Below are positions 1 to 64,000 of a DNA stretch of 64,000 nt, in pieces; the first letter of the stretch is position 1, and the number at the start of each line of letters is the position of its first letter. The stretch is from assembly GCA_913020445.1 (NCBI GenBank), contig CAJWAR010000008.1, forward strand, positions 38,475 to 102,474. Direction: 5' to 3'. This stretch comes from an uncultured Rhodospirillaceae bacterium (GTDB lineage: Bacteria; Pseudomonadota; Alphaproteobacteria; Rhodospirillales; UBA2165). Under the pieces are notes generated by a model. It did no database searches and was not told where the DNA came from. It was given only the letters and a program-made list of their open reading frames with translations. The translations under genes were made by a program, and so were the position numbers.

Positions 1-1
1 C

Positions 2-2065
2 GGTCTCACCGGCATTGGATATTCACCGCTCGTTCCCTGGCAGCTTATTGCGGTGCTGGCTGGTTTGGCCTTTTTGTTGTTGGTGTTTGGTGTTTTTCGT
101 GGTGCGCGCGGCTCGTTTATGCGCATGGCGGCGCTGGGCATTCTCGTTTTGGCGCTCTTCAACCCGCACCTTGAGAGTGAAAACCGGACGCCACAGCCTG
201 ATATCGCCATTGTCGCCGTGGATGAATCTTCCAGCCAAAATACCGGCGACCGGCGAGCCCAACTAAAAGCTGCTCTTAAGCACGTACAGGAAAAACTCGC
301 TGCCTACAAAAACCTGCAGCTGCGTGTTGTGCGGGGTCAGGAAACTGATGACGGCACACAAGTGTTTGGTGAGCTTAACCGGGCGCTGGCAGATTTGCCT
401 AAAGGACGCTTTGCCGGAGCTGTGGTGATCACTGATGGCCAGGTACATGATACGCCCCAGAAAAATAATGGCCTAGAGGACCAAAAATTTGAACGCCCAC
501 TCCATCTTTTATTGACCGGCAAACCGAATGAACGGGATCGCCGTTTGGTTGTTGAGCGGGCTCCGGCCTACGGCATTGTTGGTAAAACCGTCAAAATCCG
601 TATTCGCGTCGACGACAATCCGAAAAAGTCAGCCACCTCCGGCAGTGCCGCGCTAAAACTTAAAATCGACGGCAAAAAAGTGATCAATACCACCGTGCCA
701 ATTGGCCGCAGCAAAACGATTACCGTGCCGGTGGATCATGGCGGTGCCACTATTATCGAAATGGAAGTTCAGAAAATGGCCCGCGAATTATCGCTCGCTA
801 ATAATCGAGCGGTAATCACAGTGAATGGCGTACGTGATCGCTTGCGGGTGCTGCTGGTTTCAGGTCAGCCGCATTTGGGTGAACGGACTTGGCGCAACCT
901 ATTGAAGTCTGATCCGTCGGTGGATCTGGTGCATTTTACGATTTTACGACCGCCCGAAAAAAATGACTTCACACCATTGAATGAATTGGCGCTGATCTCG
1001 TTCCCGATCCGCGAGCTGTTCGAGATCAAACTGCATGAATTTGATTTGATCGTGTTTGACCGCTATGTCATCCGCTTCGTGCTACCGCCTAATTATTTTC
1101 AAAACATTGAGCAATATGTGCAGAAAGGTGGCGCCATACTGGCGGCTGTCGGGCCGGACTTTGCCGGCGTACGCAGTCTTTACCACACTCCATTGGGTAA
1201 GATTTTGCCGGGAGAGCCATCCGGCCCCGTTATCGAAAGCGGTTTTCGCGCTAAATTAACCGCCAAGGGCCGCCGCCATCCGGTAACCGGTGGCCTGCCT
1301 GGTTCTAATGGTAAGAAGGTGAAGTGGGGCCGCTGGTTCCGTCAAATCGATGCAGTACCGCGTCAAGGTCATACTTTGATGAACGGGGCGGAAGATAAAC
1401 CGCTATTGATTTTGGATCGGGTCGGCGAAGGTAGGGTGGCGCAATTTATGAGTGATCAAATCTGGCTTTGGGCACGCGGCTATGACGGCGGCGGCCCTCA
1501 TGCCGAATTGTTGCGGCGGCTGGCTCATTGGCTGATGAAAGAGCCTGATCTTGAGGAAGAGGATCTGCGTGCCAAAGTCGATGGTAAGGAATTAACGATT
1601 GAGCGGCGCTCGCTGGACCCTGCACTGCCGCCGATCACGCTGACCGCACCTTCCGGTAAAAAGTCTGTTCTAAAACTTCAGGAAGGTAAAGCTGGCGCAG
1701 CGACGGCAACCGTGACAGCGGAAGAAACCGGGCTTTACAAAATTGAAGATGGCCGCCGCGACACTTTGGCGGCGGTTGGCAAACTAAATCCGCCGGAGCT
1801 CTCCGATCTTCGCGCCTCGCCGGAAAAAATCCAGCCCTTGGTAAAAGCCAGCGGTGGCGGTATTGCCTGGATATCTGAAGGTTTGCCTGATTTCCGGCGC
1901 ACCAAGCCGGGTCGTAGTGGTGCCGGTAATGGCTGGTTCGGGATGGTTAATAATGGCGCCTATACGGTGACCGGCGTGCGCCAAGTGCCGGTCTTTCCAG
2001 CGCTTTTGCTCCTGCTTTTGGTTGCCGGTGGCGTCATGCTTTCCTGGTGGCGGGAGGGGCAGTAA
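2..2065 (+). CDS. Large membrane-anchored protein with TM segments at both ends (BatA/VWA-like or glutamine-amidotransferase-like membrane protein), 5'-truncated by the window
   Basis: ORF track starts at an internal GTG (53), but the frame is open back to position 2 (GLTGIGYSPLVPWQLIAVLAG...). Hydrophobic N- and C-terminal segments; 'DIAIVAVDESSSQ' resembles a VWA start. Confidence 0.7.
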   Translation, partial: GLTGIGYSPLVPWQLIAVLAGLAFLLLVFGVFRGARGSFMRMAALGILVLALFNPHLESENRTPQPDIAIVAVDESSSQNTGDRRAQLKAALKHVQEKLAAYKNLQLRVVRGQETDDGTQVFGELNRALADLPKGRFAGAVVITDGQVHDTPQKNNGLEDQKFERPLHLLLTGKPNERDRRLVVERAPAYGIVGKTVKIRIRVDDNPKKSATSGSAALKLKIDGKKVINTTVPIGRSKTITVPVDHGGATIIEMEVQKMARELSLANNRAVITVNGVRDRLRVLLVSGQPHLGERTWRNLLKSDPSVDLVHFTILRPPEKNDFTPLNELALISFPIRELFEIKLHEFDLIVFDRYVIRFVLPPNYFQNIEQYVQKGGAILAAVGPDFAGVRSLYHTPLGKILPGEPSGPVIESGFRAKLTAKGRRHPVTGGLPGSNGKKVKWGRWFRQIDAVPRQGHTLMNGAEDKPLLILDRVGEGRVAQFMSDQIWLWARGYDGGGPHAELLRRLAHWLMKEPDLEEEDLRAKVDGKELTIERRSLDPALPPITLTAPSGKKSVLKLQEGKAGAATATVTAEETGLYKIEDGRRDTLAAVGKLNPPELSDLRASPEKIQPLVKASGGGIAWISEGLPDFRRTKPGRSGAGNGWFGMVNNGAYTVTGVRQVPVFPALLLLLLVAGGVMLSWWREGQ

Positions 2066-2161
2066 ATTCTGCTAGGGCCAAATTAGGGTATGCCCGCGTT
2101 TACCTCGGCGCGAAAATAGGTTTATAGTAAATCGGGAAAAACAATTAGGAATTGATCAGGC

Positions 2162-2503
2162 ATGCCTTTTGTCAGACGCAACGCCGATGGCTTTATCGAA
2201 GCCGTCTTCGCCGGACCGGAAAGCGGCGCCAATGAAGAAGTCCCTGCCGGCAGCGATGAGCTCATGGAGTTTATGGGCGTCGATGTTCAGGAAATCATTA
2301 AAAATGATGAATGGCTGCAGGCCGATTTATCACTCGCCCGCGTTACCGAGGATTTAATCGAAGTGCTCATCGAAAAAGGTGTGATTGCCTTTACCGATTT
2401 GCCGCCAGGTGCGCAAACCAAACTGATCGGCCGCCAAGGATTGCGTACGGAGCTCTCCTATGTCGAAAAACTCTTCGGCAGCGACGACGAGAATTATTTG
2501 TAG
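2162..2503 (+). CDS. Conserved hypothetical protein (113 aa)
   Basis: Intact ORF in an intergenic position just after AT-rich leader; acidic soluble protein. Confidence 0.7.
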   Translation: MPFVRRNADGFIEAVFAGPESGANEEVPAGSDELMEFMGVDVQEIIKNDEWLQADLSLARVTEDLIEVLIEKGVIAFTDLPPGAQTKLIGRQGLRTELSYVEKLFGSDDENYL

Positions 2504-2572
2504 TTTTGCTCCTCACACCCAACTCGCTCGAACGTGTTTAGCGTGATTTAAATCGAGACGTATAATCGCGCC

Positions 2573-3598
2573 ATGAACTTTCATGCGCCTATATATTCTG
2601 ATCCGCCGGCCTCCCGACAACAATCAGCGCTGCTCAACCTGGTTCAAGGTAAGCCAGTGCTGGCAATTTTTGAGTTTACCCTGATGTGCAATTCAGCCTG
2701 CGGCTATTGCGATCTGCCCTTGAACCAAAAACGCTATGAGCTGAGCCGGGCTGAGATTAAACGGATTTTCACTGGCCTCTTTCGGAGCGGAATTCGTCAT
2801 CTCTTTATCCAAGGCGGTGAGCCGTTACTGCGCAAAGATTTACCAGACGTGCTGGAAGATTTGGCCGCAATTGGATTTGCTATGACGCTGGTCACCAATG
2901 GCACACGCTTGACCGCGGAGCTGGTCGCGCGCCTGGCCAGGCTACCGGTCTCGATCTCCGTTAGTCTCGATACCCTTAACCGGGAGCGCTATCGGCGTAT
3001 CCGTGGACGCGATCAATTGCCGCAAGTTCTGGCTGGCTTGGAGCTGTTGGCGGACTATCCTCAGGCAAAACATCTCACTTGTATCGTCACCGAGCAAAAT
3101 CGAACTGACGTTCGCGAAGTTACCAAGTTTGCCCGGATGCGGGGTTTTACGCCGATTATCGGCGCCTATCATTGGGATGTCTTGGCCTATGGTAAGGCGG
3201 AGGCTGAATTGATGTATGAGCGGGAAACAGCCATCGCGGTTTTTAACGATCTGGTGAATTCCAATACTGTGCCGCGCGGCTATTTCCGGGAATTTTTGAA
3301 CGATAATTTGCGCTGGCTCAAAGGTAAAAAGCTAAGGCCCTGCGATGCCGGGAAATACAGCATTGCGATTGACGCCTCCGGGAACCTATCAGCCTGCCTC
3401 GCCATGCCGCATGTTGGTAATCTCCGGCAGCAGAGTTTGGCCGAAATTTTGGCGCAGCTTGATCGGACAGCGATCAAACAATGCTCTGATCAATCATCTT
3501 GTAATATATTGTGCAGCCGGGTGGTCGGCTCACAGCTGCGAAATCCGCTTGCCGGACTAACTCGGAAAGCCATCGGTCTGGCGCAGCGCTTCGCCTAA
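2573..3598 (+). CDS. Radical SAM protein with SPASM-like C-terminal cysteines
   Basis: CNSACGYC (CxxxCxxC) motif, GGEPLLRKDL, C-terminal CDAGKYSIAIDASGNLSAC and further Cys. Confidence 0.9.
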   Translation: MNFHAPIYSDPPASRQQSALLNLVQGKPVLAIFEFTLMCNSACGYCDLPLNQKRYELSRAEIKRIFTGLFRSGIRHLFIQGGEPLLRKDLPDVLEDLAAIGFAMTLVTNGTRLTAELVARLARLPVSISVSLDTLNRERYRRIRGRDQLPQVLAGLELLADYPQAKHLTCIVTEQNRTDVREVTKFARMRGFTPIIGAYHWDVLAYGKAEAELMYERETAIAVFNDLVNSNTVPRGYFREFLNDNLRWLKGKKLRPCDAGKYSIAIDASGNLSACLAMPHVGNLRQQSLAEILAQLDRTAIKQCSDQSSCNILCSRVVGSQLRNPLAGLTRKAIGLAQRFA

Positions 3599-4021
3599 GA
3601 CCATCGCCGCCGAAACAGCAATATTGAGACTGCGCATCTCCGGCGACATCGGCACTGCTACGCGGGCATCAACTGCATCGTGGACGTCGCCCGGCACGCC
3701 GGCGCTTTCCCGGCCCAACAATAAAATATCGGCCGGCTGAAATTCGAAATCCGTATAGGGTGTGTCGGCTTTGGTGGTGAGCAGAACGATTCGCGCTTTG
3801 GTATCGCGGGCTGCGTTATTTTCGATAAATTTAGCCCAGGAGCCATGCTTAGTGAGCTCGACTTGATCGAGATAATCCATACCGGCGCGCTTTAAACGGC
3901 GGTCACTGAAGACAAAGCCGCAGGGCTCAATAATGTCAACGCTGATGCCAAAACAGGCTGCTAAACGCAGGATTGTCCCGGTATTTTGAGGGATATCCGG
4001 CTCGAAGAGGGCTAATCGCAT
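3557..4021 (-). CDS. trmL: tRNA (cytidine(34)-2'-O)-methyltransferase, SPOUT family
   Basis: N-terminus MRLALFEPDIPQNTGTILRLAACFG, LLGRESAGVP and C-terminal SLNIAVSAAMVLGEALRQ are characteristic of TrmL. Confidence 0.92.
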   Translation of the reverse strand: MRLALFEPDIPQNTGTILRLAACFGISVDIIEPCGFVFSDRRLKRAGMDYLDQVELTKHGSWAKFIENNAARDTKARIVLLTTKADTPYTDFEFQPADILLLGRESAGVPGDVHDAVDARVAVPMSPEMRSLNIAVSAAMVLGEALRQTDGFPS

Positions 4022-4275
4022 AAAAGTTACACCTTTTGTTTATTCTAAATCTAATAAAAACCTGCAAAAACCACACGAATTCGGGGACTTTTTCCCCAAA
4101 AAATCAGCATTTTATCGGGCATTTTGCCTTTTCTAATCAGATATTCTGCATTATACCTTGCCCCATTCAAAGACCTGGACACTGTGAATTCAAAAAATAA
4201 TCCCCATTTATGCGTTAGTTACTTTTGCTAAGGACTGAACATCCGGAATTAGCCGGTGTGAAAGAGGAAATAGGT

Positions 4276-4848
4276 ATGGCTGATACAGCTTCAACCGCAG
4301 AGGGCACGGCAAACGGTTCGTCAGACGACTCGCACGACGATACCAAGCGTGACTTTCTTTTATATTCAACGATAGCCGTCGGTGCTGCGGGCACGGTGAT
4401 GGCCGCATGGCCCTTCATTGATATCATGAACCCGTCGAAAGACGTGCTCGCTTTGGCTTCGACCGAGCTTGATATTTCGTCAGTCGAGGAAGGCCAAAGC
4501 ATTACCGCCATTTGGCGCGGCAAGCCGATATTTGTGCGCCGCCGGACGGCGAAGGAAATAGAAACCGCTCAGGCCACGGAATTGAAAGACCTCCCCGACC
4601 CTGAAGCCGATAAGGATCGGGTCAAAAAAAGTCAGTGGCTGGTCATGATCGGTGTTTGCACCCATCTCGGCTGTATACCGCTGGGCCAAAAAAGCGGCGA
4701 TACCAAAGGTGAATTTGGTGGCTGGTTCTGCCCCTGTCACGGATCGCACTATGATACTTCCGGACGTATTCGCAAAGGTCCGGCACCGAAGAATTTGCCG
4801 ATACCGCCGTATAAATTCATCGATGACACAAACATTCTTATAGGTTAG
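4276..4848 (+). CDS. petA: Ubiquinol-cytochrome c reductase Rieske iron-sulfur subunit
   Basis: [10 protein letters not shown] and [20 protein letters not shown] Rieske motifs; start ATG 4276 has an upstream gaggaaataggt RBS, preferred over the 4225 start in the ORF track. Confidence 0.95.
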
Positions 4849-4859
4849 GGAGCCAAAAC

Positions 4860-6140
4860 ATGAGCACGCCAACCTGGAAAAATCCTATCGTTCAATGGGT
4901 CGATCACCGCTTACCGATCGTTACCTTTCTCGATCATGCGATTGTAAAATACCCGACACCGCGCAATCTGAACTACTGGTGGAATTTTGGCTCACTCGCC
5001 GGCCTTATTCTGGTCATTATGATCGGAACCGGGATCATTCTCGCGATGAGTTACACCCCTCATACGTCGATGGCTTTCGATTCCGTTGAACGCATTATGC
5101 GGGACGTTAATTATGGCTGGTTGATCCGCTATCTCCACATGAACGGCGGATCAATGTTCTTTATTGCTGTCTACATCCACATTTTCCGCGGTATGTATTA
5201 CGGCTCCTATAAAGAGCCACGTGAATTGCTATGGATCATCGGTATTTTTATCTTCTTCGCCATGATGTCCACGGCCTTCTTAGGCTATGTGCTGCCCTGG
5301 GGCCAAATGAGCTTTTGGGGCGCAACGGTTATCACCAATTTATTCTCAATCATTCCGTTCTTTGGTGAGTCCATCGTGCAATGGCTGTGGGGTGGCTTCT
5401 CGATCGACAATCCGACTTTGAATAAATTCTATTCTTTGCATTATCTCATGCCGTTTGTGATTTTTGCTTTGGTGTTTGTCCATTTGTGGGCGCTGCACAC
5501 GCATAAATCCAGCAACCCCTTGGGTATTGAGGTTAAAGGGGACGAAGATGAAATTCCTTTCCATCCCTATTACACGGCGAAAGATGCTTACGGTGTCGGC
5601 CTATTCCTAATTTTCTTCTTAGGCTTCACGTTCTTTGCACCGAACTTCTTTGGTGAGCCGGACAACTATATCGAAGCCAATCCATTGGTTACGCCAACGC
5701 ATATTGTGCCGGAATGGTATTTCCTGCCGTTTTACGCGATCCTGCGTGCGGTGCCGGATAACTTTGTCGATGTCTGGGGCATCCTGCCAGTAATTATTTC
5801 GGCGAAAGCCGCCGGCGTGATTGCCATGTTCGCCTCGATCCTATTGTTGCTGGTGTTGCCTTGGCTGGACACTTCAAAAGTCAGAAGCGCAAAGTTCCGG
5901 CCGACCTATTTTTGGCTATTTTGGTTATTTGTCATCGATACGATTATCTTGGGCTTTATGGGCGCCAAGCCTGCCGAAGGAACCTTTTTGCTCATTGGAC
6001 GATTGGCGACCGCCTATTATTTCCTCCATCTGGTGATTTTTATTCCACTGGTTGGTAAATTCGAGAAAACCAAACCATTGCCAGAAAGTATTAGCGCGGC
6101 AGTAACTGCCGGCGGATCTGATGCGAAGGAGGGCAGCTAA
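4860..6140 (+). CDS. petB: Cytochrome b subunit of bc1 complex
   Basis: Cytochrome b motifs ([42 protein letters not shown]). Confidence 0.97.
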
Positions 6141-6928
6141 TGTTTAAAAAAATCCTTATCGTTGCCTTCGTTTTTGCACTTTTTTCCAGCATCAACGCTG
6201 GCCCGCTACAAGCCGCCGAGGGGGCCGCGCATCCGGCATCCCAGGAATGGACGACCGACGGTCTGTTTGGTTTCTTTGATCGCAAACAACTCAAGCGCGG
6301 CTGGCAGGTTTACAGCGAAATCTGTGCGTCGTGCCATTCTGTGCGCCTGGTTTATTACCGCCATCTTGAGGAAATCGGATTTTCTCCGGATGAAGTAAAA
6401 AAGATCGCGGCTGAAGCGGAAGTGGCAGCCGGTCCCAACGAGGACGGTGAGACCCATAACGATGGCGAGCTTATTGTGCGCCCCGGTAAACCGTTCGATA
6501 AGATCGTCTCACCTTACCCGAACGATCTTGCCGCTCGGGCAGCAAATGCTGGTGCGTTGCCGCCTGATCTGTCTTTGATGACCAAAGCCCGGAAAAATGG
6601 CGCCAATTATTTGCATGCCTTGTTGACTGGCTATAAAGAGGCGCCAGCGGACTTTAAATTAACAGAAGACATGAACTACAACCCGTATTTCCCGGGATCA
6701 CAAATCGCCATGGGCGAACCTTTGAGCGATGATGGTGTCGAATATGCCGACGGTACCAAAGCGACGGTTGATCAAATGTCGAAAGACATAACAGCCTTTT
6801 TAGTTTGGGCCGCCGAACCTGAATTGGAAGAGCGTAAGCGCATGGGCGTCAAGGTGATGCTGTTCCTGATTATCTTTACCGCCATGCTCTATGCGGTGAA
6901 ACGTCAAGTTTGGGCCAAGCTGCATTAA
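6140..6928 (+). CDS. petC: Cytochrome c1
   Basis: Signal peptide, CASCH haem motif, C-terminal TM anchor; overlaps petB. Confidence 0.95.
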   Translation: MFKKILIVAFVFALFSSINAGPLQAAEGAAHPASQEWTTDGLFGFFDRKQLKRGWQVYSEICASCHSVRLVYYRHLEEIGFSPDEVKKIAAEAEVAAGPNEDGETHNDGELIVRPGKPFDKIVSPYPNDLAARAANAGALPPDLSLMTKARKNGANYLHALLTGYKEAPADFKLTEDMNYNPYFPGSQIAMGEPLSDDGVEYADGTKATVDQMSKDITAFLVWAAEPELEERKRMGVKVMLFLIIFTAMLYAVKRQVWAKLH

Positions 6929-6962
6929 AATATCTGTTTTCGAAGAATTTATTTGAAGTAGG

Positions 6963-7003
6963 GGCGTTTAGATAGTTTAAGCTATCTGAACGCCTTTATT
7001 TTT
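6963..7003 (+). terminator. Rho-independent terminator after petABC
   Basis: GGCGTTTAGATAG-TTTAAG-CTATCTGAACGCC followed by TTTATTTTT. Confidence 0.85.
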
Positions 7004-7015
7004 GGGAGTACAAGA

Positions 7016-7597
7016 ATGAAAAATCTAATTGTGGCGCTATTGCCTTTTGTGGCGGCTTTTGCCATTGCCGGCACTCTAGAGGCCGCCGGTAAACCGAAAG
7101 TTCATTTCAAAACCAATGTTGGTGATTTCACCATCGAGCTGGAACCGGAGAAGGCGCCGCAAACCGTCGCTAACTTTCTGCAATATGTACGGGAGGGCCA
7201 TTATGATGGCATGATTTTCCACCGCGTGATTAAGGCATTTATGATCCAGGGCGGTGGCTTTGATACAAAATACGATAAAAAACCAACCCGGGGACCAATC
7301 CCGAATGAAGCGGATAAAGGGATACCGAACGAACGCGGCACCATCGCGATGGCCAGGACCGGTGATCCCCATTCGGCGACCAATCAGTTTTTTATCAATG
7401 TAAAGTTTAACGGCTTTCTCAATTATCGTTCAAAGACTCAGCAGGGCTGGGGTTATACCGCCTTTGGCCGGGTGATTGATGGCATGAACATTGTCGGTCG
7501 AATATCCAGGATGGAAACGGGTCCGGGCGGACCTTTCCCAACCGATGTGCCGCAAAAACAAGTGGTAATCGAGAAAGCAAAAATTATTTCTGAGTAG
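7016..7597 (+). CDS. Peptidyl-prolyl cis-trans isomerase, cyclophilin type, exported
   Basis: Signal peptide, FHRVIKAFMIQGGGFD, SATNQFFINV. Confidence 0.95.
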   Translation: MKNLIVALLPFVAAFAIAGTLEAAGKPKVHFKTNVGDFTIELEPEKAPQTVANFLQYVREGHYDGMIFHRVIKAFMIQGGGFDTKYDKKPTRGPIPNEADKGIPNERGTIAMARTGDPHSATNQFFINVKFNGFLNYRSKTQQGWGYTAFGRVIDGMNIVGRISRMETGPGGPFPTDVPQKQVVIEKAKIISE

Positions 7598-7608
7598 GGG
7601 GAACTAAA

Positions 7609-8481
7609 ATGTCTGGGACACCAATCATTGGTATCATTGGCGGCAGCGGTTTATATGAAATTGACGGGCTGACCAATACGCGCTGGGAGCGGGTCCAAAG
7701 CCCCTTCGGGCCGACTTCGGACGAGTTTCTGTTTGGTGAGTTGGATGGGCTGCAATTGGTGTTTCTGCCGCGTCATGGCCGCGGTCATAAAATTCCACCG
7801 TCTGAGCTAAATTTTCGCGCCAATATCGATGCCCTCAAACGCGCCGGCGTGACGGAGATTATATCCTTATCGGCTTGCGGATCGTTTAAGGAAGAACTTG
7901 ACCCCGGCACCTTTGTCATTGCCGATCAATTCATCGACCGGACTTTCGCACGGGTTAAAAGTTTCTTTGGCACCGGTATGGTGGCCCATGTTGGCTTTGG
8001 CCACCCGGTTTGTTCCCGGCTTGGCGATGCGCTGGAAGCAGGTGCCAAGGTGCTTGATATTAAAACCCAACGCGGCGGCACCTATCTCGCCATGGAAGGA
8101 CCACAGTTCTCGACCCTCGCCGAGTCTAAGCTTTATAAATCCTGGGATTGCGATGTCATCGGCATGACAAATATGCCGGAAGCCAAGCTCGCCCGTGAAG
8201 CTGAGATGTGCTACGCGACGGTTGCGATGGTGACCGATTTTGATTGCTGGCATCCGGATCATGATCACGTGACGGTCGATGCGATCATTAAAGTTTTGCT
8301 CGGCAACGCTGATAATGCGCGCTCTCTAGTTAAAGAAGTTGTGCCTAAATTGTCGGGCCGCACAGAGTTGTGCTCGGATGGCTGTCACACTGCCCTTGAA
8401 AATGCGCTGATCACGGCTCCGGAAGCCCGCGACCCGGATGTCTGCGCCAAGCTCGATGCGGTCGCCGGTAGGGTTCTGTAA
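7609..8481 (+). CDS. mtnP: S-methyl-5'-thioadenosine phosphorylase
   Basis: IIGGSGLYEIDGL, PRHGRGHKIPPSE, EGPQFSTLAES, MTNMPEAKLAREAEMCYA. Confidence 0.95.
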   Translation: MSGTPIIGIIGGSGLYEIDGLTNTRWERVQSPFGPTSDEFLFGELDGLQLVFLPRHGRGHKIPPSELNFRANIDALKRAGVTEIISLSACGSFKEELDPGTFVIADQFIDRTFARVKSFFGTGMVAHVGFGHPVCSRLGDALEAGAKVLDIKTQRGGTYLAMEGPQFSTLAESKLYKSWDCDVIGMTNMPEAKLAREAEMCYATVAMVTDFDCWHPDHDHVTVDAIIKVLLGNADNARSLVKEVVPKLSGRTELCSDGCHTALENALITAPEARDPDVCAKLDAVAGRVL

Positions 8482-8484
8482 GTT

Positions 8485-9576
8485 ATGAAAGTTAACGGCA
8501 CCCCTTATCGGACGATCTGGCTGGCCGAAGATGGTTGGGCGGCGGAGATCATTGATCAGACCAAACTGCCCCATGAGTTTATCACCGTGCGCCTTGAAAC
8601 CATGCAGGATGCTGCCATTGCCATCAAAGATATGTGGGTGCGGGGTGCGCCCTTAATTGGCGCAACAGCAGCTTACGGTGTTGCTTTGGCAATGCGGCAA
8701 GATGTGTCAGATGCCAACCTAGCCGCCATGTATGATCATTTATTCGCGACCCGCCCGACAGCGGTTAATCTGCGCTGGGCCTTGGATGATATGAAATCGT
8801 TGTTAACCCCTCTACCGGAAAGTGAACGGCAAGCAGCGGCCTATAAACGAGCTGCCGAGATTTGCGATGAAGATGTTGAGATTTGCTCGAACATTGGTGA
8901 ACATGGTGCGGCCATCATCAAGGCAATATCTGAAAAGAAAAACGGTGCAACGGTTAATATTCTAACCCATTGCAACGCCGGCTGGCTGGCGACGGTCGAT
9001 TGGGGCACGGCCCTGGCGCCGATCTATAAAGCCTTTAACGCCGGCATTGATGTCCATGTCTGGGCCGATGAAACCCGGCCCCGTAATCAAGGGGCTAGTT
9101 TGACAGCCTGGGAACTTGGCCAGCACGGCGTTCCGCATACGGTCATTGTCGATAATGTCGGCGGCCATCTGATGCAGCATGGCGAAGTTGACTTGGTGAT
9201 TACCGGCACCGACCGGACAACCTTTACCGGCGATGTCTGCAATAAGATCGGCACCTATCTCAAAGCCTTGGCAGCGCATGACAACGATGTGCCGTTTTAT
9301 GTCGGCCTGCCATCACCGACCATCGATTGGACCGTCGAAGATGGTGTGCGTGATATTCCAATTGAGGAGCGTGACGCCACCGAAGTGACGGTGATGACCG
9401 GGCGCGACAGCTCCGGTGCGGTCTCGGATGTGCAAATAACCCCGGACGGCTCGCCGGCGGCTAATTACGCTTTTGATGTGACGCCGAGGCGTTTGGTTAC
9501 GGGGCTGATTACTGAGCGCGGCGTCAGTGAAGCAAGTGCCGAGGGTTTAAAAAAACTTTTTCCAGAATTTGCCTAA
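8485..9576 (+). CDS. mtnA: S-methyl-5-thioribose-1-phosphate isomerase
   Basis: [57 protein letters not shown]. Confidence 0.95.
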
Positions 9577-9669
9577 CGCGGTAGCCGGAGCTTATTGCCG
9601 CACGACAAATCCCAAGTGTCTATATATCGGACAACACGAAAAAAGTTATATTTTCAGTGATTCTAAGAA

Positions 9670-9766
9670 TTTCTTTCAAGACTCGAAAAATCCCATATGC
9701 TAGGATTTTAAAGTAAGCACACAAAATAATGTGCAAAAAAATTATAATTTCAAACAGGAAGGAAAA
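9670..9766 (+). promoter_or_regulatory. Leader/promoter repeat copy 1 upstream of TAXI receptor 1
   Basis: TTTCTTTCAAGACT..TATGCTAGG..AGTAAGCACA..GTGCAAAAAAATTATAATTT..AAACAGGAAGGAA, about 95 bp nearly identical to 11078-11172. Confidence 0.75.
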
Positions 9767-9769
9767 TTC

Positions 9770-10825
9770 ATGAAACGGATTTTATTAGCCGGCGTCGCGA
9801 CTCTTTTTGCGGCTAGCATCGCTTCAAATTCTACGGTAGCTCAAAGCTTAAAATTATCAATGGCCGCAGCACAGCCTGGCGGCGCAACCGATATATCGGC
9901 GAAGAATTTAGCTGAAGTTGCCGCAGCAAATAATATTGCCTCAATTCAGGTTCAAGTTGGCCAAGTTCTCACCAAAACGATGGTGCAGGTAGCTCAGGAA
10001 AAAACAGACCTTTCTGCCGGTGCATTTATTCTTAGTTTTTTGATGTCGAAAGGCCTTGGCCCCTATTCCGGTCTCGGAAAAGAAAAAGGGAAGGTGCTGG
10101 CAAGTAATTTGCGTCTGCTATATCCATTTCACCTGGCGGGATTTTATCTCATTGCCTACCAAAACACGGGCATTGATAGTTTTGATAAACTTAAGGGAAA
10201 AACCGTACACAATGGCCCACCCCGAGGCGGTGCCTTAATAACTGCGCGCCAGGTCATCCACCTGAGCGCAGGTCTGAAAGATGGCAAAGGCTATAAGGGT
10301 AAGCAAATTGCCTGGGGCCAGGCAAACTCAATATTTCTCGATCGTTCGGTAGATGCCGCCGTTCGCCCCGGCACTAATCCGGCGTCATATATACCGATCC
10401 TGATGGCAGCGGGGAAACTCAATATGGTCTCTGTTCCCAAAGCAAAGTATCAAAGTAAGACGTGGCAGAAATATCTGAATGCTCCGGGAAACGCGCCGTC
10501 GATCACGCCGATTAGCGATTTCAGTCATTATGGCAGCGGCGTCAAAATAATCTCAGAGGACGATAAGTTCCGGACGGTTGCGGCCACCGGTGGAAATTTT
10601 GTCAATAAGAATATGAATAAGAAGCTGGCCAAAGCATTAACCGCTGCGTTTATCAAAAATATACCTGGGCTGATGAGAAAAGCGCCTTTCACCAAAGGCC
10701 AATTATTTGGTGAGATTTCGACTAAGAAAATGGGCATTTGTAATGCCAAGGTTAAATTACACCCGGGCGCTGTTGAAGCATGGGAGGAAGCCGGTCATAA
10801 AGTGGATGCTTGCGCCAAACCTTAG
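9770..10825 (+). CDS. TRAP transporter solute receptor, TAXI family (copy 1)
   Basis: Signal peptide; LGPYSGLGKEKGKVLA, KGKTVHNGPPRGGALITAR, C-terminal HPGAVEAWEEAGHK. ATG 9770 has a caggaagga RBS; the ORF track start 9731 lies in the leader repeat. Confidence 0.92.
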   Translation: MKRILLAGVATLFAASIASNSTVAQSLKLSMAAAQPGGATDISAKNLAEVAAANNIASIQVQVGQVLTKTMVQVAQEKTDLSAGAFILSFLMSKGLGPYSGLGKEKGKVLASNLRLLYPFHLAGFYLIAYQNTGIDSFDKLKGKTVHNGPPRGGALITARQVIHLSAGLKDGKGYKGKQIAWGQANSIFLDRSVDAAVRPGTNPASYIPILMAAGKLNMVSVPKAKYQSKTWQKYLNAPGNAPSITPISDFSHYGSGVKIISEDDKFRTVAATGGNFVNKNMNKKLAKALTAAFIKNIPGLMRKAPFTKGQLFGEISTKKMGICNAKVKLHPGAVEAWEEAGHKVDACAKP

Positions 10826-10857
10826 CCCTTGCCGTTAGTTAATGGTACTATCAGAAT

Positions 10858-10890
10858 GAGCCGGAGTGCATAGTGTGCTCCGGCTCTTGT
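10858..10890 (+). terminator. Intrinsic terminator-like hairpin after TAXI copy 1
   Basis: GAGCCGGAG-N11-CTCCGGCTC-TTGTT; same stem as at 12255 and 13594. Confidence 0.7.
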
Positions 10891-11020
10891 TGATCATAGA
10901 GAAATACGAAAATCTGTGTTTAAGCAGATGAAGAGGCTGGGAAATCAATACGCGTTTTGTCAGAATTTCCGGTGGAAAAGAAAGATGATTTAGCTAATAC
11001 CGAATTCAAATTTAAAAAAT

Positions 11021-11053
11021 CAATGTCTACGGATTGGACAAAATAAAATAAGG
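11021..11053 (+). repeat. Intergenic repeat AATGTCTrCGGATTGGACA (copy A)
   Basis: AATGTCTACGGATTGGACAAAATAAAATAAGG matches 12352-12380 AATGTCTGCGGATTGGACAGGTAAAAATAAAAG. Confidence 0.7.
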
Positions 11054-11077
11054 TTAATTAGAGTTAAAAATAGCGGA

Positions 11078-11172
11078 TTTCTTTCAAGACTTCCAAAATC
11101 CCCTATGCTAGGTTTTTAGAGTAAGCACATAAAATAACGTGCAAAAAAATTATAATTTTAAACAGGAAGGAA
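11078..11172 (+). promoter_or_regulatory. Leader/promoter repeat copy 2 upstream of TAXI receptor 2
   Basis: Around ten mismatches by eye against 9670-9766 across about 95 bp. Confidence 0.75.
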
Positions 11173-11178
11173 CCAATC

Positions 11179-12225
11179 ATGAAAAAGTTATTGTTAGCTG
11201 GCGCAGCCTTATTGTTTGCCGCCGGTTCTGCTCAAGCCCAAGGGGTTAAATTAACCAGTGCCGCTGCTCAGCCGGGCGGCGCATCACATATATCCGCTAG
11301 TTTCCTAGCGGAAGTCGCTGCCGCTGAAAAAATTGCCACAATTCAAGTGCAAGTCGGACAAGTTTTAACTAAAACCATGGTTCAGGTTGCACAAGGAAAG
11401 AACGACATCACGGCAAGTGCCTTTATCCTTAATTTCCTAATGTCCCGGGGTTTAGGACCGTATTCTGGTCTCGGCAAGGAAAAAGGCAAGGTATTGGCAG
11501 GTAATCTGCGATTGCTTTTCCCGTTCCATCTGGCCCACTTTGTTTTGGTCTCTTTTCAAACCTCGGGTATTGATAGCTATGCCAAGCTCAAAGGGAAAAG
11601 AGTACATAATGGTCCGCCACGTGGCGGTGCTCTTGTTACCGCCCGCAATGTCATCCGATTGAGTTCGGGAGGCTTATCAGAAGGCAAAGGTTATACCGGC
11701 AAGCAGATTGCTTGGGGACAAGCCAATTCAATTTTCTTGGACGGGTCGGTAGATGCAGTCGTACGCCCCGCCACAAATCCAGCCTCTTGGATGCCGATAT
11801 TTTTGGCAGCCGGCAAACTTAATATGGTTTCGGTGCCGAAGAAATTATTTGAAGGCAAAGCTTGGCAGAAATATTCCCATGCGCCCGGTAATGTTCCCGT
11901 TTTATTTCCGATTAAGGATCTTGCTCACTATGGTCCAAATGTTCGTGTAATCTCAGCCGACAATATGTTCCGGTCGGTGGCAAATTCCGGTGGATCAATG
12001 GTTAATAAGAATATGAATAAAAAACTGGCCAAGGCGCTGACCGCTGCCTTTATTAAAAATGTGCCAGATTTATTCAGAAAAACGGCGTTTGCTAAAACCT
12101 CACATTTTGGCCACGTTGCTGATAAAAACTTTAATTTCTGCAAAGCCGGGATCAAATTTCATCCGGGTGCTGTCGAGGCTTGGGAAGAAGCTGGTCACAA
12201 GATCATCGCCTGCGCTAAGCCATAG
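11179..12225 (+). CDS. TRAP transporter solute receptor, TAXI family (copy 2)
   Basis: Paralogue of the adjacent ORFs: LGPYSGLGKEKGKVLAGNLRLLFPFHLAHF, VHNGPPRGGALVTARN, FHPGAVEAWEEAGHK. Confidence 0.92.
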   Translation: MKKLLLAGAALLFAAGSAQAQGVKLTSAAAQPGGASHISASFLAEVAAAEKIATIQVQVGQVLTKTMVQVAQGKNDITASAFILNFLMSRGLGPYSGLGKEKGKVLAGNLRLLFPFHLAHFVLVSFQTSGIDSYAKLKGKRVHNGPPRGGALVTARNVIRLSSGGLSEGKGYTGKQIAWGQANSIFLDGSVDAVVRPATNPASWMPIFLAAGKLNMVSVPKKLFEGKAWQKYSHAPGNVPVLFPIKDLAHYGPNVRVISADNMFRSVANSGGSMVNKNMNKKLAKALTAAFIKNVPDLFRKTAFAKTSHFGHVADKNFNFCKAGIKFHPGAVEAWEEAGHKIIACAKP

Positions 12226-12254
12226 AAGGCAAGATCAAGAAGATATTTGTCATG

Positions 12255-12290
12255 AGAGCCGGAGTGCAAAATGTACTCCGGCTCTTTTTT
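12255..12290 (+). terminator. Rho-independent terminator after TAXI copy 2
   Basis: AGAGCCGGAGT-GCAAAATGT-ACTCCGGCTCT-TTTTT, perfect 11-bp stem with U-tract. Confidence 0.9.
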
Positions 12291-12351
12291 CCAATTTATA
12301 TTTTTAGGCTGCATCCAAGCAGAGTGAATAGGCAGAGGATTAAAATTACCT

Positions 12352-12381
12352 AATGTCTGCGGATTGGACAGGTAAAAATAA
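12352..12381 (+). repeat. Intergenic repeat AATGTCTrCGGATTGGACA (copy B)
   Basis: Matches 11021-11053. Confidence 0.7.
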
Positions 12382-12516
12382 AAGACATATGGGACACCAA
12401 AGAGGTATATGGGGCACAGGGTTTCTATCAAGACACATAATTTATAGTGTGCTACTTTGTCATCCAAATTACTAAGGTTTACATAGAAATAATTTTTAAT
12501 CAGGAAGGAATTTTTC

Positions 12517-13560
12517 ATGAAACGTATTTTAATGGCAGGTATTGCTGCGATTTTTGCCGTGAGCACTGCTCAGGCTCAAAGTGTAAAGTTAACCTTGGCG
12601 ACGGCAACGGCAGGTGGTCCGGGCGATATCTCGGCAAAAGCCTTGTCGGAAATAGCGGCCAAGAACAACATCGCGTCCATTCAAGTACAAACGGGACAGG
12701 TTTTAACCAAAACCATCCAGCAGGTTGCGGAAGGTAAAACCGATATTTCAACGGCACCGTTCATTTTGAAGTTCTTGATGGCCAAGGGGTTGGGCCCCTA
12801 TTCCGGCCTTGGCAAAGAAAAAGGTAAAAAGCTCGCAAACAATCTTCGCCTTCTGTATCCGTATCATTTGGGTGGATTTTATCTCACTGCATTCCAAACC
12901 ACAGGCATCGACAGCTTTGCCAAACTTAAAGGGAAAACGGTTCATAATGGGCCGCCCCGTGGCGGCGCGCTCATCCTGGCTCGAAGCATCATCCAGCTTG
13001 CTGCCGGGTTGAAAGATGGCAAGGATTATACGGGCAAGCAGGTTGCTTGGGGCCAGGCCAATTCAATTTTCCTGGATCGCTCCGTTGACGCGGCTGTCCG
13101 TCCGGGCACCAATCCGGCTCCCCATATGCCGATCCTCATGTCAGCCGGTAAAATCAATCTTATTTCCGTGCCAAAGGCAAAGTTTGAATCACCCGCCATG
13201 CAGAAAATGGTGAATGCACCTGGGCGTGTAGCGGTTGTTTTTCCGGTAAGTGGCTTAGCCCATTATGGCCCAAAGGTGCGGGTCATTTCCGATGATAATA
13301 TGTTCCGCACAGTTGCTGATGCCGCCGGCGATATTGTTCATAAAAACATGGACAAAGGACTCGCCAAGAAACTGACAGCTGCCTTCCTCAAGAATCTTCC
13401 CAATCTTTATAAAAAGGCAGCTTTTGCGAAAGCACAGGCTTTTGGCTCCATTGACAACAAAAAGATGGGTATTTGCAAAGCAGGTATAAAGCTGCATCCG
13501 GGCGCTGTCGAAGCCTGGGAAGAAGCCGGTCACAAAGTTGCCGCCTGCATGAAACCATAA
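12517..13560 (+). CDS. TRAP transporter solute receptor, TAXI family (copy 3)
   Basis: Signal peptide MKRILMAGIAAIFAVSTAQAQ; LGPYSGLGKEKGKKLANNLRLLYPYHLGGFYLTAFQTTGIDSFAKLKGKTVHNGPPRGGALI. Confidence 0.92.
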   Translation: MKRILMAGIAAIFAVSTAQAQSVKLTLATATAGGPGDISAKALSEIAAKNNIASIQVQTGQVLTKTIQQVAEGKTDISTAPFILKFLMAKGLGPYSGLGKEKGKKLANNLRLLYPYHLGGFYLTAFQTTGIDSFAKLKGKTVHNGPPRGGALILARSIIQLAAGLKDGKDYTGKQVAWGQANSIFLDRSVDAAVRPGTNPAPHMPILMSAGKINLISVPKAKFESPAMQKMVNAPGRVAVVFPVSGLAHYGPKVRVISDDNMFRTVADAAGDIVHKNMDKGLAKKLTAAFLKNLPNLYKKAAFAKAQAFGSIDNKKMGICKAGIKLHPGAVEAWEEAGHKVAACMKP

Positions 13561-13593
13561 TCCCGCACCAACGGGTCTTGATGTATCTATCAG

Positions 13594-13625
13594 AAGAGCC
13601 GGAGTGGTGTGCTTCGGCTCTTTTG
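13594..13625 (+). terminator. Intrinsic terminator-like hairpin between TAXI copy 3 and the TRAP permease
   Basis: AAGAGCCGGAG-TGGTGTG-CTTCGGCTCTT-TT, same stem family as 10858 and 12255, with one G-U pair. Confidence 0.75.
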
Positions 13626-13645
13626 ACTAATAACCGGAATGAATA

Positions 13646-16012
13646 ATGCCTGATACGGTCATAAACGAAAAAGACGATTGGCAGCGGCGGCTGGCACTGG
13701 GCCTTGCTTTTTTACTTGTGCTCATGGGCATGGCCAATAATCTGCCGAATATTCCCGGCTTGCTGGAAGCCGTGCGCTCGATTCCCGGACTTGCAGAACT
13801 GCCACGTCTGAGTAAATATAATTCCGAATTCTTCTTCCCGCTCGCCTTTGCCTTTATGACGATTATTAGTCTCCTGACAGCTTCCTTTGCCCGGGATTGG
13901 AAAAGACAGGGGACGGGAAAATATGCTGCCGGAATCGCCCTCGATTTTCTAATGCTCAGCATCATTATTGGTGTTGCCATCGTTTACTTAATCGAAAATG
14001 AGCAAGTTTGCCTGATCGATACTCTCAATGGTGATCGAGCACGTTTTATGGCGGAAAATTTAGCCCGCGCAGCGGAATATGAGGCAATATTCGGCACCCC
14101 GCCTGATGAAGATTTTCCCGATTGTGTGAGCAATCTTGGCGCATGGATTTTGCCGTTTTTAGTTTTAACTATTGCTGTCTTTTTTATCTATATTATTAAG
14201 GTTTGGGGCTTCCCGATTGTCGCCGTGGCAATCGTCATCGCGCTTTATACTTTGATTTCATCCGCCGCCTGGTACTTTGATTGGACCGACAACAGGTATC
14301 TGACCACTTCAATCGGCACTGTCGTTGATGGAGTGCGAAGTTATTCCGCCGGTGTTGTGGGCGCGCGAAATTCGATAATTCTGGAATCAAACGGCATCCT
14401 TGGACAGTTTCTGAATATTACCGTTAACGTTGTTTTCCCATATGTTGTCTTAGGCTCCTTATTCGGCGCCTCCGCTGGTGGCCGATCCCTCATTAAAATG
14501 GCAGTGGTCATCACGCGTAAATTGCGAGGTGGTCCCGCCCATGCTGCGATTGTCGGCTCGGCGACTTTTGGCACCATCTCGGGTGGTCCGGTCGTCAATG
14601 TGTTAGGTACCGGTACACTCACTATTCCAATGATGATGAAAACGGGCTTTAGGCCGACTTTTGCCGGTGGCGTCGAAGCCGCAGCGTCAAGTGGCGGACA
14701 GATTATGCCGCCGGTTATGGGTATTGCGGCCTTTGTTTTGGCGGCACTTTCAACGGTGCCCTATTCAGAAGTTATCGTTGCCGCTTTTATCCCTGCACTT
14801 GCCTATTTCTTTAGCTTATTTTTGATGGTGGTTTTTGAATCGCGCCGGATGAAAATCGAGGCCGTCCGTGAGCTATCTGAAGACCAAAAGCTCACCCGCG
14901 AAGATAAAAAGAACTTGCTGATGATCGCCGGACCAATCCTGATTATCTTGGTCTTATTACTCAGCACCAAGGACAATGTTGGCACCGGTTTTTCGGCTTT
15001 TCTTTTTGGCTATGACCAAGCTTCAGGCGACCCATTACCGTGGCTGCTGCAAGTCTATCAAAACGCGGCGGGTGATCCGGACTCGGCTGGTTTTTGGGCG
15101 GTCTTCGTTCTGGTTATACTGCTGTTCCTTGATCCCGAAATTCGTCAGCGGCCACGAAAAGTTATTTCTGCGCTTGCGGATGCAGGAATCATCATCGGCG
15201 AGCTGTTCTTGCTGTTGGTCGCGGTATCGATCATCGATATCTGTATAAATTTCACTAATTTTACCGGCATTCTAACGATTGATGTATTGAACTGGCTCAA
15301 ATCTGTTTCGACGTTCTCATTCTTCGGTAATGAATTTACCATCGGCGGGGCGCTCTATCTGATGCTGGCCCTCGTGGTGACAATGTTCGCCACTATCCTG
15401 CTGGGTATGGGCATGCCAACTTTGCCAGCCTATGTGAACGTCATTCTTATTATCGGGCCTTTGTTGGCCGCCCTGGGAACGTCATTCTTCACCGCCCATA
15501 TGTTTGTATTCTATTTTGCTGTCGCTTCGGCCATTACCCCGCCGGTGGCAATCGCCGCTTTTGCGGCGTCAACCATATCCAAGGCGGAACCACTGGCAAC
15601 CGGTTTTGCTGCTGTTAGAGCCGGTATCGTGATGTTCACCATTCCGTTCGTCTTTGCTTTTTATCCCGAGATTTTGTTGATCGAGCAGGCCCAGATTATG
15701 CAGTCTCTAGAAGGTGGCGTTAGTGCTAAAAAGGAATATTTACCGGGTTACGACGGCACCGTTCATATGGGTGCTTTGAGCTGGCTGCTGTTTAGAATGG
15801 CAGTCGTCCTTTATCTGGTCGCCAGTGCGCTCAGCCGGCAGGATAAATATGGACTTTCAATGATCGACATCGCGTTGCGTTTTATATTAGGCTTGTTGAT
15901 ATTATTGAAAATGCCCTTCATCGCCAATTCAGCACTGGTAGTCGCGGCACTTTATCTTGCTTTCCACCACTTTGGCGGCGGCAAATTGCTGGCGCGAAAG
16001 CAAGCGCCCTAG
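13646..16012 (+). CDS. TRAP transporter, fused 4TM/12TM permease (TAXI type)
   Basis: Multi-TM, AIVGSATFGTISGGPVVNVLGTGTLTIPMM and MGMPTLPAYVNVI / TPPVAIAAFAAS motifs of DctM-like fused permeases. Confidence 0.93.
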   Translation: MPDTVINEKDDWQRRLALGLAFLLVLMGMANNLPNIPGLLEAVRSIPGLAELPRLSKYNSEFFFPLAFAFMTIISLLTASFARDWKRQGTGKYAAGIALDFLMLSIIIGVAIVYLIENEQVCLIDTLNGDRARFMAENLARAAEYEAIFGTPPDEDFPDCVSNLGAWILPFLVLTIAVFFIYIIKVWGFPIVAVAIVIALYTLISSAAWYFDWTDNRYLTTSIGTVVDGVRSYSAGVVGARNSIILESNGILGQFLNITVNVVFPYVVLGSLFGASAGGRSLIKMAVVITRKLRGGPAHAAIVGSATFGTISGGPVVNVLGTGTLTIPMMMKTGFRPTFAGGVEAAASSGGQIMPPVMGIAAFVLAALSTVPYSEVIVAAFIPALAYFFSLFLMVVFESRRMKIEAVRELSEDQKLTREDKKNLLMIAGPILIILVLLLSTKDNVGTGFSAFLFGYDQASGDPLPWLLQVYQNAAGDPDSAGFWAVFVLVILLFLDPEIRQRPRKVISALADAGIIIGELFLLLVAVSIIDICINFTNFTGILTIDVLNWLKSVSTFSFFGNEFTIGGALYLMLALVVTMFATILLGMGMPTLPAYVNVILIIGPLLAALGTSFFTAHMFVFYFAVASAITPPVAIAAFAASTISKAEPLATGFAAVRAGIVMFTIPFVFAFYPEILLIEQAQIMQSLEGGVSAKKEYLPGYDGTVHMGALSWLLFRMAVVLYLVASALSRQDKYGLSMIDIALRFILGLLILLKMPFIANSALVVAALYLAFHHFGGGKLLARKQAP

Positions 16013-16018
16013 GTCAAA

Positions 16019-17509
16019 TCAAAATATCTCGAAATATTCTTTGTGTTCCCAATCGGTGACGGTTGAGAGGAAGCGGGTAATCTCGGCTTCCTTAATGTGT
16101 AGAATATAATCGATAAACTGATCACCTAATTTTTCGCGGAAATAAGTACCTTCCTTAAGCGCGAAGGCCGCATCCAGCAATGAGCGGGGCAGCGGTGTCG
16201 CCTCGGTGTCATAGGCTGCATCAACCGGGGTCGACGGCTCTAACTGATTATTGATACCATCAAGGCCGGAATAAATCTGTGAAGCGAGATAGAGATAAGG
16301 ATTGGCTGCCGGTTCACCGACCCGGTTTTCAATCCGGGAGCCTGCATCACCGACGCCACCCACCACTCGCAGCATAGCGCCGCGATTATCCTTACCCCAC
16401 AATGCGCGGTCCGGCGCCAGCGAATAAGGCTGGTAGCGTTTATAGCCGTTGATTGTCGGCGTCGAAAATAGTGCCGCCCCCCGCGCGTGTTTCAATAGCC
16501 CGGCAACAAAGTGGCGGCCAATGGCTGAAAGGGCATGCTCGTCGTCATCAGGTATAAACACATTCTCACCGGTTGATTTGTCGATAAGTGATTGATGGAG
16601 GTGCCAGCCGGAAGAAAACAAATTCGGCAGATTGGGGCGGCACATAAAAGTTGCAAGCAGTCCTTGCCGATGGGCAATCTGTTTCACCGCCGAGCGGAAC
16701 AGCACCATCGCATCAGCGGTCGCCAGACCAATGCTGGGGTTAAAGGTAATCTCAACCTGGCTCGGACCGAACTCAACTTCAAGGGTTCTGAGCGGCAGGT
16801 CGATATCCAGCAGATGCCGCCGCAGGGTTTCGAGATGCGGATCAAGCTCATCCATGCGTTGTTCGGTCAAATATTGGAAGCCGTGGGCGAGCAAACTGAC
16901 ATCCGGCGGTTCGGCTGGCTGGCCGGCCTGTTCCGGGCGTAAGTTTGGGTCTTCAAGCTTAAACAGATGAAACTCCACCTCAAGACCGCTCATGTAATCA
17001 TAGCCGGCTTCATCCAGTTCACTTAAAGCATCGCGTAAAATCTGGCGCGTTGAGAACGGTACGGGCTTGCCGTTGGGAAAATAAATATCAGCAAGCAGCC
17101 AGCCGGTTTTATGCGCCCACGGCAGCACTCTGAAAGTGGTTGGGTCCGGCACCATCAAGAAGTCACCGCCGCCGGTCATCTCCTCCATGCCGAAGCCACC
17201 ACCTTCGGTGAACCACGGAAACACTGTCTTGTGAGAAGTATCCTTGGCCAGCAGGGTTGTTACCATACCGATGCCGTTGGTGAGCGCCGCAGAGATTTCA
17301 TCGGCGACAATGGTCTTGCCCCTAAGAATGCCATGTTGATCCGGGAATGAAATACGCACGACTTCCAAATCAAGATCTTTGACTTGTTTCTCAACTTCTT
17401 TGGCGGCGGCTTTTTGCTCGGCACTCCAAACTTCAAAACGTTCGGTAAAATTGTCGCGGCCCATACTATTACGTTGGCCGCTATTACGTCCGCCTTCTGG
17501 ATTATTCAT
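16019..17509 (-). CDS. Glutamine synthetase family protein (GS-like, possibly gamma-glutamyl-amine ligase)
   Basis: SGLEVEFHLF, EVEFGPSQVEITFNP, SSGWHLHQSL, RIENRVGEPAANPYLYLASQI. Confidence 0.88.
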   Translation of the reverse strand: MNNPEGGRNSGQRNSMGRDNFTERFEVWSAEQKAAAKEVEKQVKDLDLEVVRISFPDQHGILRGKTIVADEISAALTNGIGMVTTLLAKDTSHKTVFPWFTEGGGFGMEEMTGGGDFLMVPDPTTFRVLPWAHKTGWLLADIYFPNGKPVPFSTRQILRDALSELDEAGYDYMSGLEVEFHLFKLEDPNLRPEQAGQPAEPPDVSLLAHGFQYLTEQRMDELDPHLETLRRHLLDIDLPLRTLEVEFGPSQVEITFNPSIGLATADAMVLFRSAVKQIAHRQGLLATFMCRPNLPNLFSSGWHLHQSLIDKSTGENVFIPDDDEHALSAIGRHFVAGLLKHARGAALFSTPTINGYKRYQPYSLAPDRALWGKDNRGAMLRVVGGVGDAGSRIENRVGEPAANPYLYLASQIYSGLDGINNQLEPSTPVDAAYDTEATPLPRSLLDAAFALKEGTYFREKLGDQFIDYILHIKEAEITRFLSTVTDWEHKEYFEIF

Positions 17510-17548
17510 GGTGAACCTCTTTATTCCCTGGTTAATGAGGTTAGTTTT

Positions 17549-18862
17549 TTATAGTGCTGCATCCCACGGACAGTTTGTCCGGCGGTCAGCGTCGCCTTTA
17601 AGCCAAATTTTATCCCATTCTTCCCTATCGCCAACTGCGTCAAGGGCGATCGGCCCTTTGATTGTTTTGGCAGTAGCCGCTGAGACGACGCCGATTAAAT
17701 CCGTTTCACCACTCTCGATCTGGCTAATGGTTTGAAGCAGTAGCCGCCGATAGGCAGAGATGACTTTATCTGTTGTCCCGAGGTGTTCTTTGGTGCGGTC
17801 CTGGATCACCCCCATGGATTCGCAGGCCCATTGGTCATGGACGTTAATGTCCATACCCATGCCGGTATAGGTGAGCGAATTTTGCTCCTCTGGGTCATAG
17901 CCATATTGATTGCTTTTGTTCCGTATCGGCGCATAACCGGGGAGGGTGTGCTCGGCTAATCGCTGTGCGCGCATTTTTTCTTTGTCGACCGGTTCGGTAA
18001 AGCTCGTGAACATGGCATACCAATAACAATTTTCATCATCGATCGGCACATGCCATTGAGTGATGTTCATACTGCTCGACATCGGGATGGTGACGGCGCA
18101 GGGAAAAATTTGATTGGTCACGCGGACATGCGTTTTGCCGTTTTCCAAATGCCGCAAAGTTTTAATGCGGATACCGAAATCAGTCGCTTCCGCTATTATT
18201 TCCGGACGGTGATAGTCGCGCAGCACCTGGGTGATGGGGATATCGGTGTTAGCGGCAGTATCCCGAAACTGCTTGCCGTATTGATCATCCGGATTTTCAT
18301 CTTCGAAAAAGCGATGCAGAAAGGAAGCATGCACCGGGTCAATGCCGACTTCGAGCGCTTGCAGCCAATTACACTGCCACAGCCCTTTAAAGGCAAAAAC
18401 ATGGCTATCAGGTGCGCGGAAGCAATCTAGTTCCGGCAGCGCCGGAGCTTCACCGTCGCCCATATAAGCGAAGATGATGCCGTTTTTTTCGATAACCGGA
18501 TAAGCGGTGGTTTGAATTTGCTCATGGAGGTTAGAGCCTTCCGGTTCGCCCGGTTGCTCAAGACACTGGCCATCGGTGGCGAAATGCCAGCCGTGAAACG
18601 GGCAGCGCAGACCGCCATCTTCAAGCCGTCCGTAGCATAGATCAATACCCCGGTGCGGGCATTGCCGGTCAATCAGGCCCAATTCTCCCTTATCAGTTCT
18701 AAAAAGCACAAGGTCTTCACCCATCAGCCGGACCGGAACGATTGCACGGTTACCGGCCAATTCATCACTAAGGGCGGCTGGCATCCAATATTCGCGCAAC
18801 ACCTTGCCGGCCGGCTGGCCTGGGCCGGTTGCGGTCAATAATTCATTTCGATCCTGTTTCAT
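17549..18862 (-). CDS. Rieske [2Fe-2S] aromatic-ring oxygenase, alpha subunit (phthalate/vanillate oxygenase-like)
   Basis: CPHRGIDLCYGRLEDGGLRCPFHGWHF Rieske centre; EVGIDPVHASFLHRF mononuclear-iron region. Likely start at MKQDRNELL (18862) rather than 18898. Confidence 0.9.
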   Translation of the reverse strand: MKQDRNELLTATGPGQPAGKVLREYWMPAALSDELAGNRAIVPVRLMGEDLVLFRTDKGELGLIDRQCPHRGIDLCYGRLEDGGLRCPFHGWHFATDGQCLEQPGEPEGSNLHEQIQTTAYPVIEKNGIIFAYMGDGEAPALPELDCFRAPDSHVFAFKGLWQCNWLQALEVGIDPVHASFLHRFFEDENPDDQYGKQFRDTAANTDIPITQVLRDYHRPEIIAEATDFGIRIKTLRHLENGKTHVRVTNQIFPCAVTIPMSSSMNITQWHVPIDDENCYWYAMFTSFTEPVDKEKMRAQRLAEHTLPGYAPIRNKSNQYGYDPEEQNSLTYTGMGMDINVHDQWACESMGVIQDRTKEHLGTTDKVISAYRRLLLQTISQIESGETDLIGVVSAATAKTIKGPIALDAVGDREEWDKIWLKGDADRRTNCPWDAAL

Positions 18863-19130
18863 TTTGTGGCTGTCTCCGCGGCATGTTCCCTTTGCCATTA
18901 AGTCTTATTATTAATTTAATTACAGCAACCATACAAAAAATGGTTTGATATTCCAACTATTATTTTACATTGTCTGTTATTGGATTGATTTTGTTGAGTT
19001 TATTGGAATGTTTTCGTACCAATTTACGCGTTGATTTATAGATCTAAACAGGTTCGAAGTGCCAAAATACAAAATGGCCGCTGAAACCATCGTCAACGAC
19101 CACTTTTAAAGGTATTTCTGTTAGGGAGAT

Positions 19131-19556
19131 TTAATCGATAACTGCGATCGCATTAACTTCCAGCAGACAGCGGGGATCAGTGGCAAGACGCACAATCTGT
19201 ACCGTCGTCGAAGCCGGGCTGTGATCGGTGAAATACTCGTTCCAGACTTTATTTAATTCGTCTTGTTGTTCCATATCGGTTAGAAAACGGTCACATACAA
19301 TGACGTCCGCGAAAGTAGCACCTGCTGCCTCCAAGCCTCTTTTAAGGTTTTCCATAACAGCGCGAGCTTGTCCCTCCATGTCATCGGGCATGGCATCAAA
19401 TTCTTCCGGACGGTGGGGGTGATGGTGATAGACCGGCGCCGCGGTCACGCCGGCACAATAGATGGTCGAGCCGCCGGTGACTTTAATCGCCGGTGCATAC
19501 GGCATCCACATATCCGGTGCATCCGGCCATTGCAGGTGTTCGATTTTCTTAGCCAT
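19131..19556 (-). CDS. RidA/YjgF family protein
   Basis: ENLKRGLEAAGATFADVIVCDRFLTDM and C-terminal TTVQIVRLATDPRCLLEVNAIAV. Confidence 0.88.
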   Translation of the reverse strand: MAKKIEHLQWPDAPDMWMPYAPAIKVTGGSTIYCAGVTAAPVYHHHPHRPEEFDAMPDDMEGQARAVMENLKRGLEAAGATFADVIVCDRFLTDMEQQDELNKVWNEYFTDHSPASTTVQIVRLATDPRCLLEVNAIAVID

Positions 19557-19578
19557 TTCTAATTCTCCCCTTAATTAA

Positions 19579-21312
19579 CTATTTGTTTTGTTGGCCCTTG
19601 GCCTGGGTTTTTGCTTGAGTTTTTGCCCACGTATCTCTGAGGCCGATGGTTTTATTAAAGATCATTTTCTCAGCTGTGGCGTCTTTGTCCAGGCAGAAAT
19701 AACCGAGGCGCTCGAACTGCACAGTTTCACTCTCGCTGGCGTCCTGCAAAGCGGGTTCGAGTTTGCAATTCGCCAATACTGTTAAAGAGTCTGAATTAAT
19801 ATCATCCAGGAACTCTCCTTCCGCACCAGGAATCTCGGTCGTAAATAAATGCTCATATTCGCGGATTTGGGCATCGATGGCGTGGTTGGCTGAGACCCAG
19901 TGAAGGGTTGCTTTGACCTTGCGACCATCCGGTGCGTTGCCGCCTTTGGTTGCCGGATCATAAGTGCAGCGAAGCTCGATCACCTCACCATTGTCATCTT
20001 TGATAGCTTCGGTGCAGGTAATAAAATAAGCATAGCGCAGACGCACCTCACGGCCGGGTGCCAGACGGAAAAACTTTTTCGGCGGGTCTTCCATAAAGTC
20101 ATCCCGCTCAATGTAGAACTCTTTCGAGAATGGCACTTTGCGGGAGCCGGCACTTTCATCATTCGGATTATTGAATGCATCAAGCTCTTCAGTTTGATCC
20201 TCAGGGTAATTCTCAATCACCACTTTCAACGGATTAAGCACAGCCATCCGCCGCTCAGCGTTTTCGTTTAAGTTTTCACGCACACAGGCCTCAAGGGACT
20301 GAACCTCAACCGTCGCATTGGCCTTCGATACGCCGATCCGGCCGGCAAAGTCGCGGATGGCGGCAGCGGGATAGCCACGCCGGCGGTAGCCGCTGATGGT
20401 CGGCATACGCGGGTCATCCCAGCCCGCCACATGCCCTTCGCTTACGAGTTCCATAAGACGGCGCTTTGATAAAACCGTATAGGTTAAATTGAGCCGCGCA
20501 AATTCATACTGATGGGGCTCTGAGGGTACCGTCAGATGTTCGATCAACCAGTCATAAAGCGGGCGATGGTCTTCAAACTCCAAAGTGCAAATTGAATGAG
20601 TGATGTTTTCAATCGCGTCCGATTGACCGTGCGCGAAATCGTAATTGGGATAGATGCACCACGCCGCACCAGTACGCGGGTGCTCGGCATGCATGATGCG
20701 ATAAATTACCGGATCGCGCAAATTAATATTGCCGGATGCCATATCGATTTTGGCCCGCAATACTTTGGCGCCGTTGTCGAATTTACCGGCTCGCATCTGA
20801 CGGAATAAATCCAGATTTTCTTCAATTGCGCGGTCGCGGTAAGGGCTGTTGGTGCCGGGCTCCGTTAAAGTGCCGCGGTGTTCACGAATTTCATCGGCGG
20901 TGAGATCATCTACATACGCCATGCCCTCATTGATCAAATGCTCGGCCCAGTCATAGAGTTGTTCGAAATAATCCGACGTATAATAAAGATGCTCGCCCCA
21001 ATCGAAGCCGAGCCAGCGCACATCTTCCTGAATGGCGTCGATATATTCCTGCTCTTCTTTGGTTGGATTGGTGTCGTCAAAGCGTAGATGACACCGGCCG
21101 CCAAAGTCCTCGGCAATGCCGAAATTCAAGCAAATCGACTTGGCGTGACCGATATGAAGATAGCCGTTGGGCTCTGGTGGAAAGCGGGTAATAACCGATG
21201 GATAGCGTCCGGCGCTCATATCTTCATGAACGATGTCGCGGATAAAATCGCGCGGTGTGCTGTCTTCTTCTGTCTTATCTTCACTGTCGACAGGTGTGTT
21301 TGATGGGCTCAT
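19579..21312 (-). CDS. glnS: Glutamine--tRNA ligase
   Basis: [22 protein letters not shown] (HIGH), VLSKRRL (KMSKS-equivalent VLSKR), C-terminal anticodon-binding region. Confidence 0.95.
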
Positions 21313-21436
21313 TTCGACGCTGACCAATCTCAAAATTAAGTTAGGAATTATTGTGGCGGAATTTATCCCTTATGTGCCAAAAAAAAGCTCATAGGCCAAG
21401 CATTCGATGATCAATCGAGGAGAATCTAGTGGCTTA

Positions 21437-22129
21437 TTATTGCACCACTAGACTGCGTCGGAGCGCATCGGCTTGGGCGTTCTGGTGGGCAAGATCAATG
21501 AGGATGGCGCGGGGTTCAACTTTACCGCCGTAATATTCCGAATTCAGGTCGTTGCGCCGCACCATCGCTGAGCCTTCAAGCGATGCGCCGGCAAACAGAC
21601 CCTTTGAATCGCTATAGGCGATAATATCCGGTCCGAAATTAGTCGTGACAGAAGCTTCGAGTCCGGTGCCAATTTTTCCCGCCGCAACGTTTGCATCAGC
21701 TGATACTTTACCTTGATGCTTCATCAACGCTTCAACCGCGCCCGGTCTTCGGATGATGAAAACGACACCTGATTTTTGACCACCGAATTGGAGGCCCCAA
21801 CTGGCCGAAGCCAAAGTGTAAAATGCCGGATAGCCCCAATTGCCTTTTTCATCCCGGCCAATCATAAGCCCATTGCCACCCTCGGCGCCGACAAAAAACC
21901 CAGCCTTATAGACGGATGGGAAAATTGCCACACCAGCAGCTCTTTTTAGCTGCGCGTTAAAGCTCTCTAGATCGGCGCGATTTTTAAGAATGTTCAATGT
22001 CTCAACCGCCTCCGTCACCAGGGCTTCAGACGTCGGAACCTTTGGCCCGCTGGCGCAGGCAGCCAGGCCCAAACTTAATGCGGTGAGCAGCGTAACGAGT
22101 TTTATTCGATGGTTGAAAAATCCCAACAT
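21437..22129 (-). CDS. SYLF/Ysc84-domain lipid-binding lipoprotein
   Basis: Lipobox-like GLAACASGP; GVAIFPSVYKAGFFVGAEGGNG; NSEYYGGKVEPRAIL. Confidence 0.85.
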   Translation of the reverse strand: MLGFFNHRIKLVTLLTALSLGLAACASGPKVPTSEALVTEAVETLNILKNRADLESFNAQLKRAAGVAIFPSVYKAGFFVGAEGGNGLMIGRDEKGNWGYPAFYTLASASWGLQFGGQKSGVVFIIRRPGAVEALMKHQGKVSADANVAAGKIGTGLEASVTTNFGPDIIAYSDSKGLFAGASLEGSAMVRRNDLNSEYYGGKVEPRAILIDLAHQNAQADALRRSLVVQ

Positions 22130-22173
22130 TGGTTAATTTCCCCTAAAAATTACCAGCTGCGCACGATCCCAGC

Positions 22174-23457
22174 TTATTCAATAAAGTCCAAATTCTGTGA
22201 GCGGCGTTTGGCCATTTCCATCTCGCGGCGGCGATTTTCCTCAGCAAGTAAATTCTCGATATGGCGGCCTTGGAACATGCTGATGCCAACCGACTGCCCA
22301 AACTCTACCGCCGTATCATTGTCGCAACGGCAGAGGATAAGGCGTGAACTGCCCATCTCCGAGACAATTTCAGAGGTTTTCTCCTTGCCGACAGTGTCGA
22401 CCAGTTCCTGATCCCAAATCAGCTTCACCATATCGGCGCCCAGTTTCTCCCGATTAATAAAAGTAATCGTATCGTAGGTCAGGCCATCAATACAAATTCG
22501 ATAACCTCGATCTTTGGCAAACTCGCGCGCAAATAAAAACGCATTGATATCAGAAAAGATATCGATCTTTTGCAATTCAATAACAACCGAGCCACGCATT
22601 GAAGCGATCACGGCGTCATCAAATTGCATGAATTCAGGTGACAATAGGGTCGAGACATTGAGGTTGATGCTGATCTCGCCGGTGATCGAATTATCGTTCG
22701 TTTTGCTCAGCATCGATAACATACGCCGGTCGAGGGTTTCTGTTAGATGTTGGAACAACCAGGGACTAGCGCTAACATTAACACCCGGCATCAGGGTTTC
22801 GCGGAGGTCGGCGATGGATATAAACAATTCGCTAAAAAGCGGTTGCGGTGCTGCCTGACCAATTAAGGCGCAGATGAACTGGCGGCGCACCATGTTAGAT
22901 AAATCCGCCCGTTGGAGCGCCTGTTCGACACGTCCCAAGACTCGCGGTGTTAGCGGCTCACCCTCTGACTGCTTAGCCTGCAGTGCAGCTTTAGGATCAG
23001 CTGAATCTTCATCGACGGCTTTAACATTGCTTTCTTCATGAACAAGTTTACGCACCATAGCGAGGATTTTCTCGTAATCCTGCTCAATATCGTAAAAGGT
23101 GCGAAATTTCGAGTTGTCGCCCTCGTCAGCGCCTGACATTAACGGGTCGTCGCTAAATAAAAATCGTAGCTTAAGCATCGAAGTTTCGACGTCGTTTTGG
23201 GCATCACCTTTATAGATGAAAAATAGATCACTGTTATTTAATGTGAAAAGCTGGCCTTCCAGCATCTTAATTAGTGGGTCGAAGGTGTTGGCGGCTAGCC
23301 GAACGTGATGCTCCCGCCGATTTTGCGCCTTCAGCGCGGAAAGGTGGATATGGACCGCCCGCCGATCTTGCTTATGAGATTCGAGCCGGTGAACATAATC
23401 CAACAGCAGGTTTTCCTGGCTCGGTATGCGCTGCTGAGTTGTTGGAGGTGTCGCCAT
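22174..23457 (-). CDS. EAL-domain-related protein, catalytic motifs degenerate
   Basis: SVVIELQKIDIFSD, YRICIDGLTYDTITF, GISMFQGRHIENL correspond to EAL framework positions without the catalytic residues; paralogous to the next gene. Confidence 0.7.
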   Translation of the reverse strand: MATPPTTQQRIPSQENLLLDYVHRLESHKQDRRAVHIHLSALKAQNRREHHVRLAANTFDPLIKMLEGQLFTLNNSDLFFIYKGDAQNDVETSMLKLRFLFSDDPLMSGADEGDNSKFRTFYDIEQDYEKILAMVRKLVHEESNVKAVDEDSADPKAALQAKQSEGEPLTPRVLGRVEQALQRADLSNMVRRQFICALIGQAAPQPLFSELFISIADLRETLMPGVNVSASPWLFQHLTETLDRRMLSMLSKTNDNSITGEISINLNVSTLLSPEFMQFDDAVIASMRGSVVIELQKIDIFSDINAFLFAREFAKDRGYRICIDGLTYDTITFINREKLGADMVKLIWDQELVDTVGKEKTSEIVSEMGSSRLILCRCDNDTAVEFGQSVGISMFQGRHIENLLAEENRRREMEMAKRRSQNLDFIE

Positions 23458-23460
23458 AAT

Positions 23461-24741
23461 TTAATGCACCGTCTTACCCTGAGAGCCGGCTAACTGACCC
23501 TCTTTTTCAATCTGGCGCTGAACCAAATCGTCAATGAAGTAGCCTTGAAAACGCCGGATGCCTAATGTCAGCGCCCAGCGGACGGCGTCCTCGGTTTCCG
23601 TGCGTGCCAAAATAAAGCGCTCGGCGCCGATTTTGTCGACGACCTCGCCAATTTCGGCATGATCTTCGATCGATTCCGTTTCCGTAAATTCCAATCCCCA
23701 GCCGACCTTATAATAATCCGCGTCCAACAAACTAGGATCAAAGTAATGCAGCGACATCGGATTCAATCCGTCCAGCAATATGCGATAGCCGCGGTCTTTA
23801 AGCCAAGAGCGGGTATAGAGATAATTATCGAGATCAGAGAACACATCAATTTGCTGCATCTCAATAACGACTTTGCCGGTGAATTCAGCCACCGCTTCAT
23901 CAAAGCGCTGAAAATCTTTCGACAATATGGTGCTGATGTTCAAATTAACGCTGATGGCATCTTCAAGTGAGGCATAGTCATCCCGGGCCAGCGTCGCCAA
24001 TATACGGCGATCCACGGTTTGGGTTAAATGCTGAAACAGCCATTGGTTTGAGATCAGATTATAGCCGGGTGCGATGCGCCTTTGCAGCTCAGCGATGGAA
24101 AGATAATTTTCCTGAAACAATATCCGCTCCGTGCCATCGGCGCCGATAATGACCGCGGGTTGCTGCTGGATCATGTTTTCAACCCGGGTGCGGTTGAGGG
24201 AATCGTTAACTTTGGCCAGGCTAAACGGGTCAAGTGCTTCACCCATGAAGCCGGTGCCGAGCCCACGTCCGGCAGAAGCATCTTCGCCCGAGCCAATCAT
24301 TACCTCCTGGTTCTGCGACATCTTCAAGACCATTTGGAGAAAGGAATCGTAATCGGCTTCAAAATCAAACCACGATGTAAATTTGTCGCGGGCTGCGCCT
24401 TTGCCGCCGGCTGCCAATGGATCATTGCGAAACAGCGAACGCAATTTATCAACGACGATGTCAATATCATCAATCCGGACATCTTTGCAGATGAGGACTA
24501 AATCATTTGACGTCATAACATAAAGATTTGATTCCGCAGAGTTTAAAACCGAGTCAAAACTCCGCGCTGCGATGCGGATGTGATGCGGCTGACGATTATG
24601 AGTGCGCAGCTGAGATAAATGAACCTGCACGGCAAAGCGCCCGCTCCTTGAATGAGCGACCCGTTCAACATGGTCAAGCAGCGAACTTTCAGGTGTTCGC
24701 CGTTCCGATACGGAAGTGATTACGGACGAAGTATCAGCCAT
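23461..24741 (-). CDS. EAL-domain-related protein, catalytic motifs degenerate (paralogue)
   Basis: KVVIEMQQIDVFSD, YRILLDGLNPMSLHYFD, GIRRFQGYFIDDL; same architecture as 22174-23457, 3 bp apart. Confidence 0.7.
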   Translation of the reverse strand: MADTSSVITSVSERRTPESSLLDHVERVAHSRSGRFAVQVHLSQLRTHNRQPHHIRIAARSFDSVLNSAESNLYVMTSNDLVLICKDVRIDDIDIVVDKLRSLFRNDPLAAGGKGAARDKFTSWFDFEADYDSFLQMVLKMSQNQEVMIGSGEDASAGRGLGTGFMGEALDPFSLAKVNDSLNRTRVENMIQQQPAVIIGADGTERILFQENYLSIAELQRRIAPGYNLISNQWLFQHLTQTVDRRILATLARDDYASLEDAISVNLNISTILSKDFQRFDEAVAEFTGKVVIEMQQIDVFSDLDNYLYTRSWLKDRGYRILLDGLNPMSLHYFDPSLLDADYYKVGWGLEFTETESIEDHAEIGEVVDKIGAERFILARTETEDAVRWALTLGIRRFQGYFIDDLVQRQIEKEGQLAGSQGKTVH

Positions 24742-24966
24742 TTCTCATCACTGGATTAATTTGCGGGCACAATCCGCCCAATTAAGCGATTTTTATACCG
24801 AAAAACACTTAACTAACTATAAACCGCTGGTCCTTAATATGACTATAAACTGAAATGGACGCGATAAGAATATTTTCTTACCAGATCGGATTTTCAATGG
24901 TAGTGTCCCCGGCAATAATTATAATGGGACGAAATCTCTGAAATTTAACCAATTTATGGAACTTCA

Positions 24967-25908
24967 ATGCCACCCCGTAAACGAATTTTGATCACCGGCG
25001 GTGCCGGATTTATTGGCTCTCATTTAAGCGAAAATCTGGTCAATGCCGGACACGATGTTATTTGTCTGGATAATTACTTTACCGGCACGAAAGATAATAT
25101 CGCATCGCTATTGGATCATACCAATTTTGAACTATTGCGCCATGACGTAACGTTTCCCCTCTATGTTGAAGTTGATGAGATTTATAATCTTGCCTGTCCC
25201 GCTTCGCCCATTCACTACCAATATGATCCCGTGCAGACGACCAAGACCAGTGTGCATGGGGCGATCAATATGCTCGGACTGGCTAAGCGCACGGGGGCAA
25301 AAATATTTCAGTCCTCCACCAGCGAAATCTATGGCGATCCCACTGTTCATCCGCAAAGCGAGGATTATCGCGGTAATGTTAATCCAATTGGCCCGCGTGC
25401 TTGTTACGACGAAGGTAAACGCTGTGCCGAAACTCTGTTTTTTGACTATTACCGTCAGCACAGTTTGAGAATTAAAGTCGCCCGTATTTTCAATACCTAT
25501 GGACCGCGGATGCGCCCCGACGATGGCCGGGTGGTTTCCAACTTTATCGTGCAAGCGCTGCGAGGCGAGCCGATAACAATATATGGCGATGGCAGTCAGA
25601 CCCGATCGTTTTGCTATGTCGATGATTTGGTGGCCGGGTTCGTGCGGCTGATGGCCACGCCGGACGAGGTAACCGGGCCGGTTAATCTTGGCAATCCCGG
25701 TGAATTTACGATTCTGCAATTGGCGGAACTCGTGATCAAAATGACCGGTGCCACATCCGAGCTAATCTACGAGCCATTGCCGGAAGATGATCCACTGCAA
25801 CGCTGTCCGGACATCACTCTGGCTAAGGAAAAGCTCGACTGGCAGCCTACCGTTCAGTTGGAGCAGGGCCTTGAGAAAACCATCGCCTATTTTTCTCAAT
25901 CTATATGA
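24967..25908 (+). CDS. NAD-dependent epimerase/dehydratase, UDP-glucuronate decarboxylase-like
   Basis: [65 protein letters not shown]. Confidence 0.92.
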
Positions 25909-26107
25909 TGGTCAATTTAATCCACCCGGGTTACCTGTAATAAATTAGCCTTTTCACAGCTCCTTAACATAATAAGGCCATTCTACCTCCCTATTTCTGC
26001 CAAATTTTGCGCCTAAAACCCATCTTTAGTCGAGGGATTGCTGAGGAATCATTGGGACCAAAATTGCGCCTGGAAAGACTTTGTTAACCCATAATCCGGC
26101 ACCTTAT

Positions 26108-26157
26108 CCCATTGACGCCCATTAAATCCCATGTTATCCCAAATAAGCCCATTGGGA
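26108..26157 (-). promoter_or_regulatory. MraZ-type operator: five CCCA (minus-strand TGGG) boxes at exact 10-bp spacing
   Basis: CCCATTGACG CCCATTAAAT CCCATGTTAT CCCAAATAAG CCCATTGGGA; CCCA at 26108, 26118, 26128, 26138, 26148. Confidence 0.85.
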
Positions 26158-26280
26158 GCAGTGTTTTGGGCGGGTGTTAAATTGACGGTTGATCAAGTTT
26201 TTTTTGGGTTTTCTAGGGGTCGGGACCTCATTTCGAAAGCTTAATTGACCAGCCGTCAAAAAGTGTTGAGGCGGGAAAAA

Positions 26281-26763
26281 ATGGCTGCGTTAATCGGCAG
26301 GCATATCAATAAGATTGATAAAAAGGGGCGTGTATCGGTACCCAAACCGTTTCGCGACGCCCTTACTGCGCCCGCCGCCAAGACATCAGATTTTTCCGGC
26401 ATCTATGTCTATCGTTCCTTCAAATATCCCGCCATTGAAGGCTGCGGTGAGGCTTTTATCCAACGCGTTATCGAAAGCCTTGACGATCTCGAGCTGTTTT
26501 CGGATGAGCAAGATGATCTCGCAACGACGTTGCTCGAAAATTCCCATCAGCTGGCTTACGACACCGAAGGCCGGGTCCAGTTCCCGCAAGAGCTTATCGA
26601 CTATGCCGGTCTTTCCTCTGAAGCCGTCTTTGTCGGCCGCGGCACCCGCTTCCAAATTTGGCAGCCAGAGGCCTATGAAACCCATAACGCCGAGGCCTTT
26701 GAACGGGCACGGTCCCGGGGTGCAACGCTCCGCCTCCGCTCAAATAACGGGGGTGGCTCATGA
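26281..26763 (+). CDS. mraZ: Transcriptional regulator MraZ
   Basis: GRHINKIDKKGRVSVPKPFRDAL; first gene of the dcw cluster; ATG 26281 preferred over 26245. Confidence 0.92.
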   Translation: MAALIGRHINKIDKKGRVSVPKPFRDALTAPAAKTSDFSGIYVYRSFKYPAIEGCGEAFIQRVIESLDDLELFSDEQDDLATTLLENSHQLAYDTEGRVQFPQELIDYAGLSSEAVFVGRGTRFQIWQPEAYETHNAEAFERARSRGATLRLRSNNGGGS

Positions 26764-27734
26764 CCATCGCCAATAGCGAAAGCGGTCATATTCCGGTCAT
26801 GATGCAAGAAGTCGTTGCTGCGCTTAATCCGCGTGACGGCGGTATTTATGTTGATGGCACGTTCGGTCGCGGCGGTTACAGCCAAGCCATATTAGAAGCC
26901 GCTGCAACGCAGGTGTTTGGCATTGATCGCGATCCCGCCGCGATTACTTTCGGTGCCGAGCTCAGCGATAAATATGATGGCCGCCTGACCGTATTAGAGG
27001 GCTGCTTTGGTGATATGGCGTCTTTGATGGCCGAGGCAGGTGTCGCCCGGGTCGATGGCGTGACACTCGATCTTGGTGTTTCTTCGCCGCAAATCGATGA
27101 TCCGGTGCGTGGCTTTTCGTTCCGCTTTGACGGCCCGCTTGATATGCGCATGGGTGGTGACGGCCCAACCGCAGCCGATTTTGTCAACCAGGCACCCGAA
27201 GAAGAAATTGCTGATGTGATCTATCATTACGGCGAGGAACGCTATGCACGGAAAATTGCCCGCGCCATTGTAGCTGCCCGTGCTGAAGATCCAATTTTAT
27301 CGACAACTCGATTGGTTGAAATCATCCATGGCATTGTGCGCCGGTCCAAGGACGGGATTGATCCTGCCACGCGGACTTTTATGGCGCTGCGTATTCAAGT
27401 CAATGACGAGCTCGGTGAGCTTGAACGTGGCTTGATAGGGGCCGAGAAAATTCTCGCTCCAGGCGGCCGTTTGGCCGTTGTTTCCTTCCACTCACTGGAA
27501 GACCGCAAAGTGAAATCCTTCCTCCACGAGCATAGCGGGGCTATCGGGCGCGGTTCCCGCCATTTGCCCGATAATCCCGATACGGCGCCGCTCCCGAGCT
27601 TCCAGTTAGTGAAGCGCGGCGCCATTAAACCTCAGAAGGATGAAGCGGCGCAAAATCCACGGGCTAGATCAGCCCGGCTTCGAGTGGCTGAGCGTAGTGA
27701 TGCGCCCGCTTGGCCAGATACTTTAGGTGAATAG
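26760..27734 (+). CDS. rsmH: 16S rRNA (cytosine(1402)-N4)-methyltransferase
   Basis: HIPVMMQEVVAALNPRDGGIYVDGTFGRGGYS, DLGVSSPQID, RAFSFR-like FSFRFDGPLDMRM. Confidence 0.96.
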   Translation: MTIANSESGHIPVMMQEVVAALNPRDGGIYVDGTFGRGGYSQAILEAAATQVFGIDRDPAAITFGAELSDKYDGRLTVLEGCFGDMASLMAEAGVARVDGVTLDLGVSSPQIDDPVRGFSFRFDGPLDMRMGGDGPTAADFVNQAPEEEIADVIYHYGEERYARKIARAIVAARAEDPILSTTRLVEIIHGIVRRSKDGIDPATRTFMALRIQVNDELGELERGLIGAEKILAPGGRLAVVSFHSLEDRKVKSFLHEHSGAIGRGSRHLPDNPDTAPLPSFQLVKRGAIKPQKDEAAQNPRARSARLRVAERSDAPAWPDTLGE

Positions 27735-27748
27735 AGGAGAAGAGGAGA

Positions 27749-28090
27749 ATGCGACAGACGACAGTACTCACACTTCTACTCGCAGCCGTTATGAGTGTTG
27801 CGCTATTTTTCTTGAAATATGAAGTCACCGATCTTGAAGAAGAACTAAATATTCTCAACAAGGCTATCGTTGCCGATCAAGAAGGTATCCATGTCCTCAA
27901 AGCCGAATGGAGCCATTTGAACGATGTTGCCCGGATCAAGGATTTGGCTTCGCGCTATCTCAAAATGAAACCAACTCAACCAACGCAAATTAAATCGGTT
28001 GAAGAATTATCCGATCAAGACGGTGATGAACAGGCGATCTCAGCTGACAAAATATCCGGCAAATCTTCAAGAAGGGGGTCGCGCCGGTGA
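27749..28090 (+). CDS. ftsL: Cell division protein FtsL
   Basis: Small single-TM coiled-coil protein between rsmH and ftsI. Confidence 0.8.
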   Translation: MRQTTVLTLLLAAVMSVALFFLKYEVTDLEEELNILNKAIVADQEGIHVLKAEWSHLNDVARIKDLASRYLKMKPTQPTQIKSVEELSDQDGDEQAISADKISGKSSRRGSRR

Positions 28091-29847
28091 ATTTTGAACG
28101 TCTTCGTCATCCCTTCAGCCCGCCTGAATCTAATGTTTCGGTGAAGGAGACAGCTTCTGAAATTCCCACCCACATAAAATTTGAAGGTATCCGGCGTCAA
28201 GCTCTGGAGATCGGACGCAACCGGTTACTGGTGACCGGTGCGCTGTTTACGCTGGCCTTTGCCGTTGTCGCCGGCCGCCTGGTGGAATTAGCAGTTGTTG
28301 AGCAAGCCGGTGAGGAAGCGCGCAGCAGTCGGATCGCAGCAACTTCGAAAATGCGCAAGGTGCGTTCCGATATAACTGATCGCAACGGCATTTTACTGGC
28401 GACGAGTTTGCCGACCGCCTCGCTTTACGCCAACCCGCAACACATACTTGATCCCAAAGAAGCGGCCCGGAAACTGGCCCGGGTTTTTCCGAATATGGAT
28501 CGATCAAAAATCCAGGCAAAGTTGGCGGCCAAAAAGACTTTTGTTTGGCTGCAGCGCAACCTCACACCAAAAACCCAATTCTCGGTAAATGCGTTGGGCA
28601 TTCCCGGCCTCTACTTTCAGCGTACCGAACGGCGGGTCTATCCGCATGGCCGGATTGTTGCCCATGCCTTGGGCCTGACCAATATTGATGGCCAAGGCCT
28701 GTCCGGAATTGAGGGTTATTTCGATAAATCCCTGCGCGGTACTGACGAGCCGATCGCTCTTTCTCTCGACATCCGAGTGCAATCGATCCTGCGCGAAGAA
28801 TTGCTGAAATCAATGGCCGAATTTCGGGCCATAGGTGCCGCTGGTGTCGTCATGGATGCCACCAACGGCGAGGTGCAGGCGATGATATCGCTGCCTGACT
28901 TCAATCCCAACAAGCCGGTAACAGCCGCCGGTATTGCCGGCTTCAACCGGGTCACCAAGGGCGTCTATGAGATGGGCTCGACCTTCAAGCTGTTCACTGC
29001 AGCGATGGCGCTTGATAGCGGCGTGGCGCGTTTGCGGGACCGCTATGATGCGACCAAGCCGATTAAAATCTCGCGCTTCAAGATATCGGACTACCACGCC
29101 AAGAACCGCTGGCTTTCGGTGCCGGAGATCATTGTCTATTCTTCTAATATCGGCGCCGCCAAGATGGCGCTTGAGGTTGGCACGGCGGGCCAAAAGAAAT
29201 ATCTCAAACGTTTTGGCATGCTGAAACCGGCAGCGATTGAACTGCCTGAGATCGGCTCACCGTTGACGCCCGATCATTGGCGTGAGATCAACACCATGAC
29301 GATTTCCTACGGTCACGGCATTGCCGTAAGTCCGATCCAATTGGTCGCCGGGGTTGCCGCCTTGGTTAATGGCGGCGTGCTTTATAACCCGAGGATGATC
29401 AAGTTTTCGAACGATCAGAAAGCGGTTGGTTCCAAAGTTCTCTCGAAAGCAACGTCGAAAAAAATGCGTGGGCTGATGCGCCTGGTGGTGCGAAATGGCA
29501 CCGGCCGGAATGCCGATGTGCCGGGCTATTTAATCGGTGGTAAGACCGGTACCGCGGATAAGCCGGGTCCCCGTGGCGGCTATGGCAGTCGCCGGGTCAT
29601 CTCGTCATTTGTCGCGGCCTTCCCGATGGATAAACCACGCTACGTTATTTTGGCGCTGTTGGATGAGCCGAAAGGAACACAACGCACGCATGGCTATGCG
29701 ACAGGCGGTTGGGTGGCCGCCCCGGTGGTCGCGCGCGTGGTAAAGCGTATGGCGTCTTTATTGGGGCTCAAGCCATCGCAACGAACGGAAAAACTGCCGA
29801 AGCCGGGGGATGATCTTTTCATCGCGGCCAGAGCAACAATACGCTGA
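28087..29847 (+). CDS. ftsI: Peptidoglycan transpeptidase FtsI (PBP3)
   Basis: MGSTFKLFTAAMAL (SxxK), YSSNIGAAKMA (SxN), GGKTGTADK (KTG). Confidence 0.95.
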   Translation: MNFERLRHPFSPPESNVSVKETASEIPTHIKFEGIRRQALEIGRNRLLVTGALFTLAFAVVAGRLVELAVVEQAGEEARSSRIAATSKMRKVRSDITDRNGILLATSLPTASLYANPQHILDPKEAARKLARVFPNMDRSKIQAKLAAKKTFVWLQRNLTPKTQFSVNALGIPGLYFQRTERRVYPHGRIVAHALGLTNIDGQGLSGIEGYFDKSLRGTDEPIALSLDIRVQSILREELLKSMAEFRAIGAAGVVMDATNGEVQAMISLPDFNPNKPVTAAGIAGFNRVTKGVYEMGSTFKLFTAAMALDSGVARLRDRYDATKPIKISRFKISDYHAKNRWLSVPEIIVYSSNIGAAKMALEVGTAGQKKYLKRFGMLKPAAIELPEIGSPLTPDHWREINTMTISYGHGIAVSPIQLVAGVAALVNGGVLYNPRMIKFSNDQKAVGSKVLSKATSKKMRGLMRLVVRNGTGRNADVPGYLIGGKTGTADKPGPRGGYGSRRVISSFVAAFPMDKPRYVILALLDEPKGTQRTHGYATGGWVAAPVVARVVKRMASLLGLKPSQRTEKLPKPGDDLFIAARATIR

Positions 29848-29877
29848 CGTACGGGGATTTTATATGAGGATAACCCG

Positions 29878-31359
29878 TTGCGATTAGCAGATTTATTGGT
29901 GGGATATGAATGGAAAAGCATGTCAGGTAGAGATTTTTTAGACACTGACATTTTAGGCATAACGGCTGATTCACGTCAGGTTGAACCGGGTTTTTTGTTC
30001 GCCGCATTATCCGGTGCCCAAGTTGATGGTACCACGTTTATTCCTGATGCGATCGCAGCAGGCGCCACTGCCCTTTTAGTTTCGCTTGAAGCTTATAAGG
30101 ATGGCCTCGCCGGTGATATTGATCCGGCCATCAGTCTGGTGCCGGATCGCAACCCGCGCCGCCGCTATGCCAAAATGGTGGGCCGGTTCTATCAGCCCCA
30201 GCCAGACCATATAGCCGCGGTAACCGGTACCAATGGAAAATCCTCGGTGGTAGAATTTGCCCGTCAGCTTTGGCAGGCTTGTGGCCAGACGGCAGCGAGT
30301 TTCGGTACCTTGGGTCTGGTTGCCCCGGGACGTGAAGAGAGCGGCAATTTGACCACGCCCGATCCGGCTGATCTCCATAAGACGCTTAACGAACTTGCTG
30401 AAAAAGGCGTCAGCCATGTCGCCGTTGAGGCGTCCAGCCACGGGCTCGATCAGTTCCGCCTTGATGGTGTCGAAGTGAATATCGCGGCTTTCACCAATCT
30501 TAGCCGCGATCATCTTGATTATCACGCGACTATGGATGAGTATTTCCAAGCCAAGCAGAGATTGTTCACCGAAGTGCTCGACCGCGACGGCGTTGCGATT
30601 ATCAACGCCGATGATGCGAAGGGTGACGAGCTTTCCGCTGAGGTGGCGAAACGCCGGACCCAGATCTTAAACTATGGGTACGGTGCCAGCGATATTGTGC
30701 TCAAAAAAGCTGAGCCGTTGCCGGATGGCCAACGCCTATCACTAACTGTGCTGGGTAAGCATGCCGAGCTGACCTTACCATTGATTGGCGGCTTCCAAAG
30801 TATGAATGCGCTGTGTGCCTTGGGCATTGTCCTGGCCGATGGTGCTGACCAAACTAAAGCGATCACTGGGCTTGAAGATCTTGCCGGTGTGCGCGGACGC
30901 CTTGAGCTGGCGGCCCGCCACACGAATGGCGCCGCCATCTATGTTGACTACGCTCATACCCCTGATGCTCTTGACCATGTTTTAACCGCGCTCAGACCTC
31001 ATACTGATAATAAACTGAAAGTCGTGTTTGGTTGCGGTGGTGACCGGGATCAAGGCAAGCGACCAGAGATGGGAGAGATCGCTGCCCGCCTCGCCGATGA
31101 CGTGATTGTAACCGATGACAATCCCAGGACCGAAGACGCCGCCTCCATTCGTGCCGAGATCATGCCTGCCTGCCCGGCGGCATTGGAAATTGGTGACCGC
31201 AAAGAAGCGATCTTTGCTGCAGTTAACGGGCTTGGCGAGGGCGATCTGTTGGTTATTGCCGGCAAAGGTCATGAGCAGGGTCAGATCATTGGTGAGGACG
31301 TGCTGCCGTTTGATGATGTTGAGATCGCGCGGCAAGCAGTTGAAGGGGGTAGGGTATGA
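29878..31359 (+). CDS. murE: UDP-N-acetylmuramoyl-tripeptide synthase
   Basis: AAVTGTNGKSSVVEFARQ, YVDYAHTPDALDHVL, TDDNPRTED; TTG start. Confidence 0.95.
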   Translation: MRLADLLVGYEWKSMSGRDFLDTDILGITADSRQVEPGFLFAALSGAQVDGTTFIPDAIAAGATALLVSLEAYKDGLAGDIDPAISLVPDRNPRRRYAKMVGRFYQPQPDHIAAVTGTNGKSSVVEFARQLWQACGQTAASFGTLGLVAPGREESGNLTTPDPADLHKTLNELAEKGVSHVAVEASSHGLDQFRLDGVEVNIAAFTNLSRDHLDYHATMDEYFQAKQRLFTEVLDRDGVAIINADDAKGDELSAEVAKRRTQILNYGYGASDIVLKKAEPLPDGQRLSLTVLGKHAELTLPLIGGFQSMNALCALGIVLADGADQTKAITGLEDLAGVRGRLELAARHTNGAAIYVDYAHTPDALDHVLTALRPHTDNKLKVVFGCGGDRDQGKRPEMGEIAARLADDVIVTDDNPRTEDAASIRAEIMPACPAALEIGDRKEAIFAAVNGLGEGDLLVIAGKGHEQGQIIGEDVLPFDDVEIARQAVEGGRV

Positions 31360-32789
31360 CCGACCTTCAACAACCGAGCGCACATTGGCAATCAAGCGAA
31401 GCAATTAATGCGACCGGCGGTATTTCAGCCATGGATTGGAACGCGACTGGCGTCTCTATTGATAGCCGGACGGTCGAGCAGGGTGATCTCTTTATCGCTA
31501 TTTCAGGGCCAAATTTTGACGGCCACGATTATGTCAAAAGCGCTTTGGAAAATGGTGCGGCAGCGGCGGTTGTTGCTCAAGAAATTGAAGCTGGTGCAGA
31601 TGCGCCATTGCTGAAGGTGAAAGATACGTTCGCCGCGCTCAACGATTTGGGCCGGGCGGGCCGTGATCGCTCAGTTGCCAAAATCATTGCGGTGACGGGC
31701 AGCGTCGGCAAGACCGGTGTCAAAGAGGCGCTGGGGCAATTGCTGTCGGGGCAAGGTCGGACCTCTTACAGCCGCGGCAGTTTCAACAATCAATTTGGTG
31801 TGCCGTTATCGCTCGCGCGGTTACCCCAAAATGCTAATTATGCCGTGTTTGAGCTTGGCATGAACCATGCCGGTGAGCTGACGCCGCTATCACAGATGGT
31901 CAGACCTATCGTCGCCATCGTGACGACCGTAGAGCCGGCGCATATCGAGTTTTTCTCTACGGTCGATGACATTGCCCGCGCCAAAGCTGAAATCTTTAAT
32001 GGCTTGGAGAAAGGCGGCACCGCCATTCTCAATCGGGACAATGAATATTTTGAACTGCTTGCAGATGCCGCCAATGCGGCAGGCGCCGGTAAAGTCATTG
32101 GCTTTGGGGCGCATGATGAGGCGCAATTTAAGCTTTTAGATTTTGTCTTGAAGTCAGGCGGCTCTACCGTCGAAGCTTCGTTCAACGGCTATCGCTTTAC
32201 CTATCAGCTGGCGATGCCGGGGCGTCATTGGGTGATGAATAGTTTGGCGGTGCTGGCCGCTGTCGAGGCGGTGGGTGCCGATGTCTTCGCTGCAGCGCGC
32301 GCCTTTGCTCAAATCAAACCACCGAAAAGCCGGGGTGAGCGCCATATCATTCCAGTTGGGGACGGCACGATTGAGCTGATCGATGACAGCTACAATGCCA
32401 GTCCGGTTTCAATCGCGGCGGCGCTGGAGGTTCTGGCTCAGACCGAGCTGGGGCCTTCAGGCCGCCGGATTGCCGCGCTCGGCGACATGCGGGAACTCGG
32501 CGACAAATCAGCTGATCTTCATCGCGGATTGGCCGCGCATGTAATCGCCGCTGGTGTTGATCTGGTTTACGCCGCTGGACCTGAGATGAAACATTTGTGT
32601 GACGCACTGCCCGAGACAATCGGTGTCGTTCACACACCTGACTCTGACCAGCTTATTCAGCCGCTGCTGGACGAAATTCAACCAGGCGATGTCGTCCTGG
32701 TCAAAGGCTCGGCGGGCTCGCTCATGGGCAAAGTCGTCGACGCTCTCAAAAAAAATGTTGACCGCAGGGAGACCTTAAATGCTGTTTAA
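31356..32789 (+). CDS. murF: UDP-N-acetylmuramoyl-tripeptide--D-alanyl-D-alanine ligase
   Basis: [45 protein letters not shown]. Confidence 0.95.
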
Positions 32790-33867
32790 CACCCTTGCAC
32801 AATTTGCCGATCAATTCGCCTTTTTGAACCTGTTTCGCTATATCACGTTCAGGACCGGCGGCGCCATGATGACGGCCTTGGTTGTCAGTTTTATCTGCGG
32901 ACCGATCATCATCAACTGGCTCAAAGTCCATCAGAAAAAAGGCCAGCCGATTCGCGAGGATGGACCGGAAGGCCATCTGATCTCCAAGGTCGGCACGCCA
33001 ACCATGGGAGGTTTTATGATATTGTTGGCGCTGGTGGTTTCAACGCTGCTATGGGCTGATCTGCGTAACGGTTATATCTGGGCAGCACTTGGCGTGACCG
33101 TCGGCTATGGCATGATCGGTTTCATTGATGACTACATTAAGGTAACCCGGCAGAATTCAACCGGCCTGCCGGGTAAGTTTAAAATACTGCTGCAGATATT
33201 TATCGCCGTCGCAGCAACGCTTTATATCATGAGCCTGACCCGTGATCCGTTATCGACCTCGTTGGCTATTCCGTTTTTCAAAACTGTGCTGATTGATCTT
33301 GGCTGGTTCTTTGTAGCGTTCTCTTGTTTGGTGATTGTCGGTACCTCTAATGCCGTCAATTTAACCGATGGTCTGGATGGCTTGGCGATTGGCCCGGTGA
33401 TGATTGCGACAGCGGTGTTCGCGTTGATCGCTTACGTTATTGGTAACTCGGTTTTTTCGAGCTATCTGCAACTCAACTATGTGCCGGGCGCAGGCGAGCT
33501 TTCCATTTTCTGTGGTGCGCTGATCGGCGCCGGCCTAGGCTTCCTCTGGTATAACGCGCCGCCGGCCATGGTTTTTATGGGTGATACGGGCTCTCTCGCG
33601 ATGGGCGGAGCGCTGGGTTCAGTGGCCGTGATCACCAAACACGAATTGGTGCTGGCTATCGTTGGCGGCTTGTTCGTGTTGGAAACGGTGTCGGTCATTG
33701 TTCAAGTCATCTCCTTCAAGTTGACCGGTAAACGCGTTTTCGCCATGGCGCCACTGCATCATCATTTTGAGAAAAAAGGCTGGGCTGAGCCGACCATTGT
33801 TATTCGATTTTGGATCATTGCGGTAATCCTGGCTATTGCCGGGCTTGCAACCCTGAAACTGAGGTAA
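32779..33867 (+). CDS. mraY: Phospho-N-acetylmuramoyl-pentapeptide-transferase
   Basis: [53 protein letters not shown]. Confidence 0.97.
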
Positions 33868-33875
33868 ATAGACAA

Positions 33876-35258
33876 GTGATTAACGTAACCTCTTTTGACA
33901 ACAAGCCAGTCGCCGTTATGGGGCTCGGCCGCTCCGGCCTCTCGGCTGTCCGCGCCTTGGCGGCAGGAGGAGCGGAGGTTTGGGCGTGGGATGATAGGGA
34001 GGCGACCCGCAGCAAAGCGGTTGAAGCGGGTGTTTCGCTGACCGATCTTTATCAAAGTGACTGGTCTCAGTTAGACACCTTGGTGTTAAGTCCCGGTATA
34101 CCGGATCAATTTCCGGAGCCTCATGAAATCGCCAACCGCGCTCGAGACGCAGGCTGTGAAATTATTTGCGATGTAGATTTATTGGCGCGGGAAGTGGCGG
34201 CGGCTCGATTTGTCGGCGTGTCCGGTACTAATGGCAAGTCAACCACGACGGCGCTCATTGGTCATATCTTGAATCAAGCCGGGCGGTCAGTGGAAATTGG
34301 CGGCAATTACGGCGTCCCTGCCTTGGAATTAGCGCCCCTCGGTGAAGACGGCACTTATGTGCTGGAGCTGTCGTCTTATCAATTAGAGCGCATCCCCTCG
34401 GTCCGTCTGGATGTTGCGGTGCTGCTTAATATTTCACCGGATCATCTCGACCGTCACGGTGGTCTGGATGGCTATGTCGCCGCCAAGCGCATATTGTTCG
34501 AGCGCACTAAAGAGGGCGGCCAAACGATCATCGGCATGGAAGATTCTCATTGCCGCGGCATGTCGTTGGAATTGATGATTGACCGAGGCGGCAAAGGTAT
34601 CGTGCCGATCTCGGGCAGCGCTCGCACTCCGGGCGGTGTGTATGTTGATAACGGAACGCTGATTGACGATCTCGAAAATCAGCAAAATTCGATTTTGGAT
34701 TTGCGGTCGGTTTCGACCTTGCCGGGTGGGCATAATTGGCAAAACGCGGCGGCAGCCTATGCGGCGGCGCGGGCAGCCGAAATCGAGCCTGATAAAATCG
34801 CTCAAGCGATCCAATCGTTTGCCGGTCTGCCGCATCGTCAGGAATTGATCTGCGAGATCAATGGCGTTGCCTATATCAATGACAGTAAAGCTACTAATAC
34901 GGAAGCCGCCGCCAAGGCGCTGTTGTGCTGCGACAATATTCACTGGATTGCCGGTGGTCAGTTTAAAGAAGAGAATCTCGGTGCCATCGAACAGATGTTG
35001 CCGCAAGTTAAACACGCTTATCTCATTGGCGAGGCGCAAGTTCAGCTGGCCGGACTTATCGGCTCCAATGTTCCTTCCAGCTCATGTGGTGATCTGGAAA
35101 CAGCTCTTATGGCGGCTCATCAAGCTGCCCAAGAAGCGGGGAATGGTACGGTCCTGTTGTCACCGGCTTGTGCTTCTTTTGATCAATTCACCGATTTTGA
35201 ACAACGCGGCGACACGTTCCGTGATCTCGTCAATAAGCTAGAGAGGGGCGATGCATGA
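33876..35258 (+). CDS. murD: UDP-N-acetylmuramoylalanine--D-glutamate ligase
   Basis: AVMGLGRSGLSAVRAL, GVSGTNGKSTTTALIGH; probable GTG start at 33876 after mraY stop. Confidence 0.94.
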   Translation: MINVTSFDNKPVAVMGLGRSGLSAVRALAAGGAEVWAWDDREATRSKAVEAGVSLTDLYQSDWSQLDTLVLSPGIPDQFPEPHEIANRARDAGCEIICDVDLLAREVAAARFVGVSGTNGKSTTTALIGHILNQAGRSVEIGGNYGVPALELAPLGEDGTYVLELSSYQLERIPSVRLDVAVLLNISPDHLDRHGGLDGYVAAKRILFERTKEGGQTIIGMEDSHCRGMSLELMIDRGGKGIVPISGSARTPGGVYVDNGTLIDDLENQQNSILDLRSVSTLPGGHNWQNAAAAYAAARAAEIEPDKIAQAIQSFAGLPHRQELICEINGVAYINDSKATNTEAAAKALLCCDNIHWIAGGQFKEENLGAIEQMLPQVKHAYLIGEAQVQLAGLIGSNVPSSSCGDLETALMAAHQAAQEAGNGTVLLSPACASFDQFTDFEQRGDTFRDLVNKLERGDA

Positions 35259-36421
35259 ATACGACATTCTCCCGCACCGATGAAAGTCTCTTTGGCCGTT
35301 GGTGGTGGACGATTGATCGTTGGATGATCGCGGCGATCATTGCCATATTGGCGATGGGGGCGATTTTAGCTCTTGCTGCCAGCCCGGCAGTTGCGGAACG
35401 CATCGGGCTTGATACTTTTTACTTCGCCCAACGTCAGTTTATTGTTCTGCCATTTGTCTTAATAGTCATGTTTGCGGTGTCACTGTTGAACCGCAGCGGT
35501 GTTCGCCAATTCGCTGTCATCTGTTTTGGCCTGGCAGTGTTGTTAATGATTTATACGCTGATGGACGGCACTGAGATCAAGGGCGCCACCCGCTGGGTGA
35601 CATTCGCCGGTTTTTCCATCCAGCCATCCGAATTTGTCAAACCGAGTTTTGCCATTATTGCCGCCTGGATGTTTTCAGCTTGGCGGCTCAAAGAAGATTT
35701 CCCGGGCTATATGGTTGCAGTGGGCTTGTATCTTACGGTTGTTGCCTTGTTACTCATGCAGCCGGATGTCGGTATGGCAATTTTGGTCAGCGTCGTTTGG
35801 GGTGTTCAGTTTTTCCTGGCTGGCCTGCCAATGCTGCTGGTTTTGGCGATCGGCATCATTTTTATATCCGGTGGTTTTGCCGCCTATTTTAATTTTGAAC
35901 ATGTGCAAAGCCGTATCGACCGCTTTTTTGATCCGGCGAGCACCGAGGCCTATCAGGTCATGCGGTCGCTCGAAGCCTTTCGCAATGGCGGTGTTTTTGG
36001 CCGGGGGCCCGGTGAAGGACATGTTAAAGAAGTGCTGCCGGATGCCCATGCTGACTTTATCTTCGCCGTCGCCGGTGAAGAATTTGGCCTCGTCATGACA
36101 CTGCTGATTGTTGGCCTGTTTTTGTTCGTTGTGCTTCGCGGTTTCGCTCGTGCGTTCAAGGAAACCGATCTTTTTGTTCAGCTCGCTGTTGCCGGATTGC
36201 TGGTTCAATTCGGCTTGCAGGCAATCATCAATATGGCCTCAACGCTGAACCTGATGCCGACCAAAGGCATGACGCTGCCGTTTATTTCCTATGGTGGGTC
36301 ATCGATGCTGGCGCTGGCGATTGGTCTCGGCATGGTATTGGCGCTGACTCGCGAGCGGCCAGGACAGGAAAACGCCTGGCGTGATCTCGGTGGCAGGGAT
36401 ATGGGAGGGCGCCTGATATAA
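35255..36421 (+). CDS. ftsW: Lipid II polymerase FtsW (SEDS)
   Basis: Polytopic; GATRWVTFAGFSIQPSEFVKP, FGRGPGEGHVKEVLPDAHADFIFAV, LPFISYGGSSML. Confidence 0.95.
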   Translation: MNTTFSRTDESLFGRWWWTIDRWMIAAIIAILAMGAILALAASPAVAERIGLDTFYFAQRQFIVLPFVLIVMFAVSLLNRSGVRQFAVICFGLAVLLMIYTLMDGTEIKGATRWVTFAGFSIQPSEFVKPSFAIIAAWMFSAWRLKEDFPGYMVAVGLYLTVVALLLMQPDVGMAILVSVVWGVQFFLAGLPMLLVLAIGIIFISGGFAAYFNFEHVQSRIDRFFDPASTEAYQVMRSLEAFRNGGVFGRGPGEGHVKEVLPDAHADFIFAVAGEEFGLVMTLLIVGLFLFVVLRGFARAFKETDLFVQLAVAGLLVQFGLQAIINMASTLNLMPTKGMTLPFISYGGSSMLALAIGLGMVLALTRERPGQENAWRDLGGRDMGGRLI

Positions 36422-37587
36422 TGGCCAATTCTCCCGCCAAACCTCTTATTGTGTTAGCTGCCGGCGGTACCGGTGGCCATGTTTTCCCCGCCGAAGCTTT
36501 AGCCGCTGAGCTCAACAGTCGAGGGTATCAACTGGCTCTCGTTACCGATCGGCGTGGTGGCGAATTGAGCGGCCGTTTAGGTGAGCTTGAAACGCATCGC
36601 GTGCGCGCCGGCGGCATTGCCGGCAAAGGTGTTTTTGCCCGCATTCTAAGCGCGTGTGAACTTTTAATTGGTACTGTGCAGGCGTGGTTCCTATTGCGCC
36701 GATTAAAGCCGGCCGTGGTCGTTGGCTTTGGCGGCTATGCATCGGTGCCGACAATGCTGGCGGCGGCTTATTCCGGCACCAAGGCCGCAATCCACGAACA
36801 AAACGCCGTGCTGGGACGGGCCAATCGCCTGCTCGCCAGTCGGGTTGAGACAATCGCCACATCATTCGAGAAAGTTTCCGCCATTCCGGAAGATGCCAAA
36901 CCAAATGTTATTGTTACCGGTATGCCGGTGCGCCCAGCGGTCACGTCGGTTAGGGATCGCACCTATCCCGAACTGGCAGGAGAGGGCGAAATCAACTTAG
37001 CTGTTTTCGGTGGCAGTCAGGGCGCTCGTATTTTTAGTGAAGTGGTGCCGGAGGCGATGAAACGGCTTGATGAAAATCTCCGCCACCGTATCAGAATTAC
37101 CCAGCAGAGCCGCCCGGAAGATATCGAGCAAGCAAAAGCGGCCTATAGCGCCATCGAAGTTGAAGCGGAATTATCGACTTTCTTTAATGACGTACCAATT
37201 CGTATAGCTGATGCTCATCTGGTGATTTGCCGGTCCGGCGCGTCTTCAATTGCTGAACTGACAACAATTGGGCGGCCGGCGATATTCGTGCCCTATCGCC
37301 ATGCGGTCGACGATCATCAATCAAGAAACGCCCATGCAGTTGATGAGGTCGGCGGCGGCTGGCTTATCCCCGAAGATGCCTTTACCGACGTCGTGCTGGC
37401 GGAGCGTTTGGCCGCGCTTTTCGCCATCCCGCGCATGCTCGAAAACGCCGCCGCAGCAGCAAAATCCGCCGGCGTGCCGGATGCTGCTGCCCGTCTTGCC
37501 GATATGGTGGTTGATCTCATGCCCAATGGTAACGGCAAAAGTGATCCCGATACCCCCGATAGCAATGACCAAAGGGCGGCGGCATGA
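36421..37587 (+). CDS. murG: MurG glycosyltransferase
   Basis: [40 protein letters not shown]. Confidence 0.96.
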
Positions 37588-39017
37588 GGGGACTTCCACT
37601 TGATCTTGGCACCATTCATTTTGTCGGCATCGGCGGCATCGGTATGAGCGGTATCGCCGAAGTGCTGCATAATCTTGGTTATGCGGTGCAGGGCAGTGAC
37701 ATGGCGGAAGGGGCCAATGTTGTCCGCTTAAGAGAACTCGGCATTGATGTCAAAGTCGGCCATACCGAAGAAAATTTGGGTAAGGCGGAAGTTGTCGTAA
37801 TTTCATCAGCTGTTAAAGCGGGTAATCCGGAATTGGAAGCTGCCCGCCAACGCCTCATGCCGGTGGTGCGCAGGGCCGAAATGCTGGGTGAGCTCATGCG
37901 TCTCAAATGGTCCATCGCGGTCGGCGGTACCCATGGCAAAACGACAACCACATCTTTGGTGGCTGCTCTGTTGGAAGCGGCTGAGATGGACCCGACCGTC
38001 ATCAATGGCGGCATTATTAATGCCTGGGGAACCAATGCGCGGCTTGGTGATGGTGATTGGCTGGTCGCGGAGGCAGATGAATCGGATGGTACTTTTGTCA
38101 AATTGCCGTCGACCATCGCCGTTGTCACCAATATCGACAGCGAACACATGGATCATTATGGCTCGTTCGATGCGTTGCGCGATGCCTTTGTCACCTTTGT
38201 CGAGCAAATTCCGTTTTATGGTTTCGCCGCTCTCTGTATCGATGATGCCGAAGTACAGGCGTTGATTCCGCGTGTCTCTGATCGCAAAATAATCACTTAT
38301 GGCGAGTCACCTCAGGCCGACATTCGCATCGCCAATATTGAGGCGTCCAGGGACGACTCCAGCTTCGATATCGTCATTGCGGATCGTAAATCAGGCGAAG
38401 AACGCGCCATCGAAAAACTGCAGCTGCCGATGGTGGGCGGGCACAATATTCTAAATGCTGCGGCTGCCATCAGTATTGCCCTGGAAATGGGTATTGCCGA
38501 TGATCTGATCCGCGAAGGCCTGGCTAATTTTGGCGGGGTTAAGCGGCGTTTCACCAAAACCGGCGAGGTCGACGGCATTTCGATCATTGACGATTATGGC
38601 CATCATCCGGTGGAGATTTCCGCCGTGCTTGAAGCCGCCCGTACGGCAACACCGGAAGGCCGGGTCATGGCCGTCGTGCAGCCCCATCGCTACTCACGCC
38701 TGCAGGATTTGTTTGAGGATTTTTGCACCTGTTTCAACAATGCCGACATTGTTGTTGTCGCTGACATCTATGCTGCCGGTGAGACAGCCATTGAAGACGT
38801 AAGCCGGGATAGTTTGGTTGAAGGTTTGCGCTCCCATGGCCACCGTATGGTGATCCCTTTAGAACAAGCGGCAGACCTCGCCGGGCTCGCCAACGAACAT
38901 ATGAACTCCGGTGATATGGTGGTTTGCTTAGGCGCCGGTAATATCACGGCGTGGGCCAATAGCCTGCCGGATGAGCTTGCCGAATTGCGCGGACTTAACA
39001 AAGAGGTGGCTGGATGA
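37584..39017 (+). CDS. murC: UDP-N-acetylmuramate--L-alanine ligase
   Basis: [44 protein letters not shown]. Confidence 0.96.
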
Positions 39018-39961
39018 TGGCTGCTCTTAAGTTCACCGATGGATTGCTGGCCAGACTACCGGCCGTGAGAGGACGATTGAAGGAGAATGCCGAACTCGCC
39101 AAATCGACATGGTTCCGGGTAGGTGGGCCAGCCGAAGTGATGTTCCAGCCACGTGACCTCGATGATTTAGTCAATTTTCTGACCGTTAAGCCTGATGACG
39201 TGCCGATAACGGTGATTGGCATCGGCTCGAACTTGATGGTGCGCGACGGCGGTGTGCCGGGTGTTGTCATCAGGCTGGGTGAAGTGTTTACCGACATTTC
39301 GGTCGATGGGTTGGAGATTACCGCTGGCGGCGGCGTATCCAATCTCAGGCTTGCTAATGCAGCGCGAGATGCCGGTGTTAAAGGTTTTGAGTTCTTGACC
39401 GGTATTCCGGGCGCCGTCGGTGGTGCGCTGCGCATGAATGCCGGCGCCTATGGTGCTGAAACCAAGGACATTGTGCAAAGCGTTAAGGCGATTGATGAAC
39501 GCGGTCAAATTATCGATCTTTCGCTCAAAGACATGAAATTTAGCTATCGTCACTCCGATGCGCCGAGCAATTTAATTTTTGTCGAAGGCCGGTTCAAAGG
39601 CGAAACCGGCACGCCGGCGGGTATCGGGGCAAGGATGAAATCCATCCGGACGCAGCGTGAGCAATCCCAGCCGATTAAAACACCGACCGGTGGCTCAACC
39701 TTCACCAATCCGCCAGATGCCAAAGCCTGGGAGCTCATTGATCAAGCGGGCTGCCGCGGCCTCATGCGGGGCGGCGCGGTGGTCTCTGAAAAACACTGCA
39801 ATTTTTTGATTAATACCGGCTCAGCTACGGCGGCTGATCTTGAAGGTCTTGGTGAAGAAGTCCGCCGCCGGGTGTTCGAAAACAGTGGCGTAAAATTGGA
39901 ATGGGAAATTCGCCGCATCGGCGTGTCCGGTAATCCAAGCGTAGAGGAGTTCTCCTCATGA
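39014..39961 (+). CDS. murB: UDP-N-acetylenolpyruvoylglucosamine reductase
   Basis: [42 protein letters not shown]. Confidence 0.95.
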
Positions 39962-40857
39962 CGCGTCATGTTGCGGTTCTCATGGGCGGTTGGTCGGCTG
40001 AACGGGAAGTGTCGCTGGTCAGTGGCGCAGCGGTCAGTAATGCGTTGGCCGAAGCAAACTATCGCGTGACCTCGATTGATGTGCAGCGTGATGTTGGCGC
40101 GCTCTTGACCCGGCTCTATCCCAAACCGGATGCCGTCTTCAATGCCCTGCATGGCCGTTATGGTGAAGATGGCTGCGTGCAAGGACTGCTCAATATTCTT
40201 GATATTCCATATACCCATTCGGGTGTGCTGGCGTCGGCTTTGGCAATGGATAAGCCAATGGCGAAATCAATCTATGAAGCAGCAGGGATAAAAGTAGCCG
40301 AACATAAAATTGTCAGCCGTGAAGAGCTTATCGCCGGCGTCATGAAGCCGCCATTTGTCGTCAAACCGTACAACGAAGGCTCCAGCGTTGGTGTTCACAT
40401 TGTCATGGAAGGCGATAATTACGAGCCAAGCGAAAAAGAATGGAGCTTTGGCCGAACCGTGATGGTCGAGAAATTTATCCCCGGGCGGGAACTCACCGTG
40501 TCCGTCATGGGTAACGAAGCCCTGGCGGTCACCGAAATCACCACCGGTCACAGCTTCTATGATTATGACGCTAAATATGCCGAAGGTGGCTCGCAGCACC
40601 AAGTGCCCGCCGATATTCCTCAAGATGCTTATGACGAAGCGATGCGAATCTCGGTGTTGGCCCATCAATGCCTAGGCTGCCGCGGTGTCTCGCGTGCGGA
40701 TATCCGTTATGACGGCAGTGATCTTTATATGCTGGAAATTAATACTCAGCCTGGCATGACACCGACATCTCTGGTGCCGGAACAAGCGGCGCACGCAAAT
40801 ATTTCGTTTAACGAGTTGGTAAGTTGGTTAGTGGAGAATGCAACCACTGATGAATAA
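39958..40857 (+). CDS. ddl: D-alanine--D-alanine ligase
   Basis: VLMGGWSAEREVSLVSG, FNALHGRYGEDGCVQG, EINTQPGMTPTSLVPEQA. Confidence 0.95.
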   Translation: MTRHVAVLMGGWSAEREVSLVSGAAVSNALAEANYRVTSIDVQRDVGALLTRLYPKPDAVFNALHGRYGEDGCVQGLLNILDIPYTHSGVLASALAMDKPMAKSIYEAAGIKVAEHKIVSREELIAGVMKPPFVVKPYNEGSSVGVHIVMEGDNYEPSEKEWSFGRTVMVEKFIPGRELTVSVMGNEALAVTEITTGHSFYDYDAKYAEGGSQHQVPADIPQDAYDEAMRISVLAHQCLGCRGVSRADIRYDGSDLYMLEINTQPGMTPTSLVPEQAAHANISFNELVSWLVENATTDE

Positions 40858-40869
40858 TGGTGATACATA

Positions 40870-41835
40870 ATGGCATGGTTTGGCAAATCCGATGCCGCCA
40901 CTAAAAAGGCAAAAAAGGCGAGCTTGGGGCGCGGTCAAAAACGACGGCGCGTGAAGCCGCTGTGGCGTGGTCCACTATTTGTTGCCGGCTTTGTGCTGGC
41001 TCTTGCCGGCAGCGCGAGTGCAACTGGTTGGTGGGTCTGGCAAAGTGGCTGGGTGCAGACGACGTCCGAGCGTGCCAGATGGATGATTATCGCCGGTGCC
41101 GCAAAAACCGGCTTCTCGGTGCGCGAGATATTTGTTGAGGGCCGCTTCGAAACACCGCGGAAAAGCCTTTTGAAGGCCTTGCGACTTGAGCGCGGCGCGC
41201 CGATCCTGGCTTTTGATCCGCAAGCGGCGCGAGAGCGGGTTGAGGCGCTGCCTTGGGTGCGCCAAGCGGTGATCGAGCGGCAATTACCGGATGTTGTCCA
41301 TCTGCAGTTGAATGAACGCCGGCCGATGGCACTGTGGCAGCGCGGTGGAAAATTCTCGCTCATCGATACCAATGGTGAGTTGATCCCACTGAAAGATGTC
41401 AGCAATTACACCAATCTAATAGTCGTGATTGGTAAAGATGCACCGCGTCACGCGGCGGTGCTGTTTGAAGTGCTGGCAACAGAACCAAAATTAGCGGGCC
41501 GGGTTAAGGCAGCGGTCCGGGTCGGCGCACGCCGCTGGAATCTTCATCTCAATAACAAGATTAAAATACAGCTGCCGGAAGATGATCCTGGCGCCGCCTG
41601 GAGCCATTTGGCCGAACTCGATCAAAAACATGCATTACTGGCCCGCAACTTAATCAGCGTGGATTTGCGCCTGGCCGACCGGATTGTCATCCGTAAAGTT
41701 AAAAAAGGCACGCCGGATGAAAAATTCGATATCGTGCCAAATTTACCAAAAAGAAAGCAGCAACCAAAAACCCGGCCGTTCAATCGCCCCAACCGGCACC
41801 CCGGCGGCAGGTTGATCAGCGAAAGAGATACGTAA
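40870..41835 (+). CDS. ftsQ: Cell division protein FtsQ
   Basis: Single TM, POTRA-like FSVREIFVEGRFETPRKSLLKAL, position between ddl and ftsA. Confidence 0.88.
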   Translation: MAWFGKSDAATKKAKKASLGRGQKRRRVKPLWRGPLFVAGFVLALAGSASATGWWVWQSGWVQTTSERARWMIIAGAAKTGFSVREIFVEGRFETPRKSLLKALRLERGAPILAFDPQAARERVEALPWVRQAVIERQLPDVVHLQLNERRPMALWQRGGKFSLIDTNGELIPLKDVSNYTNLIVVIGKDAPRHAAVLFEVLATEPKLAGRVKAAVRVGARRWNLHLNNKIKIQLPEDDPGAAWSHLAELDQKHALLARNLISVDLRLADRIVIRKVKKGTPDEKFDIVPNLPKRKQQPKTRPFNRPNRHPGGRLISERDT

Positions 41836-41845
41836 AGTTTAATTA

Positions 41846-43111
41846 ATGATACAGAAAACGACATCTAAAACAGCCAGCCGTACGGGCCTCATTACCGCCC
41901 TTGATATTGGCACGACCAAAGTTGCGTGTTTTATCGCGCGTCCTTTGGAAAATGGTGATGCTGAGGTTATCGGTGTCGGGCATCAGGTATCGAAAGGCAT
42001 CAGAAACGGTAACATCGTTGATATGGCGGCGGTTGAAGATTCGATCCGGGCGACGGTCGAGACAGCCGAGCAAATGGCGGGCGAGAATGTCCACGAGGTT
42101 GTGCTGTGTGTATCGGGCTGTGTTCCTGATTCCAAACTTATTTCATTTGACGTCGCGATATCTGGTCACGAAATAAGTGATGTCGATCTCAAACGTGCGC
42201 TGGATCCAACCTGGCTTTACTCGCAGCAGGCCGAAGATCGTCAAATTATTCACACCGTCCCAGTCGCCTATAGCATCGACGGTAATCCCGGGGTCAAAGA
42301 TCCGCGCGGCATGTATGGTGAGAAACTTGGCGTCAATATGCATGTCATTACCGCTTCCGCCGGTGCGCTCCGCAATATGACCGCCTGCATTAACCGCTGC
42401 CATTTGGATATCGAATCCCGGGTCGTTGCGCCCTATGCTGCTGGCTTGGCAAGTCTCGTTGAAGACGAGAAAGAACTCGGCGTGATCTGTATTGATATGG
42501 GCGGCGGGACCACCGACCTTTCGGTCTTCATCGATGGCGAAATTGTCTATACCGATTCAGTGCCGCTCGGCGGCAATCATGTCACCAATGATATCGCCCG
42601 CGGACTGTCGACGCCGGTTTCTTATGCCGAGCGGATGAAAACACTTTATGGCAGTGCTGTGCCGTCGCCTTCTGATGATCAGGAAGTCATCAAAGTACCC
42701 CTGGTCGGTGAGGAGGATGATGGCGAAAATCAAATTTCACGGTCAATGCTGGTTGGTATCATCCGTCCTCGGATTGAAGAAATTTATGAGTTGGTTCGCG
42801 AAAAACTGGAGCCAACCGGGTTTGAAAAGGCTGGCGCGCGCCGTGTTGTATTAACCGGTGGAGCCTCGCAATTGACCGGAGTGCGCGAATTAGCCGGTGA
42901 AATGCTGGACAAACAGGTCCGTTTAGGACGGCCAAATTACGTTAAGGGATTGGCTGAATCCGTTAATGGGCCTGCGTTTTCGGCCCCAGCGGGCCTTATT
43001 CAAGTGGTTTTAAAAGAACGGAGTGCGGCGGCGATGACGTCATCGCGCACGATAGAGGTGTCAGGCGGTAAATTCGGCCGTTTTGGACAATGGATAAAGG
43101 AAAACATTTAG
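41846..43111 (+). CDS. ftsA: Cell division protein FtsA
   Basis: GLITALDIGTTKVACFIA, VICIDMGGGTTDLSVF, VVLTGGASQLTGV. Confidence 0.95.
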   Translation: MIQKTTSKTASRTGLITALDIGTTKVACFIARPLENGDAEVIGVGHQVSKGIRNGNIVDMAAVEDSIRATVETAEQMAGENVHEVVLCVSGCVPDSKLISFDVAISGHEISDVDLKRALDPTWLYSQQAEDRQIIHTVPVAYSIDGNPGVKDPRGMYGEKLGVNMHVITASAGALRNMTACINRCHLDIESRVVAPYAAGLASLVEDEKELGVICIDMGGGTTDLSVFIDGEIVYTDSVPLGGNHVTNDIARGLSTPVSYAERMKTLYGSAVPSPSDDQEVIKVPLVGEEDDGENQISRSMLVGIIRPRIEEIYELVREKLEPTGFEKAGARRVVLTGGASQLTGVRELAGEMLDKQVRLGRPNYVKGLAESVNGPAFSAPAGLIQVVLKERSAAAMTSSRTIEVSGGKFGRFGQWIKENI

Positions 43112-43247
43112 TAACCTTTTGCCCGTAGAATTTTGGGCAATGTGATTTTGTTCTCAATTGGGGAAATTGGGGAAACGAACCGCTCCTCTGCTGGAGAAGC
43201 CAGCATATCCGGCGGGTGAGCAATTTGTTTTGGAGTTGGAGGCCATC

Positions 43248-45122
43248 ATGAGCATCAATCTTACACTACCTTCGGGCTCGATCGAGTCGGAATTAAAGCC
43301 ACGTATTACGGTTATTGGCGTCGGCGGCGCCGGCGGTAATGCGGTTAACAATATGATTTCATCAGGCCTGGAAGGTGTCGAATTCTTAGTCGCCAATTCA
43401 GATGCCCAAGCTTTGTCGCATTCGAAGTCTGAGCGGCGCATTCAGATGGGGATAAATATCACCCAAGGTCTAGGTGCCGGCGCCAATCCGGATATTGGCC
43501 GGGCGGCAGCTGAAGAATCGATGGAGGAAATAGTCTCCCATATGCGCGACGCCAATATGGTATTTATTACGGCCGGCCTCGGCGGTGGTACCGGCACCGG
43601 CGCAGCCCCGGTCATTGCTAAGGCAGCCCGGGAATATGGCATTCTGACGGTTGGTGTTGTTACTAAACCGTTCCAGTTTGAGGGCGCCAATCGGATGAAA
43701 ATGGCCGAAGCCGGATTGGAAGAGCTGCAGCAATATGTCGATACGCTGCTGATTATTCCCAACCAAAATTTATTTCGCGTAGCGAATGAAAAAACCACCT
43801 TTGCAGATGCCTTTAAGATGGCTGATGACGTGTTGTATTCAGGTGTTCGCGGCGTTACCGATTTGATGGTTATGCCGGGTCTGATCAATCTCGATTTTGC
43901 CGACATTAAGTCGGTCATGAGTGAGATGGGTAAAGCCATGATGGGTACCGGTGAAGCCGAAGGCGAACGCCGGGCAACCGAAGCCGCTGAGCAGGCGATT
44001 GCCAATCCGTTGCTGGACGATACCTCGATGAGCGGGGCCAAAGGTGTGTTGATCAATATCACTGCCGGTACCGACATAACGTTATTTGAGGTCGATGAAG
44101 CGGCTAATCGCATCCGAGATGAAGTGGAAGGTGAATCGAACATTATTTTTGGCTCGACCTTTGACGAAGCGCTTGAAGGCCGGGTGCGGGTATCGGTTGT
44201 TGCTACCGGTATCGAATCTGTTGCTGGCGTTAGGCCGGAGCCGGTTGTTCATTCTGTTACGCAGGCAACGGCGACGCCAAAAGCGTTAACCGCACCGCTC
44301 CAAGCCGAACCGGAAAAAATAACACCGCCAGCCGCGGTATCTCCGGTTGCCATGATACCGCGTCCGGAAAAGGCGATAATTGAACCTGAAGTAAAGCCTG
44401 AACCGATACCGGAGCCAATTGCTGAAGAACCGGTCATTGAGGAAGCGCCGTTGCCGGAAGACGACAAAATTCCAGCGTTTCTTTCTAATATTAAGAAAGA
44501 TGAAGATGTGTTCATCCCGGCCGAACCCGCGGTAACTACGGGTGCGTTGGAGGCAGAAACGCCAGCCGATCCGTTTGCAGCTGCGGATATGGTTAATGCC
44601 CACAAGGAACCGGAAGTCAAAGAAGCGCCGAAGAAAACCGGATTAAGCCTTTTCGAACGCGTTACCGGAGTAGCCCGAGGCGACAGAAAACGTGCTGAGG
44701 TGATGAAACCTGAACCTGAAGAGGCAATTGAGATAGTTGCTGAAACACCGCCGGAGCCGGAACCAATTCCTGAGCCAATTCCAGAACCGGTTGATGAACT
44801 CCAACCTGAACCGGCTCCAGAACCGATTCCTGAACCAGAACCTGCAATCGAAGAACCTGTTATCGAAGAGACTGCGATTGAACCGGTTATTGAAGCATTG
44901 CCCGATCCAATTCCAGAACCGCTGGTGGAAACCGCAGAAGAATCACCTGCAGAATCTGACAGCGAATCGATTGCGGAAATGGATGAAGAAGCGGTTGAAG
45001 AGGATGTGTCACCGCCACCAAGCTTACTCGGCGATCTTGATCCTGATGACCGTCTGACAGGGGCCCAGGATGAGGAGGATGTCCTTGATATTCCAGCGTT
45101 TTTACGGCGCCAGGCAAATTAG
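43248..45122 (+). CDS. ftsZ: Cell division GTPase FtsZ with a long P/E-rich C-terminal linker
   Basis: [33 protein letters not shown]-terminal [14 protein letters not shown] 43248 ([11 protein letters not shown]) preferred over 43158. Confidence 0.96.
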
Positions 45123-45179
45123 AAGTCGCCAGGAAGCAGCCTGGAATAAGGCGTAACATATTGCAATATTAGTTGATTT

Positions 45180-45245
45180 GAGTACTCACAAGGGCGTTGC
45201 TACAACACTCTTGGAGTACTCAAGCGTCCCAGGCGTTGCCAAGGT
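45180..45245 (+). repeat. Imperfect tandem repeat with GAGTACTC palindromes in the ftsZ-lpxC intergenic region
   Basis: GAGTACTCACAAGGGCGTTGC (45180) and GAGTACTCAAGCGTCCCAGGCGTTGCC (45214), 34 bp apart. Confidence 0.55.
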
Positions 45246-45292
45246 GCTGAAAGACTCCGGATTTTGAGGGCAACTTAGTTAGAAATGACAAT

Positions 45293-46300
45293 ATGAATCA
45301 CATTGGCCAAGACACAATTTCCAGCGACTTAGATACCGCTACTTCTGTAGCGCCGGTGCTAAATTCGCTCAAGCAAAAAACACTTCTCAGAACAATGAAT
45401 TGTGTTGGCATCGCTCTTCACAGCGGTGAAAAAGTTTCACTCACTCTTAGACCAGCAGAAGCAAATACCGGTATCATTTTCCGGCGTACGGATATTCCAG
45501 GTTCCAAAGAGATTGCCGCGCGTTGGGACAACGTTGTCGATACGCGCATGTGCACGACCATCGGCAATGGGGATGGTGTTACTATCTCGACCGTCGAACA
45601 CCTTATGGCGGCGCTGGCGGGCTGTCATGTTGATAACGTCTATGTCGACGTGAATGGCCCGGAAGTTCCGGTGATGGATGGCAGCGCGCAGCCTTTTGTT
45701 TTCCTCATCGAATGTGCCGGCTTGCAGGAACAGGATGCGCCGCGTCAGGTGATAGAAATTCTTAAACCCATTCGGGTCGAAATTGGCGACAAAATGGCTG
45801 AACTTGTGCCCAGCGATACTTTCTCGGTTGGTTTTGAAATCGATTTCAATTGCGAAGTTGTCGCCAAGCAGAGCATTACGGTTACCATGGTTAACGGCAC
45901 CTTTAAAAAAGAAGTGGCGCGCGCTCGGACATTTGGCTTCATGCATGAAGTAGAACAGCTTCGCGCCGCCGGTTTGGGTCTCGGCGGTTCATTGGATAAC
46001 GCTGTTATTGTCGAGGATGACAAAGTCCTCAATGAAGATGGTTTGCGCTATGACGATGAATTCGTTCGCCATAAAGTGCTTGATGCGGTCGGCGATCTAT
46101 ATTTGTCCGGCGGCATGATAATGGGCAGCTTTAAAGGTGTTCGGTCTGGGCATGCTTTAACCAATCAGCTGTTGCGCGCACTTTTTGCCGATCAGTCAGC
46201 CTGGCGCTATGTTGGCTCTGATAACGATGATTCGCACGAAGGTCCTAATAGTGCGGCGAAAGCAGCAGAAGTTGTTGATTTGGCCGCGGCAACTGCCTAA
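45293..46300 (+). CDS. lpxC: UDP-3-O-acyl-N-acetylglucosamine deacetylase
   Basis: [74 protein letters not shown]. Confidence 0.96.
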
Positions 46301-46324
46301 AAAAATCCACCAATAGATTGAATT

Positions 46325-46358
46325 AAAACCGGTTTTTTAAAAGAGCCGGTTTTTTTTC
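46325..46358 (+). terminator. Rho-independent terminator after lpxC
   Basis: AAAACCGG-N13-CCGGTTTT followed by TTTT. Confidence 0.85.
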
Positions 46359-46470
46359 GTCTTTTAATGATTACGCGCTCGATTTGGGCAGACAAATTGG
46401 CGGAAAATGGTATATTCAAGCCTGTTTGAAGCCAAATATTTGGCCATAAAATATTAGGATTAAATTTCTG

Positions 46471-47274
46471 ATGGATCACACATTACGACCAGTTCAGGTG
46501 TTGATGGTATTTGCTGTTGCAGTGATGCTTGCTGCCTGTGCTGCGGAAGAGGACGTCTATAAAGAGGAACCTGTTGAGCGCTTATACAATCAGGCGGTTA
46601 CTCAATTGGAAGAAGGCGAGTATGATATCGCAGCTGTGGCTTTTTCCGAAGTTGATCGTCAGCATCCTTACTCCGTGTGGGCCACCAAGGCGCAACTTAT
46701 GGCCGCCTATAGCCACTATCAAGCCAATGATTATGACGATGCGATTATCGCCTTAGACCGGTTTATTCAAATCCATCCGTCAAACCGCGACGTGCCCTAT
46801 GCCTATTATCTAAAATCGTTGTCCTATTATGAGCAGATTTCGGATGTTGGCCGGGATCAAAAAATGACCCAATTGGCATTGAAATCGCTGAGAGAAATTG
46901 TCACCCGCTTTCCCAACAGCAAGTATTCCCGGGATGCGGCGCTGAAAATTGATCTCACCCGTGATCATTTGGCGGGTAAAGAAATGGAAATTGGCCGCTA
47001 TTATGAAAATCAGGGTCAGTATTTAGGCGCCATAAATCGCTATAAAAAAGTCATCGATCAATATCAGACAACGACCCATGTGCCGGAAGCGCTTCATCGC
47101 TTAACCGAATCTTATTTGTCCCTTGGGCTGGTTGCTGAGGCGAAGAAAACCGCTGCCGTATTAGGCCACAATTTTCCGGGCAGCGAGTGGTACATCGATT
47201 CATACGAAATTGTTGAAGGCAAATCAGTTCGGCCTAAGATTAAAGAGAAACCTTGGTATTGGCCCTTTGACTAA
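46471..47274 (+). CDS. bamD: Outer membrane assembly lipoprotein BamD
   Basis: Lipobox MLAACAAEE, TPR repeats, LYNQAVTQLEEGEYDIAAVAFSEVDRQHPYSVWATKAQLM. Confidence 0.92.
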   Translation: MDHTLRPVQVLMVFAVAVMLAACAAEEDVYKEEPVERLYNQAVTQLEEGEYDIAAVAFSEVDRQHPYSVWATKAQLMAAYSHYQANDYDDAIIALDRFIQIHPSNRDVPYAYYLKSLSYYEQISDVGRDQKMTQLALKSLREIVTRFPNSKYSRDAALKIDLTRDHLAGKEMEIGRYYENQGQYLGAINRYKKVIDQYQTTTHVPEALHRLTESYLSLGLVAEAKKTAAVLGHNFPGSEWYIDSYEIVEGKSVRPKIKEKPWYWPFD

Positions 47275-47316
47275 TATCCATTAACCCCATTTCCAAACAC
47301 GGAATTTACGCCACCC

Positions 47317-51101
<3,785 letters not shown>

Positions 51102-51105
51102 TTAG

Positions 51106-53238
51106 CTACTTACTGCTCAATTCGAAACTGCCATCCCAGTTTTCCGGCGGCACGGTGAGAAGGTTCAAGCAGCGTTCCGACATCACCGCCGATACCCGAT
51201 CTCCAGCTATTAAGGTTTCAAAGGTGACGCGGGCCATTGAAAAATCACCCAGCCGGTAGAGCGCCAGCGCTTTTTCATATTCTTCTTTAAGTGTTTTTTT
51301 GTCGGCGGATACCTCCTCGGGTGCGCCAAGAGGTTCAAAAACCGAGATTGCAGACTCGCGGCCTATGACAACAATTGAATCCAATTCCCTGAATAAAATT
51401 GACGAGCCACAAAGTTCCACCGTGCGTTCGCCAACCATGATCTCCGAGCCATAAAACTTATTGGCGCCCTCAAGGCGAGAACCCAAATTGGCGGCATCCC
51501 CCATCGCCGCATAGGTAAAGCGGCGGTGCGAGCCGATATTTCCGACCAGCATTTCACCGCTGTTAACACCAGTCCGCGCTGCTAGTTTGCGGTCCGACGG
51601 CAGGCCAAACGCGCCCTGCATCTGATTGAGCCGCGCCTGACAGGCCAGCGCCGCTTGAACGGCATGTAGAGCATGGTCTGGATCATTCATCGGTGCGCCA
51701 AAGACCGCCGTGATTTCATCGGCGACGAACTTTTCAATAAAGGCGCCATGGGATTCGAGAATGTCCGACATTTCAGTGAGATAATCGTTTAAGAATGTGG
51801 CGACCTCACTGGCGCTTAGATTTTCTGAAAGGGCAGAGAAACCGGCAATGTCGGAAAACAAAATAGTCACCTCTTTGGCCTCGCCGCCCAGGGTCGGCAG
51901 AGTTTCACTGGCGGTCATTTTTTCAATAATGGCCGGCGGCAGATAATAAGAAAAAACCTTTCTGATGTAACGCTTGTCCCTATCAGATACTGTAAACCGA
52001 TAACCCAGTAACAAAGCGAAAGTCAGAACAGCCGCGAGAATTGGGTCAAACAGCGTTACGGCAAATCCACTATCAAAAACCGCAGTCGCCAGCACCAGCC
52101 AAAGCAATCCCAAACCCGTTGCTAGAATTCCTGCTCTAATGGGTGGAAAACTCAAGGTGAAAAAGGCCACAAAAAGCGCCATGACAAAGATGATTGCTGC
52201 GTTGCTCGTGTTGGAAATTTCGTTCAAGGCGTCGTTGCGCAAGATATTGTTAACCGCTGTTGCATGAATGAAGACACCAGGAATCGAGTTCCGTACCAAT
52301 TCAGGCCGATAAATTTCTTTTGCTATCGGATGGTGACAGCGTGTTCCATGGGTAAAGTTTTCCGGCCCGGTGATAAACCGCTTGGAAGTGAGGCGGCGGT
52401 CTTCCTCATCCAGCGCAGTGCCGATGAGCACGACTTTGTCTTTGAAAATTTTCGCCAGGAAGTCCGTATCACCTTTTTGGATGCAGGCAAAAATATCAGC
52501 GAAGGAATAGGCAGGTATCGCCTGACTGCCACCGGCGAAATTCAACGTCATTTGATTTTTAATAGTACCGCGCACCACCGTGTCACCAAGCTTTAAAGCG
52601 CCGGCAGGTATGATTGTCGGCGTTTGTTTTGAGGCTCGCGCGGCCAACTCAACCGCCATGACCGGCTCCAGGCGCCTGCCTTGCTTTAAATCATCCGCTT
52701 GAACCGTGAGCGGGAGGTGCCGGATAATACCATCACGATCTTCATCAATATTAACCACCCGGATGTTTTTCTGATGACCGACGGCAAAACTTTGACCTGG
52801 ATGCGGGGCTATTGGTTTTGCCTGATGCTGGACTTTGCCGAGCACAAGTTTGTTCTGCTGACTGGTTCGGCGCATCGCGATCAAAAGGTCGCGGTCAAAG
52901 CCCCTGATATATTTTTCCACTGAGGTTGGTAGAATGATATCCAGGCCAATGACTTTCGCCTCAGATTTTGTCAGTGCAGTGATAATCTGGGCGAGTTGTT
53001 TACTCCACATCACTTTGGGGAGGTCACGAAACGGCTCCCGGCGATAGGTTTCTTCATCAATCACTATCACTGCAGTTGGGGATTTTGCTGCATCAATCTG
53101 GGGCTTAAATAACACCTGCCGCAGCCAATGCAGGCTATCGAGTGAAAGACCATGCAGGCGGTCGGTCGCCGGTGTCATTAACGCTGCTGTTGAAATGACA
53201 GCAGCTACCAGCCCGGCAAGAAAAGTTTTGTTGATCAT
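51106..53238 (-). CDS. CHASE2-domain class III adenylate cyclase
   Basis: N-terminal CHASE2-like extracytoplasmic region (VIVIDEETYRREPFRDLPKVMWSKQLAQIITAL), three C-terminal TMs, then VTILFSDIAGFSALSENLSASEVATFLNDYL, EKFVADEITAVFGAP, RRFTYAAMGDAANLGSRLEG. Confidence 0.92.
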   Translation of the reverse strand: MINKTFLAGLVAAVISTAALMTPATDRLHGLSLDSLHWLRQVLFKPQIDAAKSPTAVIVIDEETYRREPFRDLPKVMWSKQLAQIITALTKSEAKVIGLDIILPTSVEKYIRGFDRDLLIAMRRTSQQNKLVLGKVQHQAKPIAPHPGQSFAVGHQKNIRVVNIDEDRDGIIRHLPLTVQADDLKQGRRLEPVMAVELAARASKQTPTIIPAGALKLGDTVVRGTIKNQMTLNFAGGSQAIPAYSFADIFACIQKGDTDFLAKIFKDKVVLIGTALDEEDRRLTSKRFITGPENFTHGTRCHHPIAKEIYRPELVRNSIPGVFIHATAVNNILRNDALNEISNTSNAAIIFVMALFVAFFTLSFPPIRAGILATGLGLLWLVLATAVFDSGFAVTLFDPILAAVLTFALLLGYRFTVSDRDKRYIRKVFSYYLPPAIIEKMTASETLPTLGGEAKEVTILFSDIAGFSALSENLSASEVATFLNDYLTEMSDILESHGAFIEKFVADEITAVFGAPMNDPDHALHAVQAALACQARLNQMQGAFGLPSDRKLAARTGVNSGEMLVGNIGSHRRFTYAAMGDAANLGSRLEGANKFYGSEIMVGERTVELCGSSILFRELDSIVVIGRESAISVFEPLGAPEEVSADKKTLKEEYEKALALYRLGDFSMARVTFETLIAGDRVSAVMSERCLNLLTVPPENWDGSFELSSK

Positions 53239-53241
53239 GTA

Positions 53242-53940
53242 TTAAAGTTGAATCAGTCTTTGTAAAAGCGAGATGCTCTTTTCTTCCGCTAAGGGATCAA
53301 CCGAGAACACGATACTTTTACGGCCGGCCTTGAGACGGTACAGGCCGCCCGGACTCAGTTGAATATTAAGCTTCGCAAAGTCACTAACAGTGCCCTGGAC
53401 TTTTACCGCCAAGGGCCTGCCCTTTTTATCGAGACGCACGACGTTGATCTCAGATACTTTGGTCGATAAGGAAACAAAAGGCGTCGTGCCATAAATCGTA
53501 ATCTGAGACCGTGGTAAATTTGATGGTGCGCCCGGCTTGGCGCGGAAAACCGTTACGGCACTGCCCGATCCTTTGGCGGTCATATTCTGTAAATTACCGC
53601 CATCGCACTCAACCCGTTCGCGGGTAACTTTGCCGCCGAGGACCACGCTTTGTTTTTGGCCAATCGTAACTTTGCCGCCAATTATTGATTCACGGATACA
53701 GCTTTGCAAATAGCCAATGATAAGGCGATTGCCGGCGCCGATTTCGATTTGTTTCCCGGGTATGAGATAGTCCATAAATTGGACCGATTTTGTTGAGCCC
53801 GAAACATCTTCGACAATTGCCGATGGCGTGTCTGCTGCCTCAGAGTTTGAACTGAAAACAAAAAACATGGCCAGAACGGCTAGTGACAGGAGGTATAACT
53901 TGATTCCTGCCGATGGTGGCGCACCATTATCTTCTATCAT
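53242..53940 (-). CDS. FecR-like exported/membrane-anchored protein
   Basis: N-terminal TM/signal, 'AIVEDVSGSTKSVQFMDYLIPGKQIEIGAGNRLIIGYLQSCIRESIIGGKVTIGQ' FecR-like beta region. Confidence 0.6.
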   Translation of the reverse strand: MIEDNGAPPSAGIKLYLLSLAVLAMFFVFSSNSEAADTPSAIVEDVSGSTKSVQFMDYLIPGKQIEIGAGNRLIIGYLQSCIRESIIGGKVTIGQKQSVVLGGKVTRERVECDGGNLQNMTAKGSGSAVTVFRAKPGAPSNLPRSQITIYGTTPFVSLSTKVSEINVVRLDKKGRPLAVKVQGTVSDFAKLNIQLSPGGLYRLKAGRKSIVFSVDPLAEEKSISLLQRLIQL

Positions 53941-54084
53941 GCTTAAACCAATATATCTTCAAACAACCTTGAATTTAAATGTATCATAGGACTAATTGTT
54001 ATCGACCATCAAATGGTTTTACCTCCGTCCCCGGTTGAGATAGGCAATATACGACTGGGAATTACGTCAACTGGACATTGGCAT

Positions 54085-56472
54085 TTATTTTCTTCTGACA
54101 AATAGGAAGTCTCCACCGTCATGGCCAGCCCGGCGGACGTCAGAGTATTGCGGCGTCTGATCAGCATTAACCATAACCGGACGGCGGATCGCATTGAAAA
54201 GTTTAGTGCCATCAATGACGCTGTTGTTTTTGCTCAGGGCGCTCAGGAAGGCCCGGGCAAACGGAGAGTGCTCGCCTTTGCCGTCTTCCACTGGCTCCAA
54301 ACCGCCCGAGGTAATTACCACCCGCGCTTTTTTACGTGACATTTGCTGGTAATACTCAGCTGAACTAGCGTTCTCAATATTGACGTTGGCGGATCGCACC
54401 AAGCGTCCGGAATAGCAACTGTCCGCCACCACCATGACATGCTTGGCCTCTAACGCCGTTAAGGTATCGGTCAGAGTGGAGTTGGAAACCCAGCGGGAGC
54501 GGCGGTTCTTTTTAGCATCAATCGGCAGCCAATAGCCCTGGTCGGATTTTTCATTGAGCCAGCCGTGACCGGCATAATAAATCAATAGATTATCTTTGAA
54601 GGTAAGCGAGGCCTGAAGGTCATCCATGGTATCGAGCATCTGATCGCGGGTTGGATTTATCAGTTCGGTTACTTCGAAGCCGTAGTTGTCTTTCAACTCT
54701 TTGGTTACCGCTTTGGCATCCGCCACCGCTGTTTTTAAGCGTGGCAAATTGCGATAGGCATCGATACCGATGACCAGCGCATGATACTTGCCGAATTTGA
54801 TGTTAGCGATGGTCGATGTAGCGCTGGCCGGTACGGCGCCGAAAATCCTATCGAGGATCGCTTTCTTGCGGGCTTGGAATTCCTTTTGGTCGATCAAACC
54901 GGATTTAGCGATCTGTTTAAGCTGTTCGATTTCCGGTGGTAGATTTGACCGCGCCGCGACCTGGCGTGACTTTGCCTTCTCCCGCCGCTTGTCCTCCTCG
55001 AACTTGGCTAAACGCGCTTTTTGCTCGGCCAATGCCGCGGTTAACCGCTCGGTGGCTTGACGTTCCGCCGTTAGCTGGGCACTCAGCGTTTGGTCTTGTT
55101 GTTTGGCTTCCAGAGCGGCTTTCTTAGCCTTGGCTTGGGCCACCAATTTAGCCAACCGGTCAACCTCCTGCTTCTCGCTTTCCAATTTGGCGTGTTCCGC
55201 GTCCTCTTTCGCTTTCAATTGCGCCGCCTGTCGCTTCCAGTCACCGAGCCGAGCCAGCTTGACGGTGCCCGAACAACGGCCAAAATCGGAACTCCTGCCG
55301 TTGTCACCGTAGAAATAACCATCGAAACCCTTATCAGTGAAACGCCCTTTCAGACGAACTTTTACATTGTCTCCGATACCGGTAATCGGCAATTCGGCGT
55401 ATATCAGCGCATCGGCGTTCGACCCGACCTTTCCTTGGAAGTTATGTTGGGTATTGCCGATTCGGGCCTGCCCGGTAAAGCTCCCACCACTGACCGCGGC
55501 GCGTAATTCCTGGCGCTCGAAAGAACATTCCTCGCCGGCGCTGGCGATTATTTCGCCGCCCCATTTACCTTCAATCTGATCCGGTTTAAGAGGCGTTTGT
55601 TTGGCTGCTGCCACTGCCGCAAGTTGCTGTTTGTGACGATCAGAACCGATGCGCGTAAGTTGCAGTGTGCCTGCACAAAAGAAATGTGCTTTGGCAGGGC
55701 CAAAAGTAGCGTCAAATCCTCCATCGAATGAATCTGGTGCAAACTGGCCGGAAAATTTGAAATCTGGATTATATGGCCTTCCTTTCCCTGTAATAATATC
55801 TAACCGCTGCCATTCCGAGAATTCCCCGGCCGCATTAATTTTTCCGGTAAGTTTTTTTAAGGAATTTGCGTTCCTAATTGCCAGCGTTAATTCATTGTTT
55901 TTGACCACGACGGACTCAATGATAAGTTCGGCTGAACAGCTGCTGTCATCATCAAACGCGATTTTCCCTGTCCACTTGCCGTCTATCTTATCGGGATCAA
56001 ACGGTGCACGTTTGGCCGCCGCTGCCGCGAGTTGTTGTTTGTGGAGATCAGAATCAATACGGACAAGTTTTAACCTGCCGGTACAAACAACACCTCTGTA
56101 ACCAAAGTTCGCAAAAAAACTACCATCGAAGGAATCAGGTTCAAACTGGCCGGAAAATTTGAAATCTTGACGATGTGATATTCCCATCTCAGTAACAAAA
56201 TCTAACGACTGCCATTCCGAGAATTCCCCGGCGGCATCAATTTTGCCGGTAAGCGTTTTTAATGAATTTTCATCCCTAAATACCAGCGTGAATTCATTGT
56301 TTTTGACCACGGCGGACTGAATGCTAAGTTCGGTCGAACACCTGCTATCATCATCAAACGCGATTTTGCCTGTCCATTTTCCATCCCAATTATTTTGCGC
56401 AGCGAGAGGATCGGGCGCAAATACCGAAAAAACCAATGTCAAAAGGATGAGATAGGCAATTCGTCGACGCAT
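54085..56472 (-). CDS. Secreted caspase-like (peptidase C14) protein with three N-terminal beta-rich repeats, coiled coil and SHOCT-like segment
   Basis: Signal peptide MRRRIAYLILLTLVFSVFAPDPLAAQ; YYAGHG (His, 54562-54576) and ADSCYSG (Cys, 54406-54423) catalytic motifs; repeats of D/GKWTGKIAFDDDSxCSxEL. Confidence 0.92.
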   Translation of the reverse strand: MRRRIAYLILLTLVFSVFAPDPLAAQNNWDGKWTGKIAFDDDSRCSTELSIQSAVVKNNEFTLVFRDENSLKTLTGKIDAAGEFSEWQSLDFVTEMGISHRQDFKFSGQFEPDSFDGSFFANFGYRGVVCTGRLKLVRIDSDLHKQQLAAAAAKRAPFDPDKIDGKWTGKIAFDDDSSCSAELIIESVVVKNNELTLAIRNANSLKKLTGKINAAGEFSEWQRLDIITGKGRPYNPDFKFSGQFAPDSFDGGFDATFGPAKAHFFCAGTLQLTRIGSDRHKQQLAAVAAAKQTPLKPDQIEGKWGGEIIASAGEECSFERQELRAAVSGGSFTGQARIGNTQHNFQGKVGSNADALIYAELPITGIGDNVKVRLKGRFTDKGFDGYFYGDNGRSSDFGRCSGTVKLARLGDWKRQAAQLKAKEDAEHAKLESEKQEVDRLAKLVAQAKAKKAALEAKQQDQTLSAQLTAERQATERLTAALAEQKARLAKFEEDKRREKAKSRQVAARSNLPPEIEQLKQIAKSGLIDQKEFQARKKAILDRIFGAVPASATSTIANIKFGKYHALVIGIDAYRNLPRLKTAVADAKAVTKELKDNYGFEVTELINPTRDQMLDTMDDLQASLTFKDNLLIYYAGHGWLNEKSDQGYWLPIDAKKNRRSRWVSNSTLTDTLTALEAKHVMVVADSCYSGRLVRSANVNIENASSAEYYQQMSRKKARVVITSGGLEPVEDGKGEHSPFARAFLSALSKNNSVIDGTKLFNAIRRPVMVNADQTPQYSDVRRAGHDGGDFLFVRRK

Positions 56473-56553
56473 AATAGCCTCCAGGACGAATGGTGCTGTA
56501 TCTTAATGTGAGTATCGCATTATTCAGTATTTTATTCAAATCTAGAGCAAAAG

Positions 56554-56573
56554 TATGTGAAATGGTTCACATA
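56554..56573. promoter_or_regulatory. CRP-type binding site, perfect 20-bp palindrome
   Basis: TATGTGAAATGGTTCACATA = TGTGA-N6-TCACA with 8-bp perfect arms; centred about 91 bp upstream of the caspase start codon. Confidence 0.85.
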
Positions 56574-56592
56574 TAAGCAGAAATATTAATGT

Positions 56593-57300
56593 TCATTTCA
56601 AGCCGCTTTCTTCATCTTTGATCAATTGCCCTAAGGCTTCCGCCTGAAGGATGGAAATTTTACCGCGGCTGAGGGCAATCCATCCTTCATTGGTCCAATT
56701 TCGGAGATATTTATTGATACTTTCCCGCGATACACCCATCATTTGTCCGAGCTCAGACTGCGAGACTTTCAGTACATCTGACGTATCGGCTGAATCCAAT
56801 TGATTGGCATATTTGGTGAGATTTAAAAGCCGTTTTGCCAGCCGAGGTCCAAGACTAAGAAAAGCCGTGTCTTCGACTATTTCACTGGTTTTGCGCACCC
56901 GGTCACATACCATATACAAAAGATGGATAGCTAAATCCGGTTCTTCCTTCAATAAATTCAGGAAATCCCGCCGTTGTATGCAAAGCAGCTCAGTTGGTGT
57001 CATCGCCGTTGCATCGGCCGTCCGTTTTTTACCGTCCAGCAAAGCGATCTCTCCGAACATGTCACCCGGATATAAGATATTGAGATTGATCTCTTTACCG
57101 GTTGGCGCACTGGCACTAATGCGGATACAGCCAGACAAAACGCCATAAAGTGCATCGCCGTCATCGCCTTTAACAAACAGGCATTGGTTTGCCGCTAATT
57201 TGCGCGTTACGCCAAGTTTTGCGATTGGTGCGATTAACGCCGGATCAAGGTCACGAAACAGAACGTTTCCCTTTAATAGGTCCAGTTTGTCGATGGCCAA
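56593..57300 (-). CDS. Crp/Fnr family transcriptional regulator
   Basis: FGEIALLDGKKRTADA (cyclic-nucleotide pocket) and HTH VSQSELGQMMGVSRESINKYLRNWTNEGWI. Confidence 0.93.
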   Translation of the reverse strand: MAIDKLDLLKGNVLFRDLDPALIAPIAKLGVTRKLAANQCLFVKGDDGDALYGVLSGCIRISASAPTGKEINLNILYPGDMFGEIALLDGKKRTADATAMTPTELLCIQRRDFLNLLKEEPDLAIHLLYMVCDRVRKTSEIVEDTAFLSLGPRLAKRLLNLTKYANQLDSADTSDVLKVSQSELGQMMGVSRESINKYLRNWTNEGWIALSRGKISILQAEALGQLIKDEESGLK

Positions 57301-57351
57301 TGTTTTATCCTCCCCAAACCCACAATAATCTTAAAATGGTGAATTGGGCAG

Positions 57352-57386
57352 AAAAAAAGACGGCCCAGATTTTATCTGTAGCCGCC
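57352..57386 (-). terminator. Rho-independent terminator after atpF (minus strand)
   Basis: On the minus strand GGCGGCTACAGAT-AAA-ATCTGGGCCGTC followed by TTTTTTTC. Confidence 0.75.
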
Positions 57387-57414
57387 TCTAAATTAGGTAC
57401 CCTGTTAAGCTTGC

Positions 57415-57954
57415 TTAATTAAGTTTTTCAGGTAATTCCTTAATCGCGCCGTCGATCAACTCATCGGCCTTGGCATCTTTGGCATTATCAATCAGCAACT
57501 GACGGGTGGCTGCCAAAGCGACATCCGCTGTCATCGCCCGAACTTCCGCCGTTGCATCATTTTCCGCCTGGGCAATGCGATCCATCGCCAGTTTTTCCCG
57601 GCGTTCCAGCGATGCTTCGAGATCAGTGGTCATCCGATTTTTGAGCAATTGAGCTTCATCTCGCGCTTGACCGACAATATCTTCGGCTTCTTTTTCCGCA
57701 TCAGCTATTTTGCGTTTGTAGCCGGCCAGGAGGTCTTGAGCTTCTTCCCGCAATTTAGTCGCTTCTTCAATCGACGCTTCAATTTCATCGATTTTTTTAT
57801 CCAAGGCGGAGGTGGCAAATTTCCAAACCGGTTTGGCTAACAGAACAACAAAAATGGCAAATGAAATTGCCACCCAGAACGTTGGGCTGTCATAGAAGGC
57901 ACCATGAGCGGCAGCTCCGCCGGCAGTTTCTGCAGCATAGGCTGTTGAGATCAT
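57415..57954 (-). CDS. atpF: F0F1 ATP synthase subunit B
   Basis: N-terminal TM then long amphipathic helix; paired with adjacent B' and upstream c and a subunits. Confidence 0.9.
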   Translation of the reverse strand: MISTAYAAETAGGAAAHGAFYDSPTFWVAISFAIFVVLLAKPVWKFATSALDKKIDEIEASIEEATKLREEAQDLLAGYKRKIADAEKEAEDIVGQARDEAQLLKNRMTTDLEASLERREKLAMDRIAQAENDATAEVRAMTADVALAATRQLLIDNAKDAKADELIDGAIKELPEKLN

Positions 57955-58457
57955 TAGCCGGCCTCCTTCACTGATGTGTCGAGAGCTGTAGAAATCGCGC
58001 TTGCAACGGCCTCATCAGCCGGTTCAATGCCGATCAAGCGTTCAGTTGCCTGGGCGGCAACGCTGGCGGCCGCTTCGTGAATGCCGGCAACGGCTGCTTC
58101 TTTTGCCTGAGATATACGCTCTTCTGCCGCTTTAAGATCGCCTGACAATCGCGTGCCAAGTTCCTCATGGCGACGCGCCGAATCAGCTGACATCTCTTGT
58201 GTCGCGTCATAAATAGCAGAACGGGCCTGCTCACGCGCCTCAGCCATAGATTTTTCATAGGCTTCTGCCTCGGCACTTGATTCATTTCTGAGGCTTTGGG
58301 CGGCATCAAGGTTATCGTCGATTCTTGCCTGCCGCTCTTCCAAAATGCTGCCGATCCTCGGCAAAGCAATTTTGGCCATCAGAACGTAGAGAACCAGGAA
58401 CGTAATAACGAGCCAGATTATTTGAGGCGAAAACGCCGTGATGTCTAATTGTGGCAT
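57954..58457 (-). CDS. F0F1 ATP synthase subunit B'
   Basis: MPQLDITAFSPQIIWLVITFLVLYVLMAKIALPRIGSILEERQARIDDNLDAA, typical B/B' subunit. Confidence 0.92.
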   Translation of the reverse strand: MPQLDITAFSPQIIWLVITFLVLYVLMAKIALPRIGSILEERQARIDDNLDAAQSLRNESSAEAEAYEKSMAEAREQARSAIYDATQEMSADSARRHEELGTRLSGDLKAAEERISQAKEAAVAGIHEAAASVAAQATERLIGIEPADEAVASAISTALDTSVKEAG

Positions 58458-58515
58458 GATTTATTGCCTGCTGGTTTAAACACTTACAATTGTTGATTTA
58501 TAAAAGTTGGCGAAA

Positions 58516-58740
58516 TTAGCCAAACAAAATCAACAACGCGATCGCCAGAGCAAAAATGGCCAATGCTTCAACCAAAGCAAAGGACACCCATGCAGTGGTG
58601 GTGACGGCATCTGCAGCACCTGGGTTACGGCCCACAGTGTTGATCAATGCTGCCCAAATAAGTCCGATGCCGATACCAGGTCCGACAAAACCCAGAGTGG
58701 CCAAACCAGCGCCTACTAGCTTCGCTGCTTCTACTTCCAT
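58516..58740 (-). CDS. atpE: F0F1 ATP synthase subunit C
   Basis: GPGIGIGLIWAALINTVGRNPGA; start MEVEAAKLVGAG at 58740 preferred over 58773. Confidence 0.95.
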   Translation of the reverse strand: MEVEAAKLVGAGLATLGFVGPGIGIGLIWAALINTVGRNPGAADAVTTTAWVSFALVEALAIFALAIALLILFG

Positions 58741-58795
58741 TTTACAATTTCCTTTCGTTAGTCTTGGGCTCAAAAATGCCCAAATTGATTTTTAA

Positions 58796-59527
58796 TTAAT
58801 GCAAATGTATTGCATCGTTAATGTAGATGCAGGTCAAAATCGTGAAAATATAAGCCTGCAAAAATGCGATGAGAAACTCTAGTCCCGTAACGGCGACCAA
58901 ACCGGCGATTGGCACGACGCCAAATATGCCAAGTGGCACGACGAAGCCGCCGATCACTTTCAACAAAGTGTGGCCTGCCATCATATTGGCGAACAACCGG
59001 ACGCTGAGACTAAACGGCCGGGTAAAATATGAGATAACTTCAATTGCGATCATCAGCGGCGCCAGGACAATTGGCACACCAGCCGGCAAGAAGAATGAAA
59101 AGAAGTGAAAACCGTGTTTGATAAAGGCGATGATAGTCACCAGAACAAATATCACCAACGCCATGGTCAGGGTAACGGCGATATGGCTGGTGAAGGTAAA
59201 GCTATAGGGCACCATGCCGATAAAATTGCCAAACAGTACGAACATGAAAATGGTAAAGATAAACGGAAAATAAGGCCGTCCTTCTTTGCCGATATTGTCG
59301 CTCACCATCTTGGCAATAAATTGGTACGACAGTTCCGCCAGTAACTGCCACCTGCCGGGAACACCGGCGCGCGGCCGAACAGCAAAAACCATCAGCGCGG
59401 TCGCGGCAATCACGGCAATTACCATAAATGCGGAAGAATTGGTAAATGATGCGTCGAATTCGCCAATTTTGATCGGAATCAACGTCTTAATTTCGAATTG
59501 TTCCAGCGGATTATGTGCTTCAGCCAC
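58796..59527 (-). CDS. atpB: F0F1 ATP synthase subunit A
   Basis: NFIGMVPYSFTFTSHIAVTLTMAL, RPFSLSVRLFANMMAGHTLLKVI. Confidence 0.96.
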   Translation of the reverse strand: MAEAHNPLEQFEIKTLIPIKIGEFDASFTNSSAFMVIAVIAATALMVFAVRPRAGVPGRWQLLAELSYQFIAKMVSDNIGKEGRPYFPFIFTIFMFVLFGNFIGMVPYSFTFTSHIAVTLTMALVIFVLVTIIAFIKHGFHFFSFFLPAGVPIVLAPLMIAIEVISYFTRPFSLSVRLFANMMAGHTLLKVIGGFVVPLGIFGVVPIAGLVAVTGLEFLIAFLQAYIFTILTCIYINDAIHLH

Positions 59528-59529
59528 TG

Positions 59530-59913
59530 TTAGTCACCTTTTGTATTATTCTGTTCCGTACCATTGTCATCGTTCCGTTTATCATGATTAAAGCCGACCC
59601 GATAACCTTGACTATTCGTCAATCTGAAAACATTCCACAAACCTGCAGCGTTTCCTAAAAATAGAAACCCGATCAAAAACCAAGGTTTGGTCCCGAGCCA
59701 GGAATCAATCAAAAATCCAATTCCACCACCAACCGCAACTGCAACGACTAATTCAGTGCCGATGCGCATCGCCTTGCCTTTGCCGTCTTCCGGTAACGCC
59801 GCTCCGCCGCTTCGTTCGAGCTCAGCATTTAAACTGCGTGCGCGCCGCAAACGTGTATCAAAGTCCTCTTCAGTTTCTTCTTCAGGGACTGGCGGATTTC
59901 TATCCTCATTCAT
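59530..59913 (-). CDS. atpI: AtpZ/AtpI family protein
   Basis: Two TMs, VAVGGGIGFLIDSWLGTKPWFLIGFLFLGNAAGLWNVFR, first gene of the F0 operon. Confidence 0.88.
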   Translation of the reverse strand: MNEDRNPPVPEEETEEDFDTRLRRARSLNAELERSGGAALPEDGKGKAMRIGTELVVAVAVGGGIGFLIDSWLGTKPWFLIGFLFLGNAAGLWNVFRLTNSQGYRVGFNHDKRNDDNGTEQNNTKGD

Positions 59914-60095
59914 TGCAGGACGCCCGTTGTTGAAAAGCTAGGGCAGACGACTGAAAAAACTCCTTTAAGACGAAGGCTCGCCGGTGGTTTCGGGACGGAA
60001 CATATCTTTCGGATAGGGGCCTGTCAAGATTCAATGCCACTCAATTATATGACTGTAACCTATTGAAAATATTGAATTAATTAGAAAAATCCCAC

Positions 60096-63000
60096 CTAAG
60101 CAATATCGCGTAGTTCGATCGCTTCGCCCAAGTCGACTGATACAAGCTGGGAAACGCCTTGTTCACCCATGGTCACGCCGTAAAGGCGATCCATTCTGGC
60201 CATTGTCATACGGTGGTGGGTGATTACCAAAAAGCGGGTTGATAATGAATGCGCCATTTCATTAACCAGGGTGCAAAAGCGGTCGACATTGGCGTCATCC
60301 AGTGGTGCATCGACCTCATCCAGCACACAAATTGGCGCTGGATTGGTTAAAAACACGGCAAACAACAGTGATAGCGCGGTTAAGGCCTGCTCGCCTCCTG
60401 ACAATAAAGAGAGAACTTGCAGGCGTTTACCGGGCGGGCTCGCCATGATTTCAAGACCGGCCTCCAGTGGATCGTCCGATTCAACAAGCTCCAAATGGGC
60501 GCGGCCACCGCCGAATAATCGCACAAACAATTCTTGGAAGTGTTTGTCGACTTCTTCAAACGACGTCAGCAGCCGTTTGCGGCCTTCACGGTTAAGCTCA
60601 TTGATACCTCGGCGCAGTTTATCAATGGCTTTGAGCAAATCTTCGCGCTCGGTGGTGAGGGTTTCGATCTGTTCTTTGAGCTCTTGCGCCTCGGTTTCGG
60701 CCCGTAAATTGACCGGACCCATATTTTCACGCTCCCGGAGCAAGCGCTCAACCCGCTTTTCAGCGGCTTCCAGTTCAGGCAATTCAGGATCTTCTACATC
60801 TTCGGCAATGCCGGCTAGTTCACGCAGCGCATCTGGACCGCAACTAAGGCGGTCTTCCATGCGCTCAATCAGAGCTTCTGAAGCCTGTTTGGCTTGATCA
60901 ACTGCCGCCTCGGCGCGCACGCGTTGCTCTCTGATGCCGGCCAGTTTGGCTTCGGCTTCACGCAAATTTCGATCCGCATCGGCCAGTCTGGTTTCAGCCT
61001 CGGCCAATCGGTCGGCCGCATCTTTGCGTTTTTCTTCCGCTTCATCGACTTTATCGAGAATATCCTGATGGCGGCGTTTAATCTCTTCGGGCTGCTTGGC
61101 GAGGCGTTCCCGCTCGGCCTCCAATGATTGCTTGCGTTCGCCTAATTCTTCGAGCTGTTTGGTAGCGCCTTCCTTACGGGCGTTCCAATTGGCAAGTTCT
61201 TCGGTGATTGCGGCGAGGCGCTGACGGCGCTCCTCGGCCTGATTTTTTAACGTATCATAAGCTGATTGCGCTTCGACCAACTCACCGCGTTTTTCGCCAA
61301 CGGTAGCGCGAAGAGAATCTACTTCCCGGCGGCCTGCCTCAGCATCCGGTAAATTGGTTTCGATTTTTGATACTTCCTTTAAGCCATTTTCCGCTTCGCC
61401 AAGATCGGCGGCAACGCGGCTGGCAGCATCTTTCCGGGCAGCAAGTTTGGTATCATTCTCGGTTGTTTGACGCTGTAATTGCGTCATTTCCTGCTGGGCG
61501 GTGTCGCGAGCGCCTTCAGCGTCTCTGGCTGCTGTACGGGCCGTTTGTTCATTCTGAGTGGTCGTTTCGACGGCTTGCCGTGCCGCCTCGACATCCGCTT
61601 CAGCTGAACTCGCGGCGGTGCGGGCACTTTCCAGGCTGTCCCGTGTTTCGGCCAAACGGTTGCGCTGTTCCAATCGAATAGCGGCGGATGTCGGCGCATC
61701 AGCCGTCGACGTAAAGCCGTCCCAGCGCCAAAACGCGCCGTCGCGGCTAACCAAACGTTGCCCTTGCTTGAGTTGGGAGAGCAGACGCCAGCCGGCATCA
61801 CTATCGGCAACTACACCGATCTGAGAAAGCCTGGCAACGAGTGCGGCCGGGCCATTGACAAAATTACTAAGTGGTTCGGCATCGGACGGCAGAGCAGGAT
61901 TTTCACCATTGGCCGGCAGGTTGCGCCAATGCACCGGGGCAGCTTCATCGGTGGCGGCGCTCAAATCATCACCGAGCGCCGTGCCCAAAGCGCCTTCCAA
62001 TCCCGGTTCAACAGTCACCGCATCAATCAACGGCGGCCACAAATCGGCATCGCCGGTTTCAAGCAATTCTGCAAGCGCGCGGGCTTCGGCTTCGAGTTTT
62101 GCCGCCTCGGCCAGCGTTGTTTGTGCCTGAGTTTGGGTTTCAGTTAGTTGGCGCGTTGCTTCGATGCGGGCTTGTTCGGCGCTCTCAACTTGGCCGCGGG
62201 TTTGCTCCAAGGTATCAGCAGCACTTGATAGTTTGGCCTCCATTGCTTTAACGGCTTTGCGGTCAATGGCGTCTTCTTCAAGCTTAGCGATCTCTGCTGT
62301 GAGCTCGTCGTTGCTATTTCTGAGGCGTGCCAATCGGGCTTCCAATTCCGAGCGCCGCCGGGTCAAATCATTACGCTGCGCTTCTTGGGCGACAACGCGC
62401 TCTGTTAATTCACTTAAACTTTGTTCCTGTTGCTCGTACTCACCGCGCACGCTCGCCAGTTTTTCGCCAGCTTCATTAATCGCCGCTTCCTGGTCTTGCT
62501 CAATGCTGCTGATGCGGTCGTTTTCTTCAGCCAAATTACGCATCGCTGCGCCGGCGTCTGCCGCCAGGTTGCGCTCACGCTCCATATCCTGAGTAACTTG
62601 TTCAAGCCGTGTTTCGCACTCTTCCTGAGCAGCAGCGAGGCGGGCTTCTTCTTCTTCCAAGCTTTCCTTGGCAAGTGTCAGACGTTGCAGGGCGGCCGCC
62701 GCCGCAGCTTCTTTTTCACGCAGTTCAGGTAAATAACTTGCCGCCTCGGCTTGGGCCACGGAGGCAGCGGAGGTAATGCTCGTCGTTGCTGTGACAGCAG
62801 CTTCGGCCGTCTCAAGCAATTCACTGCTATGTTCCATCTCCAGGGATGCGGCAGTCCAGCGGATGAGGAACAAGATCGCCTCGGCTTTGCGAATATGATC
62901 ATTGAGATTGCGGTAGCGGGTTGCTTGGCGCACTTGCTTGCGTAGCGATAGCATCTGCGCTTCCAGTGTCACCATGATGTCGTCAAGGCGCTCAAGATTG

Positions 63001-63566
63001 GTTTCCGCGCCACGAAGCCTTAGTTCCGCTTCATGACGGCGCGAATGCAGGCCGGATATGCCAGCGGCTTCTTCGAGCAGCTTGCGCCGCTGGGCCGGCT
63101 TGGCGGAAACGACTTCGCCGATCTGGCCTTGGCTCACCAGCGCGGTTGAGCGGGCGCCACTGGCGGCATCGGCAAACAATAAATGAACATCGCGGGCGCG
63201 CACTTCTTTGGCGTTGACCCGGTAGGTTGAACCTTTTTCCCGTTCGATTTTGCGGGTTACATCAAGCTCGTCATTGTCATTAAACTGTGAGGGCGCCGCC
63301 CGGTCTGAATTATCAAGAGCCAGGCCGACCTCGGCAATATTGCGCGCTGGACGGTTACGGGTGCCGGAGAAGATAACGTCATCCATTTCGCTGCCGCGCA
63401 TTTGCTTGGCCGAGGTTTCACCCATCACCCATTTCAATGCTTCAACCAGATTGGATTTACCGCAGCCATTGGGGCCGACCACACCGGTCAGACCCGGCTG
63501 AATGTCCAATTCAGTCGGATCGACAAATGATTTAAATCCGGTAAGCCGTAACTTGGAAAATTGCAC
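60096..63566 (-). CDS. smc: Chromosome segregation protein SMC
   Basis: LTGFKSFVDPTELDIQPGLTGVVGPNGCGKSNLVEALKWVMGE; LSGGEQALTALSLLFAVFLTNPAPICVLDEVDAPLDDANV; long coiled coils. Confidence 0.96.
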   Translation of the reverse strand: MQFSKLRLTGFKSFVDPTELDIQPGLTGVVGPNGCGKSNLVEALKWVMGETSAKQMRGSEMDDVIFSGTRNRPARNIAEVGLALDNSDRAAPSQFNDNDELDVTRKIEREKGSTYRVNAKEVRARDVHLLFADAASGARSTALVSQGQIGEVVSAKPAQRRKLLEEAAGISGLHSRRHEAELRLRGAETNLERLDDIMVTLEAQMLSLRKQVRQATRYRNLNDHIRKAEAILFLIRWTAASLEMEHSSELLETAEAAVTATTSITSAASVAQAEAASYLPELREKEAAAAAALQRLTLAKESLEEEEARLAAAQEECETRLEQVTQDMERERNLAADAGAAMRNLAEENDRISSIEQDQEAAINEAGEKLASVRGEYEQQEQSLSELTERVVAQEAQRNDLTRRRSELEARLARLRNSNDELTAEIAKLEEDAIDRKAVKAMEAKLSSAADTLEQTRGQVESAEQARIEATRQLTETQTQAQTTLAEAAKLEAEARALAELLETGDADLWPPLIDAVTVEPGLEGALGTALGDDLSAATDEAAPVHWRNLPANGENPALPSDAEPLSNFVNGPAALVARLSQIGVVADSDAGWRLLSQLKQGQRLVSRDGAFWRWDGFTSTADAPTSAAIRLEQRNRLAETRDSLESARTAASSAEADVEAARQAVETTTQNEQTARTAARDAEGARDTAQQEMTQLQRQTTENDTKLAARKDAASRVAADLGEAENGLKEVSKIETNLPDAEAGRREVDSLRATVGEKRGELVEAQSAYDTLKNQAEERRQRLAAITEELANWNARKEGATKQLEELGERKQSLEAERERLAKQPEEIKRRHQDILDKVDEAEEKRKDAADRLAEAETRLADADRNLREAEAKLAGIREQRVRAEAAVDQAKQASEALIERMEDRLSCGPDALRELAGIAEDVEDPELPELEAAEKRVERLLRERENMGPVNLRAETEAQELKEQIETLTTEREDLLKAIDKLRRGINELNREGRKRLLTSFEEVDKHFQELFVRLFGGGRAHLELVESDDPLEAGLEIMASPPGKRLQVLSLLSGGEQALTALSLLFAVFLTNPAPICVLDEVDAPLDDANVDRFCTLVNEMAHSLSTRFLVITHHRMTMARMDRLYGVTMGEQGVSQLVSVDLGEAIELRDIA

Positions 63567-63595
63567 GGGTTACCACGCCCCCTTCGTTATTAAAT

Positions 63596-64000
63596 TTACT
63601 TCTTTTTGGCTTTCGCCAGTTCAGCATCGAGAACTTTGCGGAATCGCTCGATCGGTAAGTGACCATCGATCCGTTTTTCGTTCACGACAAATGTTGGTGT
63701 TGATTGAACTTTATATTTTTTATCGCCGTCATTGCGGATTTTCATCACGCCGTCGAAGACTTCTTTATTACTTACGCAGGCCTGATAGGTTTCCTTGGAA
63801 ATTCCAGCCAGCAGGCCAATCTGCGATAAGGCTGCCGCCGGATCAGCAACTTTCGCCCAGTTTTGCTGGGTGCCGAAAATAATATCGACGACGGGAAAAT
63901 AGCGTTCTTTGGGCGCGCATCTGGCCATCATGGCAGCCGCAAGGGCGAGCCGATCCAATGGAAAGTCGCGGAAAACAAATTTGACTTTGCCGGTTTCAAC
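63596..64000 (-). CDS. DsbA-family thioredoxin-like protein, N-terminus outside the window
   Basis: Frame is open to the window end (…VETGKVKFVFRDFPLDRLALAAAMMARCA); TPTFVVNEKRIDGHLPIERF C-terminal region. Confidence 0.82.
   Translation of the reverse strand, partial: VETGKVKFVFRDFPLDRLALAAAMMARCAPKERYFPVVDIIFGTQQNWAKVADPAAALSQIGLLAGISKETYQACVSNKEVFDGVMKIRNDGDKKYKVQSTPTFVVNEKRIDGHLPIERFRKVLDAELAKAKKK

Follow-up and report, generated by a model that had tools for sequence, protein, structure and literature searches.

A candidate cAMP relay linking a CHASE2 cyclase and a CRP-type regulator to an exported caspase in a marine Rhodospirillaceae-type bacterium

The closest described system to the locus presented here is the CyaD1/Clr relay of the alfalfa symbiont Sinorhizobium meliloti, in which the genes of a CRP-type receptor (clr, smc02175), a CHASE2 cyclase (cyaD1, smc02176), a FecR protein (smc02177) and an exported target (smc02178) lie together in a single chromosomal cluster (PMC5498481). 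The direct targets of Clr are activated with cAMP (PMC5498481; PMC13001267), and the Clr site has been reported as GTNNCNNNNGNNAC (PMC10127613). The output of this relay, periplasmic SMc02178, has an unknown activity and is not a protease; the surveyed S. meliloti strains were without metacaspases (PMC3501461). Prokaryotic metacaspases and orthocaspases (peptidase C14) share the caspase fold and a His/Cys dyad, and a metacaspase fused to CHASE2 is known in Trichodesmium (PMC3501461). The terms "cyclase", "CRP" and "adenylate" are all absent from the text of that metacaspase operon survey (PMC3501461), and we found no description of a cAMP-CRP-controlled bacterial caspase in the literature searched.

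The window analysed in this work is a stretch of 64,000 nucleotides from the metagenome-assembled genome (MAG) of an uncultured Rhodospirillaceae-type marine bacterium. It contains four consecutive minus-strand genes, located where the initial annotation placed them and flanked as described there by ligA (ending at position 51101) on one side and by the atp operon with its terminator-like hairpin on the other (Table 1). Of the identities assigned to them, the CRP-type regulator, the caspase and the CHASE2 class III cyclase were all borne out by Pfam, and only the "FecR-like" label of the small protein had to be given up. As in S. meliloti, a CHASE2 class III cyclase, a CRP-family receptor, a small neighbour and an exported target with a CRP box are clustered. 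The two loci differ in their output, which is a caspase in the window, and in the small neighbour, which carries a FecR domain (PF04773) in S. meliloti but is not FecR by sequence in the window. The kind of system thus has a precedent in the CyaD1/Clr relay (PMC5498481); what is new is the caspase output. The protease and CHASE2, fused in Trichodesmium, are two separate proteins here. The stretch from ligA to the atp operon encodes no outer-membrane beta-barrel receptor of the S. meliloti NsrA type.

Table 1. Features of the cyclase–caspase–CRP locus (positions refer to the window).
Feature	Description	Position	Strand	Basis
CHASE2 class III nucleotidyl cyclase	710 aa	51106..53238	(-)	Pfam, conserved residues
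Small partner of the CHASE2 cyclase	232 aa, predicted exported	53242..53940	(-)	family without Pfam name
Exported caspase (peptidase C14)	795 aa	54085..56472	(-)	Pfam, signal peptide, residues
Putative core promoter	TTGAAT-17-GATACT	56511..56539	(-)	also at two caspase promoters of the sister species
CRP box	TGTGAACCATTTCACA, perfect TGTGA-N6-TCACA palindrome, 16 bp	56556..56571	(-)	sequence scan, conservation in G008
CRP-type transcription regulator (crp)	235 aa, TTG start after GGGGAGG	56593..57300	(-)	Pfam, PDB matches, alignment with E. coli CRP
Terminator-like hairpin and T-run	end of atp operon, upstream of crp	~57350-57390	(-)	direct sequence reading

We consider it reasonably likely that the locus encodes a cAMP relay that senses the envelope and ends in a protease. 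On the periplasmic side, the CHASE2 domain, probably jointly with the small exported partner, would sense an envelope condition, and the cyclase would respond by making cAMP (or possibly cGMP). The CRP-type protein would bind the cyclic nucleotide and activate transcription from TGTGAA-N4-TTCACA boxes. From one of these boxes the caspase gene would be expressed and, with read-through, also the partner-cyclase pair, which would close a positive loop; the same box would drive other caspase paralogues in the genus, forming a small caspase regulon. While the gene order, the domains, the intact catalytic and ligand residues, the conserved box and the recurrence of pair, protease and box are read from sequence, we infer activation (as opposed to repression), cotranscription, export, protease activity, the cleavage targets and the identity of the cyclase product.

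The cyclase starts with an N-terminal transmembrane segment, followed by the CHASE2 domain (residues 17-356; 111.6 bits, Pfam cut-off 26.3), a cluster of transmembrane segments at about 341-418 and the cyclase domain (454-629; Guanylate_cyc 71.1 bits, cut-off 21.9). The metal-binding Asp463 and Asp507 and the catalytic Asn584 and Arg588 are invariant in eight relatives, and Lys503 is also present. The closest solved domains are adenylate cyclases; the predicted product is cAMP, possibly cGMP. The partner gene lies upstream of the cyclase gene with a gap of 3 bp. The 232-aa partner gave no FecR (PF04773) match at E-values up to 5, and a profile-profile comparison (hhalign) against 14 FecR domains of related genomes returned a probability of 0.5%. 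Its AlphaFold model has two beta domains (pLDDT 80) without a significant PDB match, so the structure search did not rescue the FecR assignment either. The protein has two beta domains, is predicted to be exported and belongs to an unnamed family whose members pair with CHASE2 cyclases.

The caspase consists of a signal peptide, N-terminal repeats, a SHOCT-like segment (below the Pfam cut-off) and a caspase domain at residues 564-778 (Peptidase_C14, 90.7 bits, cut-off 21.4). The catalytic dyad, His636 and Cys686, is intact, and the His region aligns with MALT1. Both the caspase and the small partner have hydrophobic N-termini, which fit predicted export; the substrates are perhaps envelope proteins or peptides, cleaved in remodelling or self-lysis. 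The PADLOC models for a Pycsar cyclase and for a caspase both match the locus, as would be expected if the locus were a Pycsar-type or caspase-type system for phage defence or abortive infection; however, the matches extend only to the generic cyclase, cNMP-binding and caspase folds. Moreover, a signal peptide is found on the caspase and a periplasmic sensor on the cyclase, the CRP-type protein is a transcription factor, and the Pycsar criterion of a cNMP-gated TIR or membrane effector has no counterpart in the locus. The pair is located beside housekeeping genes (ligA, atp) and not in a defence island. We therefore regard a defence function as very improbable.

The regulator combines a cNMP_binding domain (88.1 bits, cut-off 27.5) with HTH_Crp_2 (54.7 bits, cut-off 27), and its PDB matches include M. 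tuberculosis CRP, S. meliloti Clr (7pza) and E. coli CAP. It resembles E. coli CAP, of the main CRP cluster, in the cAMP-contact residues (GE, R-T/S and T-S, corresponding to Gly83-Glu84, Arg93-Thr94 and Thr138-Ser139), in the R-E of the DNA-recognition helix and in the TGTGA-N6-TCACA box. In the alignment with E. coli CRP, Lys replaces CAP Arg185, and the window box differs in being TGTGAA-N4-TTCACA, with few exact sites in the genome. The Clr-type site GTNNCNNNNGNNAC is absent from the window promoter, in which TGTGAACCATTTCACA instead fits the CAP-type consensus. This box is located in the 120-bp gap between crp and the caspase gene, 21 bp beyond the end of crp, its centre being 91 bp before the caspase start. 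TGTGAA-N4-TTCACA is expected by chance 0.01 times per 64-kb window, and the box is also present, and perfect, in the sister species G008. The idea that the CRP switches on caspase genes thereby gained in silico support.

The direction of control was judged from the promoter architecture. Three caspase promoters can be aligned, and in them the box is located well upstream of a conserved TTGAAT-17-GATA(A/C)T block, with its centre near -60. This is class I CRP geometry, the usual place for class I activation. We keep the -35/-10 assignment tentative because an alternative -10 (AATAAT) scores equally. CRP proteins can also repress, and the core promoter placement is soft; the circuit could then be a safety catch instead of an amplifier, with the CRP holding the caspase gene off until cAMP is lost. 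The position of the box upstream of the core promoter, and the activation of the direct targets of S. meliloti Clr (PMC5498481), speak against repression, which we find improbable.

The same box appears to place caspase genes at other loci under the CRP. Only four exact TGTGA-N6-TCACA sites exist in the whole window genome, and the sole exact TGTGAA-N4-TTCACA site is the one before this caspase gene; a second caspase-related gene has a site with one mismatch in front of it. G008 has three exact TGTGAA-N4-TTCACA sites, every one of them 53-83 bp ahead of a caspase gene, and a fourth caspase-related gene there follows a one-mismatch site. The exact site is absent from the scanned congeners that lack the CRP (G002 and G006), which do have caspases. 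The caspase paralogues on contigs C27 and C94 of the window genome have no box. Sharing of the box among paralogues led us to propose that the CRP would command a small caspase regulon in this genus. In support of the relay, CRP orthologues in other families have a box of this type before their own gene, and in two genomes of a sister genus class III cyclase genes have TGTGAA-N4-TTCACA boxes next to them. On the other side, crp itself has no box upstream in the window genome, and the box might also be used by other CRP/FNR proteins.

This CRP probably does not serve the locus alone: a box, TGTGATCTAGATCACA, is conserved before an FAD-oxidase-like gene in both the window genome and the sister species. 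Elsewhere, the genes of CRP orthologues adjoin unrelated genes (TPP enzymes, a trypsin/PDZ protease, acyl-CoA dehydrogenase). These observations would suit a general cAMP regulator with the caspase as one of its scattered targets, and with the partner-cyclase pair as an independent, partly coincidental neighbour that has its own promoter. The 144 bp between the caspase and partner genes, with a weak candidate promoter in between, make cotranscription uncertain and lean the same way. So does the distribution of the pair, which stands alone in most genomes carrying it and, in G006, a third species of the genus, directly follows the atp operon without CRP or caspase.

Nevertheless, the neighbourhood of the pair in other Alphaproteobacteria argues against mere coincidence. 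The pair was found in 27 alphaproteobacterial genomes. A caspase or CHAT protease adjoins it in nine of them (0/14 at control loci), and in eight genomes the protease gene is directly upstream on the same strand. In Tagaea, the caspase and partner genes share a 4-bp overlap, and a perfect CRP box is centred 72 bp before the caspase start. A CRP box with at most one mismatch occurs within the 200 bp upstream of 10 of 24 operons, against 0.085 expected and none for control motifs. These boxes, in unrelated lineages, argue for cAMP-CRP feedback on the cyclase, and to this extent the positive loop of the initial annotation is supported in silico. A general regulator with an independent pair thus seems to us unlikely, though a serious contender. 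An operon in Azospirillum similarly has adjacent homologues of the partner (39-41%) and the cyclase (40-42%), but there a two-partner-secretion barrel gene (ShlB/FhaC) follows the pair, no caspase is present and no CRP box was found upstream.

All four genes together were found in no genome but those of the window and G008, both MAGs, in a search covering 80 relatives per protein and, with the cyclase, 317 genomes of the order and a one-genome-per-species collection. For the cyclase genome scan, a closer alignment was used, eight distant cyclases being too divergent. The genes co-occur only in part: the pair recurs, in nine genomes beside a caspase or CHAT protease, and all four genes meet in two species only. 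Together with the pair of G006 lacking CRP and caspase, and a CRP that apparently serves other caspase loci, this does not support an exclusive module. In the envelope-sensing relay that we favour, the sensor gene, besides the caspase, is probably switched on by the cAMP receptor. Tentatively, and with somewhat less than even confidence, we extend this to a recurring alphaproteobacterial unit, in which a CHASE2 cyclase, its exported partner, a clan-CD protease (caspase/CHAT) and a cAMP-CRP box would form a self-amplifying device for deploying an exported caspase.

It has long been asked what purpose bacterial caspases serve and what triggers them. The present locus and its relatives offer a concrete proposal, namely that caspase transcription is placed under cAMP-CRP, downstream of a periplasmic CHASE2 sensor, and the defined promoters make it testable in a heterologous host. 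That CRP boxes recur in front of the partner-cyclase operon suggests a wide occurrence of self-amplifying CHASE2 cyclase circuits among Alphaproteobacteria, Bradyrhizobium and Tagaea included, and the S. meliloti relay thereby gains a wider family. The recurring unit with a protease, if real, would represent a pathway in which cAMP controls a bacterial caspase, of a sort that we did not find in the literature searched, with a multi-caspase regulon in the genus of the window.

All four genes listed in the initial annotation were found on the minus strand of the window at the coordinates claimed for them. In Pfam, the 795-aa protein matched a caspase domain, the 235-aa protein cNMP-binding and Crp-type HTH domains, and the cyclase gene product CHASE2 and class III cyclase domains. 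The catalytic H636 and C686 of the caspase were present, as were the metal and catalytic residues of the cyclase. The CRP carried the residues through which E. coli CAP contacts cAMP; its recognition helix kept R-E, with K replacing CAP R185. The hydrophobic N-termini of the caspase and the small 232-aa protein fit their export. The label of FecR-like protein proposed for the latter failed: Pfam assigned it no family, with FecR absent at E up to 5, comparison with a profile built on 14 FecR domains of related genomes gave 0.5% probability, and the reasonably confident predicted model had no fold match in the PDB. Among named genomes, the nearest was SI053_bin87 (a Rhodospirillaceae MAG, L101), whose cyclase was 85% identical to that of the window.

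Coordinates of the window genes and of related features
Feature	Location	Position	Strand
CHASE2 cyclase gene	window	51106-53238	minus
Small partner gene	window	53242-53940	minus
Caspase gene	window	54085-56472	minus
crp	window	56593-57300	minus
CHAT, palindrome, caspase-partner-cyclase row	L104 (Tagaea sp. CACIAM 22H2)	4724-9937	
Interrupted second CHASE2 cyclase gene	L036 (window genome, contig C29)	6678-8930	
Box before/beside class III cyclase gene	L066 (sister genus)	6625	
Box before/beside class III cyclase gene	L067 (sister genus)	6576	
Box before/beside class III cyclase gene	L071 (sister genus)	6609	
Box before FAD-oxidase-like gene	L073 (window species pair)	6445	
Box before FAD-oxidase-like gene	L065 (window species pair)	2802	
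Caspase gene fragment, cNMP-binding proteins	L078 (sister species G008, contig C142)	3-1309	

Within the 120 bp that separate crp from the caspase gene lies TGTGAACCATTTCACA, a perfect TGTGA-N6-TCACA palindrome. The TGTGAA-N4-TTCACA box is expected 0.01 times per window (dinucleotide shuffles), and its exact form occurs once in the whole 4.2-Mb window genome. It is kept at the same place in the sister species G008, in which all three exact boxes precede caspase genes (contigs C116, C164 and C275), at 53-83 bp from their starts. One-mismatch boxes stand ahead of a fourth caspase-related gene in G008 (on C37) and of the caspase-related gene on C80 in the window genome, where the caspases on C27 and C94 have no box. 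Downstream of the box, the promoters of C8 (the window contig), C116 and C275 share a TTGAAT-17-GATA(A/C)T block. If this were the core promoter, the box centre would lie near -60, a class I activation position; this geometry is tentative because an alternative -10 scores equally well. Caspases are also present in the congeners G002 and G006, which lack this CRP and have no exact box. All genomes of the genus are draft assemblies in which contig ends cut some caspase genes. The box could also be read by other CRP/FNR proteins. At least five further caspase-related genes (C101, C27, C94, C80 and C2) represent a lineage-specific expansion in the window genome.

The small protein and cyclase genes, 3 bp apart in the window, were adjacent in all 27 genomes where both were found, including Bradyrhizobium, Tagaea and Azospirillum; the few cyclase loci lacking a visible partner (e.g. 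G106, G247, L115) reflect contig ends or a partner not found. In the congener G006, the pair directly follows the atp operon, with crp and the caspase gene missing there; these two therefore behave as a removable unit. A gene for a clan-CD protease lies next to the pair in 9/27: a caspase in the window, G008, genome G032 (divergent) and loci L103, L104 and L108, and a CHAT protease in L104, L113, L114 and genome G102. In eight of these nine, the protease gene immediately precedes the pair in the same orientation. No clan-CD protease was present in 14 control loci around CRP orthologues. These tallies carry no correction for relatedness and come from searches that favoured relatives of the window cyclase. 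The Tagaea locus encodes a CHAT protein, then a perfect CRP palindrome centred 72 bp ahead of the caspase gene, which has a 4-bp overlap with the partner gene; this caspase-partner-cyclase row is an independent version of the window operon. On Azospirillum plasmids (L126-L129), the gene after the pair encodes a ShlB/FhaC two-partner-secretion barrel, a hint that sensors of this kind receive input from an outer-membrane component. A second CHASE2 cyclase gene of the window genome is broken by a TAA stop, perhaps as a pseudogene or through an assembly error.

In 10 of 24 loci (some starts set by eye from the signal peptide), the 200 bp upstream of the operon contained a CRP box with one mismatch or none; in 200 rounds of dinucleotide shuffling, the mean was 0.085 and the highest count 2, and two control motifs gave none. 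The boxed operons belong to the window genus, Tagaea and its relative, SI074_bin10, and Bradyrhizobium, the last cases being related to each other.

CRP orthologues (50-60% identity) were found in other genera and families, where their neighbours are unrelated genes. Several are directly preceded by a box of this kind, perfect in L057, L058 and L059 and with one mismatch in L049, L050 and L056, and in two sister-genus genomes (G020, G010) TGTGAA-N4-TTCACA boxes accompany class III cyclase genes. These data support the assignment of this motif to the regulator and link the latter to cyclase genes. The sister-genus cyclases include a SAM-cyclase-ATPase protein, and another boxed cyclase gene is followed by that of an exported protein of unknown family. 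Moreover, an identical perfect TGTGAT-type box, TGTGATCTAGATCACA, precedes a FAD-oxidase-like gene in both window species. This gene is a further conserved putative CRP target, and the CRP is therefore probably not restricted to caspases. In G008, a caspase gene fragment faces, in convergent orientation, the genes of two small single-domain cNMP-binding proteins, which suggests a further association of caspases with cyclic nucleotides in the genus.

The 144-bp gap between the caspase and partner genes has no terminator-like hairpin on the gene strand and contains a weak candidate promoter; the two genes would be cotranscribed across it. From the parts, residues, boxes and recurrence observed here, we judge it rather probable that the locus encodes an envelope-sensing cAMP relay whose output is an exported caspase, with probable positive feedback. 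We infer the cyclase product, activation, cotranscription and export, and likewise the substrates and purpose of the caspase.

The S. meliloti cluster clr-cyaD1-smc02177-smc02178 combines a CHASE2 cyclase and a CRP-family receptor with a FecR-domain neighbour and a periplasmic target, smc02177 and smc02178 being Clr targets (PMC5498481); on pSymB we found a CHASE2-type cyclase adjoining a FecR-domain protein. The Clr site differs from the window box type (PMC10127613), and the FecR-domain partner was not found at the window locus. Thus, the window locus appears to work like the S. meliloti relay, but two features, the site type and the FecR domain, show that it is not a member of it. Metacaspases are absent from the surveyed S. 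meliloti strains, and a metacaspase-CHASE2 fusion is reported from Trichodesmium (PMC3501461). Compared with the S. meliloti relay, the caspase output is what is new.
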